DNA from: an uncultured Clostridia bacterium
GTDB taxonomy: Bacteria; Bacillota; Clostridia; Christensenellales; UBA1242
Direction: 5' to 3'
NCBI GenBank assembly: GCA_944376905.1
Contig: CALWEA010000004.1
Coordinates: 1 to 64,000, forward strand
Length of the DNA: 64,000 nt
Positions 1 to 64,000 of this stretch are shown here, piece by piece; within the stretch, counting starts at the first letter, position 1; every line of letters begins with the position of its first letter. The notes under the pieces are model-generated. The model was not told where the DNA came from. It searched no databases and worked only from the letters and a program-made list of their open reading frames with translations. The position numbers and the translations under genes were made by a program.

Positions 1-87
1 ACGCGCTTTACGCGTTGCTAGAACAAGGGGTTTTACCCCAATTTGAAAAACCACGGGTTTTACCCGTGGATTTTTGTTTATTTACAA
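1..87 (-). terminator. Hairpin cluster ending the Ig-like surface gene
   Basis: Three short palindromes follow one another: positions 1-15, 27-39 and 51-69. The last has an 8-bp stem (CCACGGGT/ACCCGTGG) and is followed on the minus strand by TTTTT, so it should act as the Rho-independent terminator of the gene ending at 88. The 27-39 and 51-69 hairpins share the core GGGTTTTACCC. The first hairpin resembles one arm of the cloverleaf at 48470-48545 and may be the cut-off end of a related element. Confidence 0.7.
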
Positions 88-3000
88 TTATTTCATTCTT
101 TTTTCAAGTTTTTTCTTTGAAACTATGAAATAAGTTATAACACCAACCAAAAGAAGAACAGAAATAACAATTAAAATTGTTCCTAAAATTTCTTCTGCGC
201 TCATACCGTTATTTGGATTTTCACTAACAGAGAAATAAATATTATCATAAATTGCAACTTTCTTATTTGTATCGCTAATCTCAATAACTACATTATATTC
301 ACCAGCAGTTGTAATAGTATATTGGAAATTAAGATCTGTATCTGAACTAGTTACATCATTAGCAACTTCGCTACCAGTTGTTAAATTTTTAACAGTTATT
401 GTAATCTTCGCATTATCCTGAATAGAATATTTTTTAGTTGTTTCGTTATAGATTAAAATTTCACCATCAACTTTATCTATAGCAGAAATTTTAGACAAAT
501 CTACATTAATAACATCATTGATTTTATATTCACTTTTAAACAAATCATCTTCAACTGTGATTTTTGGAGGTTCAACATCGCCAACATCTAAAGTTGCAGA
601 TTGTTTTGTTTCATTACCATAAATATCAACAAGAGTATAGGTTATAGTGTAGGTTGCATCTTTTGAAAAAGTATAACCATTAAGTTCTTCAGGATTATTT
701 AAATAATAAGTAGTTCTAGAACTATTTGGTGCTGAAATGGTTACATAAGAAGTTGCCCAATCAATATCTTCATCATAGCATTGTGGAAGAGGAATATCCA
801 TTGTTGTTCCCGTAGCAACACTTCCATTTGCATTTTTTTCTGCAAAGTAACTTAAAATATCAGAGAAGTCAACAAATGTTGGGCCAGTTGTATCAGTTAC
901 TTCAATTTTAAATTCCTTACTTGTAACAGTTTCGTAAGGTGTATCATCATCTTCCAAAACTTCTGCTATATATTGGATTCTATAAGTTCCAATTTCATTT
1001 GGAGTGAAGAAATAGTTTGATTCAAGAGTATAATTTGTTGGACCTTTAACAACTACCCTATATGAATCATTTTTTAATTTAAGACTTGTATTAGACAAAT
1101 CAAGAGTTGGAATATCTAATTTAATTGTTTCGCCACGTTCTGCTTTTCCATTGTTAATTTCAGATGGCAAACCTTTAAATTCAAGAACTAAATCTTGAAG
1201 ATTTGCCTCAACATCAAGAGTGAAAACAACAATAGTTTTATTATTAGAAGCATCTGTTGTTACATATGTTATTTGATATTCACCAGACAAACTAGCAACA
1301 AATTTTGCATCTTTAACAGTTATTTGATTAGAACCAGCATCACGAATTATTTCAGCATCATAAGCATTAAATGGATTTGGAGTTGAAGGATTAGTTATTA
1401 TAATTTCAACATTAACGTAATCAACTAAATCATCACTATAAACAACAGTTGGAAGAGTTATTTCAGCACCTTGAACAAATCCAGCATCACTTTGTGTTAT
1501 ATTAGTATCTTTACTAACAACAGTTGTTGGAGTTGTATCGCCAGTTTTAAGAACAACAATAGTTTGTTCTGCTTTACCAATATTTCCACTGTCGTCTCTT
1601 GAATAAGCAATAACTTTAACTTTTTCAATAGTATTATCACTAACTGTTAATGTGTAAGTTTTTGTGTCCGCATCATACTTAATAATGCTATCAGCCTCAT
1701 CAGCACGAACTTCTTGACTTTCTATACCAGAAACAGTTGTTGTATAGGCAATATAAACACTTAAATGAGCATCTTTTGTGTCTGTTGTAGTTGGTGTTGC
1801 AAAATTAACTTCTTCATCTAAGAAAATAGCGTTTGGAAGATTTTCAACAAATTCAACTTTTGGAGCTTCTGTGTCTTCATAACCAGTTTCTAATTTAATT
1901 GTATAAGGAGCAGTTATAACACCATTACCCGCCTTATCATCAGCAACATAAGTAATAGTATATGTTCCAGCCTTTAAAGCATCTTCGTCAGTTTTTTCAG
2001 AAACAATATAAACTTGTGATTTTTTTATTGAATATGCTTTACCATTAACGTAAACAACAAAAACTTCACTATCATCTGTTCCAGTCATATCTAATGTTGA
2101 ATTAAACACAAGAAGTTTACCAGCAACATTTTCAGTTATATCTTTGCTTTCATCAAAAATAACTGTGTTTCTACTATTAGTTAATGTTCTATATAATTTA
2201 AGATTATTGTCAACAATACCATTTGCATTATCTGTTGCCCAAATAGGCATCATGATAACATTTTCAACATCACTATTGTTAGCAACTGCCTCTGATGCGT
2301 CAACATAATCTAAAATCCCATTAACAACATCGGCATCAGTGTAAGGTAATGTAACAACAGGAACTGGCGCTGTGCTATCTTGAACATCTGTGATTTCAAA
2401 ACTAGAACTAGAAACAGTTGCTTCTTTACCAAACAAATTTTTAACAATGTATGTTACAACATAATCACCATCTTTTATTGGTGTGAAATAAAATTGTCCA
2501 TCTTTAAAAGTTATAACATCATTATCAGCGTCATTTTCTGTATAAGTGTAAGTTTGTTCACCAATTTTCAAAACTGCTTTAACAGTGTAGTAGTATTCAA
2601 TTTGATCTTTTGTTTCTTTATTTTGAACTGTTATTTTTGGAAGTTTTGTTTCCTTACCAATTTCAGCAGTTGTTGGTTTAGTTCCATCATAATCAAAAGT
2701 AAATTCAAAATTATTATTATAAGAAAGGTCTGCTTTTATAGTTTCAGTTTTAAAAGCAACAAGTTTGACGCCATCAAGATATTTGTAAGTTATAGTGTAA
2801 GTTCCTTCTGCATTTTTATCCAACTGTAAAGTGTCTAACTTGGTTGAATCTTCAAGAGTTACAGCATCTTCTGTGAAAACAAAATTTGAACTATCTCCTG
2901 AAAAACTAACAGTTGTTGTTATTGTTGCATTTGGAATTTTATTGCCATCTTTGTCAACAACATAAGGATTAGGCAATGTTAATTTAAGACCTTCATTATT

Positions 3001-3432
3001 GTTGTTTGGATTTATAACACTAGGGATAATATACTTACTGTTTTCATCAAAAGTAATTTGAGTTCCCTGTGTAACACCTTCAACTTTAACTTTAAGGTCT
3101 GTTGACACACCATTGTATGTGTATGTGATTGTGTAATTTCCAGCGATATCTGGAACAAAAGTATTATCAACCACACTAACATCAACACCATAAGGGTTTT
3201 TAACTGTTACAGTTGCATTTCCACCAGCAACGGTACCAGTTGCAATTGGATAAACTTCACCTTTTTTGGCTGTGTCTTTGAAGTTTTCAATTTTAATTTC
3301 TTCAACAGCGGTAACAAATGATGACGTAGGTTCAGCATAGATTTTGGTTAAAGGCGTGAAAACAGGCAATGCTAGAGCAATACACATCACAAAAACCGCA
3401 ACAAAAGAAACTTTTTTAAGTGTTTTTTTCAT
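88..3432 (-). CDS. Large cell-surface protein with tandem Ig-like domains
   Basis: The 1114-residue protein starts with a signal peptide (MKK, then a hydrophobic run to about residue 33, AEP cleavage-like site) and ends with one membrane helix (about 1078-1102) followed by KKKLEKRMK, so it should sit anchored in the membrane with a long outer part. At least eight repeats end in variants of G-x-Y-x-I-T-Y followed by a D-x-x-G-N/K turn (for example GTYTITYVADDKAG and GEYQITYVTTDASN), typical of Ig-like folds of the DUF5011/HYR kind. No LPxTG motif is present. The start has GGAG 8 nt upstream. The ligand is unknown; adhesion or an S-layer-like role is inference. Confidence 0.85.
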   Translation of the reverse strand: MKKTLKKVSFVAVFVMCIALALPVFTPLTKIYAEPTSSFVTAVEEIKIENFKDTAKKGEVYPIATGTVAGGNATVTVKNPYGVDVSVVDNTFVPDIAGNYTITYTYNGVSTDLKVKVEGVTQGTQITFDENSKYIIPSVINPNNNNEGLKLTLPNPYVVDKDGNKIPNATITTTVSFSGDSSNFVFTEDAVTLEDSTKLDTLQLDKNAEGTYTITYKYLDGVKLVAFKTETIKADLSYNNNFEFTFDYDGTKPTTAEIGKETKLPKITVQNKETKDQIEYYYTVKAVLKIGEQTYTYTENDADNDVITFKDGQFYFTPIKDGDYVVTYIVKNLFGKEATVSSSSFEITDVQDSTAPVPVVTLPYTDADVVNGILDYVDASEAVANNSDVENVIMMPIWATDNANGIVDNNLKLYRTLTNSRNTVIFDESKDITENVAGKLLVFNSTLDMTGTDDSEVFVVYVNGKAYSIKKSQVYIVSEKTDEDALKAGTYTITYVADDKAGNGVITAPYTIKLETGYEDTEAPKVEFVENLPNAIFLDEEVNFATPTTTDTKDAHLSVYIAYTTTVSGIESQEVRADEADSIIKYDADTKTYTLTVSDNTIEKVKVIAYSRDDSGNIGKAEQTIVVLKTGDTTPTTVVSKDTNITQSDAGFVQGAEITLPTVVYSDDLVDYVNVEIIITNPSTPNPFNAYDAEIIRDAGSNQITVKDAKFVASLSGEYQITYVTTDASNNKTIVVFTLDVEANLQDLVLEFKGLPSEINNGKAERGETIKLDIPTLDLSNTSLKLKNDSYRVVVKGPTNYTLESNYFFTPNEIGTYRIQYIAEVLEDDDTPYETVTSKEFKIEVTDTTGPTFVDFSDILSYFAEKNANGSVATGTTMDIPLPQCYDEDIDWATSYVTISAPNSSRTTYYLNNPEELNGYTFSKDATYTITYTLVDIYGNETKQSATLDVGDVEPPKITVEDDLFKSEYKINDVINVDLSKISAIDKVDGEILIYNETTKKYSIQDNAKITITVKNLTTGSEVANDVTSSDTDLNFQYTITTAGEYNVVIEISDTNKKVAIYDNIYFSVSENPNNGMSAEEILGTILIVISVLLLVGVITYFIVSKKKLEKRMK

Positions 3433-3473
3433 TTTTTACTCCTATTCTCCAGTTTTAGATAAATAACGAGTGT

Positions 3474-3502
3474 ATTTTATACTAAAACACAAAATTTGTC
3501 AA
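3474..3502 (-). promoter_or_regulatory. Sigma-A promoter of the Ig-like surface gene
   Basis: On the minus strand TTGACA (3497-3502) is followed after 17 bp by TAAAAT (3474-3479), about 40 bp before the start codon. Confidence 0.65.
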
Positions 3503-3780
3503 CGAAAAACAACAAATTTCAAATAAAAATTTAAAAGACTAACTAGAACATCAATTACTTTAAACGAAATAATTTAAAAGCAAAAGATTAATAAAAATTT
3601 GATTTACTTAATAACAAAAACATTAAATTAAAAAAAGATACATTTTATAAAAAAATTATTAACAAGCAATTACAAATTTTAAAATAACTCATTAATGAAA
3701 TAAAGTAATCAATATTAATTATTTGTAACTTGTGCTTTCTAAAATATTGTAATTAAAAAGCATTAAAGTATGCTGAAAAA

Positions 3781-3804
3781 AAAAGTCGCAAAATCGCAAC
3801 TTTT
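3781..3804 (-). terminator. Terminator of the signal peptidase-ychF operon
   Basis: Minus-strand hairpin with a 10-bp stem including two G-U pairs, followed by a run of T. It lies about 130 bp beyond the ychF stop codon. Confidence 0.6.
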
Positions 3805-3933
3805 GTCTAAAAAAAACTAATTTTAAAAAAGAAAATTTTTTAACCAAAATATCTATTTAAAATAAAACAAATTTACAAAAAATTGAAAAACCTTTATAAA
3901 ATCTTGTAAAAATAAATTTTTAAAATTAAAATT

Positions 3934-5025
3934 TTAAACATTAAATCTAAAAACAACTATATCTCCATCTTGCATAACATAATCTTTGCCTTCTAGTCGA
4001 ACTTTCCCTTTTTCTTTTGCAACATTCCAACTACCCGCAGAAATTAAATCATCGTAACTAACAATTTCTGCTTTTATAAAACCCTTTTCAAAATCTGTAT
4101 GAATTTTTCCCGCCGCCTGAGGTGCTTTGCTTCCCTTTTCAATTGTCCAAGCACGAACTTCTTTTTCTCCAGCAGTTAAAAAACTCATAAGACCTAAAAT
4201 AGAATACCCTGCTTTAACCAAAATATCTAAACCACTTTCTTTAATTTTAAGTTCTTCTTTAAAGAGTTCCCTTTCTTCAGGTTCAAGAAAAACCAATTCT
4301 TCTTCTATTTTCGCACATAAAGATATAACTTCCGCATTTTCGCTTTTAGCAATTTGTTTAACCATTTCAACGTAGTTATTATCAGGTTTACCAATATCAT
4401 TTTCGCCAATATTAGCAATATAAATAACAGGTTTAGAAGTTAAAAGGAAAAAACTTTTAACAATTTTTAATTCTTCTAAATCAAAATTCATAGTTCTAAC
4501 TGGCAAATTATTTTCAAGATGCTGTTTTATGCGTTGCAAGATATCAACTTCAATTTTAGCCAATTTATCACCTTGTTTAGATTGCTTTATAGATTTTTCT
4601 AAACGCTTATCAACAGATTCTAAATCTGCTAAAATAAGTTCCAAATTTATAACTTCAATGTCTCTTTTCGGATTGACACTATCATACACGCTAACAATTT
4701 TACTATTATCAAAACATCTAACAACGTGAACCAATGCATCAACTTCACGAATATGACTTAAAAATTTATTACCAAGCCCCTCCCCCTTGCTAGCACCAGC
4801 AACTAAACCCGCAATATCAACAAATTCAACGGTCGCAGGAACAATTTTTTTTGTGTTATATAATTTTGCTAAAACATATAAACGCTCGTCATTGACATCA
4901 ACAATACCAACATTGGGCTCTATGGTACAAAAAGGATAATTTGCACTTTCCGCTCCTGCCTTTGATAATGCATTAAATAATGTACTTTTCCCAACATTAG
5001 GAAGACCTATAACGCCAATTTTCAT
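3934..5025 (-). CDS. ychF: Ribosome-binding ATPase YchF (OLA1 family)
   Basis: Soluble Obg-type P-loop protein of 363 residues, the usual length, which binds ribosomes and prefers ATP over GTP. Visible motifs are G1 GLPNVGKST near the N-terminus, G3 DIAGLV (about 70-75) and an atypical G4 segment NIGENDI in place of NKxD, which explains ATP preference in this family. A coiled-coil middle and a C-terminal TGS domain (about 280-363, ending DYVMQDGDIVVFRFNV) follow. It starts 12 bp after the signal peptidase gene with AAGGAG in front, so the two are very likely co-transcribed. Identification is secure. Confidence 0.97.
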   Translation of the reverse strand: MKIGVIGLPNVGKSTLFNALSKAGAESANYPFCTIEPNVGIVDVNDERLYVLAKLYNTKKIVPATVEFVDIAGLVAGASKGEGLGNKFLSHIREVDALVHVVRCFDNSKIVSVYDSVNPKRDIEVINLELILADLESVDKRLEKSIKQSKQGDKLAKIEVDILQRIKQHLENNLPVRTMNFDLEELKIVKSFFLLTSKPVIYIANIGENDIGKPDNNYVEMVKQIAKSENAEVISLCAKIEEELVFLEPEERELFKEELKIKESGLDILVKAGYSILGLMSFLTAGEKEVRAWTIEKGSKAPQAAGKIHTDFEKGFIKAEIVSYDDLISAGSWNVAKEKGKVRLEGKDYVMQDGDIVVFRFNV

Positions 5026-5037
5026 AATAAAACTCCT

Positions 5038-5736
5038 TTAATAAGACGGTTTAACTCCCCAGGCACAAGCAAACATTTGTAAAAAATATAAAGAACCTTG
5101 GTTAATAATCAAATCAATTTTACCTAAAATCAAATCACAAGATATAGGCCCGTATACAGAACCATCACGACTACCACCTCTATTATCCCCTAAAACAAAA
5201 ACAGAATTTTCAGGAACAACTAAAAATTTAATATTTTGACCATTAAACTCAATATTTTCAAATTGTTTAACACTTTGATTATAAACCAATAAATTTTGAT
5301 AAGAAATTCTGTTTCCAGAAATATCATCAATATAATCTTTGTAAAGAATATGAATTGAAGGGTCATTTTTGTAAATTATTGCAATATAATAATTATTTGA
5401 TAAAGCATCATAATAAAAACCAACTTTATCTCCCCCCATTGCAATAACTCTTTTAACAATTCTTAAATGTGAATTATTATAAAGAATAATAATATCTCCA
5501 TAGGAACCTTTATCAGAATAATTAACAAAAGCGCCTTGTCCTTCTGCTTGAATTGTTGGAAGCATTGACGCCCCTTCGACAGGATAATAGTTGTGAGAAA
5601 GATAAAAATAAGTAACACTCATAGAAAGTAAAACTACAAACATTGCACAAGAAGCAAAAAAACCATAAATAATAATCTTATATTTTGGTTTTTCCTTAAA
5701 GTAATATCCTTCAAAAACTTCTTTTCGCAATTTCAT
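5038..5736 (-). CDS. lepB: Type I signal peptidase (S26 family)
   Basis: Membrane protease that removes signal peptides from exported proteins, of which this window encodes many. One N-terminal helix (about residues 20-45) precedes the catalytic serine in GASMLPTI and the lysine in VKRVIAMGGD. The last conserved box is GDNRGGSRDGSVYGPI, with G where most relatives have S. No ribosome site precedes either ATG (5742 or 5736). A promoter -10 box ends six bases before 5736, so the message probably begins at that ATG, which I take as the start (232 residues). ychF follows at once. The overall fold and Ser/Lys pair make the call firm. Confidence 0.92.
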   Translation of the reverse strand: MKLRKEVFEGYYFKEKPKYKIIIYGFFASCAMFVVLLSMSVTYFYLSHNYYPVEGASMLPTIQAEGQGAFVNYSDKGSYGDIIILYNNSHLRIVKRVIAMGGDKVGFYYDALSNNYYIAIIYKNDPSIHILYKDYIDDISGNRISYQNLLVYNQSVKQFENIEFNGQNIKFLVVPENSVFVLGDNRGGSRDGSVYGPISCDLILGKIDLIINQGSLYFLQMFACAWGVKPSY

Positions 5737-5742
5737 GCACAT

Positions 5743-5771
5743 ATATTATCACAAAATAATTTTAATATCAA
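5743..5771 (-). promoter_or_regulatory. Promoter abutting the signal peptidase start (leaderless)
   Basis: TTGATA (5766-5771), 17-bp spacer, TAATAT (5743-5748). The expected first transcribed base coincides with the ATG at 5736. Same geometry as truA and rsmE. Confidence 0.55.
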
Positions 5772-5933
5772 GTTTTTAAAGACAATAAATTAATTTATTT
5801 CAAAGTATTAATAAACATTAATATTTTTCGCTTTTCAATTTCTTTACATTTTATTAATGACAAAAAATATTTATTAATCAAATTTATAGTCTTTTTACAT
5901 CTTATCAAATATTATATTTATTAATTTAAAAAC

Positions 5934-6058
5934 TTATATTTATTATTTTAAAAAAAAATTATATTTATTATTAAAAAAATTATATTTATTATTAAAAAAA
6001 TTATATTTATTATTTTAAAAAAAATTGTTTTTATTAATTTAAAAATATTGTATTTATA
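5934..6058. repeat. AT-only tandem repeat, about 21 bp per unit
   Basis: Five to six degenerate copies of a unit like TTATATTTATTATTAAAAAA in the gap between queH and the signal peptidase gene (5743-6099). No gene is seen in the gap. Confidence 0.7.
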
Positions 6059-6099
6059 AGAAAAATATTATATCGACTAATTAAAGAATATTAAAATAT

Positions 6100-6675
6100 T
6101 TAATCTTTTAACGGTAAACTATTTTTACATCCACAATAATGTTGTCTATAAAGATTGTAAAATTTTGAAAGTTCAATACTTCTTTTATAACCATCTTTTT
6201 TCTTAAAATCTGCGGACAAAAATTTTAATTTATCAGATTGCATATTAGAGCCAATATGATTAACCCAAACAGCATTTTTTCTAGGACTTACCGTTAAGGT
6301 TGTTGTATAATAATCAAAATTCAACTCTAATGCTTTTTCGAAGGTATGTTTCAAACGCAATTCATAACACTTATAACAACGCAATTCCCCTTCTTTTTGA
6401 TTCTCGCAACCAATTAAAGCATTGTTAAAAATTTCTTGATTATACTCCCCTTCAATAAAAGGAATATTTAAAATCTTCAATAATCTTTTTTGCTCATTTA
6501 ATCTTTTTAAATATTCTTCATAAGGAAATATATTAGGATTAAAATAAAAAACTGTTATATCATAATTTTCAACCAATCTTTCAATAACAGAAGTTGAACA
6601 TGGACCACAACAAGAATGTAAAAGAAGTTTTGGTTTATTGTTAATTAATTTTTCATTTCCATTTTTTATATCCAT
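6100..6675 (-). CDS. queH: Epoxyqueuosine reductase QueH
   Basis: Cytosolic iron-sulfur enzyme for the last step of queuosine synthesis in tRNA, reducing epoxyqueuosine to queuosine; QueH replaces the cobalamin-dependent QueG. The 191 residues carry the family signatures in order: LLLHSCCGPC (about 17-26), a Cys pair in CYKCYELRL, TTTLTVSPRKN and the C-terminal YRQHYCGC. These cysteines bind the 4Fe-4S cluster and a separate metal. The start is set by AGTGGTGAT, 8 nt upstream. It stands alone, about 360 bp from the signal peptidase gene; no other queuosine gene is in the window. Confidence 0.93.
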   Translation of the reverse strand: MDIKNGNEKLINNKPKLLLHSCCGPCSTSVIERLVENYDITVFYFNPNIFPYEEYLKRLNEQKRLLKILNIPFIEGEYNQEIFNNALIGCENQKEGELRCYKCYELRLKHTFEKALELNFDYYTTTLTVSPRKNAVWVNHIGSNMQSDKLKFLSADFKKKDGYKRSIELSKFYNLYRQHYCGCKNSLPLKD

Positions 6676-6879
6676 AATAAAATCACCACTTATATTTTTT
6701 CAAAATTATTTTTATATATTGAATTATTCTTATACAATGTGCTGTTTAAATACTTAAACAATTAGTTTTTTGTTTTTTTATTTTATATTTTAAATTTATT
6801 TAATATTTTTTATTTGATTTATATGTATAAAGAATAATATAGTAGTTTAAAAAAAATAAATTATTAATTAAAATTTATT

Positions 6880-7797
6880 TTAATTTTCTAAATCAAAAAA
6901 AGTTCTAACTCTAGAATTTCTTTCAATGCTAAACAATCCATCTTCGCCATAAATAAGATGGTCTATAAAGCGAATATTCAAATAATTGGTTATAACTCTA
7001 AGATGATTGGTTGACAACAAATCTTCTTCGGATGGTCTACAAGACGCATTAGGGTGATTATGAACAAGTATGTAAGAATCTGCCTTACTGTTAACCAAAA
7101 CAGCATTGAATTCTTTCGGGTCAATAATAACTCTTGTAGAACCACCAATAGACAAAAGTTTGGTAAGGATTATATTAAATTTTTTATCTAAACATATCAA
7201 ATAAACTCTTTCATGCTGTTCATTTAGAAATAGAGATTCTGTATAATCAAAAATTTCACCTTGATTTTTTAATGATTTTTTATATTTTGTTTTGTCTAAC
7301 TTGTATCTATAAAAAATTTTAGGAATAAGCGTTAATAATTTTGAACTTCTTTCACCTAATCCTTTAATATTAGATAACGCTATGTAATCTGCATCTAAAA
7401 CATTACTCAAAGAACCAAATTTATTTATAAGTTCGTGAGCCAAAGGATTAACATCTTTTCTATGAATAATTAATGTTAATATAAACTCCATAGCAACAAC
7501 ATCACTTACATTTTCAATTCCAGATTTAAAAATAGTGTCTAAAAGTCGTTGCCTATGATTTTCGTGGATATTATATTTTTTTGAAGTTTTAACAGATGAA
7601 GAAGTGGAAGAAGTGGAACAACAATTTTTGATTAAAGAATTATCAAAATCTTTTGAATTTGCAACTTTAAACAATTCCTGATTAAAACCGTTAGATAATT
7701 CCTGATTAGGAGTATTAGATATTTTGCTATTAGATATATTAGAATTTTTTAACCCTAAATTTTCCTCATCAACTTTATTTTTCAAAGTATTTTTCAT
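6880..7797 (-). CDS. radC: RadC-family JAB-domain protein
   Basis: A RadC-type protein (305 residues). An N-terminal tail of about 80 residues, rich in N and S with repeated NQEL words, is not part of the family. Then come a helix-hairpin-helix-like region (LSNIKGLGERSSKLL) and a JAB1/MPN+ metalloprotease-like domain with the zinc motif VHNHPNASCRPSEEDLLST. The true role of RadC is unresolved; the old link to DNA repair is doubtful. The start at 7797 is preferred over the ATG at 7803 because AAGGATGG lies at proper spacing only for 7797. Confidence 0.88.
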   Translation of the reverse strand: MKNTLKNKVDEENLGLKNSNISNSKISNTPNQELSNGFNQELFKVANSKDFDNSLIKNCCSTSSTSSSVKTSKKYNIHENHRQRLLDTIFKSGIENVSDVVAMEFILTLIIHRKDVNPLAHELINKFGSLSNVLDADYIALSNIKGLGERSSKLLTLIPKIFYRYKLDKTKYKKSLKNQGEIFDYTESLFLNEQHERVYLICLDKKFNIILTKLLSIGGSTRVIIDPKEFNAVLVNSKADSYILVHNHPNASCRPSEEDLLSTNHLRVITNYLNIRFIDHLIYGEDGLFSIERNSRVRTFFDLEN

Positions 7798-8022
7798 AAC
7801 CATCCTTGTAAAATAATATAAATAAAAATAACATAAATATTAAGAAGCATAAAAATATAACATAAATCATTAATTAAATATATCAATAAAATGAAAAATT
7901 ATAAATAAAAAACAATATTTAAATACTAACACTTAAAAAATTTTTGAAATTAAAAGCAAATAAAACAAATTAAAAAAAGAAAATTTAATAAAATAATAAA
8001 AAAAATTAAAATTAAAATTTAT

Positions 8023-8098
8023 TATTGCAATAAAATAATTATTAAAAAAGAAGTTCCACTTATTGCAATAAAATAATCATAAAAAAAGAGGTTCCGCA
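8023..8098. repeat. Two-copy 38-bp tandem repeat beside the HU terminator
   Basis: Positions 8023-8060 and 8061-8098 are near-identical, both containing TATTGCAATAAAATAAT and ending GTTCC. The second copy supplies half of the HU terminator stem. The rest of the 7798-8132 gap is plain A/T sequence. Confidence 0.7.
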
Positions 8099-8112
8099 AC
8101 AAGAAACCTCTT
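8087..8112 (-). terminator. Terminator of hup
   Basis: Minus-strand stem AAGAGGTT.../...AACCTCTT followed by seven T. Confidence 0.8.
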
Positions 8113-8132
8113 AAAAGAAAATAGATTAAGAA

Positions 8133-8405
8133 TTAATTAAAACTAGCTTTATAAGATTTACTTGCCTTAAAAGCAGGAGCCCAAGATTCTGCAATTTTAA
8201 CTTGTTCTTTAGTTTTTGGATTAATACCTATTTTTGCAGCTTTATGTCTAAGTTCAAAAGTTCCAAATCCAAGAAGAGAAACTTTTTCCTTTCTTTGAAG
8301 AGCTTCTGTTAAAACTTCAACAAATGCGTCATAAGCGGCAGTTGCTTCTTTAACTGTGAAACCAATTTTTTCACCAAGCGCTTTAATAAATTCGCCTTTA
8401 ACCAT
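8133..8405 (-). CDS. hup: HU-family DNA-binding protein
   Basis: Small basic nucleoid protein that bends DNA as a dimer. At 90 residues it has the normal HU length and the family core VSLLGFGTFELRHKAAKIGINPKTKE (about 42-67), where GFGTF and the INPKT arm tip intercalate DNA. The start has AAGGAGA 8 nt upstream. It is monocistronic, with its own promoter and terminator. The body is typical and the call is secure; HU versus IHF subunit cannot be separated by eye, but a lone gene in a Gram-positive points to HU. Confidence 0.96.
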   Translation of the reverse strand: MVKGEFIKALGEKIGFTVKEATAAYDAFVEVLTEALQRKEKVSLLGFGTFELRHKAAKIGINPKTKEQVKIAESWAPAFKASKSYKASFN

Positions 8406-8449
8406 AATTAAATCTCCTTTTGTTTCACTTGATAATTCAAGTTAATAGC

Positions 8450-8477
8450 ATTATACAATAAAAGGTTTAAAAATCAA
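8450..8477 (-). promoter_or_regulatory. hup promoter with palindrome in the leader
   Basis: TTGATT (8472-8477), 16 bp, TATAAT (8450-8455). The leader contains the perfect palindrome ACTTGA-ATTA-TCAAGT near 8428-8443, a possible operator. Confidence 0.5.
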
Positions 8478-8556
8478 AACAAAATTAAAAAAATTTTTAA
8501 AAAAAAGTTAAAAATTTGTTGAAAATAGCGAAAATGTAGCAAAATTTAGTTAAAAA

Positions 8557-9393
8557 CTATTGTTTTAAATATAAAACACCAATTGTTTCAGGCCCGCAAT
8601 GACTACAAATAGTTGCGCCAGCATCTTGAACAATAACATCTTTAAAGCCAAAAGCCCGAACTTCTTCAACAAAAGCATCTCTAATACCTGGCATAGGAGA
8701 AGAACTCGTAACAAAAACACGATTTAGATTAGGCGGATACTTTTCAATCATATCTTTTAAATATTTTGATAAGCAAACTGAATACTTGCCCTTATATATA
8801 CCCCCTTTATCCATTTTCCCATCAAACAACTGAATTAAAACTTTTAATCCTAGCAATTTAGCACCAATAAATGCTACGGCAGAACAACGTCCACCTTTTT
8901 TTAAATAGTCTAACTTATTAATTAAAAATGAACACTGCACTTTGTCAACTTCTTTTCTACATTCTTCTAAAATTTGTTCCAAAGGTAAGCCTTTTTGAAC
9001 CTTTTCTGCACAAGATAAAACCAACAATCCAGAACCAGAAGAAAGAGATTTAGTATCAATAACATAAACATTTTCAAATTCCTGAGAAGCTAAAAGAGCA
9101 TTGTTTCCAGTACTAGAAATTTCAAAACTTAACGAAAAATGAATAATGGCATCATATTCCTCTTTTAATTTTTGAAAAACTTCTTTGTATTCATAAGTAG
9201 TTGTTGCAGAAGTTTTAGGAAGAATTTTATATTTATCAACAAATTGATAAATTGTGTTTGAATCAATATTAACACCATCTCTATATTCTTGCTCTCCCAT
9301 AATAACTGTTAAAGGAAATATAATTATTTTATATTTTTCTATTAAACTTTTTGGAATATCGCAAGTACTATCTGCGGTTACAGCAATTTTCAT
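8557..9393 (-). CDS. DegV family fatty-acid-binding protein
   Basis: DegV/FakB-like lipid carrier (278 residues). It holds one fatty acid and, in studied Bacillota, hands it to the kinase FakA for phospholipid synthesis. The N-terminal signature AVTADSTCDIP is clear, followed by the FPLTV and DG strand, TSATTTYEY, and GGRCSAVAFIGAKLLGLKVL in the middle. The start at 9393 fits GGAGG 6-7 nt upstream; the in-frame TTG at 9405 overlaps that site. No FakA is in the window, so the exact partner is unknown. Confidence 0.92.
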   Translation of the reverse strand: MKIAVTADSTCDIPKSLIEKYKIIIFPLTVIMGEQEYRDGVNIDSNTIYQFVDKYKILPKTSATTTYEYKEVFQKLKEEYDAIIHFSLSFEISSTGNNALLASQEFENVYVIDTKSLSSGSGLLVLSCAEKVQKGLPLEQILEECRKEVDKVQCSFLINKLDYLKKGGRCSAVAFIGAKLLGLKVLIQLFDGKMDKGGIYKGKYSVCLSKYLKDMIEKYPPNLNRVFVTSSSPMPGIRDAFVEEVRAFGFKDVIVQDAGATICSHCGPETIGVLYLKQ

Positions 9394-9551
9394 TTTATCC
9401 TCCAATTTATCTTTTTAATAATAATTATTATTAAACCAGCAAAAAATAAATTAATAATAATCAAAGTGACAAAACCATAATGAATATAACTATTGTAAAA
9501 CATTATTTGCCTAACAATATAATATTATACTTAAAAAAAATATATAGTAAA

Positions 9552-9750
9552 GCAATATTTATAAAAATTGTCTTCTAAATTATATTGTAAACAATATTTA
9601 TAAAAATTGTCTTCTAAATTATATTGTAAGCAATATTTATAAAAATTGTCTTCTAAATTATATTGTAAGCAATATCAATAAAAATTATATTGTAAAATTA
9701 TATTGTAAAATTATATTGTAAAATTATATTGTAAAATTATATTGTAAAAT
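9552..9750. repeat. Nested tandem repeats, 39 bp x3 then 13 bp x5
   Basis: Three copies of a 39-bp unit start at 9552, 9591 and 9630, each containing GTCTTCTAAATTATATTG. They run into a partial copy and then about five copies of the 13-mer ATTATATTGTAAA, which is the tail of the longer unit. The array lies in the 9394-9932 gap between degV and the Cys-rich gene, which otherwise shows only A/T sequence. Confidence 0.85.
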
Positions 9751-9932
9751 AATTATAATAAATAAAAGTTAATTTTAAGTTAATTTTCATTAAAAATAAA
9801 AATATTTAAAAATTATTAACATTTTTTATATAATAACATAACATGATAATAGAACTTAAGAAAAAATAAAAAAGCACAAAAGATAAATTAATTTTACATA
9901 TCAATTAAATACTATTAGAGGAGGACTTGACA

Positions 9933-10166
9933 ATGAACTTTTTTGGAAATGGTTGCTTTGGTGGCGGATTTCAAAATCGTGAACCCGACAATTGTGGATG
10001 CGGATGTGATCCTTGCACATTAATACTTATATTATTACTCCTTAGTTGTTGTGGATGCGGAAACGGTTTCGACTGCTGTTCATTACTCTGGATAATATTG
10101 TTATTATCAATTTGTGGCGGTTGTGGCTGTGGATGCGGAGACAGAGATTATCACGGTTGCAAATAA
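9933..10166 (+). CDS. Small Cys/Gly-rich protein with two hydrophobic segments
   Basis: The 77-residue product contains 15 cysteines. Clusters of the CGCG type alternate with two hydrophobic stretches (TLILILLLL at about 29-37 and LLWIILLLSI at about 51-60). The layout is close to short high-cysteine proteins of Clostridia annotated as chorion class high-cysteine HCB protein 13, some linked to spores; that link is by appearance only. GAGGAGG lies 8 nt before the ATG at 9933, which rules out the in-frame TTG at 9927. It has its own strong terminator and is the only plus-strand gene in the first 14 kb. Membrane insertion, metal binding or a disulfide-linked coat are possible. Confidence 0.85.
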   Translation: MNFFGNGCFGGGFQNREPDNCGCGCDPCTLILILLLLSCCGCGNGFDCCSLLWIILLLSICGGCGCGCGDRDYHGCK

Positions 10167-10249
10167 TGTCTAGGCAATAAATTTAATTTAAAAATTATTT
10201 TTAGTTACATAAAAATAAAAAACAGCAAAATGTCTATTTTGTCTTTCCT

Positions 10250-10272
10250 AAACCCGCAAAAGCGGGTTTTTT
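10250..10272 (+). terminator. Terminator of the Cys-rich gene
   Basis: Perfect stem AAACCCGC-AAAA-GCGGGTTT followed by TTT. Confidence 0.9.
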
Positions 10273-10296
10273 ATAATTTGTTTATAAAAATAAAAA

Positions 10297-10320
10297 ATCT
10301 TAACTTTGAATTAAGATTTT
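10297..10320 (-). terminator. Terminator overlapping the stop of the membrane-protein gene
   Basis: AAAATCTTAA / TTAAGATTTT palindrome with A/T tails, overlapping the stop codon at 10319-10321. Confidence 0.65.
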
Positions 10321-11071
10321 AAATATATTTTCCAACTATAACAAATATCATAACAAGGTTTGTTATTGTAGTTGCAGAACAAATAAGACCAACACACAAA
10401 TCCAACCACTTATGAGATTTTTTTTCTTTTACCTTTTTTTCTTCCAAATCATAAATAGATTTTATTTCTTCATTTTTTTCAACATCTCCATCAGTTTGAC
10501 TTAAATTTAAATCATTATCACAAGTTTGAGAGTTTTTCGAAAGAGAATTGCTAATTTGAACATTAGTTTTTGATTCGCAATTTTGCATACTTTCGTCATT
10601 ATCTTCATTTAATTTTTTTGATTCTGTAAGTGATGGTACGTTTGCACTTTCATTGCCATACTCATTATTTTGGTTTTGTTCATTTTCAACTTTTATAACA
10701 GTTGAGTTGTCGTCAATAATTTGTTTATTATTTTTATCTTTTTTATTTTTATTTTGTTTTTTTTGTTTTTTATTAATGTAATCATCTAAAGAACCACTAA
10801 TAGCAGAAATAAAGCCAAATAAACTATACATACACCCCATTTCTAAAACGGCAATTGCACAAATAACAAATAAAATAATTAAAAGAATTCCCAAAAAAAA
10901 GTTTTCACTTAAATAACTAAAACTATAATCCTCTAAATAAAGCACACCAACAACCAATGCAATTAAAACAAGAACATGCAAAACTTTGTATAAAACTCCA
11001 CCCTTTCGATACGCAGTCGCCCCTCTAAAATATCTATTTGAAACATTTAATATCCAACCTATAAAATCCAA
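10319..11071 (-). CDS. Membrane protein with a long charged cytoplasmic loop
   Basis: Unrecognised 250-residue protein. Two helices near the N-terminus (about 29-47 and 59-80) and one at the C-terminus (about 226-248) flank an Asn/Lys/Glu-rich low-complexity stretch (about 98-210, beginning KKQKKQNKNKKDKNNK). The start codon is TTG at 11071, supported by AGGGGGTG just upstream; no better ATG exists. It lies 53 bp after the exported-protein gene ending at 11125 and may be co-transcribed with it. No function can be assigned. Confidence 0.75.
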   Translation of the reverse strand: MDFIGWILNVSNRYFRGATAYRKGGVLYKVLHVLVLIALVVGVLYLEDYSFSYLSENFFLGILLIILFVICAIAVLEMGCMYSLFGFISAISGSLDDYINKKQKKQNKNKKDKNNKQIIDDNSTVIKVENEQNQNNEYGNESANVPSLTESKKLNEDNDESMQNCESKTNVQISNSLSKNSQTCDNDLNLSQTDGDVEKNEEIKSIYDLEEKKVKEKKSHKWLDLCVGLICSATTITNLVMIFVIVGKYI

Positions 11072-11124
11072 GACACCCCCTATATTAACGGAAACAAAAT
11101 AAACTTTAAAACAAAACTTTTAAA

Positions 11125-12027
11125 TTAAGCACCAGTACTACTCAACGTTAAACTTTCAGTTGATGTATTGATTGTTATAACACTAGAAGTCGCACCAACA
11201 CCAATTGAAATAAATTCTCCACTTCCAACTTTATAATATATGATTGATTCACTTGTGTTGGTTATTTTTAAATAAAATGGAGAAACCGTTGATGTAATTG
11301 TATAAACATTAGGGTCTTCGTTTGTAAAATTGATTTTTGCAACAGTATAAGCATTTAAATTTATATTAGTTGCAGACTTTGAAATAACATTTTTAAAAGT
11401 AGAGTTATCTTTTGAAAAATCAACGCTATACAACAAGTTTGGAAGGTAAGATGATTCACCCTCAGCGCCATCACATCTTATAATATCAACATTTAAAATA
11501 GCATTAGCACCAACAGTTGTTGTTACAGAACTTAAGACAACTTTTGCAACTTTCATATTTGCTTCTGTTGATTCTCCCTCAGGTTTTGCTTCAAGATAAA
11601 CATTTTCAACAGATTGAATTTCAATAGATGTGCTATCATCGTTTGCAAGAGTAATTTCTGAGCAAACAGCAAAACCAGAAGTATTCTCTATTTGAATATA
11701 TAACGCAACTCTTCCAAAAACATCGCAATTTAAATAACTTCCTTCTGTTGTAGGAATTTTTGTTGTTCCATCATTCGCAATAGAAACATAGCCATTAACG
11801 TCACTTGAAGCCTCGTTTGTTGGAAAAGAATTAGTTCCGTCCCAATAACACCCACTTTCACTATCACTTGTTGCAACTTTAAGATTTGCTGAAACTGAAG
11901 GAGTATAATTAACGGAAACAGAAACTTGCACACTTGCAGTTGATGCGGCAAGAACTCCAATAACAAGAAACATACAAATTAACAATAAGCAAGCAACAAT
12001 ACCTATAATACTTTTTATTTTTTGCAT
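11125..12027 (-). CDS. Exported protein with N-terminal membrane segment
   Basis: Unrecognised 300-residue protein. A hydrophobic segment (about 7-28, ending LAAS) is followed directly by a beta-rich outer part starting with TASVQVSVSVNYTPS. This resembles the layout of SipW-processed TasA-like fibre proteins and of the four cassette proteins of this window, but sequence identity to either is not evident. One Cys (GCYWDG) and one in NCDVFG, CSE and CDGAEG occur in the outer part. AAGGAG precedes the ATG, and a good promoter lies at 12119-12147. Secretion is well supported; the role is not known. Confidence 0.75.
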   Translation of the reverse strand: MQKIKSIIGIVACLLLICMFLVIGVLAASTASVQVSVSVNYTPSVSANLKVATSDSESGCYWDGTNSFPTNEASSDVNGYVSIANDGTTKIPTTEGSYLNCDVFGRVALYIQIENTSGFAVCSEITLANDDSTSIEIQSVENVYLEAKPEGESTEANMKVAKVVLSSVTTTVGANAILNVDIIRCDGAEGESSYLPNLLYSVDFSKDNSTFKNVISKSATNINLNAYTVAKINFTNEDPNVYTITSTVSPFYLKITNTSESIIYYKVGSGEFISIGVGATSSVITINTSTESLTLSSTGA

Positions 12028-12464
12028 TATATCTCCTTTTAATATTAAGCATATTTGAACACAAAAAAGATTTTATTTAAATTAATATGCACAAATTTAA
12101 TCTATTTATTCTACAAAGAGTGTATCAAATATTACAAAATAAGTCAAATATTTTTTTAATATTTTAATAAATTATAAAAAATTACAAAATAAAAGAGTCA
12201 AATTAATAAAAATTTTATAAAAATTTTTCATCAAATGAGTATTTTGAGTATTTTTTTTATTTGTATTCTATTAAATTTTATGAAATTTTTAAAATTTCCA
12301 GTATTTAAAAACTTGTATTGTTTGTATGTAAAAAGTTGTTTTTGCGAATTAAGGAGTTAGAAATATATCAAGGACTAATATTATTAATTTATACAATCAA
12401 TCATCACAATTTAACTAAACCTTAAATTTAAAAGATGTAAAATTTTTAAAACTTTATAAATAAA
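12028..12464. other. Intergenic region after the oxoamine synthase gene
   Basis: Contains the promoter at 12119-12147. The remainder, including the slightly less AT-rich 12330-12380, shows no gene, RNA or strong hairpin. Confidence 0.5.
12119..12147 (-). promoter_or_regulatory. Promoter of the exported-protein gene
   Basis: TTGACT (12142-12147), 17 bp, TACACT (12119-12124), with a leader of about 85 nt. Confidence 0.6.
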
Positions 12465-13652
12465 TTATAAAACATTAATAATTTTTAAAACTTCTGCTAT
12501 TTTTTCAATAGCCTCATCCATTTGTTCTTTTGTGTGAGTTGCCATATAACTAGTTCTAAGTAATGCTTGCCCTTTTGGAGTTGCAGGAGAAATAACAGGA
12601 TTAACATAAACTCCTCTTTCTAATAAGAGTTTGCAAGCCAAAAATGCTTTTTCATCTTCATAAGTGTAGATAGGAATAATAGGAGTTGTACTTTCTATAA
12701 TTTTAATACCTTTTGCCTTTAACCCAGAACGCATATAATTAGAAATTTCCGCCAAATTTTTAACCATTTGAGGATTTTCTCTTAAAAGTTTTAAAGATGC
12801 TCTTGCACATGCAACACTTGCAGGAGTTATACTTGCACTAAAAATAAAAGGACGAGAATTATGACGAACATAAGTTGCAACTTCTTTGGTTGTTGCCATA
12901 TACCCCCCTAAACTTGCGAGAGATTTACTGAAAGTTCCCATATAAATGTCAACTTCGTTTTCAAGTCCAAAATGTTCAGCAGTTCCTCTACCATGTTCAC
13001 CAAGAACACCAAGACCATGAGCATCATCAATCATAATACGAGCACCATATTTTTTCGCCAAATCAACAATTTCAGGAAGTTTACAAATTTCACCACTCAT
13101 ACTAAAAACGCCATCTGTAACAATCAAAATACCAGCAGTATCAGGTATTGTTTTTAATTGTCTTTCCAAATCTTGCATATCACTATGATTATATCTTAAC
13201 ATTTTTGCAAAACTAAGACGACAAGCATCATAAATACTAGCATGATTTTCTTTATCACATAAAATATAATCATTACGTCCAGCAATAGCGCTAATAATAC
13301 CAAGATTACTTTGAAAACCAGTACTAAAAGTAACAACATCTTCTTTATGCAAAAATTCCGCCAATTCTTTTTCTAGTTCCATATGAATATCAAGAGTTCC
13401 ATTTAAAAATCTTGAACCAGAACAACCAGAACCATATTTTTGAATAGCCTCAACACCTGCTTTTATAACTTCAGGATTAGAAGTTAGCCCCAAATAATTA
13501 TTAGAACCAATCATAATAGTTCTGTTTCCTTCCATAACAACTTCTGTGTTTTGTCCAGAGTTTAAATAGTGGAAGTAAGGATACAATCCAGAATCCATAA
13601 CCTTTTGCAAATATTCTTTATTGTAAGTTTCACATTTTTTAAATAAATCCAT
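12465..13652 (-). CDS. PLP-dependent alpha-oxoamine synthase, serine palmitoyltransferase-like
   Basis: Fold-type I PLP enzyme (395 residues) that joins an amino acid to an acyl-CoA. The N-terminal YPYFHYLNSGQNTEV, then GSNNYLGL, YGSGCSGSRFLNGTLD, DDAHGLGVLG and the PLP-lysine loop GTFSKSLASLGG match bacterial serine palmitoyltransferases more closely than KBL or BioF, which lack YPYF and GSGCxGSRFLNGT. If correct it makes 3-ketosphinganine, the first step of sphingolipid synthesis. A reductase-type SDR gene ends 76 bp upstream on the same strand, which fits the second step. 2-Amino-3-ketobutyrate ligase remains the main alternative; the substrate cannot be read with certainty. Confidence 0.8.
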   Translation of the reverse strand: MDLFKKCETYNKEYLQKVMDSGLYPYFHYLNSGQNTEVVMEGNRTIMIGSNNYLGLTSNPEVIKAGVEAIQKYGSGCSGSRFLNGTLDIHMELEKELAEFLHKEDVVTFSTGFQSNLGIISAIAGRNDYILCDKENHASIYDACRLSFAKMLRYNHSDMQDLERQLKTIPDTAGILIVTDGVFSMSGEICKLPEIVDLAKKYGARIMIDDAHGLGVLGEHGRGTAEHFGLENEVDIYMGTFSKSLASLGGYMATTKEVATYVRHNSRPFIFSASITPASVACARASLKLLRENPQMVKNLAEISNYMRSGLKAKGIKIIESTTPIIPIYTYEDEKAFLACKLLLERGVYVNPVISPATPKGQALLRTSYMATHTKEQMDEAIEKIAEVLKIINVL

Positions 13653-13728
13653 TTTATTTCTCCTATTTTTTAGTTTACATTAATATTTTTAATTTAAGTG
13701 ATATAAAAAGTGATATAAAAAAGTTAAA

Positions 13729-14526
13729 TTAACCGTAAATTTTTTTAACAATCCACAACATTAAACGACGTGGTAATATTTTTTGTAAAAGAACAATCAA
13801 TTTGTAACTAAGCCCAACAGTAATTCTAGATGGTGGATTTTTTTTATTTATGACCTTGTAAATAACCTTAGCAACACTTAAAGGATTTTTCCCTTCCCTC
13901 TCATCTTTTTCCATTTTTTCAATAGAATTTTTAATTCTATTTTTATAATATTCGTCTTCAAGAGTTGGGTTTTTAACACGGCTTGCTGTAAATCCTGTTT
14001 TTGTATCTCCCGGCATAACAGTTGTTAAAGAAATATTAAAGTCTTTAACTTCCATTCCAAATGCCATGGAGAACATATCAACCGCTGATTTTGTAACCGA
14101 ATAACAAGTTTGAAAAGGAATTGGAATAACACTAGCAACAGAACCTAAGTTAATAATTTTTCCGCCACCATTAGACCTCATGAAAGGAATAACACATTTA
14201 GAGGCATTTATTAAAGCAAGGACATTTATATTAAAAATATTCATAATATCTTCACTGCTTGTATGTTCTATTGCCCCCGCAATTCCCATTCCAGCATTAT
14301 TGATTAAAACATCAATTTTACCTTCTTTATTGAAAATACGTTCTAAAACGTTTTTAAAGTCATCAAAATTGGTTATATCACATTGCAAAAATTCAAAATT
14401 TAAATTTTCTGTTTGAAGATTTCTTCTAGCCAAACCATAGACTTTAAAACCTTTTCTGCTCAAAAATTCTGCGGTTGTTTTTCCGATACCACTTGATGCT
14501 CCTGTAATAACAACAACTTTTGCCAT
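13729..14526 (-). CDS. Short-chain dehydrogenase/reductase upstream of the SPT-like gene
   Basis: Classical SDR of 265 residues that should use NAD(P)H. It has TGASSGIG (about 7-14), an ARR motif after the second strand (suggesting NADPH), NNAG, and the catalytic YSVTK. The C-terminal tail KLIVLLQKILPRRLMLWIVKK is hydrophobic and amphipathic, suggesting membrane contact, as in 3-ketosphinganine reductase. It precedes the SPT-like gene in a likely operon, so 3-ketosphinganine reduction is a reasonable guess. A ribosome site AGGTGA lies 3 nt from the ATG. The closely similar tail in the divergent SDR at 14891 marks the two as paralogs. Confidence 0.88.
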   Translation of the reverse strand: MAKVVVITGASSGIGKTTAEFLSRKGFKVYGLARRNLQTENLNFEFLQCDITNFDDFKNVLERIFNKEGKIDVLINNAGMGIAGAIEHTSSEDIMNIFNINVLALINASKCVIPFMRSNGGGKIINLGSVASVIPIPFQTCYSVTKSAVDMFSMAFGMEVKDFNISLTTVMPGDTKTGFTASRVKNPTLEDEYYKNRIKNSIEKMEKDEREGKNPLSVAKVIYKVINKKNPPSRITVGLSYKLIVLLQKILPRRLMLWIVKKIYG

Positions 14527-14779
14527 ACTTCACCTAGACAATTTATAATAAAGTTATTTTAAATTTTTAACTTTAAGTTATTTTTTTAACAAAAATCTTT
14601 AAATGTTTTTTTTCTATTTGATAATTTTAATTCATAAACAAACATATAAAAAAACGAAACAACAAAAACGAAAGAAAATTATTAAACCTTAAAAACATAA
14701 AGATACTTAATAATACAACCAAAGCAAATAAAAGTCAATTAAAATTAATTATTAAATTTTTAAAACAACTATGATTTAT

Positions 14780-14808
14780 TTGACAGTAAACAAATTTTCT
14801 TTTATACT
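14780..14808 (+). promoter_or_regulatory. Strong promoter of the second SDR gene
   Basis: TTGACA (14780-14785), 17 bp, TATACT (14803-14808). The leader of about 75 nt ends in AAAGGAGA before the ATG. It lies in the 364-bp divergent gap between the two SDR genes, where nothing else is seen. Confidence 0.75.
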
Positions 14809-14890
14809 TGTTCATACATTTTAAATATAAGCAAAATAATAAAATAGAAGAAATAAACAAAATAAAAAATTTGATAAAGGAGAATAAAAA

Positions 14891-15793
14891 ATGAATATAG
14901 TTATAACTGGTGGAACAAGCGGAATTGGTCAATCACTTGTTGAAAAATTTGTTTTAAAAGGCGACAATGTCATTGTTTTAGCACGCGGAATTGATGAAGG
15001 TGAGATTAAAAAATCTTTTCTTGATGATTTTAAGAAAAGAATTGAAAACGATAAAACAATAAAATCTAAATTAAAAACAAAAAAAATAAATAAAATAGAA
15101 CTTGCAAAAACAAATAATTCTTGTTTATTTGGTATTAAATGTGATGTTTCAAAAAATCAAGAAATAATTTCAGCATTTAACATAATAAAAGAAAAATTTG
15201 GGAAAGTTGATATGTTGATTAACAATGCGGGTTATGGCGTTTCTGGCGCAACAGAATTGATAAAAGAAGAAGAAGCAAGACGAATTTTTGATGTTGATTT
15301 TTTTGGAGTATTATTTTGCATACAATCATGTCTTCCTCTTATGGAAAAAAATGCAAAAATAATTAATATTAGTTCTGCTTGTGCATTATTTGCATTACCA
15401 TTCCGCTCTTTATATTGTGCAAGTAAATCAGCAACAAGCATGTTATCAAATTCAATAAGACTAGAACTTTTACCAGCAAATATTCAAGTTTGTGCAATAT
15501 GTCCAGGTGATATTAAAACCAATTTTACTAAAAATCGTTCAAAGAATTTTGAAACAAACAATCGGTATGGAGATAGAATAAAAAACGCAACGGATAAGAT
15601 AGATAGCAAAGAAAATAAAAGAATGCCACTTTCATATGCTTCAAAAAAAATATTTAAAATAACACAAAAACAAAATTTAAAACCTCAATATATAATAGGA
15701 AAAAAATATAAACTACTCTACTTTTTTTCAAAAATTTTACCATTGAATTTAATGCTAAAAGCAACAGGAAAAATGATGGGTGGACATAAATAA
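14891..15793 (+). CDS. Short-chain dehydrogenase/reductase, divergent paralog
   Basis: SDR of 300 residues with TGGTSGIG at the N-terminus, NNAG (about 108-111), an Ser in NISSA and the catalytic YCASK. After the second strand it has a charged insert of about 40 residues (about 35-75, rich in K) not present in its neighbour. The tail KYKLLYFFSKILPLNLMLKATGK parallels the membrane-like tail of the SDR at 13729, so the two arose by duplication. It is transcribed away from the SPT-like operon from its own promoter. Substrate unknown; a lipid substrate is inferred from the tail and location. Confidence 0.87.
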   Translation: MNIVITGGTSGIGQSLVEKFVLKGDNVIVLARGIDEGEIKKSFLDDFKKRIENDKTIKSKLKTKKINKIELAKTNNSCLFGIKCDVSKNQEIISAFNIIKEKFGKVDMLINNAGYGVSGATELIKEEEARRIFDVDFFGVLFCIQSCLPLMEKNAKIINISSACALFALPFRSLYCASKSATSMLSNSIRLELLPANIQVCAICPGDIKTNFTKNRSKNFETNNRYGDRIKNATDKIDSKENKRMPLSYASKKIFKITQKQNLKPQYIIGKKYKLLYFFSKILPLNLMLKATGKMMGGHK

Positions 15794-16189
15794 TAGTTTA
15801 ACAACTTTAATGATAAAATATCAAAAAATTAAATAACAAAAAATTAAATAAAATAATAAAAAAAGTATAGATTGAAAATTAAAGAATTAAAATTAAAAAT
15901 TTATAAAAACAACCAAATCGAAACCAACAATAAAAAAATTTATTGAAAATCAAAAATATAAATTATTTGTTAAAGTTTGATATAAATGGAAAAATAGTTT
16001 GATATAAAAGGAAAAATTAGATAAAATATTTCTTATTTTTATAAAAAATATTATTTTATTTTTAAACAAAAAGTAATTAGATAAAAATCTAATTACTTTT
16101 TTTGTTTTTTATTTAATTAATAAAATAAATTTATTTATATTTTATTTTTTACTAAAATTATCATTAATAAAAAAATTATTTATTTGAAT
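15794..16189. other. Convergent intergenic region between SDR and truA
   Basis: A/T-rich, with one strong bidirectional terminator at 16071-16098 and no gene. Confidence 0.55.
16071..16098. terminator. Bidirectional terminator containing TTAGATAAAAATCTAA
   Basis: Perfect 12-bp stem AAGTAATTAGAT-AAAA-ATCTAATTACTT with A and T tails on both sides, between two converging genes. The inner 16-mer recurs at 34632, 35709 and 44367. Confidence 0.9.
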
Positions 16190-16924
16190 TTAATATTCAA
16201 CATTTTTTAGATATAAAGCATAAGGAGGCATTGTTTTTATAAACTTAATTTTATCACCTGTTTTTAACATATATTTAATTTCGTTTTTAGAAAGTTTTCC
16301 TTTTCCAACTTCAATTAAAGCACCCACTATCATTCTAACCATATTATACAAAAAACCGTTACCACAAATTTCTATATGAATTTCATCAAACACATTATGA
16401 ATATGAATATAATAAATTTTTCTAATAAAATTATTGGTTTGAGTTTTTGCCGAACAAAAAGCTCTAAAATTATGATTACCAACAAACAACTTCGCAAATT
16501 TTTTCATTTTAGCAAGGTTTATATTTTCTTTTACTTGACAAACAAAATTATTTTTTAAAGGCAATAAAATATCATTTTGATAAAATTTATAAACATAAGT
16601 TTTTTTCTTAGCACTAAATCTTGCATGAAAATTGTTATCCACCTCTTCTGCAAACAAAACCCTAATATCAAAAGGCAAAAAGGAATTAACTGCTTTGGCA
16701 ATATTTTTAACGAGAAAATTTGATTTAGTTTCAAAATGTGCAACTTGACAAATAGCATTAACGCCAGCATCAGTTCTACCACTCGCAATTAAAGAAATTT
16801 TTTCACCCAACAATTTAGAAATATTTTCTTCTAAAACTTGTTGAACACTAATTCCATTCTTTTGATTTTGCCAACCAACATAATTTTTTCCAACATACTG
16901 AATTTTTATCATTATTTTTTTCAT
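16190..16924 (-). CDS. truA: tRNA pseudouridine(38-40) synthase TruA
   Basis: Makes pseudouridine at positions 38-40 of the tRNA anticodon arm. The 244-residue protein is of usual size. It has YVGWQNQ near the N-terminus, the catalytic aspartate in ASGRTDAGVNA (about 47-57) and the C-terminal NGFLYNMVRMIVGALIEVG, which lines the RNA site. No ribosome site is present before the ATG at 16924; a promoter ends six bases ahead, so the mRNA is probably leaderless. It stands alone, convergent with the SDR gene. The call is secure. Confidence 0.96.
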   Translation of the reverse strand: MKKIMIKIQYVGKNYVGWQNQKNGISVQQVLEENISKLLGEKISLIASGRTDAGVNAICQVAHFETKSNFLVKNIAKAVNSFLPFDIRVLFAEEVDNNFHARFSAKKKTYVYKFYQNDILLPLKNNFVCQVKENINLAKMKKFAKLFVGNHNFRAFCSAKTQTNNFIRKIYYIHIHNVFDEIHIEICGNGFLYNMVRMIVGALIEVGKGKLSKNEIKYMLKTGDKIKFIKTMPPYALYLKNVEY

Positions 16925-16930
16925 ATTTAA

Positions 16931-16959
16931 AATATAGCATAAAAATTTTTCACATTCAA
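16931..16959 (-). promoter_or_regulatory. truA promoter, predicted leaderless
   Basis: TTGAAT (16954-16959), 17 bp, TATATT (16931-16936), then 6 bp to the ATG at 16924. Confidence 0.6.
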
Positions 16960-16987
16960 TAATATTGTAATAATTTTAAAAGAATAT

Positions 16988-17016
16988 TTGACTATTTAAA
17001 TTTTAATTATTATACT
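16988..17016 (+). promoter_or_regulatory. nifJ promoter
   Basis: TTGACT (16988-16993), 17 bp, TATACT (17011-17016). The leader is about 108 nt, A/T only, with no structured regulator seen. Confidence 0.75.
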
Positions 17017-17130
17017 TTTATTAAACTTATATAACTTATAACTTATAAATAATTACAATTAATAAAATAATACACACAATAATTAATACAATAATTAATA
17101 AATAAAAAATTTTTTAATAAAAGGGAAAAA

Positions 17131-20100
17131 ATGGAAAATAACAAAAAACACCAATTACAAAATACAAAAAATGTAAAATTTATAAATGTAGATGGCAACA
17201 CTGCATGTAGTTTAATAGCATATTATCTTAGTGAGGTTGCAGAAATTTATCCAATAACCCCTTCTTCAACAATGGCAGAAAATTGTGATGAATGGTCTGA
17301 AAAAGGTAAAAAAAATATTTTCGGCAACACTTTGTTGATTAAAGAAATGCAGAGTGAGGCAGGAGTTGCTGGTGCCCTACACGGAAGTTTAACAACAGGT
17401 GCTTTGTCAACAACTTTTACCGCAAGTCAAGGTCTACTTTTGATGATACCTGATATGTTTAAAATTGCAGGAGAACTTTTGCCATGCGTTATTCATGTTT
17501 CTGCTCGTGCAATTGCAACACATGCTTTATCCATTTTTGGTGACCATAGTGATGTTATGTCAACAAGAACAACTGGTTTTAATATGTTATGTTCTTGTAA
17601 TGTTCAAGAAGCACATGATTTATCTTTAATTGCACATCTTTCAACACTAGAATGTAGTTTGCCATTTCTTCATTTTTTTGATGGTTTTAGAACCTCACAC
17701 GAAGTTCAAAAAATATCTCTTATAGACGAAAATAAAATAAAATCTATTTATCCATATAAAAAAGTTGAAGAATTTAAAAATAAAATGATGAATTCTCAAA
17801 CACCTTTTCAAAAAGGAACTGCACAAAATCCTGACATATTTTTTCAAAATCGTGAAGCATCAAATAAGTATTATAACAAAGTTTACAGCATTGTCGAAAA
17901 AAACATGGAAAAAATTGAAAAAATAACAGGTAGAAAATATAAACCCTTTCAATACTTCGGCTCACCAACTGCAAAATATGTAATAATAATGATGGGAAGT
18001 GGCTCTGAAACTGCTGAAGAAACAATTGACTATTTGAATTCGCAAAATTCTTTTAATATAAGTTTAAATGATAACCAAAATATTAATAATAACAATAGTA
18101 ATGAATTTGGTCTTGTAAAAGTTAGATTATATCGTCCATTTAATCCAGAAGGCCTTATAAATGAATTGCCAAATACAGTTGAAAAAATTGCAGTTTTAGA
18201 TAGAACAAAAGAAAATGGTGCAGTTGGAGAACCCCTTTACTTAGACGTTGTTACAGGAATAGAGTCTATAAAAAATAAATTAATTATTGAAAATCAAAAA
18301 AATAAAACATTAAATAAAAATAATCTACACAATGAAAAAGAAGATTCCAATAAAAATTCACAATTGCAAAAACTACTCAATATTAAACAAATTGTTGGTG
18401 GAAGATACGGACTAGGTGGAAAAGAATTTACACCATCATGTGTTAAAGCAGTTTTAGATAATTTAATATCAACAAATACAATTAACTATTTTACCGTCGG
18501 AATTGAAGATGATGTTACTTTTAACTCTCTTAAATTAGATGAAACATTTAAAATTGAAAACAAAGAAGTTATAAGTATGAAATTTTATGGTTTAGGAAGC
18601 GACGGAACAGTTAGTGCAAATAAAAACTCAATAAAAATAATAGGTGAATTAACCCCATACTACACACAGGGATATTTTGAATATGACAGTAAAAAAAGCG
18701 GAAGTTTAACCATTTCGCATTTACGTCTTTCAAAAAAATTAATAAAAAGTACTTATGCTGTAAGTAATGCAGATTTTATAGCAATCCACAATTACAGTTT
18801 TGTTGCAAGATATAACATATTAAAAGATTTGAATAATGAAGGTGTTGTTTTATTAAACACAACATTGAATGAAAAACAATTAAATAATGATTTGCCAAAA
18901 ACTTTTGTTGATTATATAAAAAATAAAAATGCAAGACTTTTTATAATAGATGCTAATAAAATCGCAAAAGAATGTGGTTTAAATGGAAAAATCAATGTTG
19001 TTATGCAAAGTGCATTTTTCAAAATAATAAACATAATTCCAGAAGAATTGATACAAAAAAATTTAAAAAATGTTGCAGAAAAAACTTATGGACACAAAGG
19101 TCAAACTGTTGTTGAGGCAAATTATAAAGCAATTGAAAGAGGAATGAGCGAACTTAAAGAAATCGATACAAAACATTTGATTGGCAAAAACTATAAAGAA
19201 AGTAAACAAACAGAAAGCGAGTATTTCAGAAGTTTTATAGAGCCAATAAACAAACAACAAGGAAATTATCTTCCTGTTTCATCTTTCTCAGCAGATGGAA
19301 AAGTACCAACCAATACATCAAAATTTGAAAAAAGAGGAATAGCACAACAATGTCCAAAATGGATAAAAGAAAACTGTATTCAATGTGGACTTTGCGTAAT
19401 GTCATGCCCACACTCAGCCTTAAGAGGACATTTATTTGATAAAAACAAACTACAAACAGATATTAACAAAGAAAAAATTTTAAAACAAACAAATAAAAAT
19501 TTAAAAGAAGTAACAACCGACATAAATGAATTTATAGAACAATCAAATTGTGCTTACGGAACGAAAGATTTAAACTACAAACTCCAATTAAGCCCTCTCG
19601 ATTGTACGGGTTGTGGAGTTTGTAAAAATGTTTGTCCTGCAAAAAATAAAGCATTAGAAATGGTAATAAGTGAAGAAATCTTAGAGCAAGAACGAAACAA
19701 TTTTGAAGTTTCTAAAAACTTGCCAAATATAAATAATCCTTTCAATTTAAGTTCACCAAAAGGTTTACAATTTGAAGAACCATTTTTTGAATACAATTAT
19801 GCTTGTGCGGGATGTGGCGAAACCCCTTACATCAAATTAGCAACAACACTTTTTGGAAAAAATATGATAATTGCAAATGCAACAGGTTGCAGTAGTATAT
19901 ATGCAGGTTCTGCCCCAACCTGTCCATTCACAAAAAATCAAGAAGGATGCGGACCTGCATGGGCCAACAGTTTGTTTGAAGATAACGCCGAATTTGGCTA
20001 CGGTATGAAATTAGGAATTAATAGTTGTAAGTCCTTAATAAGAAAAAGTATTGGTGAAATCTTACAATTAAATCAAAATTATTTAGAAGAAGACTTACAA

Positions 20101-20910
20101 TCATCTTTGCAAGAATGGCTTGTTAAAGAAGATTTTGACAGTTTAACGAAACAAAATGAGTTGATTAAAGATTTAGAAAATTTAAAACAAAAATTAAAAA
20201 ATAGCAAAGATAAAAAGATAATTGAGAATATAGATAATATAATAAACAATAAATTACTATTAAGAAAAACGAGTGTTTGGATAATAGGTGGAGATGGTTG
20301 GGCATACGATATAGGATATGGTGGATTAGATCATGTTTTAGCATCAAATGAAGATATAAATATTTTGGTATTAGACACAGAAGTATACTCTAACACAGGC
20401 GGACAATCTTCAAAAAGCACACCAAAAGGAGCATTTGCAAAATTTGCAATGGGCGGAAAACAAACAGCGAAGAAAGATTTAGGCTCAATAGCAATGAATT
20501 ATGATAATGTTTATGTTGCAAGCGTAGCAATAGGTGCAGACATAAATCAAGCAATCAAAGCATTTAAGGAAGCAGAAGAACATAAAGGACCAAGCATAAT
20601 TATTGCCTATGCACCATGTATAAATCATGGATTTGATATGAGTAAAACATTTGAAGAAATGAAAAAAGCCGTACAAAGCGGTTATTGGACGTTGTATAGA
20701 TATAATCCAAACGAAAAAATAAAATTAATTATAGATAGTCAAGAACCAACATGGGATTATGAAGAATTTTTAAAGGGCGAAACAAGATATAGAGCATTAG
20801 AAATAGAAAATCCAAAAGAAGCAAAACAATTATTTGAACAAAGTAAACAAGAAGCCAAGGCAAGATATTCTCGCTTAAAATTAAAACAACAAGAAGAAAA
20901 TCTTAATTAA
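17131..20910 (+). CDS. nifJ: Pyruvate:ferredoxin (flavodoxin) oxidoreductase
   Basis: Single-chain PFOR of 1259 residues that turns pyruvate and CoA into acetyl-CoA and CO2 with reduced ferredoxin; a central enzyme of anaerobic fermentation. Domains in order: the pyruvate domain (DGNTACSLIAYYLSEVAEIYPITPSS), the CoA/transketolase-C-like part, the gamma domain (GLGSDGTVSANKNSI), the EKR segment, two 4Fe-4S motifs (CIQCGLCVMSCP about 750 and CTGCGVCKNVCP about 828), the proximal cluster CAGCGE and the TPP site (GGDGWAYDIGYGGLDH). Asn/Lys-rich inserts at about 305-325 and 390-425 make it somewhat longer than usual. AAGGGA precedes the ATG, and it has its own promoter and terminator. Confidence 0.98.
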   Translation: MENNKKHQLQNTKNVKFINVDGNTACSLIAYYLSEVAEIYPITPSSTMAENCDEWSEKGKKNIFGNTLLIKEMQSEAGVAGALHGSLTTGALSTTFTASQGLLLMIPDMFKIAGELLPCVIHVSARAIATHALSIFGDHSDVMSTRTTGFNMLCSCNVQEAHDLSLIAHLSTLECSLPFLHFFDGFRTSHEVQKISLIDENKIKSIYPYKKVEEFKNKMMNSQTPFQKGTAQNPDIFFQNREASNKYYNKVYSIVEKNMEKIEKITGRKYKPFQYFGSPTAKYVIIMMGSGSETAEETIDYLNSQNSFNISLNDNQNINNNNSNEFGLVKVRLYRPFNPEGLINELPNTVEKIAVLDRTKENGAVGEPLYLDVVTGIESIKNKLIIENQKNKTLNKNNLHNEKEDSNKNSQLQKLLNIKQIVGGRYGLGGKEFTPSCVKAVLDNLISTNTINYFTVGIEDDVTFNSLKLDETFKIENKEVISMKFYGLGSDGTVSANKNSIKIIGELTPYYTQGYFEYDSKKSGSLTISHLRLSKKLIKSTYAVSNADFIAIHNYSFVARYNILKDLNNEGVVLLNTTLNEKQLNNDLPKTFVDYIKNKNARLFIIDANKIAKECGLNGKINVVMQSAFFKIINIIPEELIQKNLKNVAEKTYGHKGQTVVEANYKAIERGMSELKEIDTKHLIGKNYKESKQTESEYFRSFIEPINKQQGNYLPVSSFSADGKVPTNTSKFEKRGIAQQCPKWIKENCIQCGLCVMSCPHSALRGHLFDKNKLQTDINKEKILKQTNKNLKEVTTDINEFIEQSNCAYGTKDLNYKLQLSPLDCTGCGVCKNVCPAKNKALEMVISEEILEQERNNFEVSKNLPNINNPFNLSSPKGLQFEEPFFEYNYACAGCGETPYIKLATTLFGKNMIIANATGCSSIYAGSAPTCPFTKNQEGCGPAWANSLFEDNAEFGYGMKLGINSCKSLIRKSIGEILQLNQNYLEEDLQSSLQEWLVKEDFDSLTKQNELIKDLENLKQKLKNSKDKKIIENIDNIINNKLLLRKTSVWIIGGDGWAYDIGYGGLDHVLASNEDINILVLDTEVYSNTGGQSSKSTPKGAFAKFAMGGKQTAKKDLGSIAMNYDNVYVASVAIGADINQAIKAFKEAEEHKGPSIIIAYAPCINHGFDMSKTFEEMKKAVQSGYWTLYRYNPNEKIKLIIDSQEPTWDYEEFLKGETRYRALEIENPKEAKQLFEQSKQEAKARYSRLKLKQQEENLN

Positions 20911-21227
20911 AAATAAAATTTTTATTTCAGAATTTTCAATAAAAGGTTAAAAAGAATACAATAAAAGAACTCGTAAAATAATCGAGTTCTTTTTATATTG
21001 CTTGTTTATTTAGTAATATATATAAATATAAGAATTAATATAAAAGATATACAGATATAAAAATTAATAAAATTTAAGATATTAAATATAAAAATTAATA
21101 AGATTAAAGATATATGAAAGTTTAAATTTATAAAAATAAAAAGGTTTAAACTATATTATTTGTAAGAAAAATAATGACACTAAACTAATAAATATAAAAG
21201 TATTATTAATTTAAACTAAAAAACAAT
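20911..21227. other. Intergenic region after nifJ
   Basis: Beyond the terminator at 20966-20994 there are only loosely repeated A/T words (ATATAAAAATTAATAA type). No gene is seen, and no clear terminator serves cassette gene A, which ends at 21228. Confidence 0.5.
20966..20994 (+). terminator. nifJ terminator
   Basis: Stem AGAACTCG / CGAGTTCT with a 9-nt loop, followed by TTTTT. Confidence 0.9.
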
Positions 21228-22916
21228 TTAACTTTGAACAAAAACAGGATAACCATTTTCACCAGTAGTCCATCCATTCAAAGTTATTCCTTCATAAGTT
21301 GGATTAGCATTTCTATAAGTATTTAAAACGCTTAATATATTTCCAGAATAAACTAAATTTGCACTACTCGTTTTTACAACATTACTTGTCCCAGAACTAA
21401 AAGTCCCATAATAAGACCCTGTTTGAGTTGCACCTTCACCAATTGCATTTACATTAGCATTAACACTACTTGTTTTTAAATAATAGCAATTCATTATTGT
21501 TACTTTTCCATTAACACTCCCCATTATTCCGCCAAGATACTGATCTCCACTAACACTTCCCGTGTTATAGCAATTCGTTATTGTTGTTCTCATAAAAACA
21601 TACCCCACTATTCCGCCAACAGTAGAAGAACCACTAACACTTCCCGTGTTATAGCAATTCGTTATTGTTGTTGTTGTTCGTGTTCCATCAACATACCCCA
21701 CTATTCCGCCAACATAATATTCATAACCACTAACACTCCCTGTGTTATAGCAATTCGTTATTGTTGTTGATCCACTATACCCCACTATTCCGCCAACATT
21801 ACCAGCAGTACCACTAACCTCTGTTTCTTCCGCACCGCAATTAGATATTGAAAAATTATTTGCACGACCAACAAAATTTCCCGTATACCGCCCTGTCGAA
21901 ACAACCTTACAATTTTGCATTGTTAAATCTTTTATTTTTGCTTTAGAAACATATCCAAACAATCCTGCGTAATATGCTGTTTGATTTATATATAAACCTG
22001 TTATTATGTTATTATTGCCGTCAAATGTTCCTTGAAAACTCTTTGAAGAATTACCAATAGGAATAAAAGTTTTACTAAAATTATCTTTATTATTTCCATT
22101 TTCGCAGTCTATATCATTTAACATTTGTATTGTTGCTCCTGAAAATGTTACCGCTGGTCCTGCAGAATTATTATAGCCATAATTAGAGCCATATTTAGTT
22201 GTTGTTGTGTTAACTTGTCCAACTAGCGCAGATAAATTTAATAAGCCATCCATATTTGAAACCAAAAATGTTTTGCCCGTTATATCACTGCTTGCAACTA
22301 TTCCTAATTCTCCAAAATTTAATCCAGTTGCATCATTCCCAACTAAATATTTTAGGTCTAATAAAAATTCGCTAAACTTTAAACTTATTTTTATCATACC
22401 CAAAGAACTGCTTGTTACTGTTCCACTTGTTGCATCTATTCCAGTTGCAATTGTTAAATTAGATATTTCACCGCTCGCCATTGTTCCACTATCTACCGTT
22501 GAATTTCCACAATTTATTATGCATTGCAAATCTTTATTTCCGCTTGTTTCATTTTCAAGAGACGTTATTCTAAAATAAACATCACCATTAGCCCCTATTG
22601 GTTTTAATGTTTGCGAATTTATTCTTATTGTATCATTAGACATACTATCTATATACATTCCATTTGAAACAGGATTTAAACTATTAAATATTTCAACATA
22701 TTCATTATCGTCAATGGTTTTGTCAACTGTTCCGCCATTTGCTCCGTCTATTCCCATTTCAACTTTAACCAAATATTCTGGCTCATATTTAATCTCAACA
22801 TTAAATGTTGAATTCTTTAATATTGTTAGTGCATACACTCCAAAAAATGCCATTAAACATATTGTTAAAATTAAACCTGTTGTTAATAATATTATTTTCT
22901 TTTTTGCTTGTGTCAT
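21228..22916 (-). CDS. Cassette surface protein A, GLUG repeats
   Basis: 562 residues. An N-terminal membrane segment (about 8-30, LLTTGLILTICLMAFFGVYAL) is followed by the module shared with the genes at 39298, 44462 and 53786 (YEPEYLVKVEMGIDGANGGT ... EIFNSLNPVSNGMYI ... SSLGMIKI). The C-terminal half has GLUG-type repeats (GGIVGY ... TITNCYNTGSVSG, four copies at about 380-500), known from adhesins. Three repeats are nearly identical in DNA. AAGGAG precedes the ATG. The leader, consensus promoter and 200-bp palindromic element upstream are shared with its paralogs. It should be a membrane-anchored outer protein; the ligand is unknown. Confidence 0.87.
   Translation of the reverse strand: MTQAKKKIILLTTGLILTICLMAFFGVYALTILKNSTFNVEIKYEPEYLVKVEMGIDGANGGTVDKTIDDNEYVEIFNSLNPVSNGMYIDSMSNDTIRINSQTLKPIGANGDVYFRITSLENETSGNKDLQCIINCGNSTVDSGTMASGEISNLTIATGIDATSGTVTSSSLGMIKISLKFSEFLLDLKYLVGNDATGLNFGELGIVASSDITGKTFLVSNMDGLLNLSALVGQVNTTTTKYGSNYGYNNSAGPAVTFSGATIQMLNDIDCENGNNKDNFSKTFIPIGNSSKSFQGTFDGNNNIITGLYINQTAYYAGLFGYVSKAKIKDLTMQNCKVVSTGRYTGNFVGRANNFSISNCGAEETEVSGTAGNVGGIVGYSGSTTITNCYNTGSVSGYEYYVGGIVGYVDGTRTTTTITNCYNTGSVSGSSTVGGIVGYVFMRTTITNCYNTGSVSGDQYLGGIMGSVNGKVTIMNCYYLKTSSVNANVNAIGEGATQTGSYYGTFSSGTSNVVKTSSANLVYSGNILSVLNTYRNANPTYEGITLNGWTTGENGYPVFVQS
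21541..21800 (-). repeat. Near-identical intragenic DNA repeats coding GLUG units
   Basis: Three units of about 65-90 bp share long identical stretches (TTATAGCAATTCGTTATTG and CCCCACTATTCCGCCAAC). They could expand or contract by recombination. Confidence 0.85.
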
Positions 22917-23100
22917 AACAAAACTCCTTTTTTCTTGTAGTTTTAACTTATATTTAATTTATATACTATCTCGTTTTTATCTCATTTAAAACTTTTTGTT
23001 TTTACATTTGATTAAAATAATTTTAATATTTTATTTTCTTGATTTTAAATAGTGAAACAAATTAATTTAAATACTAATTTTTATTCTAAGTCTTAACAAG

Positions 23101-23130
23101 ATTATATCATTCCTTAAATACTTTTGTCAA
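23101..23130 (-). promoter_or_regulatory. Consensus promoter of cassette gene A
   Basis: TTGACA (23125-23130), 18 bp, TATAAT (23101-23106), about 185 bp before the start. The same promoter sits at 41014 and 46826, but not before the gene at 53786. Confidence 0.85.
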
Positions 23131-23281
23131 AACTTTTTAATATTTTTCATAACTTTTAAAATTCTAAATTTACAATTTCTCAAACCTTTAAAATTTCTAA
23201 TTTGTATTTTTTAAAAATTTATAATTTTTAATAACAAACCCTTTATTTATAAGACTTTTTTTAAATTTTAATGCTCCTTTC

Positions 23282-23481
23282 AACTGCGTATTTAATGTAT
23301 AAATACGCAGTTTTTTTCAATATATAGCAAATAATTTTAGTATATAAAAACATAAAAAGCATAAAACAAAATAAAAACATATAAAATTTTTAAAAAATAT
23401 TTGATATTTATGTTTTATTATGCTAAAATATTGTTATTGAAATAAGAATAAACTGCGTATATATACATTATATACGCAGTT
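23282..23481. repeat. 200-bp element with paired 31-bp palindromes (copy 1)
   Basis: Palindromes at 23282-23312 and 23451-23481 have 13-bp arms beginning AACTGCGTAT around a 5-bp core. The core is ATGTA on the left and TACAT on the right, so the two are inverted to each other. The flanking inner sequences also form an imperfect inverted repeat (AACATAAA and GCATAA words). The rest of the 22917-23750 gap is the shared cassette leader and A/T sequence. Confidence 0.9.
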
Positions 23482-23750
23482 ATTTCTTTAAAAAATTTTT
23501 TTTCAAATGCTAAAATATTGATTTTTTATTATATAGCAACAAAATATTTTACAATTAATTTTATGTAATTTGAATATTATTTTGTAATAAAAAATAAAAA
23601 ACTTTTAACCTAATAAGTACTTATTATCATAGTCTACAATAATTTTTAATAATTTAATAATACACATAACAATTATCATCTCATATAATTTATAAATTAT
23701 TAAAAATAAATATTTAAAATTGTATAAATTTTTTAACTTATAAACAAAAA

Positions 23751-23772
23751 AAGCACCAATTTCTTGGTGCTT
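23751..23772 (-). terminator. Terminator of the 23S-5S operon
   Basis: Stem AAGCACCAA-GAAA-TTGGTGCTT followed by a T run on the minus strand. Confidence 0.92.
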
Positions 23773-23779
23773 CCATAGT

Positions 23780-23897
23780 TACTCAGCAATGCCCTATCTT
23801 TCCGGACCGTTACCAGTCAAGTATTTTCGGCGAAGAGAAGCTTAACTTCTGTGTTCGGAATGAGAACAGGTGGTTCCTTCTCTCTATCGTCACTGAG
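23780..23897 (-). rRNA. rrf: 5S ribosomal RNA
   Basis: Read on the minus strand it shows the 5S core CCGAACACAGAAGTTAAGCT, with paired ends (CTCAGTGACG and TTGCTGAG). It follows the 23S gene after about 180 bp, with no tRNA between them. Ends are set by the terminal helix and may be off by a few bases. Confidence 0.93.
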
Positions 23898-24078
23898 TAT
23901 GGTATAATCAACATTTATTTATAATAAACAAATGTGGACTATCATAAGAATCATGCCATACGGCTATATTGTCAAGATTTTTCAATCTGATTTTGCAAAT
24001 TAATAACAGTTCATCGACTTGCACATAGATATTTTCTTCAATTTTTATGCTAAGAGAACATTTAATGTTCATTTGAAT

Positions 24079-26990
<2,912 letters not shown>

Positions 26991-27157
26991 AGATTCTTAG
27001 CATTTTCGCTTAAATTAAAAAGATAACTCAGCGTAAATTGAATTATTTGAAAATTATCATTACTCAATATTACTGATATTTGAATATCTATATGCAATTG
27101 TCAATGTTCTGTTTTTGGCTACCCGCTAGACAACCTGTCTCCGCGGATAACGATGAT

Positions 27158-27186
27158 ATAATACCATAATGAAAATCCAAAGTCAA
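27158..27186 (-). promoter_or_regulatory. Promoter of the unlinked 23S-5S operon
   Basis: TTGACT (27181-27186), exactly 17 bp, TATTAT (27158-27163), at the edge where A/T-rich DNA gives way to the rRNA leader. The leader starts with a hairpin (GAGACA...TGTCT, about 27121-27146). Upstream a second GC-richer hairpin (27243-27275) is of unknown role. Confidence 0.8.
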
Positions 27187-27937
27187 CACTTTTTTTTAAA
27201 AATTTTTGAAAATTTTTCATTTTTTTTATAAATTTTCCAACTCTTCGCCGAGTGTTCACTAACACCGCTCCATGTGTTTACAAATTATAACAAAATTTTA
27301 TTAAAAATTTTATATTATTTTTAAAAAATACAATTCAAATTAATAAATTTTTTGTATTTAATTTTTAAAAAAATATGGTTATTCTGCACAAACTTTATTT
27401 TTTGATAATTTTATAATTAATTTATACTATAAAAATGAAATACATAAAAAATATTAATATGTTGTTTTTTTAATTTACTTTAAAAATGCAGTTAAAGGAT
27501 AATATAATTATATTACATAATATACATATAAAAAATAATAACATATAAAAAACGTAATACTAACACCATCACATAATGTTATAGTTGTATATTATATAAA
27601 GTAATTATATATAATATAAATATATATACTGTATAACAGGTAAACGTACATATATCCATATATATTATTTTGTTCGCCCGAATATAATACAACTATGTTG
27701 CATAATAAATGTCGTTATTAAAAATAAAATCTTTAAGACAAAAATTTTTTAAGAAAATTTGTGATATATTCATGTAAAATACTTATATTTAGGTATCTTT
27801 ATGTTTTTTCTATATATGTTATTTTATTTTTTAATTAACAAGATATATTATATTACATATTTATTCTAAAAAATTTTTTAAAAGAAAAAAAATAAAAAGA
27901 GGATAATTTATTTTCCACTTTTTATTTACTTTTCAAT
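27187..27937. other. Very AT-rich intergenic region upstream of the rRNA operon
   Basis: No gene is seen. It contains the hairpin near 27243-27275 and an inverted repeat with ATAGTTGTAT at 27581 and ATACAACTAT at 27687, separated by about 100 bp. Confidence 0.5.
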
Positions 27938-28339
27938 TCACATATTAGCACTATCATAATTAAGATTTTTAGCATTTCTCCTCATTAAATGAGGTATGCG
28001 TTCTGCCAATAATGCAATAATTTCACTGTTACAAGGTCTTTCATATTCTTTATATATAATCAAATTAAAAATTTTATTTAATGTTATAATTCGATTTTTA
28101 TTCCACGCAACATCAATAGCATGCCTAATACCCCTTTCAACATTTGCAACTTTGGTGTCAAATTTTTTTGCAACTTCCGCATACAAAGATTTAGTTATAC
28201 AAATCAACATTTTAGGTTGTTCAATTGCCAATCTAACAGCCTCATTCATGTATGCAGAACCAACAATGCTGGGTGGAATACCTATACTGATTATAATATC
28301 GGATATAGTTTCTTCCAAAGACTTGTTTTCAGCAGTCAT
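27938..28339 (-). CDS. Stand-alone Spo0A C-terminal DNA-binding domain protein
   Basis: 133 residues matching only the effector half of the sporulation master regulator Spo0A: IIISIGIPPSIVGSAYM, then LYAEVAKKFDTKVANVERGIRHAIDVAW (about 60-87, recognition helix region) and NSEIIALLAERI near the end. The phosphoacceptor receiver half is absent. The start is certain, since AAGGAGG lies 6 nt before the ATG and no frame extends upstream. It should bind DNA without phosphorelay control, or act as a competitor at 0A boxes. A promoter lies at 28400-28429. A truncated relic is less likely, because the signals are intact. Confidence 0.88.
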   Translation of the reverse strand: MTAENKSLEETISDIIISIGIPPSIVGSAYMNEAVRLAIEQPKMLICITKSLYAEVAKKFDTKVANVERGIRHAIDVAWNKNRIITLNKIFNLIIYKEYERPCNSEIIALLAERIPHLMRRNAKNLNYDSANM

Positions 28340-28399
28340 AATTCCTCCTTTACATAATTTTATTTTATATTTTGATGTGATTTATCACTTACCATACTC

Positions 28400-28429
28400 A
28401 GTATAACACCGTATTGTACAAATAGTCAA
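28400..28429 (-). promoter_or_regulatory. Promoter of the Spo0A-domain gene
   Basis: TTGACT (28424-28429), 18 bp, TATACT (28400-28405), with a leader of about 55 nt. The remainder of the 28340-28656 divergent gap is plain A/T sequence. Confidence 0.7.
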
Positions 28430-28656
28430 ACAATTTTAAGCATTTTTTACAAAATTGTAAAAAGATGTCGAATAATTTTGTTTTCTATATAAATTTTGGT
28501 TTATTTGTTTAAATATTTGGCAATTTTATTTAAAAAATAATAAAATAGTTTTTTACAAAACAACAAATTTCAACATTTTTCAAGCAAATTCGAACTTTAT
28601 AAAAAATAGAAAAACAAAAAATTTTTTTATAACATATATAAATGGAAGAGGTGAAA

Positions 28657-29160
28657 GTGAAAAAATATACAAATCTATCCCATATTTACACTAAGGAAAA
28701 CACAGCATTATTAGAGGCTAAAAAAAGAGCAATTCAAGAAGTTTTAGAAAGTTTACAAAATCATACTTTTTTTGAAAAATTTGTACACCGCTCTCTTAGT
28801 AACGACTTTTTTCATATTGTTGAGTTTATACCCTACGAATTATTTTTGGAGCATAAAATTGTTTTATTAATAAAAGAAGAAGCGAGAAATTATTTTTTAT
28901 CGCAAATAGAAAATGTTGATAATGTTGCAGATTTTATAAGCATTGTCAAAGCGAGAGAAGAATTTGCAAAATCTCTTGACAATCGAGTAAAAAGAGCAAA
29001 AAAATTAACTCCCGAAGAAATAAACGATATTGCATTAAATTTAGAAAAACACAAAGTTTTAGAAGTTGACAGAATTAATGCATGTTTTAGTTCCCTAGCG
29101 CACGAAATTCAATTATCATCAAAAAATTTATTAGAAGATAATAGTTATAAAAAGGAATAA
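28657..29160 (+). CDS. Unknown soluble, mostly helical protein
   Basis: Not recognised. From GTG at 28657 it has 167 residues, charged and helix-rich, with no signal peptide or membrane segment. GTG is preferred because GGAAGAGG stands 5 nt before it, while the ATG at 28642 has no ribosome site. The centre (FFEKFVHRSL ... IKEEARNYFLSQ ... AREEFAKSLDNR) resembles the middle of the gene product at 32250 (FFENYVRFQK ... IREAAENYFANK ... AQLAFEKEL), so the two may share a fold. A terminator follows at 29379. Confidence 0.7.
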   Translation: MKKYTNLSHIYTKENTALLEAKKRAIQEVLESLQNHTFFEKFVHRSLSNDFFHIVEFIPYELFLEHKIVLLIKEEARNYFLSQIENVDNVADFISIVKAREEFAKSLDNRVKRAKKLTPEEINDIALNLEKHKVLEVDRINACFSSLAHEIQLSSKNLLEDNSYKKE

Positions 29161-29491
29161 ACATTTATCTTAAATAAACATTTATTTTGAAAAGAAAACA
29201 AAATAAATTAAAATAAACAACTTAAAATAAATTAAATTAAAATAAATTAAATAAATAAAAAATGAAATAAAAAATATAAATTCAAAACTAAAAATGACAA
29301 ATTATAAAAACAAATAAAAAACTAATAACTATATTTAAATAATAAACAATATAAATACATATAAAAATTTAGTTTAGAGTAGATTTTTGTTATTTAAAAA
29401 TCTACTTTTTTTATTTAAATAAGTATACAATTTGTAATATTTATGATATAATTTAATTCAATTGATATTAAAAAAGGAAAAATTATATAAC
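29161..29491 (+). promoter_or_regulatory. Terminator then glnS promoter; no T-box
   Basis: A/T-only spacer, then a strong hairpin with T run (29379-29412), then TATACA (29424-29429), 17 bp, TATAAT (29447-29452). The message would start near 29459, leaving a leader of about 33 nt. That is too short for a T-box, and no T-box sequence is seen. Confidence 0.65.
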
Positions 29492-31132
29492 ATGAATTTA
29501 AACGAAATTAAACCTGAAAATTTTATTGAAAATATTGTTTTAGAAGATTTAAAAAACGGAAAAGTAAATTATGTTCAAACAAGACAACCACCAGAACCAA
29601 GTGGTTATTTGCATATAGGACATGTTAGAAACATAATGCTTAACTACGGTATTGCAAAAAAATTTAATGGTGTTTGTAATCTTAGATTCGATGACACAAA
29701 TCCAACCAAAGAAAAACAAGAATTTGTTGATGCAATTCAAGAAGATGTTCACTGGCTTGGTTTTGATTTCAAAAATGTTTATTATGCAACTGATTACTTT
29801 CAACAAAACTACGAAATAGCAATTAAATTAATCAAGGAAGGCAAGGCTTATGTTTGTGACTTGTCTCCAGAAGAATTATCTCAAACACGAGGAACTTTAA
29901 CACAACCAGGAACAAATAGTCCTTACCGAAACAGAACTGTTGAAGAGAATTTAACACTTTTTGAAAAAATGAAAAATGGAGAATTTCCTGCGGGAAAATG
30001 TTGTCTAAGAGCAAAAATAGATATGTCTAGTCCTAATATCAACATGCGCGACCCAGTTATTTACAGGATTCAATACAACACACACCAACGCATTGGAAAC
30101 ACATGGAATATCTATCCTAGTTATGATTTTTCTCACCCCCTAGATGATGCACTGGAAGGAGTAACTCATTCCATTTGCGGTTTGGAATTTGAAGACCACC
30201 GCCCTCTTTATAATTGGGTTGTCGAAAATAGCGGTATAGCAAATCACCCTCAACAAATTGAATATTCCAACCTCATGATTAAAGGAGTTATAATAGGAAA
30301 ACGCCACATAAAAAGATTTGTTGCAGAGGGCAAAATTTCTGGTTTTGATGACCCTCGTGTTTACACGTTACGCGGACTTCGTCGAAGAGGAGTCTTGCCA
30401 CAAAGCCTACTTGAATTTAGTAAAGCAGCAAGTGTTAGCAAAACAACAACAGTTTGTGAAATGGACTTTTTTGAACATTTTGTTAGAGAAGATTTAAACA
30501 AAATTTCAAAAAGAGTTATGGCAGTTTTAACTCCGATTAAATTGATTATTGAAAACTATGAAAAAGATGAAGAAGATATTATTTTAGAAGACTATCCTCA
30601 AAATGAAAATACCACTACCCGCATCTATAAATTTGGCAAAGAACTTTATATAGACTCAGATGATTTTAGAAAAACACCAGAACCAAAATTCCATAGACTT
30701 TTAATTGGAAATAAAGTTAGATTAAAAGGTGCTTATGTTATTGAGGTAACACATTTTGACGAAGATGAAAATGGAAATGTGACATGCATTTATGCTAATT
30801 ACGACCCAAACACTAAATCCGGCACTGCCAATGCAAACAACGTTAAAGTTAAGTCCACAATTCATTGGCTAAATGTTAAACATTCTCAACCGATAGAAGC
30901 AAGATTATTTGAAAATTTAACTTTGGAAAGTGAAATTCAAAACGGTGATTATGTTTTTAATCCCAACTCTTTAATTATAAAACATGGATATATTGAAAGT
31001 GGATTAAATTTATCATTTGATGAAAGATATCAGTTTTTAAGAAATGGTTATTATTGTCTTGACAAAGACACGACCAATGATTTGCCAGTTTTTAATAGAA
31101 CTGTTACTTTAAAAGACTCTAAAAAGAAATAA
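29492..31132 (+). CDS. glnS: Glutaminyl-tRNA synthetase
   Basis: Class I synthetase (546 residues) charging tRNA-Gln directly. The Rossmann motif PPEPSGYLHIGH is intact. CGLEFEDHRPLYNW, DDPRVYTLRGLRRRG and the anticodon-binding beta-barrels follow. The second signature, MSKR in E. coli, reads IGKR here (GVIIGKRHIK), keeping only the Lys-Arg. The start at 29492 fits the family N-terminus (NFIENIVLEDLKNGK); the in-frame TTG at 29462 does not. AAGGAA lies upstream at a rather long spacing. Many Bacillota lack GlnRS and amidate Glu-tRNA-Gln instead, so ancestral transfer is plausible. Confidence 0.96.
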   Translation: MNLNEIKPENFIENIVLEDLKNGKVNYVQTRQPPEPSGYLHIGHVRNIMLNYGIAKKFNGVCNLRFDDTNPTKEKQEFVDAIQEDVHWLGFDFKNVYYATDYFQQNYEIAIKLIKEGKAYVCDLSPEELSQTRGTLTQPGTNSPYRNRTVEENLTLFEKMKNGEFPAGKCCLRAKIDMSSPNINMRDPVIYRIQYNTHQRIGNTWNIYPSYDFSHPLDDALEGVTHSICGLEFEDHRPLYNWVVENSGIANHPQQIEYSNLMIKGVIIGKRHIKRFVAEGKISGFDDPRVYTLRGLRRRGVLPQSLLEFSKAASVSKTTTVCEMDFFEHFVREDLNKISKRVMAVLTPIKLIIENYEKDEEDIILEDYPQNENTTTRIYKFGKELYIDSDDFRKTPEPKFHRLLIGNKVRLKGAYVIEVTHFDEDENGNVTCIYANYDPNTKSGTANANNVKVKSTIHWLNVKHSQPIEARLFENLTLESEIQNGDYVFNPNSLIIKHGYIESGLNLSFDERYQFLRNGYYCLDKDTTNDLPVFNRTVTLKDSKKK

Positions 31133-31271
31133 AAAACTTAGTCAAATTATAAAATAAATAAATAAATAAAATAAATTATAAAAAAATTAATTCAAAATAA
31201 TAGTTTAAAAAAGTAAAAAGTTTAAAAAATAATTAAAAAAACTTAGTAAAAAAAATTGAAATAAAATAAAA

Positions 31272-31305
31272 AAAACACATCTAGATTTAAAATTAGATGT
31301 GTTTT
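31272..31305. terminator. Bidirectional terminator between glnS and the converging gene
   Basis: Stem AAAACACATCTA / TAGATGTGTTTT-type with A and T tails. Confidence 0.85.
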
Positions 31306-31335
31306 TCTAAAATAAATTTCAAAAATCAAAATATT

Positions 31336-31926
31336 TTAAAAATTTTTATTTAACCAAGTCTTTATTTTCTTTTTGTTATAATTAAATTTCATGCTGTCCG
31401 CCCAAGTCAACAATTTTTTATATGTATTAGAAACACCCATAGTCAATTCAAGCAAAATGTCTTCTTTGCCACTAATATCTTCATAATTTTCAACACTTCT
31501 TAAAAAATATGTTAAATATGCACGTCTTGAATTAATATGTATTATATCTAATCGCATGTCCCAAATATCGTTAATTATATCTTTTATATTTTTATCGTCT
31601 TTGTTAATATCATTAATCAAAACACTTAATTTTTGATTTAAGTTTTGAAAATTAGCAAATTGAAATTTTAAATTTTCTTTTAATTCCATATTTGTTCTAG
31701 AAATTGTTTTTAAATTTTGAAGTATATATAACACGTTTAAAACCATTTTTTGCATTTCTATAATTTGCATAGTTGTTTGGTTAAAAGAAATTTCTTTATC
31801 TTGTATATTAACTTGACCAGAAATTGATTGCAACGCATTTTTTACTGTTGCATCTTTAAAAAGTTCTTTATTAAAACTACCATATTTTTTTAAATTTAAA
31901 TCTTTTTTTTCATTTTTTGAATTCAT
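31336..31926 (-). CDS. Unknown helical, Lys/Asn-rich protein
   Basis: Not recognised. 196 residues, nearly all predicted helix, with a likely coiled coil at about 50-120 (MQKMVLNVLYILQNL, then LKENLKFQFANFQNLNQKL). No membrane segment or signal peptide. The upstream AAGGT is weak and about 13 nt from the ATG. It is last in a three-gene minus-strand run (32250, 31953, 31336) with short gaps, likely one transcript. Confidence 0.65.
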   Translation of the reverse strand: MNSKNEKKDLNLKKYGSFNKELFKDATVKNALQSISGQVNIQDKEISFNQTTMQIIEMQKMVLNVLYILQNLKTISRTNMELKENLKFQFANFQNLNQKLSVLINDINKDDKNIKDIINDIWDMRLDIIHINSRRAYLTYFLRSVENYEDISGKEDILLELTMGVSNTYKKLLTWADSMKFNYNKKKIKTWLNKNF

Positions 31927-31952
31927 TATTTTATTTTACCTTTATTGATATT

Positions 31953-32171
31953 TTACTTGTATCTTTCTTGTGTGTTTTTTATCGCCTTTCCCATTTCATT
32001 TAAATATCTAAACAATATTAAATTTTCTTCCTGTAAACTCATTTTTTTATAAAATCTATAACACAATTTGCCACTATATTCACCATTATAATCAAAAAAC
32101 CTATAATAATTTAATGAAAACTTATCATCAATAATATTTGTTGCTTTAATTTTTATTTGATTTTCAATCAT
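31953..32171 (-). CDS. Unknown small protein
   Basis: 72 residues, not recognised. The ATG at 32171 has AAGGGA at about 7 nt; the longer frame from 32234 starts with TTG and has no ribosome site. Aromatic-rich (NYYRFFDYNGEYSGKLCYRFYKK), no membrane helix. Middle gene of the 31336-32660 run. Confidence 0.6.
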   Translation of the reverse strand: MIENQIKIKATNIIDDKFSLNYYRFFDYNGEYSGKLCYRFYKKMSLQEENLILFRYLNEMGKAIKNTQERYK

Positions 32172-32249
32172 AAAAAGTCCCTTTTTCAAATAACATAATC
32201 TCATATATAATAAATAAAATTTAATAATTTTCAATATATTAAAATATTT

Positions 32250-32660
32250 TTAATACATTCTAGATTGTAATGATTTATCGAAAACTTTTTGGCCATTACT
32301 ATGTTTACTTTTTAATTCTTTTTCAAAAGCAAGTTGTGCACATTGAATACAATAAATTTTTTCAGAAGAATCTGCAAAAGCCAATTTATTTGCGAAGTAA
32401 TTTTCAGCAGCCTCTCTAATCATTTTAAAAAATTTTTCATAAGCAAAAAAACTTATAGGAATATTATAAAACATACACTTTACATTTTTACTATCTATTT
32501 TTTGAAATCTAACATAATTTTCAAAAAAAGTTCCATCTTGAATTGAAGAACAAACTATCCCAAATTCATTATTTATTTTTCTAACCCTACTAGCATAAAA
32601 TTCACTTACATTTTTATTATCATTTGAACATGATAATTTTAAACTTTTAAATTTATACAT
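32250..32660 (-). CDS. Unknown protein related to the 28657 gene product
   Basis: 136 residues, not recognised. Cys appears in SCS, VCS, KCM and the pair IYCIQC. The region FFENYVRFQK to AQLAFEKEL parallels the protein at 28657, although identity is low. AGAGGT stands 8 nt before the ATG. It heads the three-gene minus-strand run and is divergent from the ABC-F gene. Confidence 0.65.
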   Translation of the reverse strand: MYKFKSLKLSCSNDNKNVSEFYASRVRKINNEFGIVCSSIQDGTFFENYVRFQKIDSKNVKCMFYNIPISFFAYEKFFKMIREAAENYFANKLAFADSSEKIYCIQCAQLAFEKELKSKHSNGQKVFDKSLQSRMY

Positions 32661-32936
32661 AATTTTTTACCTCTACCTAATATATATTTATTTAATTCTA
32701 ATTCATCAAGTATAATATCACACTTTTATATAAATGTAAATACCCGAATTTTAAAAAAATAAATTTTTAAAATATTTACATTTAATTATGGCAAAATAAA
32801 TAAAAATATGTTAAAATAATAGGAATTAAAAAATTAAAAAACAATAATTATAACTTTTTAATTAAAGCAAAATTTATTTTTTTAATTAAATCGTGAATTA
32901 AATCATTAAATTTTAATAATGAATAAAAGGAGCAAT

Positions 32937-34499
32937 ATGATTCAAGCAATTAATGTTAGTCTACAATTTGGAGGACGAGTTTTATTTAAAGATGTTAATT
33001 TGAAATTTACAAAAGGTAACTGTTATGGTATTATTGGCGCAAATGGTGCGGGAAAATCAACTTTTTTAAAAGTTTTGACCGGAGAAATAGAACCAAATAA
33101 AGGAGAAGTTATTGTTTCTGCAAACGAACGAATGAGCGTTTTAGTTCAAAATCAAAATGCTTATGACGACAAAACTGTTCTTCAGACTGTTTTATTGGGG
33201 CATAAAAGATTATGTGAAGTTGAAGAAATGAAAAACGCATTATACGCAAAAACAGATTTTAATGATGAAGATGGAATAAAAGCCGCTGAACTCGAAGCAG
33301 AATATGCGGAACTTGGAGGTTGGGAAGCAGATGGACAGGCAAAAACCCTACTATCCTCAATTGGTATTGACGAAAATAACTTTGATAAATTAATGAGTGA
33401 GATAGACCCAAAACAAAAGGTTAAAGTTCTACTTGCACAAGCGTTGTTTGGTAATCCTGATATTTTAATTTTAGACGAACCAACAAATAATTTGGATTTT
33501 AAAACTGTTAGATGGCTTGAAAATTTCTTGCTAGATTTTGAAAACACTGTTATTATTGTTAGTCATAACAGACATTTTTTAAATAAAGTTTGTACTCACA
33601 TTTGTGATGTTGATTTTGGACAAATTAATATGTTCTTAGGAAATTATGATTTTTGGTATGAAACAAGTCAACTTCTTGCTCGTCAAGCAAAGGAACAAAA
33701 TAAAAAAGCCGAACAGCGAGCAAAAGAACTTAAAGAATTTATTGCTCGTTTTTCAGCAAATGCAAGCAAATCAAAACAAGCAACGTCCAGAAAAAAAGAA
33801 CTTGAAAAATTAACTCTTGAAGATTTTAAACCATCTAATAGAAAATATCCCTATATTGATTTTAAGTTTGAACAAAGTTTAGGCAAAGAAATATTAATAG
33901 TTAAAAATTTAACCAAAAAAGGTTTTTTTGAAAATATTTCATTTTCAATAAATGAGGGAGATAAGGTCGCTTTAATATGTAACAATGCACTAGCAACTAC
34001 TATGTTCTTTGATATTTTAGCAGGAAAAGAACAAGCAGATAGCGGAACTGTTCACTGGGGGAAAACTGTTAAATTTGGATATCTTCCTCAAGATAACAGA
34101 GAGTTTTTCGAAAACAACAATAATACTATTGTTGATTGGCTTCGCCAGTATTCCAAAGACCAAACAGAAATGTTCATTAGAAGTTGGCTGGGAAGAATGT
34201 TATTTAGTGGTGAGGAAGCATTAAAACCTGTTAATGTTCTTTCTGGTGGAGAAAAAGTTAGATGTATGTTCGCAAAATTAATGCTCGAAAGTCCCAATTT
34301 CCTTCTCTTAGATGAACCAACTAACCATCTAGACTTGGAAAGTATAACCGCCTTAAATAAAGGTATGATAAATTTTAAAGGTGCAATGATTTTCGCAAGT
34401 CATGACCAAGAAATTGTTGAAACAACTGCAAATAGAGTTTTTGACATTGTTGACCAACATACTTTCACTGATAAAATTGGCGCCTATTTTGAAGATTGA
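32937..34499 (+). CDS. ABC-F family ATPase (YkpA/YbiT-like)
   Basis: Soluble twin-ATPase that acts on ribosomes; no membrane part. 520 residues from the ATG at 32937, which has AAAGGAG 5 nt upstream (the ATG at 32919 is upstream of that site). Domain 1 has GANGAGKST and ILDEPTNNLD, but its signature is KVKVLLAQAL instead of LSGG, as usual in this subgroup. The linker (about 240-285) is Lys/Ala-rich. Domain 2 has LSGGEKVR and LLLDEPTNHLD, but its P-loop reads CNNALATTMF, lacking the glycines and Lys. Antibiotic protection is possible but this subgroup is usually housekeeping. Confidence 0.93.
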   Translation: MIQAINVSLQFGGRVLFKDVNLKFTKGNCYGIIGANGAGKSTFLKVLTGEIEPNKGEVIVSANERMSVLVQNQNAYDDKTVLQTVLLGHKRLCEVEEMKNALYAKTDFNDEDGIKAAELEAEYAELGGWEADGQAKTLLSSIGIDENNFDKLMSEIDPKQKVKVLLAQALFGNPDILILDEPTNNLDFKTVRWLENFLLDFENTVIIVSHNRHFLNKVCTHICDVDFGQINMFLGNYDFWYETSQLLARQAKEQNKKAEQRAKELKEFIARFSANASKSKQATSRKKELEKLTLEDFKPSNRKYPYIDFKFEQSLGKEILIVKNLTKKGFFENISFSINEGDKVALICNNALATTMFFDILAGKEQADSGTVHWGKTVKFGYLPQDNREFFENNNNTIVDWLRQYSKDQTEMFIRSWLGRMLFSGEEALKPVNVLSGGEKVRCMFAKLMLESPNFLLLDEPTNHLDLESITALNKGMINFKGAMIFASHDQEIVETTANRVFDIVDQHTFTDKIGAYFED

Positions 34500-34865
34500 T
34501 TAAAACAATAATTAAAAAAAATTTTTATAAAAAATAATTCTATAAAAAATTAAAATATGACATTCAATATTTTTAAACAAAAAGATTTTAATAACAAGTA
34601 ATATCTTAAAATAAAAATTGATTTTTATTATTTAGATTTTTATCTAATAACTAATTAAAGATACATTTTTAATAATATCAATATTTAAAAAAATATTTTA
34701 TAAAAACATTAAATCTTTTATATATTATTTAATTAATTATTTAATTAAATAATATTAATATTTCATAACAAAATAAATATAGAAAATAAAAAAATTAAAT
34801 TAAAAAATAAAAAAACCTTAAAACTATTTTAATGATATAAATAATTAAAAGGTTTTTTATTTATT
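34500..34865. other. Convergent AT-rich gap with palindromes
   Basis: Holds the 16-mer palindrome TTAGATTTTTATCTAA at 34632-34647 and the terminator at 34809-34858. No gene is seen. Confidence 0.55.
34809..34858 (-). terminator. Terminator of the zinc-ribbon gene
   Basis: AAAAAACCTT / AAGGTTTTTT arms around an A/T loop of about 30 nt, with a T run on the minus strand. Confidence 0.6.
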
Positions 34866-35570
34866 TCAGTTATTATTTTTATAAATTATTCTTTGACAAT
34901 TTTCACATTCCAATAAACCATCTCGTTTCAACTTATCTGTTTGTGCCATAGGCAATTCCATCATACAACCACCGCACGCATTATTAATTACCGGAACAAA
35001 AACAGGAAAAATTTTATCCCCGCGCTTTTCAAGATACTTCTTCAACAATTCTGAATCAACATTTTTAGAAAGTTCATCCAATTCTTTCTTCAACTTTTCT
35101 ATTTGAGGTTCTGCTTTGTTTTGTTCATTTTCAAATTGTTCTTTAAAGAAAGTATGTTTTTCTCTAGCCAAATTATATCTTTTTTTTGCATTTTCATAAT
35201 CATTTAAAATAGAGTTAATTTTTTCTGCTTGCGAAAGTAGTTTTTTTTCTAAAATATTTAAGTTTGAAAATAAGTCATTAGTCGCTTTCATAATATCATT
35301 AGCATCATTTTCCTCTAATTTTTCAACATCTTTATTTTGTATATTTAAAAATGTTTTTATATTATCATCATAAGCCTTTTTCAAACTATTAAACTGATTC
35401 AATACTTCTTGAGCCTGAGCCTCACAAGTAGCAGAAATTTGTTGAGCTTGTTTAACAACATCAACTATTTGCACTAAAGCCTTTTTATTTTTACTTTGTG
35501 CCAAATCTTTTTCTATTTTGATTATTTCACTATCTTTTGCTTGATAATCTAATATTTTTTGAACTTTCAT
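34866..35570 (-). CDS. Coiled-coil protein with C-terminal zinc ribbon
   Basis: 234 residues: a long helical hairpin (about 5-185), then a C4 zinc ribbon (CGGC, 19 residues, CENC) with the family motif CGGCMMELP. This matches the CT398/DUF164 zinc-ribbon family, thought to bind nucleic acid or sigma-54-type and secretion partners; its cellular role is unsettled. AAGGAT precedes the ATG. It lies after dnaG and rpoD in the same direction, 204 bp downstream, a neighbourhood common in Clostridia. The gap carries 13-bp AAAACTTTAATTA repeats (about 35614-35665) and a hairpin at 35709-35724. Confidence 0.87.
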   Translation of the reverse strand: MKVQKILDYQAKDSEIIKIEKDLAQSKNKKALVQIVDVVKQAQQISATCEAQAQEVLNQFNSLKKAYDDNIKTFLNIQNKDVEKLEENDANDIMKATNDLFSNLNILEKKLLSQAEKINSILNDYENAKKRYNLAREKHTFFKEQFENEQNKAEPQIEKLKKELDELSKNVDSELLKKYLEKRGDKIFPVFVPVINNACGGCMMELPMAQTDKLKRDGLLECENCQRIIYKNNN

Positions 35571-35774
35571 AAATTATCCTTTTTTATTAATTTTGTATTT
35601 AAATCATTTAATTAAAAAACTTTAATTGATAAACTTTAATTAAAAAACTTTAATTAAAAAACTTTTTACAATTAAAGGTAAATTAAATAATAATTTTATT
35701 AAATATATTTAGATTTTTATCTAAATTGTTTATTATTCCATTTTAAATTTAAAAATATAGATAATAATTTCATC

Positions 35775-36830
35775 TTAATCCATATAATCAACTAATTTTT
35801 TAGCACGAGTTGGATGACGAAGTTTTCTTAAAGCCTTAGCCTCTATTTGACGAATTCTTTCACGAGTAACATTAAATTCTTTTCCAACTTCTTCAAGTGT
35901 TCTAGTATGATTATCATCTAATCCATATCTTAATTTAATAACTTTTTGTTCTCTTGGTGTTAAAGTTTCAATAGTTGCCAAAAGTTGTTCACGTAGCATA
36001 TTCTCACTCGTTGCCTCAAGAGGTGGAGGAATGGTTGGGTCTTCAATGAAATCTGCAATTTTTCCATCATCATCTTCACCAACAGGAGTTTCTAATGAAA
36101 TAGGGTCTTGTGATATTTTTTGAATATCAGCAATTTTATCTTCACTCATATTCATAGCCTCACTCAACTCAGCAAGAGTTGGGTCTCTACCCAATTTTTG
36201 AAATAAATATCTAGTTGTTCTACTAACTTTATGAATTGTTTCAACCATATGAACAGGAATTCGAATAGTTCTAGCCTGATCCGCCATTGCCCTTGTTATA
36301 GCTTGTCTAATCCAACAAGTTGCATAAGTTGAGAACCTAAAACCCTTAGTATAATCAAATTTTTCAACTGCTTTTAAAAGCCCCATATTTCCTTCTTGAA
36401 TTAAATCCAAAAGTTGCATATTGTAACGCCCTACCCATCTCTTAGCGATACTAACAACTAAACGTAGATTGCTTTCCGCTAAAAGTTTCTTCGCCGCAAC
36501 ATCTCCTTTTGCAACCCTTTCAGCCAACTTCAATTCTTCTTCACTACTTAAAAGCGGGGTTTTTCCAATATCTTTTAAATAAGCTTTAACAGGGTCGCTA
36601 ACACTAACACTTGCAATAATTTTATCTAAACTTTCCATAGAATCTTCGGTTGGATTAGATGGAATAATTTTAATATTTCTTGCCTCAATTTTTTTAATGG
36701 CGTCATCTATTTCAGTTGCACTTGCCTCATAATTTAAAAGTTTAAAATAGATTTCTTCTTCATTAAGCGAACCTTTTTTCATTCCAATATCAATAAGTTT
36801 TTCAATTTCAGCCTCAATTTTTTCTTTCAT
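35775..36830 (-). CDS. rpoD: RNA polymerase primary sigma factor SigA (RpoD)
   Basis: Housekeeping sigma factor, 351 residues, without the long insertion of proteobacterial RpoD. Region 1.2 ([17 protein letters not shown], about 78-94), region 2 ([40 protein letters not shown], then [14 protein letters not shown]), region 3 and region 4 with the helix-turn-helix [27 protein letters not shown] are all complete. The promoters called in this window fit its expected TTGACA-17-TATAAT preference. It starts 9 bp after dnaG; AGGGGG overlaps the dnaG stop, so translation is probably coupled. Confidence 0.98.
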
Positions 36831-36839
36831 TCAATCCCC

Positions 36840-38711
36840 CTAATTTTTATTCCTTTGTTTTTGCTTTTCCAAATTTTGAATATTTTTTGTTAATAAATTT
36901 ATTTGTTTTAAAATTTCTATTTTTTTATCAGTTGATATTTCTTGTGAATATTGTTTACTTAACTGGTCTTTTTTAAACTTCAAAGAAGAACTATATATCA
37001 AATATTCACATTCCTTAAAATATTCTTCTGGATTTTGTATAATGTTAAAATCAAAATTTGCAACCGCCTTAATATTTGGTTCGCTGTCAACATCAAATAA
37101 ATCAAAAATATAAGAAACCAAAAATTTTTCATTATTTTTATATTTTTGAAACAAGATATTAACAAGTTTCTTTAATGACGGATTTTGAATGCTATTTATG
37201 ACTTCATCATTAAAAACGGCGTAAGACATATGATGTAAAAGGGAGGCAACAACAAATCTTTCAGCTTTTATAATGGCACTTTGCCCACCAATTTCCCCAA
37301 ACAAATTATTTTCCAAAATGTTATTTGAAATTTTATCGCCAATCTCTTCACTATTTTCTAAGTTTTTGAAATTATTTTTTTGCAATAAAGATTTTATATT
37401 TTGTAAATCTCGACGCAAATAATCTAACGACAAATTTGTTTCTTTTTTTATTTCACCAAGATAAATATCCTGTTCAGCATTAGACTTTAACCCTGCGAGA
37501 ATTTTTAAAGCGTTTTTTGTAAACTCCACCTTTCCCTCAGGGTTATTTAAATTACATTTTTCTTTAATGTTATTAATTTTAAAAATAATAGGATTAACAG
37601 CGTTATCAATTAAATCTTTTAACTTTTGTGAACCATATTTTTTCAAAAATTCATCAGGGTCAAGATTTTCGGGAAGTCGAACAACTCTAACATTAACATC
37701 ATCACCATAATCTTCAAAAGTGTTTAATGCTCGCAAAATAGCCTTTTGCCCCGCTTCATCACCATCAAAACACAAAACAATATTATCACAAAACCGTTTT
37801 AACTCTTTTATATGGTCTTTTGTCAGCGCCGTTCCCAAACAAGCAACAGTATTTTCGAAACCAGCCTGATGCATAGAAACAACATCAAATTGCCCTTCAA
37901 CAATAATAATATTATTTAGCCCAAAAGATTTCTTTAATTTTTTAATTAAATTGATAGCATAAACAGTTTTACTTTTATCAAACAACATAGTAGTAGGTGT
38001 GTTTTTATACTTTGCAACATTAGCATTTTTTGATAAATCTCGACCACTAAAACCTATGCAATCATTTTGAACATTGACAATAGGAAAAATTAAACGCTCA
38101 AAAAGAAAATCGTACGGTTTTCCATTTTTGCCAATCTCACAAACTCCCGCAAGTTTCATTTCTTCTGGAGAAAATCCTTTTTCCGCTAAGAAATTTGGCA
38201 AATCGTTAAAGTTAGGACTAAATCCCAACTCAAAATTTTGTAAAGAAGCCCTGGTCGTGTTTCTAGATTTTAAGTAAGATTGAGCAATATTTGCATCTTT
38301 ATTGTAAATTGAATTTTTATAAAATTCACGAGTTAAATTTAAAATAAGCAATAAGCGTTCTTTTGTTCGTTTAATTTTAATGTATTTTTCGTCATCATTT
38401 AAACGTGGAATTTTCATATTAGCGTTTTCTGCTAAAATAGAAATCGCTTCATAATAAGATAAGTCCTCATACTTTCTTAAAAAAGAAATAATATCTCCAC
38501 TTTCTCCACAACCAAAACAATGATAAAAACCGTCATATTCATTAACACAAAAAGAAGGAGTTTTTTCGTGATGAAAAGGGCAACACCCCCAAAAATTTTT
38601 ACCTTTTTTTTCAAGATGAACATATTTTGAAATAAGCGATATTATATCATTTTTAGATTTTAATTGTTGAATAAACTCTGGACTAAAAGAGTTATTATAA
38701 AAATCTTTCAT
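36840..38711 (-). CDS. dnaG: DNA primase DnaG
   Basis: Makes RNA primers for replication. 623 residues: zinc-binding domain at about 40-65 (CCPFHHEKTPSF and HCFGCGESGD), the RNA-polymerase core with TOPRIM motifs IIVEGQFDVVSMHQAG (about 273) and CFDGDEAGQKA (about 325), and a C-terminal helicase-binding region ending in a coiled coil. AAGGAT precedes the ATG, and a likely promoter (TTGAAA, 18 bp, TATACT) lies near 38745-38775. First gene of the dnaG-rpoD pair of the classical macromolecular synthesis operon; rpsU lies next, upstream. Confidence 0.97.
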   Translation of the reverse strand: MKDFYNNSFSPEFIQQLKSKNDIISLISKYVHLEKKGKNFWGCCPFHHEKTPSFCVNEYDGFYHCFGCGESGDIISFLRKYEDLSYYEAISILAENANMKIPRLNDDEKYIKIKRTKERLLLILNLTREFYKNSIYNKDANIAQSYLKSRNTTRASLQNFELGFSPNFNDLPNFLAEKGFSPEEMKLAGVCEIGKNGKPYDFLFERLIFPIVNVQNDCIGFSGRDLSKNANVAKYKNTPTTMLFDKSKTVYAINLIKKLKKSFGLNNIIIVEGQFDVVSMHQAGFENTVACLGTALTKDHIKELKRFCDNIVLCFDGDEAGQKAILRALNTFEDYGDDVNVRVVRLPENLDPDEFLKKYGSQKLKDLIDNAVNPIIFKINNIKEKCNLNNPEGKVEFTKNALKILAGLKSNAEQDIYLGEIKKETNLSLDYLRRDLQNIKSLLQKNNFKNLENSEEIGDKISNNILENNLFGEIGGQSAIIKAERFVVASLLHHMSYAVFNDEVINSIQNPSLKKLVNILFQKYKNNEKFLVSYIFDLFDVDSEPNIKAVANFDFNIIQNPEEYFKECEYLIYSSSLKFKKDQLSKQYSQEISTDKKIEILKQINLLTKNIQNLEKQKQRNKN

Positions 38712-38833
38712 TTGTATCCTTAAATTCTCAAAACCAAAAAATAAATTTAGTATACTTATTCGACAAAAATAATTTCAATCCTTTTTTTATTAAAAAAAAT
38801 TTTTAAAAAAATAAAATAAATATAAAAAATTAA

Positions 38834-38885
38834 AAACAGCCACAAACAATTAATTTGCAAACAGCAAAAATAACTATGGGCTGTT
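38834..38885 (-). terminator. Possible rpsU terminator
   Basis: AACAGCC / GGCTGTT arms with a long loop, followed by TTTTTAATTTTT on the minus strand. Confidence 0.45.
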
Positions 38886-38972
38886 GAGATATAATCTTAA
38901 TTTACTCACACAAAAAAATTATAAAAGCATGAAAAAAAGTAAAAAAGTAAAAAAGATTATGAAATAGAAAAA

Positions 38973-39155
38973 TTAGGAGTGTTTTCGTGCTTTTTTTCTA
39001 GCAGCTTCTTGTTTTTTCTTACGTGCAACACTAGGTTTGTCGTAAGCTTCTTTTTTGCGAATGTCACCGATTATGCCATCTTTTTGACATTTTCTTTTAA
39101 AGCGTTTCAAAGCACTTTCCAAAGTTTCGTTTTCGCCAACCTTAACTGTAGTCAC
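38973..39155 (-). CDS. rpsU: 30S ribosomal protein S21
   Basis: 60 residues: very basic, with the S21 pattern [40 protein letters not shown] and a C-terminal Lys/Arg tail ([17 protein letters not shown]). The start is GTG, fixed by AAGGTGGTGAA just upstream. In many Clostridia rpsU follows rsmE-mtaB in the dnaK-dnaJ neighbourhood; here cassette B and a small gene separate it from mtaB. It has its own promoter. Confidence 0.96.
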
Positions 39156-39192
39156 TCTAATTCACCACCTTCCAACATAAAAATTATAAATT

Positions 39193-39221
39193 ATTATACT
39201 CCGCATTATAATAAAAGTCAA
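39193..39221 (-). promoter_or_regulatory. Strong rpsU promoter
   Basis: TTGACT (39216-39221), 17 bp, TATAAT (39193-39198), with a leader of about 30 nt. Confidence 0.85.
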
Positions 39222-39297
39222 CCTTTTTTTACTTTTTTTAATTATAGAAATAATATTAACTAATTTGTGTGATATCAAATAATTTTAATGATATATT

Positions 39298-40728
39298 TTA
39301 TAATACATTTACAACACATGCGGGACGAATGCCTACAGAATATAACGAATCTGTTCCTTCTTCATCAACTTTCTCATCAAGAACAGTTTGTTTAAAATAT
39401 AAAGAACAAGTTCTTAAAGTATACGCAGGATAAAAGATTTTTGGCAGCAATTGACTGGGACTTGCTATATGTTTTGATAATTTATACACATCTCCAGACT
39501 CATCATATCCATCACCAAAATAAGTTCCTAAACCAAATGAATCATTTTGAATTACAATTTCTGAATTTGGCAATTTTCCATTCCATCCTAACAAAAAAAA
39601 CTTAACTAAATTATTATTTGATGTATGACCCTGTTTATAAGTTGTTTGATTAATCTTTGTTGTATCTATGTATGGCATAATATCTTGTAGTTGAAACTTA
39701 TTCATCATCTCACTATACTGTTGATTACTTAAATAAGATCCATTCATAAATTCATTTAATGAAGTACTAAAAAAATCCTCACCTTTTGTATGTTCATACC
39801 CCATGTTGTATAAAGATTTTGTACAAATTAATAATAATTTTTTTGCAGGTTTATTCTCTATAAAAACTCTGCCATTTTCAATTTTAAATAAACCCTTTTC
39901 TAAATTAACATCTGTGCAAAGAACTGTTTTATTATCAAAACAAGTATTGCCATCTCCAAAATTTTCTTCAATAGTCGCGGCTATTACTGTCCATTGAATC
40001 GGCCATGTGAATCTTTTTGGAGTTATTGAAATATCTTGATATAACAAATCATTAATAGAAGAAGATAATGATTGCGAAATTCCATCTGGAAGCTCACTCA
40101 CGGAAGTTGAATATCCAAATTCCATAAATTTTATGTAATTTTCCGAGTTGTTTTTAGCCAATATTCCATCTTGTAATTGTAATATATCAGGCAATTCTGG
40201 AATTTTTTCTTCAAATTTAATATTAATTTTTAATGCACCTAAAAGAGCAGGGTTATCTGCTGTAATGCCTGTTTTTATAGATAGTTGAGTTGCAGTTGTT
40301 GTTAATGTTGATGTTGTTTCTGTTGTTTCCCCACAATTAACACTTGCAATAATGTCTTTTGTTTCACCATCTAGAATATAAAACCTAAAATAAACTAAAC
40401 CTTCTGAATCTGGCGTTAAACTATTTGCCTCTAATCTTATTGTATCACTAGAAATACTTTGAATATACATTCCATTTGAAACAGGGTTTAAACTATTAAA
40501 TATTTCAACATATTCAGTTTCTTCAATTGTTTGATTACCTGTTTCGCCATTTGCTCCGTCTATTCCCATTTCAACTTTAACTAAATATTCCGGTTGGTAT
40601 GTTATACCAACATTAAACATTGAATTCTTTGTTATAGTTAAAGCGTAAACTCCCATAAAACCCATTAAGCAAATTGTTAAAATAAAACTTGTTGTTAAAA
40701 ATATTATTTTCTTTTTTGATTTTATCAT
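39298..40728 (-). CDS. Cassette surface protein B, DUF6273-like C-terminus
   Basis: 476 residues. The N-terminal membrane segment and shared module (EYLVKVEMGIDGANGET, EIFNSLNPVSNGMYI) match the other three cassette proteins for about 180 residues. The C-terminal part (about 235-476) resembles DUF6273-type domains: PIQWTVIAAT, KKLLLICTKSLYN, LGTYFGDGYDESG and the terminal YSVGIRPACVVNV. It has AAGGAGTTTT before the ATG, a consensus promoter at 41014-41043 and an element copy at 41228-41427. Codon use is AT-rich to the end, unlike the gene at 53786. Surface location inferred; binding partner unknown. Confidence 0.83.
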   Translation of the reverse strand: MIKSKKKIIFLTTSFILTICLMGFMGVYALTITKNSMFNVGITYQPEYLVKVEMGIDGANGETGNQTIEETEYVEIFNSLNPVSNGMYIQSISSDTIRLEANSLTPDSEGLVYFRFYILDGETKDIIASVNCGETTETTSTLTTTATQLSIKTGITADNPALLGALKINIKFEEKIPELPDILQLQDGILAKNNSENYIKFMEFGYSTSVSELPDGISQSLSSSINDLLYQDISITPKRFTWPIQWTVIAATIEENFGDGNTCFDNKTVLCTDVNLEKGLFKIENGRVFIENKPAKKLLLICTKSLYNMGYEHTKGEDFFSTSLNEFMNGSYLSNQQYSEMMNKFQLQDIMPYIDTTKINQTTYKQGHTSNNNLVKFFLLGWNGKLPNSEIVIQNDSFGLGTYFGDGYDESGDVYKLSKHIASPSQLLPKIFYPAYTLRTCSLYFKQTVLDEKVDEEGTDSLYSVGIRPACVVNVL

Positions 40729-41013
40729 AATAAAACTCCTTTTCTCTTGTAGTTTTAACTTGTATTAAATTTATATACAATCTCGTTTTTATCTCATCTT
40801 TAATAAACCAATTTTTTGTCTTTTACAATATGTTATTTTAAAATAATTTTTATTTTTTAATTTGTCATTATTTATCGTTATTAGTTAATTTTTATTTTTT
40901 TGTAAAAATTATTTTTTTGTTGTAATCTATTTTAATTTTTACTTTTTAGTTTCTTCCTAGCAAATATTTAAATCAATTGATTTATTATAATCTCTATTTT
41001 AAGTCTTAACAAG

Positions 41014-41043
41014 ATTATATCATTCCTTTAATACTTTTGTCAA
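41014..41043 (-). promoter_or_regulatory. Consensus promoter of cassette gene B
   Basis: TTGACA (41038-41043), 18 bp, TATAAT (41014-41019), with a leader of about 280 nt. The 40729-41227 stretch is shared with cassettes A and C and holds no gene. Confidence 0.85.
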
Positions 41044-41227
41044 AACTTTTTAATTATTTTTTTAAATTTTTATAATTTTAAATTTGCAGTTTTTCAAACA
41101 TCTAACTCTTTAATTTAAAATTTTTTTTAACTTTTAAAGTATCAAATTTGTATTTTTTAAAAATTAAAGAATATATTCAAAAACTCCTTTATTTATAAGA
41201 CTTTTTTTAAATTTTAATCCCCCTTTC

Positions 41228-41427
41228 AACTGCGTATTTAATGTATATATACGCAGTGATTTTCAATATATAGTGAAAAATTTTAGTAAATAAAAACATA
41301 AAAAGCATAAAACAAAATAAAAACATATAAAATTTTTAAAAAATATTTGATATTTATGTTTTATTATGCTAAAATATTATTGTTGAAATAAGAAAAAACT
41401 GCGTATTTATACATTAAATACGCAGTT
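41228..41427. repeat. 200-bp element with paired palindromes (copy 2)
   Basis: Palindromes at 41228-41257 and 41397-41427. The right one is perfect (13-bp arms, TACAT core) and is followed on the minus strand by TTTTTT, so it can terminate transcription coming from the upstream gene. The interior is nearly identical to copy 4. Confidence 0.9.
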
Positions 41428-41451
41428 TTTTATTGACTATTCTTTTATTTT

Positions 41452-41482
41452 AAAAGAAAAAAAAACATCAAATTTTGATGTT
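41452..41482 (-). terminator. Terminator of the small gene at 41483
   Basis: AACATCAAAATTTGATGTT palindrome followed by about ten T on the minus strand. Confidence 0.85.
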
Positions 41483-41716
41483 TTAAACTTGCTGTAATTT
41501 TTGAGCCCTCATACGTAAAATTTTTATATCATTCAATAATGATTTATAGCGACTAGCATAAGAACTAAGCATTGCTTGGACCAATAAACTATTTGGATTT
41601 AAAGAATATTCTTTTTTAATGCCAACAAATTCTTGCTCTAATTTTTCAAAGTTTTCAAGTTTAGCATCTAATTCATTTGTTATATTCAAAAACTCATCAA
41701 AAAATGTTTTTTTCAT
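41483..41716 (-). CDS. Unknown small helical protein
   Basis: 77 residues, not recognised; predicted as two helices (FLNITNELDAKLENFEKLEQEF and SRYKSLLNDIKILRMRAQKL), the spacing of a small coiled-coil hairpin. TGGAGA stands about 9 nt before the ATG. It follows mtaB by 217 bp on the same strand and ends in its own terminator, directly next to an element copy. Confidence 0.7.
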   Translation of the reverse strand: MKKTFFDEFLNITNELDAKLENFEKLEQEFVGIKKEYSLNPNSLLVQAMLSSYASRYKSLLNDIKILRMRAQKLQQV

Positions 41717-41933
41717 TTAATAAATCTCCAATTAATTGTTGCTAACATACTTATTATATCAAAACATTTTTCAAAAATCAATACCAAAATTTTTCGAATA
41801 TAAAATAAATATTGAATTTAATAAAATTTTTTCTAATATTTTAAAATAAAAGATAAATTATTAACTTACCATTTTATTTTATAGTAAAAATCATTAACAA
41901 CTAAATATGCAATATAATCACTTTTGGTTAGTT

Positions 41934-43355
41934 CTAGAATTTTTTAATAACGCCAACAACACCATCATCTAAATAAACATCTAAAATTTCAACAAGAACA
42001 ATCTTATTAATCAAATTTGAACTATTATTATGCAAATTTATTTCACAATATTCACCAGAAGATAAATTTTCACTTTTTATATTGTGTAATTTTGAAGAAG
42101 AATAATTTAACAACTTATTCTCTTTCTCCTTTAAAAAACAACAATTAACATCTTCTAAAATATAAACTTTAACATAATTTTCGGTGTGTCCAACCAAACA
42201 ATTGTCAACAAATTCTTCAATCAAAACATTATGTTTCTTACCAATTTGATTTTGTCTAAATTTTAAAAACATCTTTTTATTTAACTGACTTAATTCTTTG
42301 ACACGTCGTTTAACGACATTTCCATCAACAACAAAAAAACCTTGATTAGATTTTGAACTTAATAATTTATCTGCAACCGTCCCGCTTCTTCTAGAATATG
42401 GAAAAATATGGATATAAGCAAATTTTGCTCTTTTAACAGTTTTTAATGTTTGTTTAAATTCTCGCTCCGTTTCACCAGGAAATCCAACAATAATATCAGT
42501 TGTAATGGCAACATTTTTAAAATATTTTCTAATTTTTTTAACAGCATTCACAAATTCATTAGAAGTATAATTTCTGTTCATTCTTTTTAAAACACTACTA
42601 CACCCACTTTGTAAAGATAGATGAAAATGTGGACAAAAATTTTTCATTGATTTTAAGGTTGATAAAAATTCATCATTTATCAAACTAACTTCCATTGAAC
42701 TCAACCTAATACGTATATTATAATCGTTTAACTGTTTCATCAACTCACTCAAAGCAGGTTTATCATCAATACGATAATCACTAACATCAATCCCAGTTAA
42801 AACAATTTCTTTAACTCCGTTATTTTTAAGATTTTCAACTTCCGTTAATATACTGACAATATCTCTTGAACGACTACGTCCTCTCAAATAAGGAATTAAA
42901 CAATAAGAACAAAACCTATTACACCCATCTTGAATTTTAACATAAGCCCTTGTGTGAGAAGATTTAGAAATTGAAATATTTTCATAAAAATTAGGCAAAG
43001 GTTGAAGTTTGCGTTTACGATCCAACTTTTCAATTTTTTCAAGTAAATTTAATTTATTAACATTACCAACAACATATTTAACATTTGGCAAATTCCAAAA
43101 CTGATCAGGATTTTTTTGTGACGCACACCCCATAACAAAAATTTTAGCATTGGGATTAAATTTTAAAAATTTAGAAACATACTGTCTTGATTTTCTTTCA
43201 GCCTCGTTAGTAACCGCACAAGAATTTAAAATGTAAATATCCGCATTTTGAAGTTTAAAAAAAACATTATGTCCAACCGCAGACAATTTTTCAGCCAACG
43301 CATCACTTTCATATTGATTAACTTTACAACCAAGAGTTATAATAACTATCTTCAT
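41934..43355 (-). CDS. mtaB: tRNA t6A37 methylthiotransferase MtaB
   Basis: Radical-SAM enzyme converting t6A to ms2t6A at tRNA position 37. 473 residues. The UPF0004 N-terminus TLGCKVNQYESDAL is the MtaB type rather than MiaB, with its further cluster cysteines in NSCAVT and GCASQ. The radical-SAM motif is CNRFCSYCLIPYLRGRSRSR (about 144-163), followed by a TRAM-type C-terminus. An insert near 410-445 (CCFLKEKENKLLNYSSSKL) makes it slightly long. AAGGTGA stands 6 nt before the ATG. It follows rsmE by about 100 bp, an ancient gene pair. Confidence 0.95.
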   Translation of the reverse strand: MKIVIITLGCKVNQYESDALAEKLSAVGHNVFFKLQNADIYILNSCAVTNEAERKSRQYVSKFLKFNPNAKIFVMGCASQKNPDQFWNLPNVKYVVGNVNKLNLLEKIEKLDRKRKLQPLPNFYENISISKSSHTRAYVKIQDGCNRFCSYCLIPYLRGRSRSRDIVSILTEVENLKNNGVKEIVLTGIDVSDYRIDDKPALSELMKQLNDYNIRIRLSSMEVSLINDEFLSTLKSMKNFCPHFHLSLQSGCSSVLKRMNRNYTSNEFVNAVKKIRKYFKNVAITTDIIVGFPGETEREFKQTLKTVKRAKFAYIHIFPYSRRSGTVADKLLSSKSNQGFFVVDGNVVKRRVKELSQLNKKMFLKFRQNQIGKKHNVLIEEFVDNCLVGHTENYVKVYILEDVNCCFLKEKENKLLNYSSSKLHNIKSENLSSGEYCEINLHNNSSNLINKIVLVEILDVYLDDGVVGVIKKF

Positions 43356-43458
43356 TTGTTCACCTTAAAATATTATTAATGTTTTAAAAATTTAAAATAT
43401 ATCATATAATTTATAAATTTAATTTTAGTTAAAATTAATGTGGTTAAAAATAAATTTT

Positions 43459-44187
43459 TTAATTATTTTTTAAAAAAGATATAAAAGAACACATAGCAAT
43501 TGAAGTTGTTTCCGTTCGTAAAATGCGCTTACCTAAACTAATGAAATTTATATTCAATTGATTTTGTAGATTTTCCATAAACTCACACTCTTCACTAGAA
43601 AATCCACCTTCAGCACCAACAATAACAGCAATTTTATTTGAATTTTGAATGTCTTTTAAATATTTGTTTAAAGAATTATCAACAAATTCTTTTTCATATA
43701 AAAATAAAATTAAGTCAAAATTAATAAGTTTATCTTTTAATAAATTAAATTTTGTTAAAGAAATTTTGGGAACTAAACTTCTTCCACATTGCTTACAAGC
43801 CTCTTTTGCAACCTTTTTTAATTTTTCTAATTTAGAATTATCAGCATGAGCAACGGTAAATCTACTTTCAAAAAAAACAATTTCTTCAACACCTAATTCT
43901 GTTGCTTTTTGAGTTATAAAATGGTTTTTTTCACCTTTTGCCACTCCTTGAAATAAAACCAAACGACTTTTAGGATTAGCCTCGCATAATTGTTTTTTTA
44001 AAATTTTTGCACTAATTTTATTTTTTTCAATATTTGTAATTGAACATAAATATTCAAATTCATCATCACATATACCCATAAAATTATCACCAATAGACAT
44101 TCTTAAAACTTTGGACATATGTTGAACTTCGTCTTGCTCAACTTCAACAAGAGAATTATTATTATAATTAATAAAAAATCTTTTCAT
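43459..44187 (-). CDS. rsmE: 16S rRNA (uracil-1498-N3)-methyltransferase RsmE
   Basis: SPOUT-fold methyltransferase of 242 residues. It has an N-terminal PUA-like domain (FFINYNN ... HMSKVLRMSIGD), then KGEKNHFITQKATELGV, IAVIVGAEGGFSSEECEF and the C-terminal knot LGKRILRTETTSIAMCSF that binds SAM. prmA, which usually sits between dnaJ and rsmE, is absent; cassette C occupies that place. There is no ribosome site; a promoter ends six bases from the ATG, so it is predicted leaderless. Secure call. Confidence 0.95.
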   Translation of the reverse strand: MKRFFINYNNNSLVEVEQDEVQHMSKVLRMSIGDNFMGICDDEFEYLCSITNIEKNKISAKILKKQLCEANPKSRLVLFQGVAKGEKNHFITQKATELGVEEIVFFESRFTVAHADNSKLEKLKKVAKEACKQCGRSLVPKISLTKFNLLKDKLINFDLILFLYEKEFVDNSLNKYLKDIQNSNKIAVIVGAEGGFSSEECEFMENLQNQLNINFISLGKRILRTETTSIAMCSFISFLKNN

Positions 44188-44193
44188 AATTTT

Positions 44194-44222
44194 ATTATAC
44201 TATTTTTAAAATGTTTTTTCAA
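44194..44222 (-). promoter_or_regulatory. rsmE promoter, predicted leaderless
   Basis: TTGAAA (44217-44222), 17 bp, TATAAT (44194-44199), then 6 bp to the ATG at 44187. Confidence 0.7.
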
Positions 44223-44383
44223 CAAAAATAATTTATTTATTCATTTATTTTTAATTAATAAAAATAATTAAATAAAACAATATAAATGAAATTTAATTTT
44301 ATATGAATTATATTTTCTGTAAAAATTTTTGCTATTTTAGTAATAAAATCAATCAATAAAATATAATTAGATAAAAATCTAAA

Positions 44384-44416
44384 TAAAAAAAGAGTTAAAA
44401 ATATTTTTAACCCTTA
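44384..44416 (-). terminator. Terminator of cassette gene C
   Basis: AGGGTTAAAAA / TTTTTAACTCT stem and a T run on the minus strand. Next to it lies the palindrome TTAGATAAAAATCTAA (44367-44382). Confidence 0.75.
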
Positions 44417-44461
44417 AAATGAAACACAAAAAACAACATCTGTTAAACAAAAAATTAAATT

Positions 44462-46534
44462 TTAATTTTCCATAAAAACAGGATATCCATTATTAACATT
44501 ATTTTCGTCTTGCTTCCAATTTTTTAGATTGCCATATATTTCCTTTTTATCCTCAATCCAAGCATTTAGCAAATTAATCAAATTTAATGACGAGCCCAAT
44601 TCCACTGGTAAAACTCCTTGTTTCAAACTTATTGTTTGATTTTTATCAAAAACTCCAAAATAAGAATCGCTAAGGCTACTACCCATGCCTATTGGGCTAA
44701 AGGATTGCGTGTTTAAATAATAACAATTATAAATACCAAAACTTCCGCTATAAATTACCCCCACTATTCCACCATCACTTTCTCTGCCACTATTAGTTTC
44801 ACCTAAGTTATAACAATTTGCAACTGTAACAGTTCCCGAAGAGTGTCCAACAATCCCACCAACATACTCCCCCGCATCAGAAGATAGCAAATTTGAACAA
44901 TTATAGCAATTAATAATTGTTGTTTCTGAATTGCTTGTAAACCCAATAACACCGCCTACATACTTAGAATAAGAAAATGTTATTTCACCATTAATATAAC
45001 AATTGGTTATTAATGTGGTTCCCATATAACGATATCCAATAATACCTCCTACGTAATTATTTTCAATACTTATATTCCCAATATTGCTACTGTTAAAAAC
45101 ATTTACGTTCATATTTTGGCAATATCCAAACAAACCACCAACATATGAAAAACCATTAATATCAACACTATTCACAAAATTATCAACAGATATACTAGTT
45201 TTATCACACCATCCTACAATACCAGCAATATATGAATTTCCAAAAATATTTCCCAAATTATCAACATTACCAATTGTTATTGTACAAAAATATTCACACC
45301 CACCCACAAATCCAGCAACATAATTTGTACCATTAATATACACTTTATTGGTTTTGTTTACAATTTCTATTTCCATTTCATATCCACACCCTACTATTCC
45401 GCCAACATAACAATCACCACTAATCTCTGCGTCTTCAACAATACAATTGAATAAAAAAGAACTATTTGCATAACCAACAACATTTCCAACATAATAATCT
45501 GTTGAAACAACTTTGCAGTTTTGCATTGTTAAATTTTTTATTTCTGCATTTAAAATATATCCAAACAATCCAGCATTAATCGTTGATTGATTAACATACA
45601 AGCCTGTTATTGTTTTATCATTGCCGTCAAATGTTCCCTGAAAACTATTTGTTGAACTATTGCCAATAGGAATAAATTTTTTTGAAAAATTATTTTTATC
45701 ATCTCCATTTTCGCAGTCTATATTATTTAACATTTGTATTGTTGCTTCTGAAAATGGTACCGCTGGTCCCTCAGAATTATTATAGCCATAATTAGAGTCA
45801 TACTTAGAGTCATATCCAGTTGTTGTTGTGTTAACTTGTCCAACTAGCGCAGATAACTTTAATAAGCCGTCTATGTCTGAAACATAAAATGTTGTTCCAG
45901 GTATAGAATTTGTTTCAATTTTACTTGCTTCTCCAAAATATAACCCAGTTTTATCATGCTTACTTAAATATTTTAGGTCTAATAAAAATTCGCTAAATTT
46001 TAAATTTATTTTTATCATACCCAAAGAACTGCTTGTTGGTGTTCCACTTGTTGCATTTATTCCAGTTGCAATTGTTAAAATTGTTGGCGTATTAATTACC
46101 AACTTTCCACTATCTACCGTTGAACTTCCACAATCTATAACGCATTTTAAATCTTTACCGCTGGTTTCATTTTCAAGAGATGTTATTTTAAAATGAACCT
46201 CACCATTCTCCCCTATTGGTGTTAATGTTTGCGAATTTATATGAATTGTATCATTAGACATACTTTGAATATACATTCCATTTGAAACAGGGTTTAAACT
46301 ATTAAATATTTCAACATATTCATTCTCTTCAATGTTTTGGTTAACTGTTCCGCCGTTCGCCCCATCTATCCCCATTTCAACTTTAACCAAATATTCTGGC
46401 TCATATTTAACCCCAACATTAAATGTTGAATTCTTTAATATTGTTAGTGCATACACCCCAAAAAATGCCATTAAACAAATTGTTAAAATTAAACCTGTTG
46501 TTAATAATATTATTTTCTTTTTTGCTTGTGTCAT
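44462..46534 (-). CDS. Cassette surface protein C, GLUG-like repeats
   Basis: 690 residues. The first ~190 residues are almost the same as protein A (same membrane segment and EYLVKVEMGIDGANGGT module). The rest holds about nine GLUG-type repeats (YVGGIVGCGYE, YVAGFVGGCEY, YIAGIVGWCDK, YVGGLFGYCQ, YVGGIIGYRYMG and others), more divergent than in A. It ends KQDENNVNNGYPVFMEN, like the end of A (WTTGENGYPVFVQS). AAGGAG precedes the ATG. It sits between dnaJ and rsmE, breaking a conserved cluster. Surface adhesin-like role inferred. Confidence 0.87.
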   Translation of the reverse strand: MTQAKKKIILLTTGLILTICLMAFFGVYALTILKNSTFNVGVKYEPEYLVKVEMGIDGANGGTVNQNIEENEYVEIFNSLNPVSNGMYIQSMSNDTIHINSQTLTPIGENGEVHFKITSLENETSGKDLKCVIDCGSSTVDSGKLVINTPTILTIATGINATSGTPTSSSLGMIKINLKFSEFLLDLKYLSKHDKTGLYFGEASKIETNSIPGTTFYVSDIDGLLKLSALVGQVNTTTTGYDSKYDSNYGYNNSEGPAVPFSEATIQMLNNIDCENGDDKNNFSKKFIPIGNSSTNSFQGTFDGNDKTITGLYVNQSTINAGLFGYILNAEIKNLTMQNCKVVSTDYYVGNVVGYANSSFLFNCIVEDAEISGDCYVGGIVGCGYEMEIEIVNKTNKVYINGTNYVAGFVGGCEYFCTITIGNVDNLGNIFGNSYIAGIVGWCDKTSISVDNFVNSVDINGFSYVGGLFGYCQNMNVNVFNSSNIGNISIENNYVGGIIGYRYMGTTLITNCYINGEITFSYSKYVGGVIGFTSNSETTIINCYNCSNLLSSDAGEYVGGIVGHSSGTVTVANCYNLGETNSGRESDGGIVGVIYSGSFGIYNCYYLNTQSFSPIGMGSSLSDSYFGVFDKNQTISLKQGVLPVELGSSLNLINLLNAWIEDKKEIYGNLKNWKQDENNVNNGYPVFMEN

Positions 46535-46825
46535 AACAAAACTCCTTTTCTCTTGTAGTTTTAACTTGTATTAAATTTATATACAATCTAGTTTTTATCT
46601 CATCTTTAACAAATCAATTTTTATGTTTTATAATTTTTCATTTTAAAATAATTTTTATTTTTACAATTTAGTCTTTATAAGATAATCTGTATTTTGATAA
46701 ATACTATTTTTATTTTATTAAAATCTATTTTTTTTGCGAAATTCTATTTTTATTTTTTTCTTTTCTTCCTAGCAAATATTTAAATCAATTGATTTATTAT
46801 AATCTTTATTATAAGTCTTAATAAG

Positions 46826-46855
46826 ATTATATCATTCCTTTAATACTTTTGTCAA
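46826..46855 (-). promoter_or_regulatory. Consensus promoter of cassette gene C
   Basis: TTGACA (46850-46855), 18 bp, TATAAT (46826-46831), about 290 bp before the start. The 46535-47006 leader region has no gene. Confidence 0.85.
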
Positions 46856-47006
46856 AACTTTTTAATATTTTTCATAACTTTTAAAATTTCAAATTTACAA
46901 TTTCTCAAACCTTTAAAATTTCTAATTTGTATTTTTTAAAAATTTGTAATTTTTAATAACAAACTCTTTATTTATAAGACTTTTTTCAAATTTTAATGCT
47001 CCTTTA

Positions 47007-47206
47007 AACTGCGTATTTAATGTATAAATACGCAGTAATTTTCAAGATGAGTAAATAATTTTAGTAAATAAAAACATAAACAGCATAAATCAATGTCAAA
47101 AAATATAGAAAATTTAAAAATTTATTTGCTATTTATGTTTTATTATGCTAAAATATTTTTGATGAGATGAAAAATTACTGCGTATATATACATTATATAC
47201 GCAGTT
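47007..47206. repeat. 200-bp element with paired palindromes (copy 3)
   Basis: Palindromes at 47007-47036 and 47177-47206, the most diverged interior of the four copies. The right palindrome lies 70 bp after the dnaJ stop and, with the T-rich stretch that follows on the minus strand, probably serves as the dnaJ terminator. Confidence 0.88.
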
Positions 47207-47276
47207 ATTTTATTTTTTTTATTAAAATAAAAGAAATGTCTATTGCAGCACTTCTTTTTATTTTTTGTTTTTATTT

Positions 47277-48410
47277 TTATTTATTTAAATTGTCAAGAAT
47301 TTTTTTATATTTAGGGAATTGATTAACAGGAGTTTCTTTTGCAATTGATTTAATAATTTCCTTTGTTTTTCTATCGAAAGATTTAGGAAACTCTGCTTTC
47401 AATGTAACCAACATATCTCCATAAATATCCCTATTCAACATTTTTACGCCTTTATTTTTTAATCTCATAACTGTTCCGCTTTGTGTTAATTCGGGAATAT
47501 TCAATTCATACAACCCATTAACTGTTGGAATTTCAACTTTTCCTCCTAAAATTAAAGTTGTGTATGGCAAATATAGATCTAACAAAATATCAATACCATT
47601 TCTTACTAAAATTTTATGTGGAATTATTTTTATCTTGACATTTAAATCTCCACTAATTCCATCTCGAACAGGTGCGTTACCTTGCCCCTGCATACGCAAT
47701 ATTTGACCATCGTCTATACCTGCTGGGATTTTTAATGTTACTTTTGAACGGGTTTTTTCAGCACCTTTTCCGCCACACTCTGCACATTTTTCTCTTATTA
47801 TTTTTCCAGTTCCACCACAAGTTTTACAAATCCCCTCGCGTATTGTTGTTCCATAAAATGTGTTTTGTGTAAATCTAACACGTCCCGTTCCCTTACATTC
47901 CCCACAAGTCGAAAACTCTTTGCCATTTTTTGCACCAGTTCCAGAGCATGAAGAACATTTTTCATATCGGTTAACAAGAATTTCTTTTGTGCAACCAAAA
48001 ACAGCCTCATTAAAATCTATTGTTAATTGCAAATCTATATCAGCGCCCTTCTCCATAACACGAGTTCTTCCACTTCCTCCTCCTCCAAATGCAGAAAATA
48101 TATCACTAAATATATCGGAAAAACTTCCAGAAAAACTTGAAAATCCACCAGCTCGCCCAGCCCCACCAAACATATCACTAAAATCAGCATGACCATCTGC
48201 ACTTCCAAATTGGTCATAATTAGAACGTTTAGTTTCGTCTGACAAAACTTCATAAGCCTCATTAATTTCTTTAAATTTTTCTGATGCCCCAGGTTCTTTA
48301 TTTATATCAGGATGATATTTTTTTGCTAATTTTCTATATGCCGATTTTATTTCATCAGAACTTGCATTTTTTTCAACACCAAGAATTTTATAGTAGTCTT
48401 TACTTGCCAT
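47277..48410 (-). CDS. dnaJ: Chaperone DnaJ
   Basis: Co-chaperone that loads substrates on DnaK. 377 residues: J domain with HPD in KKYHPDIN (about 30-37), a Gly/Phe region (about 75-115), four CxxCxGxG zinc repeats ([32 protein letters not shown] at about 150-215) and the C-terminal substrate domains. GAGGAA precedes the ATG. Last gene of the hrcA operon, separated from dnaK by 271 bp that contains the cloverleaf at 48470-48545. Confidence 0.98.
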
Positions 48411-48469
48411 TTTTTCCTCATTCTTTTTTTAATTTTTTATTTATTTTTATATTGTACTTATATAAGCAA

Positions 48470-48545
48470 CTGGTGCCCACACTTTGCCTTGGCAAAGTGT
48501 TATGCGTTTTACGCATTGCGTCAATTCTTTGACGCTGGGCACCAG
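48470..48545. repeat. 76-nt perfect cloverleaf of four palindromic stems
   Basis: An outer 10-bp stem (CTGGTGCCCA at 48470-48479 with TGGGCACCAG at 48536-48545) encloses three hairpins: CACTTTGCC/GGCAAAGTG (48480-48499), ATGCGT/ACGCAT (48502-48516) and GCGTCAA/TTGACGC (48518-48535). All stems are free of mismatches and only three junction bases are unpaired. It is more GC-rich than its A/T surroundings. It lies in the dnaK-dnaJ spacer, so the RNA could block, pause or protect the transcript; as DNA it could form a cruciform. Confidence 0.92.
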
Positions 48546-48681
48546 ATGTTACAAAACTAATTACAACTTATCAATTTAAATATATAATATTTTAAAAATT
48601 AATATTGTTAAAATTAAAAAACTTTAAATGAAATATTTTTTAATCTTATTACAATCAATTATATCAAAAAAATATTAATTT

Positions 48682-50499
48682 TTATTCAACAACAACCTCA
48701 GGGTCTCCATCATTTTTTTCGTCTTTATCTTTTTTATTGTTTTCTGCTTGCGCTTGTGCTGAAGCTTGTTGATACAATTTAGTCATCACTTCACTTGAAG
48801 CAGATGAAAGTTCTTCAATTGCACTTCGAATTTTTTCCACATCATCAGTTTCAAATTGAGGTTTTGCTTTTGCAAGTGCATCTTCCAATTTTTTCTTATC
48901 TTCTTCAGTAATTTTATCTGCACTTTCTTTTATAACTTTTTCAATTGAGTAAACAAGATTGTCGGCTTGATTTTTAACTTCAACTAATTCTTTACGTTTT
49001 TTATCTTCTTCTGCATGTGCTTCGGCATCTTTAATAGCTCTTTCAATTTCGTCATCTTTAAGATTTGAAGACGCTGTTATAGTTATACTTTGTTCTTTAC
49101 CAGTTCCAAGGTCTTTTGCTGAAACGTGAACAATTCCATTTGCATCAATATCAAATGTAACTTCAATTTGAGGAATTCCACGAGGTGCTGGAGGAATATC
49201 TCTAAGTTCAAACTTGCCAAGAGTTTTATTTTGGGCAGCAAACTCACGTTCACCTTGAAGAACATGTATATCAACACCTGGTTGATTATCAACAGCGGTT
49301 GAGAAAATTTGAGATTTTTTAGTTGGGATAGTTGTATTACGCTCAATCAATTTAGTGAAAACACCACCCAAAGTTTCAATACCTAAAGAAAGAGGAGTTA
49401 CATCTAGCAATAAAACATCTTTAACTTCTCCACCCAAAACACCAGCTTGAATTGCTGCTCCAATAGCAACACATTCATCAGGATTTATACCTTTATATGG
49501 TTCTTTGCCAGTGAAATCTTGAACTGCTTTAACAACGGCAGGAATTCTAGTTGAACCACCTACAAGAACAACTTTACTAATATCATTTATAGTAAGATTA
49601 GCATCTTTTAGTGCGTTCTTAGTACAAGTTATAGTTTCAGCAACCAAAGATTCTGTTATACTATCGAATTTAGCACGAGTTAACTCAAAATTTAAATGTT
49701 TTGGACCATTTGCATCAGCAGTAATAAATGGTATGTTAATATCAGTTTTTAAACCAGCAGAAAGTTCAATCTTTGCTTTTTCTGCTTCTTCTTTTAGTCT
49801 TTGCATTGCAAGTTTATCTTTAGAAAGGTCAATTCCCTCTGCTTTTTTGAAATCTTCAACCAACAAATTTATTATAGCATTATCAAAATCATCACCACCC
49901 AATCGAGTGTTACCATTAGTTGCCAAAACTTCAAAAACTCCGTCACCAATTTCCAAAATAGAAACATCAAACGTTCCACCACCAAGGTCATAAACCAATA
50001 TTTTTTGATTTTTGTTTTCACCTTTATCAAGTCCATAAGCAAGAGCAGCCGCAGTTGGTTCATTAATAATTCTTAAAACTTCCAAACCAGCAATTTTACC
50101 AGCATCTTTTGTTGCCTGTCTTTGACTATCGTTAAAATAAGCAGGAACAGTTATGACAGCCTGTGTAACTTTACCTCCTAAATAACTTTCCGCATCTGCT
50201 TTTAATTTTGACAATATCATAGCAGAAATTTCTTGAGGTGAATAATCTTTGCCACCTATTTTAACTTTGTAGTTTGTCCCCATTTCTCTTTTTATAGAAG
50301 AAACAGTGTTTTCATGATTTGCAATCGCTTGACGCTTTGCAACTTTACCAACTAATCTTTCACCATCTTTAGTAAACGCAACAACACTAGGAGTTGTTCT
50401 ATCTCCTTCTGCATTTGCAATAACAGTTGGTTTTCCCCCTTCCATAACAGCAACACAAGAATTTGTTGTTCCTAAATCAATACCTATAATTTTTGACAT
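48682..50499 (-). CDS. dnaK: Chaperone DnaK (Hsp70)
   Basis: ATP-driven chaperone of 605 residues, typical for Gram-positives. The ATPase domain shows [18 protein letters not shown] at the N-terminus, [19 protein letters not shown] and [10 protein letters not shown] (about 330). The substrate domain has [14 protein letters not shown] and [14 protein letters not shown], followed by the helical lid and a charged, Gln/Ala tail. AAGGAG precedes the ATG. Third gene of the hrcA-grpE-dnaK-dnaJ operon. Between it and grpE (50500-50634) the 20-bp word TTATAATTTTTTACATATTA is repeated in tandem. Confidence 0.98.
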
Positions 50500-50634
50500 T
50501 TTTTTATTCTCCTTTTTATTTAAAATATTTTTAAATTTTTTTATTTATTATAATTTTTTACATATTATAATTTTTTACATATTATAATTGTTATTAATTA
50601 ATTGCTTAATTTTAATTTTTTTAATTTTATAACA

Positions 50635-51390
50635 TTATTCATTTTCTAGTTTATTAACAATAACCTGTGAATACCTAATTATTTTATCTCCCAATTTATA
50701 ACCTGCTTGGTATTCTTCTTTTATAACATCATTGGCCAAACTTTTATCATTAGCAGTTGCTAAGGCATTATGAAGATGTGGATTAAAAATTTCTCCAATA
50801 GCAGAAATTTTTTCAACTCCCATACTTTTTAACGCCCCTAAAATTTGATTTTCAACCAAAATAAAACCTTGCAATAAATTTTCGTCGTTAATCATTTTTT
50901 TTGCACCAGCAAAACTATCCAAAACTGGAATAATTTTTTTAATAGTTTCAATTTGACCATCTAATCTTGCATCTGCAATTTGTTGAAATGTTTTTTTTCT
51001 GTAATTATCAAAGTCTGCTTGAATTTGTTGAGCGGTTAAAATATACTCTTTAACTTTTTTTTCAAGTTCTTCATAATAAGAATCACATGTTTCATTAGCA
51101 CATTCCGAACACTCATTAAAAGCATTATTTTTATTTGAATTAGTCTTTTTTTCACAACATTTATTTTTTAACATTTCACTATTACAATTTTGTTGGGTGT
51201 GAGAATGATGGTGAGAATGATGCTCGCATTGACAATGATGTTTATGTTTTAAACCATCAAAAGATTTACTTTTTAAATGATTATCTTTTTCAGCATTATT
51301 GTCGATATGAACACTATCTTTTACATTTTCATCATTTTCAAAATTTGCATTATTGAAAATGTTATTATCATTGTTGTTGTTTTGTTCCAT
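50635..51390 (-). CDS. grpE: GrpE with His/Cys-rich N-terminal extension
   Basis: Nucleotide exchange factor of DnaK, 251 residues. The GrpE body starts at about residue 104 (the long helix EELEKKVKEYILTAQQIQADFDNYRKKT) and ends in the beta domain (FNPHLHNALAT ... YKLGDKIIRYSQVIVNK). In front lies an unusual tail: residues 49-102 contain nine His and eight Cys (HKHHCQCEHH, HHHSH, KCCEKK, CSEC, C). This could bind metal or sense thiol stress. Typical GrpE tails are acidic and lack this. AAGGAG precedes the ATG; gaps to its operon neighbours are about 140 bp. Confidence 0.95.
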   Translation of the reverse strand: MEQNNNNDNNIFNNANFENDENVKDSVHIDNNAEKDNHLKSKSFDGLKHKHHCQCEHHSHHHSHTQQNCNSEMLKNKCCEKKTNSNKNNAFNECSECANETCDSYYEELEKKVKEYILTAQQIQADFDNYRKKTFQQIADARLDGQIETIKKIIPVLDSFAGAKKMINDENLLQGFILVENQILGALKSMGVEKISAIGEIFNPHLHNALATANDKSLANDVIKEEYQAGYKLGDKIIRYSQVIVNKLENE

Positions 51391-51529
51391 ATCTTTCTCC
51401 TTTAAGAATATGTTAGAGTCTTAGAATATTGTTTGATTAATTGATTTTAATTATTATAAAAAGAAAAATATCAAAGGTTTTATAAAAGCTTAATTAATTT
51501 AAATTAATTTAAAAATTAAATTTTATTAT

Positions 51530-52573
51530 CTAAGTTTTTTTATTATCATTATCGTCTTTATCATCTTTCGAAAGTTCATTCATAACAACCTTTAAAGCAG
51601 AAGCAATATTTGCGTAATTCATTCGTTGAGGTCCTATAACACCCAAAGTTGCAACTGCCTTCCCATTAACACACAATGGTGCTTTTATTAATGCACAACC
51701 AGAAAATTGTTCTTCTTCAACCAAAGTAATGGAAAGGTCATCTTGATTCTCATCTAGTGTCAATGCCTTTTCAAGTTCACTTTCATTATCTAAAAGTTTT
51801 AAAACCTTTTTAGTTTGTTCGGCGGTTTCAGGAGTTTGACTTAACAAGTCAACACTACCTTCTGTTCTTATGTCAAATTTTTTACTCTGCAAAACTTGAC
51901 GCATACCCTCAATTATAGTATCTATAACACACTTAAAGTTTTCAATCTCAAACAACATCTCTTTTTCTGTATTGTCTATAGTTTCAATCATCTCACCGAT
52001 AGTTTTTCCCGCATAATTTTTTGTTAAAAAACTAGAAGCGTCTTCACAAGATTTCAAAGAAGCATTAACATCAATAGGATTGGTTATATATCCACTTGAA
52101 GTTTGAATTAAAGTTAAAGCCTTGCCATCAACAAGCGGAAAAATCTTAACACTTTCAATAGTTAGATTGTTATAACCATTCATATAAATAACGGTTGGAT
52201 AATTAACAGCATGACTAACAAGTTTTGCGAGCGCAGAAACAATTTCTGAAAGAGATTTCGTTCTTTCATCAAGTAAGTTTTTAACTTCGACCAAAGCATT
52301 TTCATTTAAATTAAGATTTGCATTAGCGAGCATATGATTAACATAATAACGATAGCCCAAAGTTGTTGGAACGCGTCCACCAGAAGTATGAAGTTGTTTG
52401 AGATAACCCATTGCCTCAAGAGCATTTAACTCATTTCTAAGAGTTGCGGTACTTATATCTTTGATGTGTTTTTTCTTAACTTGACCGCTCGTTATAGGAG
52501 ACGCATCATTAATATAATCTTCAATAGCATGAGTTAAAACAATATGCTTTCTCTCTCCTAGTTGACCGTCCAT
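51530..52573 (-). CDS. hrcA: Heat-inducible transcription repressor HrcA
   Basis: Repressor of class I heat-shock genes through the CIRCE operator. 347 residues: N-terminal winged helix (about 5-75, ERKHIVLTHAIEDYINDASPITS, then STATLRNELNALEAMGYLKQLHTSGGRVPT), a GAF-like centre and the C-terminal GVIGPQRMNYANIASAL motif. AAGGAGG stands 4-5 nt before the ATG. First gene of the operon it controls; the operator is seen just upstream. Confidence 0.97.
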   Translation of the reverse strand: MDGQLGERKHIVLTHAIEDYINDASPITSGQVKKKHIKDISTATLRNELNALEAMGYLKQLHTSGGRVPTTLGYRYYVNHMLANANLNLNENALVEVKNLLDERTKSLSEIVSALAKLVSHAVNYPTVIYMNGYNNLTIESVKIFPLVDGKALTLIQTSSGYITNPIDVNASLKSCEDASSFLTKNYAGKTIGEMIETIDNTEKEMLFEIENFKCVIDTIIEGMRQVLQSKKFDIRTEGSVDLLSQTPETAEQTKKVLKLLDNESELEKALTLDENQDDLSITLVEEEQFSGCALIKAPLCVNGKAVATLGVIGPQRMNYANIASALKVVMNELSKDDKDDNDNKKT

Positions 52574-52612
52574 ACATCCTCCTTTTATTTATCAAATCAA
52601 AACCAAACATTG

Positions 52613-52639
52613 CTAGCACTCTCTTAATAACATTGCTAA
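52613..52639 (-). promoter_or_regulatory. CIRCE operator (HrcA binding site)
   Basis: CTAGCACTC - 9 bp - CATTGCTAA against the consensus TTAGCACTC-N9-GAGTGCTAA: one mismatch in the left arm and two in the right. Placed at the predicted transcription start of hrcA, the standard position. Confidence 0.88.
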
Positions 52640-52667
52640 CTATACACCTATTATATGCAGTTGTCAA
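52639..52667 (-). promoter_or_regulatory. hrcA operon promoter
   Basis: TTGACA (52662-52667), 17 bp, TATAGT (52639-52644), touching the CIRCE site. The remaining gap to rplS (52668-52976) is A/T-only with no gene. Confidence 0.88.
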
Positions 52668-52978
52668 GTATTTATGACAATTTTTTTTTAAAATTTATAA
52701 AAATTTTTTAACAATAAAAATTAATAATAAAAAATTTTTTTCAATCTAAAAAATAATCATTATTTAATCATAATAATTTAATTAAAAAAATAATCATTAT
52801 TCAAATATTATAATTTAATTAAAAAATACATTTTATAAAAACAATAAGAAAAATATAAATATACATTTAAAAAAATAAACAATTTGTAAATAAATTAATT
52901 AGTAACTTAAAAAAATATAATTAATAAATAAAAATAGTAGATATAACAAATTTGTAAATAAAAAAATAAATTAAAAAA

Positions 52979-53004
52979 CAACTGTACATATAACATACAG
53001 TTGT
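52979..53004 (-). terminator. rplS terminator
   Basis: ACAACTGTA / TACAGTTGT stem and TTTTTT on the minus strand. Confidence 0.88.
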
Positions 53005-53026
53005 CAATATAAATTTTAATCTAAAA

Positions 53027-53368
53027 TTATTTTCTTTCTTTAATTTTTGCCGCTTTACCTGTAAGGTCTCGAACATAATAAAGTTTTGCTCTGCGAGGTT
53101 TACCTTTACGAACAACTTCAACATGGTCGATAAGCGGAGAGTGAACAGGGAAAGTTCTTTCGATACCAACACCATAAGATATACGTCTAACAGTGAATGT
53201 TTCGCGAACACTTCCATTTTTTCTTGAAATAACGACGCCTTCATACGCTTGAAGTCTTTCTTTATCCCCTTCTTTAATTTTAAAGAAGACTTTAACAGTG
53301 TCACCAATGTTAAAAACGGGAACATCTTTACGTTCGTTTTCTTTTTCGATAATGTTAACAATATTCAC
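53027..53368 (-). CDS. rplS: 50S ribosomal protein L19
   Basis: 113 residues, normal length, with the L19 core [32 protein letters not shown], the [25 protein letters not shown] segment, and [27 protein letters not shown] at the C-terminus. The start is GTG at 53368 with AGGAGG 9 nt upstream. Monocistronic, with its own promoter, leader and terminator. Confidence 0.97.
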
Positions 53369-53430
53369 GACTTATTCCTCCTAACAAGGTGTTCATACCA
53401 AGAAAAAAGTAGCGGACCACCCGAAGTCAA
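53369..53430 (-). promoter_or_regulatory. Structured rplS leader, possible L19 autoregulatory element
   Basis: The ~60-nt leader is GC-richer than the flanks and can form small stems (CGGGTGGTCCG and GGTATGAACACC) just before AGGAGG. L19 leaders that bind the protein are known in Bacillota; the match here is by position and composition only. Confidence 0.4.
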
Positions 53431-53435
53431 TGACA

Positions 53436-53464
53436 ACTATACCATAAAAGAAAAAATTTATCAA
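53436..53464 (-). promoter_or_regulatory. rplS promoter
   Basis: TTGATA (53459-53464), 17 bp, TATAGT (53436-53441). The remaining 53465-53785 is A/T sequence without a gene. Confidence 0.8.
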
Positions 53465-53785
53465 GTGTTTTTTTTAAAAATAATCAATGAATAATAAAAA
53501 GCGAAACAAATGAAATAACATTTAAAAATTTTTAATTAATTTTTAAAGATAAAAGAAAATCAATTAATAAATTTGATGTTTTAAAAAAATTAAAATAATA
53601 TATAGGAAATAATAATTTTTATATTTTAATATTTTTGATATTAATATTAATTCATAATAATATTACTAAATTGTAATAAATATAACATATATTTTTTAAT
53701 AAAAAAATTTATTCTCAAATATTTTGTTAATTTTTAAAAATTAAATAACTTTGGCATTAAGAAAAAATATTTTTTCACTCATTCC

Positions 53786-55579
53786 CTACGCTAGATTAAG
53801 GACAAAAGCGGGACGCAAGGCGAGGAAGTTAGGGACACTGACGTTAGTCACATAGCCAGACGGATCGACGTACATCGCATTGCGCTTGTAGGTGACACTA
53901 CCCGAACGCAACCATAAATGACACGCACTATAACTGTCAGGACTATTTTGCGTTCCTCCTGATGAGTATGCAGTTTCTTTTGCAACTAGATTAGATTGAT
54001 CTGAACCAGTGCTCGCTGGTGTAAAATATGTTCCTAAACTATATGAATCTGTCGCATTTTCTACCCAACCACCACTATAATTTCTCGTTGAACCCAATAA
54101 AAACATGTTATATTTTATATCGTTATAATCTGTTGAGTTGAGTTTACTATTATAACTTGTTATTGGCATTGTTTTTGGTATTATTTTTGTTTTTTGATTG
54201 CCTGTAAACATTGTGTTATATAAACTATTCGCATTTGTATTTAAAACTTTGTTTATATCTGATTGTGAAAAATGGTTATAATAAGGCTCTACGTCATATC
54301 CGCTTGCTTTATATTGTGAGCGTAGTAAACCATATTCACTTAAAACTAAAACTTCACTCGCTGTTTGCCATGCTCCACTTGTTGTTTTTCTATATTTGAA
54401 TGTGTTTGTTGCTTCATCATACAACCACAATCCATTTGTTTTATTCACAGTTGTGAATAAAACATGTTGTCCTCCGCTATAAACTCCGTCTGTTACTCCT
54501 ATTACTATCCAACGTACTGGCTCAACTAAATAATACTTACTTCCTTTTAATGCATATTTTTTACTACCGTCATTGTTATCAACATAATATGTCCCTTGTT
54601 GTGTTGCACTTATTTCAGTTTTTTTTCCTGCATAACTTTGTGGATATTCTCCCATTTCTATATAATGAACATAGTAGTTTGATTCATCCCTATTATCATA
54701 AACTGGACCTGTTTTGCTTGCGTATTCATAAACAAAATAAAGTTGAACATTTAAATTGATGGTTTTTTGTATTTCATTATTTGAAATTGCAATTGCCGTT
54801 ATAGTTCCAGCAATTCCTCGTTGAGTGAAATTTTCGCTTTCTCCACCATCAGTACGATTAAAATTTAATTCATAATCCGTATTAAGATTAAGAATTTTTT
54901 GACTATCATCATCGTATTTTCCAATAATGTTTAATCCATTTATTTTACTAATAACATCGTTATAACTACTTCCTTCGAATACGTTCAAAGCAGGAACTTC
55001 AAAAATTAATTCAGTTAAAAGTGGCTCATATTCTTGAAAATTTAAATTTATTTTAATCATACCCAAAGAACTGCTTGCTGGTTGTCCACTTGTTGAGTCT
55101 AATCCCGTTGAAATTGTTAATATTTTAGTTTCATTACTAACAATTTTTTTGCTATCCGCTGTTGAACTTCCACAATCTATTATGCATTGCAAATCTTTAT
55201 TACCGCTGGTTTCATTTTCAAGAGATGTTATTCTAAAATAAACATCACCATTAACCCCTATTGGCGTTAATGTTTGTGAGTTTATATGTATTGTGTCATT
55301 AGACATACTTTGAATATACATTCCATTTGAAACAGGGTTTAAACTATTAAATATTTCAACATATTCATTCTCTTCAATTGTTTGGTCAACTGTTCCGCCG
55401 TTTGCTCCGTCTATTCCCATTTCAACTTTAACTAAATATTCCGGTTGATATGATATACCAACATTTATTTGTGAATTCTTTAATGTGGTTAAAGCATAAA
55501 CTCCCATAAAACCCATTAAGCAAATTGTTAAAATTAAAGTTGTTGTTAAAAATATTATTTTTTTCTTTGATTTTGTCAT
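53786..55579 (-). CDS. Cassette surface protein D with anomalous, likely hypervariable C-terminus
   Basis: 597 residues from the ATG at 55579, fixed by AAGGAG; the longer frame upstream lacks a ribosome site. It has the shared membrane segment and module (about 1-190), an Ig-like linker (about 190-280), and a DUF6273-type domain: EYPQS, PVRWIVIGV, HVLFTTV, YNMFLLGS, DSYSLGTYF, then HLWLRSGS ... ALRPAFVLNLA at the end. That final segment (about 53789-53930) is about 52% G+C and only about 16% A on the coding strand, whereas the rest of the gene is A/T-rich like its neighbours. This is expected for a variable repeat of a diversity-generating retroelement. The element copy at 55824 lies upstream, but the consensus promoter of the other cassettes is missing. 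Confidence 0.85.
   Translation of the reverse strand: MTKSKKKIIFLTTTLILTICLMGFMGVYALTTLKNSQINVGISYQPEYLVKVEMGIDGANGGTVDQTIEENEYVEIFNSLNPVSNGMYIQSMSNDTIHINSQTLTPIGVNGDVYFRITSLENETSGNKDLQCIIDCGSSTADSKKIVSNETKILTISTGLDSTSGQPASSSLGMIKINLNFQEYEPLLTELIFEVPALNVFEGSSYNDVISKINGLNIIGKYDDDSQKILNLNTDYELNFNRTDGGESENFTQRGIAGTITAIAISNNEIQKTINLNVQLYFVYEYASKTGPVYDNRDESNYYVHYIEMGEYPQSYAGKKTEISATQQGTYYVDNNDGSKKYALKGSKYYLVEPVRWIVIGVTDGVYSGGQHVLFTTVNKTNGLWLYDEATNTFKYRKTTSGAWQTASEVLVLSEYGLLRSQYKASGYDVEPYYNHFSQSDINKVLNTNANSLYNTMFTGNQKTKIIPKTMPITSYNSKLNSTDYNDIKYNMFLLGSTRNYSGGWVENATDSYSLGTYFTPASTGSDQSNLVAKETAYSSGGTQNSPDSYSACHLWLRSGSVTYKRNAMYVDPSGYVTNVSVPNFLALRPAFVLNLA
53789..53930 (-). other. Candidate DGR variable repeat (adenine-poor 3' end)
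   Basis: Hand count of 141 coding nt: 73 G+C and 23 A. A run of about 31 nt near the end has no A on the coding strand and encodes the conserved FLALRPAFVL. Conserved residues use A-free codons (CTC, GCC, CGT, CCC, GTC) that are rare elsewhere in this window. No template copy or reverse transcriptase is in the window. Confidence 0.6.
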
Positions 55580-55823
55580 AATATAACTCCTTTTAATATT
55601 TATCATTTTGTTCAAATCAAAATTTTTAAACAAAATTTTAAATTATATCATTTATAAATAATACAAATTCATATATTATTTTTAATAACCATAATAAAAT
55701 AACAATTGATAAATTTCTATTTTTTATGCTTAAAGTTTCTAATTTGTATTTTTTAAAAATTTATAATTTCTAATAACAAACCCTTTATTTATAAGACTTT
55801 TTTTAAATTTTAATACTCCTTTT
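55580..55823. other. Shortened cassette leader of gene D
   Basis: Shares the outer part of the cassette leader (AATTTGTATTTTTTAAAAAT, then TTTATAAGACTTTTTTTAAA) but lacks the segment with TTGACA-18-TATAAT. A TATAAT at 55642-55647 may replace it. No gene is seen. Confidence 0.6.
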
Positions 55824-56022
55824 AACTGCGTATTTAATGTATATATACGCAGTGATTTTCAATATATAGTGAAAAATTTTAGTAAATAAAAACATAAAAA
55901 GCATAAAACAAAATAAAAACATATAAAATTTTTAAAAAATATTTGATAATTATGTTTTATTATGCTAAAATATTATTGTTGAGATAAGAAAAAACTGCGT
56001 ATATATACATTATATACGCAGT
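55824..56022. repeat. 200-bp element with paired palindromes (copy 4)
   Basis: Palindromes at 55824-55853 and 55993-56022 with inverted ATGTA/TACAT cores. The interior differs from copy 2 at only a few positions. The right palindrome is followed by T on the minus strand and can terminate the phosphohexomutase transcript. Confidence 0.9.
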
Positions 56023-56074
56023 ATTTTTTTCGTAAAAACTATCAAATTTTTCTTACTTTATTTTTAATTGTTAG

Positions 56075-57496
56075 TTATTGTTTCAAGTTAACGTCTATAA
56101 ATTTTTCTAATTCTTTAACTATTTTGTTACACATTTTTTTTGTTGGGAACTCGGCAAATATTCTAACAACATTTTCATTCCCACTAAATCTAATAACTGC
56201 CCAGTAATTTTTTTCGAAATACATTTTTAAGCCATCATCATAAGATGTTTTTGTTATTTTAAGAGCAAGATTTGGTAATTTTTTATCTTTAAAAATCAAG
56301 TTGTTTATTTCTTCTTTTTTTTCTTCATTAATAGGGTAAGCATATTCAACAACCTCACTAGGATAATTTAACTCTTTTTTTAAATTATCAACTATTTCGC
56401 ACAACGAATTTGTTGTTTTCGATATAATATCCATAAATAAAACTGTTAGTAATAAACCGTCTTTTTGCATTATATGCTTTCTTAAAGACATTCCATTACT
56501 TTCTATTCCCAATATTGCATTATCATTTTTTAGCATTTCTTTCGCAATATTCTTAAAACCAACTTTTGCATTTATAACTTTTAAATTATTTTTATTTGCG
56601 TATATATCAATCAATTGACTTAATGCACAATTTTTAACTATATCTCCATCATAGCCACATTCAATTAAATATTTAATTAAAACAACAGACAAATAATTAC
56701 AATCAAAAGGTTCTCCTTTGCAAGAAATAGCGGTAAATCTATCACCATCTCCATCAAGTGCAACTCCTAAATCAAAATTATTTGACTGCATTATTTTAAT
56801 TTGGTCTTGAATATTTGTTACATAAGGTGCAGTTACTTTTTTTTCAAAATAAGGGTCTATCTCCTCTTTTACAATTTGAAAATTTTTTAATCCTATTTTT
56901 TTAACTATATACTTAAAGCAATCAACGCTACTGCCATGCATTGCATTAAATAATATTTTAGGTTGTCTTTTCTTTATTCTTTTTACATCAACTAAGGACA
57001 ATAAAGAATCACAATATTTTTCAATATTATCAGTTACTTTTATTAAACCTTTTTCTATCCCTATTTCATAATCTAACGATTTAACATCTTTAATTGAATT
57101 TGCAATTTTTTCAAAGTATTTATTAAAATCTTCAGGAGTTTCCCTTCCATACTTTAAAAAAATTTTTATTCCATTATAAAGATACGTATTATGACTTGCA
57201 GTTATGTGAATACCAAATTCTCGATTTTTAGTTTCATAAGCAATTAAAGGAGATGGTGTTGGATTTTCAAAAAATAAAGTTTTAATATTTTCAAAAGCAA
57301 AAACTTCTATAAGCCATTTAGCAAATTCTTTCCCCATAAATCTATTATCGTAGCCAACAGGAACAATAATATCGTTTAATTTTAACTCTTTTATTTTTTT
57401 GCATACAGCGTATGCTATTTTTTGAATTGATGTTTTTGTTAATGTGTCCGCCACTATTCCTCTAAAACCACTCGTTCCAAAATGTATTTTCTCCAT
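56075..57496 (-). CDS. Phosphohexomutase (phosphomannomutase/phosphoglucomutase family)
   Basis: Interconverts hexose 1- and 6-phosphates for envelope sugar synthesis; the exact sugar is not readable. 473 residues in four domains: FGTSGFRG at the N-terminus, the phosphoserine loop ITASHNTYLYNGIKI (usual TASHNP), the metal loop DGDGDR (about 249), the sugar-specificity loop ESNGMS (GEESGH/GEMSGH in standard enzymes) and the phosphate-binding RFSGNENVVRI (usual RxSGTEP). Three of four loops deviate from consensus. GAGAGGT precedes the ATG. It stands alone between a surface gene and an exported-protein gene. Confidence 0.9.
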   Translation of the reverse strand: MEKIHFGTSGFRGIVADTLTKTSIQKIAYAVCKKIKELKLNDIIVPVGYDNRFMGKEFAKWLIEVFAFENIKTLFFENPTPSPLIAYETKNREFGIHITASHNTYLYNGIKIFLKYGRETPEDFNKYFEKIANSIKDVKSLDYEIGIEKGLIKVTDNIEKYCDSLLSLVDVKRIKKRQPKILFNAMHGSSVDCFKYIVKKIGLKNFQIVKEEIDPYFEKKVTAPYVTNIQDQIKIMQSNNFDLGVALDGDGDRFTAISCKGEPFDCNYLSVVLIKYLIECGYDGDIVKNCALSQLIDIYANKNNLKVINAKVGFKNIAKEMLKNDNAILGIESNGMSLRKHIMQKDGLLLTVLFMDIISKTTNSLCEIVDNLKKELNYPSEVVEYAYPINEEKKEEINNLIFKDKKLPNLALKITKTSYDDGLKMYFEKNYWAVIRFSGNENVVRIFAEFPTKKMCNKIVKELEKFIDVNLKQ

Positions 57497-57640
57497 AATT
57501 TTTACCTCTCTATCCTTTTTGCAAATTAAATTGTAAATATAACATAATAATAAAATGTCGTATATAAATACTTAACAAACTCAAAATTAAAAAAAACATT
57601 TTAACTATAATTTTTAAAAAACAATAAAAATTTATAAGAA

Positions 57641-57673
57641 AAAACTTAACAAACGAAAATCGATTGCTAAGTT
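57641..57673 (-). terminator. Terminator of the exported-protein gene
   Basis: AAACTTAGCAA / TTGTTAAGTTT arms with T-rich tail on the minus strand. Confidence 0.7.
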
Positions 57674-57680
57674 TTCTCTG

Positions 57681-58298
57681 TTATGCATTTACATTTTCTA
57701 GAGTTACATTAATACTTTGTTCAATTTCAATATCACTATAAGTTTTTTCAAGTTGATATCTTATTTCTATAATAACTTTCGCATTTTCATCATTTTCTGA
57801 TGTTGCAATAGGAATATTTTGCGAAACTTGTTGAGTCGAAGACTCAATATCATGCTTAGCAATCTCTTCGTTAGTTATTGGATTTTTAAAAACAATTTGA
57901 GAAACAAATCTTCCATCTTGGTCAAAAGCAACACCTGAAACAGTTACTTTTGCTGGATAATCTGTATTTTTATTGCTAATAGCAAGTTTAATAACAGCAG
58001 ATGTAAAATTCTCTTCAGGGTTTTCACTCGTTACAAAAACTATATCTGGAATTTTCCAAGATTGTTCTGTTAACCCACTGGTTGTTGTTGATGTTGAAAA
58101 ATATTTTTGTGAATTACTTGCAGGAGCCCATTCCGCTTCCCCATTAATATCAATCTTTAAATTATCATCTTTAAAATTGAAAACAACATCACTTGTTACA
58201 GTTCTAAAAGGAGAGAGAACCGAATATATACCAAATCCTAATATTAAAATAACAATAACAATTGCTATAGTTGTAAAAACAACGCTTCTATTCTTCAT
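57681..58298 (-). CDS. Exported or membrane-anchored protein of unknown role
   Basis: 205 residues, not recognised. One N-terminal membrane segment (about 5-27, VVFTTIAIVIVILILGFGIYSVL), then a beta-rich outer domain, Ser/Thr/Glu-rich, no Cys. The ATG at 58298 is chosen because GAGGTG lies 5-6 nt before it; the upstream in-frame GTG at 58304 is part of that site. It follows the giant surface gene on the same strand (212 bp away), so the two may be expressed or act together. Confidence 0.75.
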   Translation of the reverse strand: MKNRSVVFTTIAIVIVILILGFGIYSVLSPFRTVTSDVVFNFKDDNLKIDINGEAEWAPASNSQKYFSTSTTTSGLTEQSWKIPDIVFVTSENPEENFTSAVIKLAISNKNTDYPAKVTVSGVAFDQDGRFVSQIVFKNPITNEEIAKHDIESSTQQVSQNIPIATSENDENAKVIIEIRYQLEKTYSDIEIEQSINVTLENVNA

Positions 58299-58510
58299 AT
58301 ACACCTCGTTTTATTTGATAATTATATTATAACTAAAAATTTTAGAAAAAGCAAAAATTTTTTTAAATTTTTTTATTTTTTTATAAATTAAAATGATATT
58401 TTTCCTTCTTTTAAATAAAAGTTATCAATTACTCTACTTAATTTGTTTAATTTTATATAATATATTTATTTTCTTTATTGTTTTTTATAGTTGCTTTTAA
58501 ACAAAATTTT

Positions 58511-61500
58511 TTAGAGATAATTCCAATAATTATTCTGTTCAAGAACTAAGTTTAAATTTGAATTTTCGCTAGGCAAAACTAAATATTGTGAATCTTGCAT
58601 TCTCAAAATAGGAGTTTTTATTTGATTTTCATCTATTTCATATTGCCCATCATATTCAGGTGCTGTTTGCAACTTAATTGCATTTTCTAGTAAATCTCCA
58701 AAAGGAATTTTTTGAGTTGGAACTCCTTCAACAGAAGTTGTTTCCGCAACAGGAACACCAAAGCCAAATATTCCGCCATATTTAAGAATAGCAGTTGCTT
58801 GATTTTTCATATTTGTTACGTTTATGCTAAGTTTTGAATGAGAACAACTTGAATAAAGGTCATAAAGTTCTTGCATAGTTAATTCATCAAAAATAATTGC
58901 TTCTCCGGCATAAGTTTTACTTGCGTCTGCATACACACCTCCAACAATACCCCCAAGAGTTCCATAATAAGTGCCTTCAAAAATAACTGAATTAATAGAT
59001 ATATCTAAATGGTTTTCACATCCATTAAATGTTAAAACATTACCAACCCGACAATGCGATTTATTATTAAAACTAAATGTTTCATAAGTTAATATACTTT
59101 CACCAACTAATCCTCCAACAGTAACCCTATACAAACTATCCGTTTTAACAGTTATTTTACTGTCAGGATTATTGACATTATTTGTCAAGCCAGTTGAACA
59201 ATTTATTATAGAAACATCATCAGCACGCAATTGTGAACTAACATTAACAGTTGGTTGATAATTTGTTCTTCCAACAATACCTCCAACAGTAACATTTGTT
59301 CCGGCACTATTTTGAGTGTTGCCAACAATATTGATACTACCAACAAAATTAACATTATTGAGTTGACCGCCTAGCATCTCACCAACAACACCACCAATTA
59401 AACTAGGACTTGAAACATTCCAAACCAAATTTATATATGATGTTGCGTTTTCAATGCTACCGCTTTGCATAAACCCAACCAAACCTCCAATAACTTTTGG
59501 AACAATAGGATTAATTTTAAAGAAATTAGAATCTGCATTACCTCTTACAGTAACATTTTTTATATCTCCGCAAAGTTCTCCAGCAATAATACCACCATAA
59601 GCAGTTGCTCGAACAAACTGTCCACTAATAATTTCTATATTAATATTTTCAGCAATAACATTGTTGCCAATTTTTCCAAACATTAATCCAGCAATTTCTG
59701 CCATTGATGCTATCTCTCTTGAAACTGTTGAATTTATGATTTCACCGCTATTATTCGCAACACCAATTATTGCACCAGCATAAGAAATTTTAGTTGTTTT
59801 TGTGTTTGTAAAAATACCAACCTTTTCCCCTTCCTGACTACTATCATAGGAAGCACGAGCAGATATAGAACTTGATATATTATTGATTTTAAAGTTATTT
59901 ATAGCAACACCAACAACTCCGCCAACAGCATAATGTCCAATTATAACCAACCCAGTTTGTTCATACTCAAAACCTAAGGCATTGACATTATATAGTGAGC
60001 CACTTTCCAAAGAGCCAGCCAATGAACCAACAAAATCTGTATTTGGCATATTGATATACTTTGGTGCAATGTTAAGATTTCTAACTGCACCCTCTCCTGT
60101 ATTACCATTCCCAATTTTAGCAAAAAGTCCACCGTTGGTTAAATTTTCTTTTGTGTCTATAACATATCCTTTAATTGTCATACCATTACCTTCAATGTCT
60201 CCTTTGAAAATAATTTTGTATAACATTGAATTATTAATATTTTCCTCAGTGTAATCAATATTTGCAACGATTCTATAATAACTATTATTAATGTTCCTAT
60301 TACTATTTTGTGTTATAAGTGTTTCTAAATCGCTTGCACTAGCAATTGTATGAGGATTATAAACACTACCCTCTGCATTTTTATTTTCTATATAAACATA
60401 AGTTGTTTGTCCTGTTACAGGGTCAACAGTTATATTCTCACTATCTAGAGATTTTTGGGAAACTGCAATTAAATTAGGTGCGACCAATTCAGGCTTACCA
60501 TAAATAAATTGTTGTTGTTGACCGTCTATCTCAAATTCTAATTCAACACTTCTTGAAGGATAAAACCAAATTCCACCTCTTTTATTTGTTGAAGATGATA
60601 AAATAAAGTTTTCAAAATAATTTTCAATAGAAAATTCTATCTCGCTTAGTGCCGTTACACCTGAAATAGTTGTTTTGTTGACTGTACTATTAACAGTTCC
60701 AAGCAAATAGAATGAATTTGTTACAGTTCCAACAACATCATCTATTTTATTGAAAACTATATAACCATAAGCAGTTTGCCCACTTTCCCCAAAAGTTGAA
60801 GTTGAATAAGTGTTGTTAATATTACCACCATTTCTAAAAACAAAACCAGCACGAGTTGAACTTGAATGAATTGGTATATTTGAATATGAATTTTCAATAT
60901 TACCATAATTATCAAAAACAAAACCAGCAACTTGTGTTTGAGAATTAATTATTTTATTAACACCGCTACTATAAACATTAATTGCAGAAAATTCACCGCT
61001 AACATAAGATGTTTGGATAATTGCAGGCTCGGTTGATGATGTTGTTATTCCATTACGAACAACGAAACCTGCGGTGTGATTTAAAACATCACCACTTTTA
61101 TTTATAAGTTTACTCTCAGAAACATAACTAGAAGAAATAATATTATCATTAACTCCCGCCAACCCTGCCAAGTTAGCACCAGCAACTAAATTCATTTTAA
61201 CTTGTGAGTTTGTTATGAAACCATTATTGTAGCCAGTTATTCCTGCAACATAATTATTTGTTATTGTTTCTTGTTGCCCTAGAATAACAATATTTGCGGT
61301 TGCATATTCATCAGAAACAACACTACAATTTGTTATTGAACCATTATTAACTCCGGCAATAAAACCAAAATTAACAGCATTAATATTTGTTATTTCAACG
61401 TTAAGACTTTGTTTTATATCAATTTTAACATTTTTGACAACGGTTTTTTCTGGCAATGTTCCAAAAAGGCCAACGGCAGATAAGTTTTGAACTCTCCAAT

Positions 61501-64000
61501 TTGAATTAAAACTGAAACTGAATCCATTACCATTAAACCCAGCAATTGCAACATTAATAGGAGAAAAGTCGGTTGGCAAAACAATATCATCTAATTGCAT
61601 ATACCACATACCTTCTTGCATATTAATAAAATCGTCATAAGTGTAAATAGGAATAGCATTATTCTCTAAACCTGTTGCATAAACCTCAACAGCAATATCA
61701 GTTGCCAAAGAAAAGACATTTTGTTCATTTTCTAAAGCAAGAGTTGGAACTCCGTTAAGATATTTAAAATAAGAATTAAATGTTAAATTATAAAGAGCAT
61801 TTTGTGCAGATGTTAATTTTAATGGAGCATAACTATATGTATAATCTCCATTAACAATGTTTGAAGTTATGCGCAAGTATTCATTATTAATGTAAGTATT
61901 ACCAGTAAATTCTGTTTTTGTTATATATGGTCCAGCAATTCCTATTTGCTTTGCAGAAATACCCCAAGTTGCATTTCTTGTCAAACTATCTTCAAAATTT
62001 TGAACTGCTTTTGAAACAATAGCAGAATTAGTGTCATACTCAACAGAAACACCATTAATAAGTTTAACCGCCAAAGGAGTTGTATTTCCAATAGCAACTC
62101 GCATTAACCCATTTTCAGCATTTTGAATAACAGTAGAGCCAGAATAGTCATCAATAGATTGATTATCTAAATCCAAAGGAGTAAGATTTTCCAATAAAAC
62201 AACAAAATCAACAATAACTAAATTAATTTCTATTTTATCGCTAGTATAATATAAACCATCAACAACAGTTTGCCCATAAGTTGTTATTGTAACATTATAA
62301 CCTTCCTGCCCACTAATATAATTGATATTTGAAGCAATATTTAATTTATAAGAGCCATCATTTTGCAAACGAATTTCTGCATAATTAGAAGTTGATTGAG
62401 TTACTATCTCATCTGTACTAAACCCATGAACAATAACATCAAGGTCGTAACTCAACCCTTTTGCAACATAATATTTTCCATCTATTGCTTCTTTTCCACG
62501 AATTTTAAATTCAACCGTATCTTTAATAATAACATTAACTGTTTTTTCTTGTTGAAATTGTATAATAGGACTTTGCGTAACAATATCACTACCATTTTGC
62601 AACTTAACAGCAGAAACTACTAATGTTGCTTTTGAATTCTCAACCGCACTACTTGTTGTTGTATATCTAACCAAAATTTGTGCAGAAGTAAGAGAAGTTA
62701 AATGCTGTTTAATAACTCTAATTGGAATATTAACACCATCTGTTGTATACTCAACCCCATAAAGAGTTTCAAGATTACCTTGGTCAGTTTCGTAAACAAC
62801 TTCTAAAACAAGAGGAGTATTATTAGTAAAATTAGTTGAAGCATTATTAACTGAAATATAATCAAAATCGGCAAAATAAGGATAAACATCTATTTGCAAA
62901 ACACTATTTGCACCAGGCGCAACAAAATTTTCCTCTGCTTTTGTTTTGTCAACACTACCAACAACATTGTAATAATTTTTAAGGGTTATATTTGAAACTT
63001 GTTGCTTAATTAAATTAACAGTTATTGTTTCAACAACCCCATTATCAGCAATGAAATTAATATAATAAATACCATTGTAATCTTCATTATTTAATGCGTA
63101 TTTTTGATAGTTAAAAACAAACTTAAATGTTCCATTTTGACCAGTATAATTATATAAATTAGTTATCTCAGTTGCATCGTATCCTTTAAAACTTTCAATT
63201 ATAAAATAATCATCTACTTCAAATGTTTCACCAACTTTGGCAAAGGTTATTTGAAGCGAGTCGTCATCATAATCAGTTATTTGATTAATATTAACTGTGA
63301 AAACATCAAGTGGTTCAACTGTTGTTGAAGAGAAATTAACTTCAAAACGTTCTGTTCCTTTTTGTGCAAGGGCAATAATACTTGTTTCACTTGTTGTTTC
63401 AGTTATAAGATTATCCATCTCACTATCAATATTATTTTCTTTATCACCATAAAACATATTAACAGCACCAACATTGGCAATGTTTGTTTTAAAAACTGGA
63501 ACAAAAGTAATTGTATTGCTAGCATTTGCGATTATTTCACCCCCAATATTGAAAATCAAACTATTTCCAACATCAGTTATGTTAATATATTGTTTTTCTT
63601 CGTTGATATGATAAGTTAAAGAAGCTTCATTGTTATTAACTAATCTAACAAATAAAGATTGATTATAATCATCTTTAACTTTAATATCAGAATGATTAAA
63701 GAAATATTTTAATTCAATTGGCGAATTTTGATAAACAACAATTGTCGAACCGTTTGTTATAACACTATTATTTGAAGCATTAATTGTGTATTGATTAAAA
63801 GCATTAGTAACTAAAATATAAAGATAAATGCTACCTTTTGTATTGTTTAAAATGCTTGAAACTTGAAGTATAGCCAAGCCAGTTCCGTAAATATTAATTT
63901 TACCATTACTATCGATATTCAATATTTCTCTATTAAGAGAAGTTATATTAACACTATCTGGATAACTAAAAACAAAAGGAATATTTCTATAAAGATTTAA
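58511..64000 (-). CDS. Giant surface protein with Ig-like and GLUG-like repeats (partial)
   Basis: The frame stays open to the right edge, so at least 1829 residues are coded here and the N-terminus lies outside; an apparent start at 63922 is only an internal TTG, with readable codons (for example PDSVNITSLNREIL) before it. The N-terminal visible third is beta-rich with Ig-like segments (GTGLAILQVSS). From the middle on there are many GLUG-type repeats (YVAGITGYNNGFITNSQV, VAGFVFDNYGNIENSYS, VGGVVGVA, IGGLVGFMQSGSIENATS, IGGVVGEMLGGQLNNV, VGGIVGR). No membrane anchor or LPxTG is present at the C-terminus. Likely a fibrous adhesin; the ligand is unknown. Confidence 0.88.
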   Translation of the reverse strand, partial: LNLYRNIPFVFSYPDSVNITSLNREILNIDSNGKINIYGTGLAILQVSSILNNTKGSIYLYILVTNAFNQYTINASNNSVITNGSTIVVYQNSPIELKYFFNHSDIKVKDDYNQSLFVRLVNNNEASLTYHINEEKQYINITDVGNSLIFNIGGEIIANASNTITFVPVFKTNIANVGAVNMFYGDKENNIDSEMDNLITETTSETSIIALAQKGTERFEVNFSSTTVEPLDVFTVNINQITDYDDDSLQITFAKVGETFEVDDYFIIESFKGYDATEITNLYNYTGQNGTFKFVFNYQKYALNNEDYNGIYYINFIADNGVVETITVNLIKQQVSNITLKNYYNVVGSVDKTKAEENFVAPGANSVLQIDVYPYFADFDYISVNNASTNFTNNTPLVLEVVYETDQGNLETLYGVEYTTDGVNIPIRVIKQHLTSLTSAQILVRYTTTSSAVENSKATLVVSAVKLQNGSDIVTQSPIIQFQQEKTVNVIIKDTVEFKIRGKEAIDGKYYVAKGLSYDLDVIVHGFSTDEIVTQSTSNYAEIRLQNDGSYKLNIASNINYISGQEGYNVTITTYGQTVVDGLYYTSDKIEINLVIVDFVVLLENLTPLDLDNQSIDDYSGSTVIQNAENGLMRVAIGNTTPLAVKLINGVSVEYDTNSAIVSKAVQNFEDSLTRNATWGISAKQIGIAGPYITKTEFTGNTYINNEYLRITSNIVNGDYTYSYAPLKLTSAQNALYNLTFNSYFKYLNGVPTLALENEQNVFSLATDIAVEVYATGLENNAIPIYTYDDFINMQEGMWYMQLDDIVLPTDFSPINVAIAGFNGNGFSFSFNSNWRVQNLSAVGLFGTLPEKTVVKNVKIDIKQSLNVEITNINAVNFGFIAGVNNGSITNCSVVSDEYATANIVILGQQETITNNYVAGITGYNNGFITNSQVKMNLVAGANLAGLAGVNDNIISSSYVSESKLINKSGDVLNHTAGFVVRNGITTSSTEPAIIQTSYVSGEFSAINVYSSGVNKIINSQTQVAGFVFDNYGNIENSYSNIPIHSSSTRAGFVFRNGGNINNTYSTSTFGESGQTAYGYIVFNKIDDVVGTVTNSFYLLGTVNSTVNKTTISGVTALSEIEFSIENYFENFILSSSTNKRGGIWFYPSRSVELEFEIDGQQQQFIYGKPELVAPNLIAVSQKSLDSENITVDPVTGQTTYVYIENKNAEGSVYNPHTIASASDLETLITQNSNRNINNSYYRIVANIDYTEENINNSMLYKIIFKGDIEGNGMTIKGYVIDTKENLTNGGLFAKIGNGNTGEGAVRNLNIAPKYINMPNTDFVGSLAGSLESGSLYNVNALGFEYEQTGLVIIGHYAVGGVVGVAINNFKINNISSSISARASYDSSQEGEKVGIFTNTKTTKISYAGAIIGVANNSGEIINSTVSREIASMAEIAGLMFGKIGNNVIAENINIEIISGQFVRATAYGGIIAGELCGDIKNVTVRGNADSNFFKINPIVPKVIGGLVGFMQSGSIENATSYINLVWNVSSPSLIGGVVGEMLGGQLNNVNFVGSINIVGNTQNSAGTNVTVGGIVGRTNYQPTVNVSSQLRADDVSIINCSTGLTNNVNNPDSKITVKTDSLYRVTVGGLVGESILTYETFSFNNKSHCRVGNVLTFNGCENHLDISINSVIFEGTYYGTLGGIVGGVYADASKTYAGEAIIFDELTMQELYDLYSSCSHSKLSINVTNMKNQATAILKYGGIFGFGVPVAETTSVEGVPTQKIPFGDLLENAIKLQTAPEYDGQYEIDENQIKTPILRMQDSQYLVLPSENSNLNLVLEQNNYWNYL

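Follow-up and report, generated by a model that had tools for sequence, protein, structure and literature searches.

A shape-defined family of dispersed and probably mobile palindromic cloverleaf elements in uncultured Clostridia, with one copy between dnaK and dnaJ

Hairpin elements that lie dispersed between genes have been described in organelles. In the sponge mitochondrial RHE, the stems are conserved and substitutions occur in the loops only; a triple-hairpin form is found in Igernella, and the spread is lineage-specific (PMC2800124). In the placozoan palindromes, the loops are free and the stems have the form GGVBCC-(N)3-GGVBCC (PMC7813641); those of Volvox are inserted into one another (PMC2670323). 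Another described class is that of the REPs, which measure 20-40 bp and most of which carry a GTAG or CGTC tag at one of their ends (PMC3733652). The present analysis concerns a cloverleaf-forming palindrome in the genome of an uncultured Clostridia bacterium (the host, G000; 1.37 Mb in 28 contigs), the closest named relatives of which are uncultured Clostridia. It is situated in the window, i.e. the whole stretch of 64,000 nucleotides that was analysed (contig CALWEA010000004.1, positions 1 to 64,000). It looks like a member of a shape-defined element family and not like a heat-shock control device, because cloverleafs of the same shape are scattered between genes and similar ones of relatives are apparently able to move.

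The 76-nt cloverleaf that the first-pass annotation had reported at 48470-48545 was recovered with the same sequence and coordinates (Table 1). The MFE of positions 48440-48575 was -49.7 kcal/mol, versus -23.8 kcal/mol (sd 3.1) in 200 shuffles (z = -8.4). Three of the four annotated stems (10, 6, and 7 bp) and the three unpaired junction bases (48500, 48501, and 48517) were found as described; the remaining one, given as 9 bp, is an arm of 8 bp with a 4-nt loop, the pairing of 48480-48488 with 48491-48499 (9 bp) being obtained when a 2-nt loop is permitted. The element lies within the 271-nt dnaK-dnaJ spacer of an hrcA-grpE-dnaK-dnaJ operon, the genes of which were identified by sequence. Around the cloverleaf, this spacer is very A/T-rich, albeit not strictly A/T-only as had been annotated. 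The stems are palindromic in DNA and both strands fold, a property that is relevant as G-U pairs are nearly absent from these elements. Also, the tRNA-like size without tRNA features was borne out. The element shares with tRNA the cloverleaf and a length of about 76 nt, but it folds on both strands and has no conserved loops; Rfam and ARAGORN detected no tRNA in it, and neither the window element nor the elements of relatives gave an Rfam match at gathering score.

Table 1. Coordinates of the cloverleaf and its neighbours in the window, and of the other three-armed elements found by the structure scan of the host genome (G000)
Feature	Location	Strand	Remarks
Cloverleaf element, 76 nt, four-way junction, three arms	window 48470..48545		palindromic, both strands
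Closing stem, left strand CTGGTGCCCA	window 48470..48479		pairs with 48536-48545, 10 bp
Closing stem, right strand TGGGCACCAG	window 48536..48545		
Arm 1, CACTTTGC-CTTG-GCAAAGTG	window 48480..48499		8 bp + 4-nt loop; 9 bp if loop TT
Arm 2, ATGCGT-TTT-ACGCAT	window 48502..48516		48502-48507 with 48511-48516, 6 bp
Arm 3, GCGTCAA-TTCT-TTGACGC	window 48518..48535		48518-48524 with 48529-48535, 7 bp
dnaJ	window 47277..48410	-	downstream neighbour; ORF call, identity from sequence and relatives
dnaK	window 48682..50499	-	upstream neighbour; ORF call, identity from sequence
Host elements on C1	15091-15175; 292007-292090		structure scan
Host elements on C3	61180-61260; 63846-63925; 67108-67183		structure scan
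Host element on C23 (locus L194)	1174-1255		structure scan
Host element on C8	37744-37814		structure scan
Host element on C9	35394-35474		structure scan

A first line of evidence comes from the host genome itself. The first matches of the same layout and another sequence were obtained with a structure script on fetched loci. This script ignores sequence, demands Watson-Crick pairs, and retrieves perfect closing stems of at least 6 bp that enclose a chain of at least three perfect hairpins with gaps of at most 4 nt; the scan covered 1,364,703 of the 1,371,802 host bases (99.5%). At least nine three-armed elements of 71-85 nt and 29-36 pairs were found, which are distinguished by their G+C content and compactness. 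Indeed, a G+C fraction of at least 0.2 combined with a closing stem of at least 7 bp returned exactly nine structures, all nine of them three-armed, and no two-, four- or more-armed structure was present in the host scan at that G+C fraction. The other three-arm matches in the host were A/T-rich and loose; a few had an equal number of pairs, but their G+C fraction was 0.06-0.16 and their gaps were larger. Three whole-genome first-order (dinucleotide) Markov shuffles yielded ten matches, all with at most 26 pairs, whereas the window element has 31, and composition-matched shuffles yielded zero elements of this kind. Chance folding is ruled out by these shuffles. A loose MFE scan for multiloops was discarded, as it was swamped by folds of coding sequences. 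Elsewhere in the host genome (L208 11743-11942; C6:31743-31942), four hairpins were seen about 56-63 nt apart; in their CGC...GCG stems, among them CGCATTATCAACATTTGATAATGCG and CGCTGTATCAACATTTGATACAGCG, the differences are paired.

The nine host elements show no overall sequence identity. A blastn search of the window element against its own genome gave, apart from the element itself, no more than two short matches at chance level (E 0.19 and 0.67), and a sequence search of 60 relatives returned only chance-level matches. The window element is unique by sequence, not by structure. The genome-wide search by structure that the first-pass annotation had proposed thus gave nine same-shape elements of differing sequence, and uniqueness without conserved pairing, which it had named as the refutation of its reading, did not hold, as the element has structural counterparts and pairing is kept. 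Since no overall sequence is shared, the case for common descent of the host copies is built on their structure, together with a closing-stem motif that is shared in part and arms that resemble one another. The motif CGTC occurs inside two host closing stems. A MAFFT alignment of the nine elements was meaningless (36% mean column identity) and was rejected.

Secondly, similar elements are present in relatives. In G004, which belongs to the same genus as the host, ten elements were found in the 557 kb scanned, nine by the strict scan and one with G-U pairs allowed, and several of them group into sub-families. One lies in the dnaK-dnaJ spacer; it is one of a dispersed set, because it has its CAGCGG closing stem and two arms in common with the elements at L306 and L275. 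Another congener, G002, contains three elements (L017, L228, and L226). In a second genus, six copies in G101, in both orientations, and one in G126 are alike in sequence, with the layout GGCATTGC (AATTTTGAC-n3-GTCAAAATT) A (TAACTTGC-n4-GCAAGTTA) T (CTTTTGC-n2-GCAAAAG) GCAATGCC, and one element is present in G080 (L033). Several host copies also have arms of the CTTTTGC type, a sequence likeness that hints at common descent across genera. Over the whole family, the closing stem measures 7-14 bp, there are exactly three hairpin arms, the length is 71-106 nt, and the density amounts to roughly one element per 50-150 kb. In a third genus, a degenerate relative (L236; G331 C5:4506-4583) was observed, in which the closing stem is GGCATTGC and a single arm (GCACTTGCC/GGCAAGTGC) is perfect. 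A more distant uncultured Clostridia contig (CANREM010000001.1; L067 3742-3845, minus strand) harbours a nested palindrome that is larger and G+C-rich, one closing stem enclosing five arms.

Thirdly, Watson-Crick double changes preserve the stems. A covariance model (R1), for which the C23 copy was the sole source and which was run with filters off on eight loci, recovered the other elements given, the best recovery being the window element (E = 1.4e-10). In the R1 alignment, 98.6% of the cells were paired, 35 of 35 pairs showed double changes, double-changed cells numbered 173 versus 49 shuffled, and no pair showed a one-sided G-U change; these counts serve as description and not as a test, given that some elements are represented by both of their strands as separate rows and that the alignment had itself been fitted to the fold. 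The compensatory changes for which the first-pass annotation had advised to look are found both in this alignment and among the copies of relatives. Covariance searches with default filters missed distant members, including the window copy, and absences obtained in that way from many genomes carry little weight. Among the seven sequence-related copies of G101 and G126, the hairpin tips are near-random, the three loops differing at 121 of 189 pairwise sites (64%), versus 24 of 1008 (2.4%) for the arm stems; 221 of their 224 stem cells are Watson-Crick, with four double and three single changes. Furthermore, G-U pairs made up 6 of 1031 pairs over 29 elements, versus 50 of 804 in the tRNA stems of the host. 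This scarcity is not only a matter of ascertainment, because a rescan with G-U pairs allowed added no element in the host and one in G004. It points to pairing that is maintained at the DNA level.

Double changes of the Watson-Crick type and variation confined to loops are what hairpin-templated correction would produce, and the elements could be old inserts or random palindromes without function or recognition, held perfect solely by template switching at replication forks. This is unlikely, as it leaves unexplained both the constant number of three arms and the dispersed homologous copies in both orientations.

The genomic contexts extend to all kinds of spacers. According to a simple ORF caller, 13 of the 29 elements are in co-directional, seven in convergent, and four in divergent contexts, two lie at a contig edge, and three overlap a long ORF; in most contexts, no ORF fills the element. 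In one region of the host (L172 1180-7183; C3:61180-67183), three of the nine cloverleafs, unrelated in sequence, share a stretch of 6 kb close to secE-nusG-rplK-rplA and rpmA, and the syntenic region of G004 contains no cloverleafs. The G+C-rich stems, which are conspicuous against a genomic G+C content of about 27%, might be taken for intrinsic terminators of transcription or for folds that arise by chance in A/T-rich spacers, but it is hardly credible that they are either. Indeed, the T-run that directly follows the stem of an intrinsic terminator is absent at the window element and does not adjoin most of the others, copies are found in promoter spacers of divergent genes and within operons (nusG-rplK, for instance), and shuffles never attained the score of the elements.

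A local role had also been suggested, namely a processing or decay barrier between the levels of dnaK and dnaJ; the transcribed cloverleaf would then keep dnaK above dnaJ. Throughout the family, the dnaK-dnaJ spacers often contain stable hairpins, and the host and G004 both have a cloverleaf in this spacer, the two sequences being entirely different. However, the same shape is found elsewhere, in spacers between divergent or convergent genes and in those of other operons, the G004 copy belongs to a dispersed sub-family, and G-U pairs, to be expected of a selected RNA, are nearly absent. Moreover, among the dnaK-dnaJ spacers of five congeners, that of G004 alone contains a cloverleaf, that of G001 a less regular branched fold, and those of G006, G007, and G002 simple hairpins. 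The proposal of a dnaK/dnaJ processing or decay device was consequently not upheld, and a local RNA device is improbable. As the 30 dnaK-dnaJ spacers of the family that were examined usually hold one simple hairpin or none, structure in this spacer may in general have a role, the cloverleaf not being its conserved form.

Two spacers are each occupied in two species, namely the dnaK-dnaJ spacer (host and G004) and a spacer beside a terminase-like gene (host and G101). This may reflect an insertion preference, or retention or a role rather than random insertion. Together with the four-way junction and the near-pure Watson-Crick pairing on both strands, it would also suit a non-mobile target for recombination or replication, i.e. 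a cruciform or Holliday-junction-like site selected at fixed places. Such a target is nevertheless quite unlikely, given that the remaining spacers with findable orthologues in the host or G004 are empty in the other species, that copy turnover between species is high, and that four congeners of G101 have an empty site where this genome has a copy. Regarding the latter, G127 represents the empty site for the G101 insert at L227 (about 1500-1651), its flanks matching query positions 1-1502 and 1652-3083 with a 3-nt overlap; G019, G080, and G126 likewise lack the insert. The elements look mobile because one of the six G101 copies is thus absent at the same site in four congeners. The insert of about 150 bp consists of the cloverleaf and a tail of about 65 nt, which is common to some of the G101 and G126 copies; no shared tail was found among the host elements. 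A possible target-site duplication (AAA) lies in an A-run, and none is clear. A second empty-site comparison, with L238, was dropped, as its rearranged neighbourhood made it uninformative. Mobility is hence seen for a related copy in G101 via its empty site, and by extension the window copy would be mobile too.

Among the readings of the window cloverleaf offered by the first-pass annotation, a mobile palindromic repeat is supported by nine same-shape elements in the host, more in relatives, and the insertion polymorphism of one related copy. Most likely, the window cloverleaf is a copy of a dispersed, non-coding, mobile family of palindromic DNA elements that is defined by its shape and occurs in this uncultured Clostridia family. 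Linkage of the elements to a transposase or another mobilising gene was not found, and two patterns searched in viral contigs, with a phage vector in mind, gave no match. A Y1 transposase is present in the host and absent from G101, G002, and G004, all of which carry elements; it was rejected as a general mobiliser, as it is absent where the copies are most alike. At L260 (host C6:33305-33661), an IS200-type Y1 transposase was observed with a AACCACCGG/CCGGTGGTT hairpin just upstream, and no link to the cloverleafs was seen. Movement would occur in trans, aided by enzymes of the host or of mobile elements that recognise the folded cloverleaf, either as an extruded cruciform or as a single strand. 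Recognition of the folded form would account for the fold, and not the sequence, being kept, and hairpin-templated mismatch correction possibly helps. The dnaK-dnaJ spacer would then be a tolerant insertion site, any effect on mRNA processing or decay there being a by-product or a later use. A more far-reaching proposal, which is doubtful, is a bacterial mobile DNA recognised by shape only, whereby the folded substrate moves, hairpin copying continually re-perfects the stems, and the tips are opened and resealed with random bases in the process, so that the fold is kept and sequence identity is lost.

Sequence-based repeat finders overlook these elements, as the blastn search against the host genome illustrates. 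If the family is kept by shape and not by sequence, a class of mobile DNA goes unnoticed when repeats are annotated in small uncultured genomes. In addition, the frozen stems versus the randomised hairpin tips offer a testable handle on how short chromosomal palindromes move and stay perfect, a question that is left open for the organellar hairpin elements.

Compared with known systems, the cloverleafs resemble REP/BIME with RAYT (Y1) as small, dispersed, extragenic, non-coding palindromes. REP/BIME consist of a single palindrome of 20-40 bp, whereas the cloverleafs comprise three arms and a closing stem over 71-106 nt, and the Y1 (RAYT-like) transposase occurs in the host genome but not in G101, G002, and G004. 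With MITEs, the cloverleafs have in common that they are short and non-coding and end in terminal inverted repeats, i.e. the closing stem of 7-14 bp. Presence/absence at orthologous sites was found for the G101 copy at L227, not for the window copy, and the sequence identity that MITE copies keep is kept in G101 but not in the host. A conventional MITE-like repeat, 198 bp long and palindromic at its ends (ACTGCGTATTTAATGTATAAATACGCAGT), was observed in the window too (47008-47205, 55825-56022, 23283-23480, and 41229-41426); it has about 20 copies in the host genome, mostly of 84-92% identity, and is absent from the fetched part of G004. A search of the open-access literature, with most subscription journals outside its scope, returned no bacterial three-arm family. 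The sponge RHE, the Allomyces DHE, and the Volvox and placozoan repeats share with the cloverleafs that they are short, non-coding, intergenic palindromes, and the seven related copies display the same dispersed hairpins with conserved stems and free loops. The organellar elements are located in organelles, whereas the cloverleafs reside on a bacterial chromosome with ribosomal and heat-shock operons, and they differ by a fixed three-arm four-way junction and a sequence that is nearly free within a genome. By this analogy, the organellar hairpin elements are best read as the nearest published pattern, and the cloverleafs as a bacterial counterpart of them.
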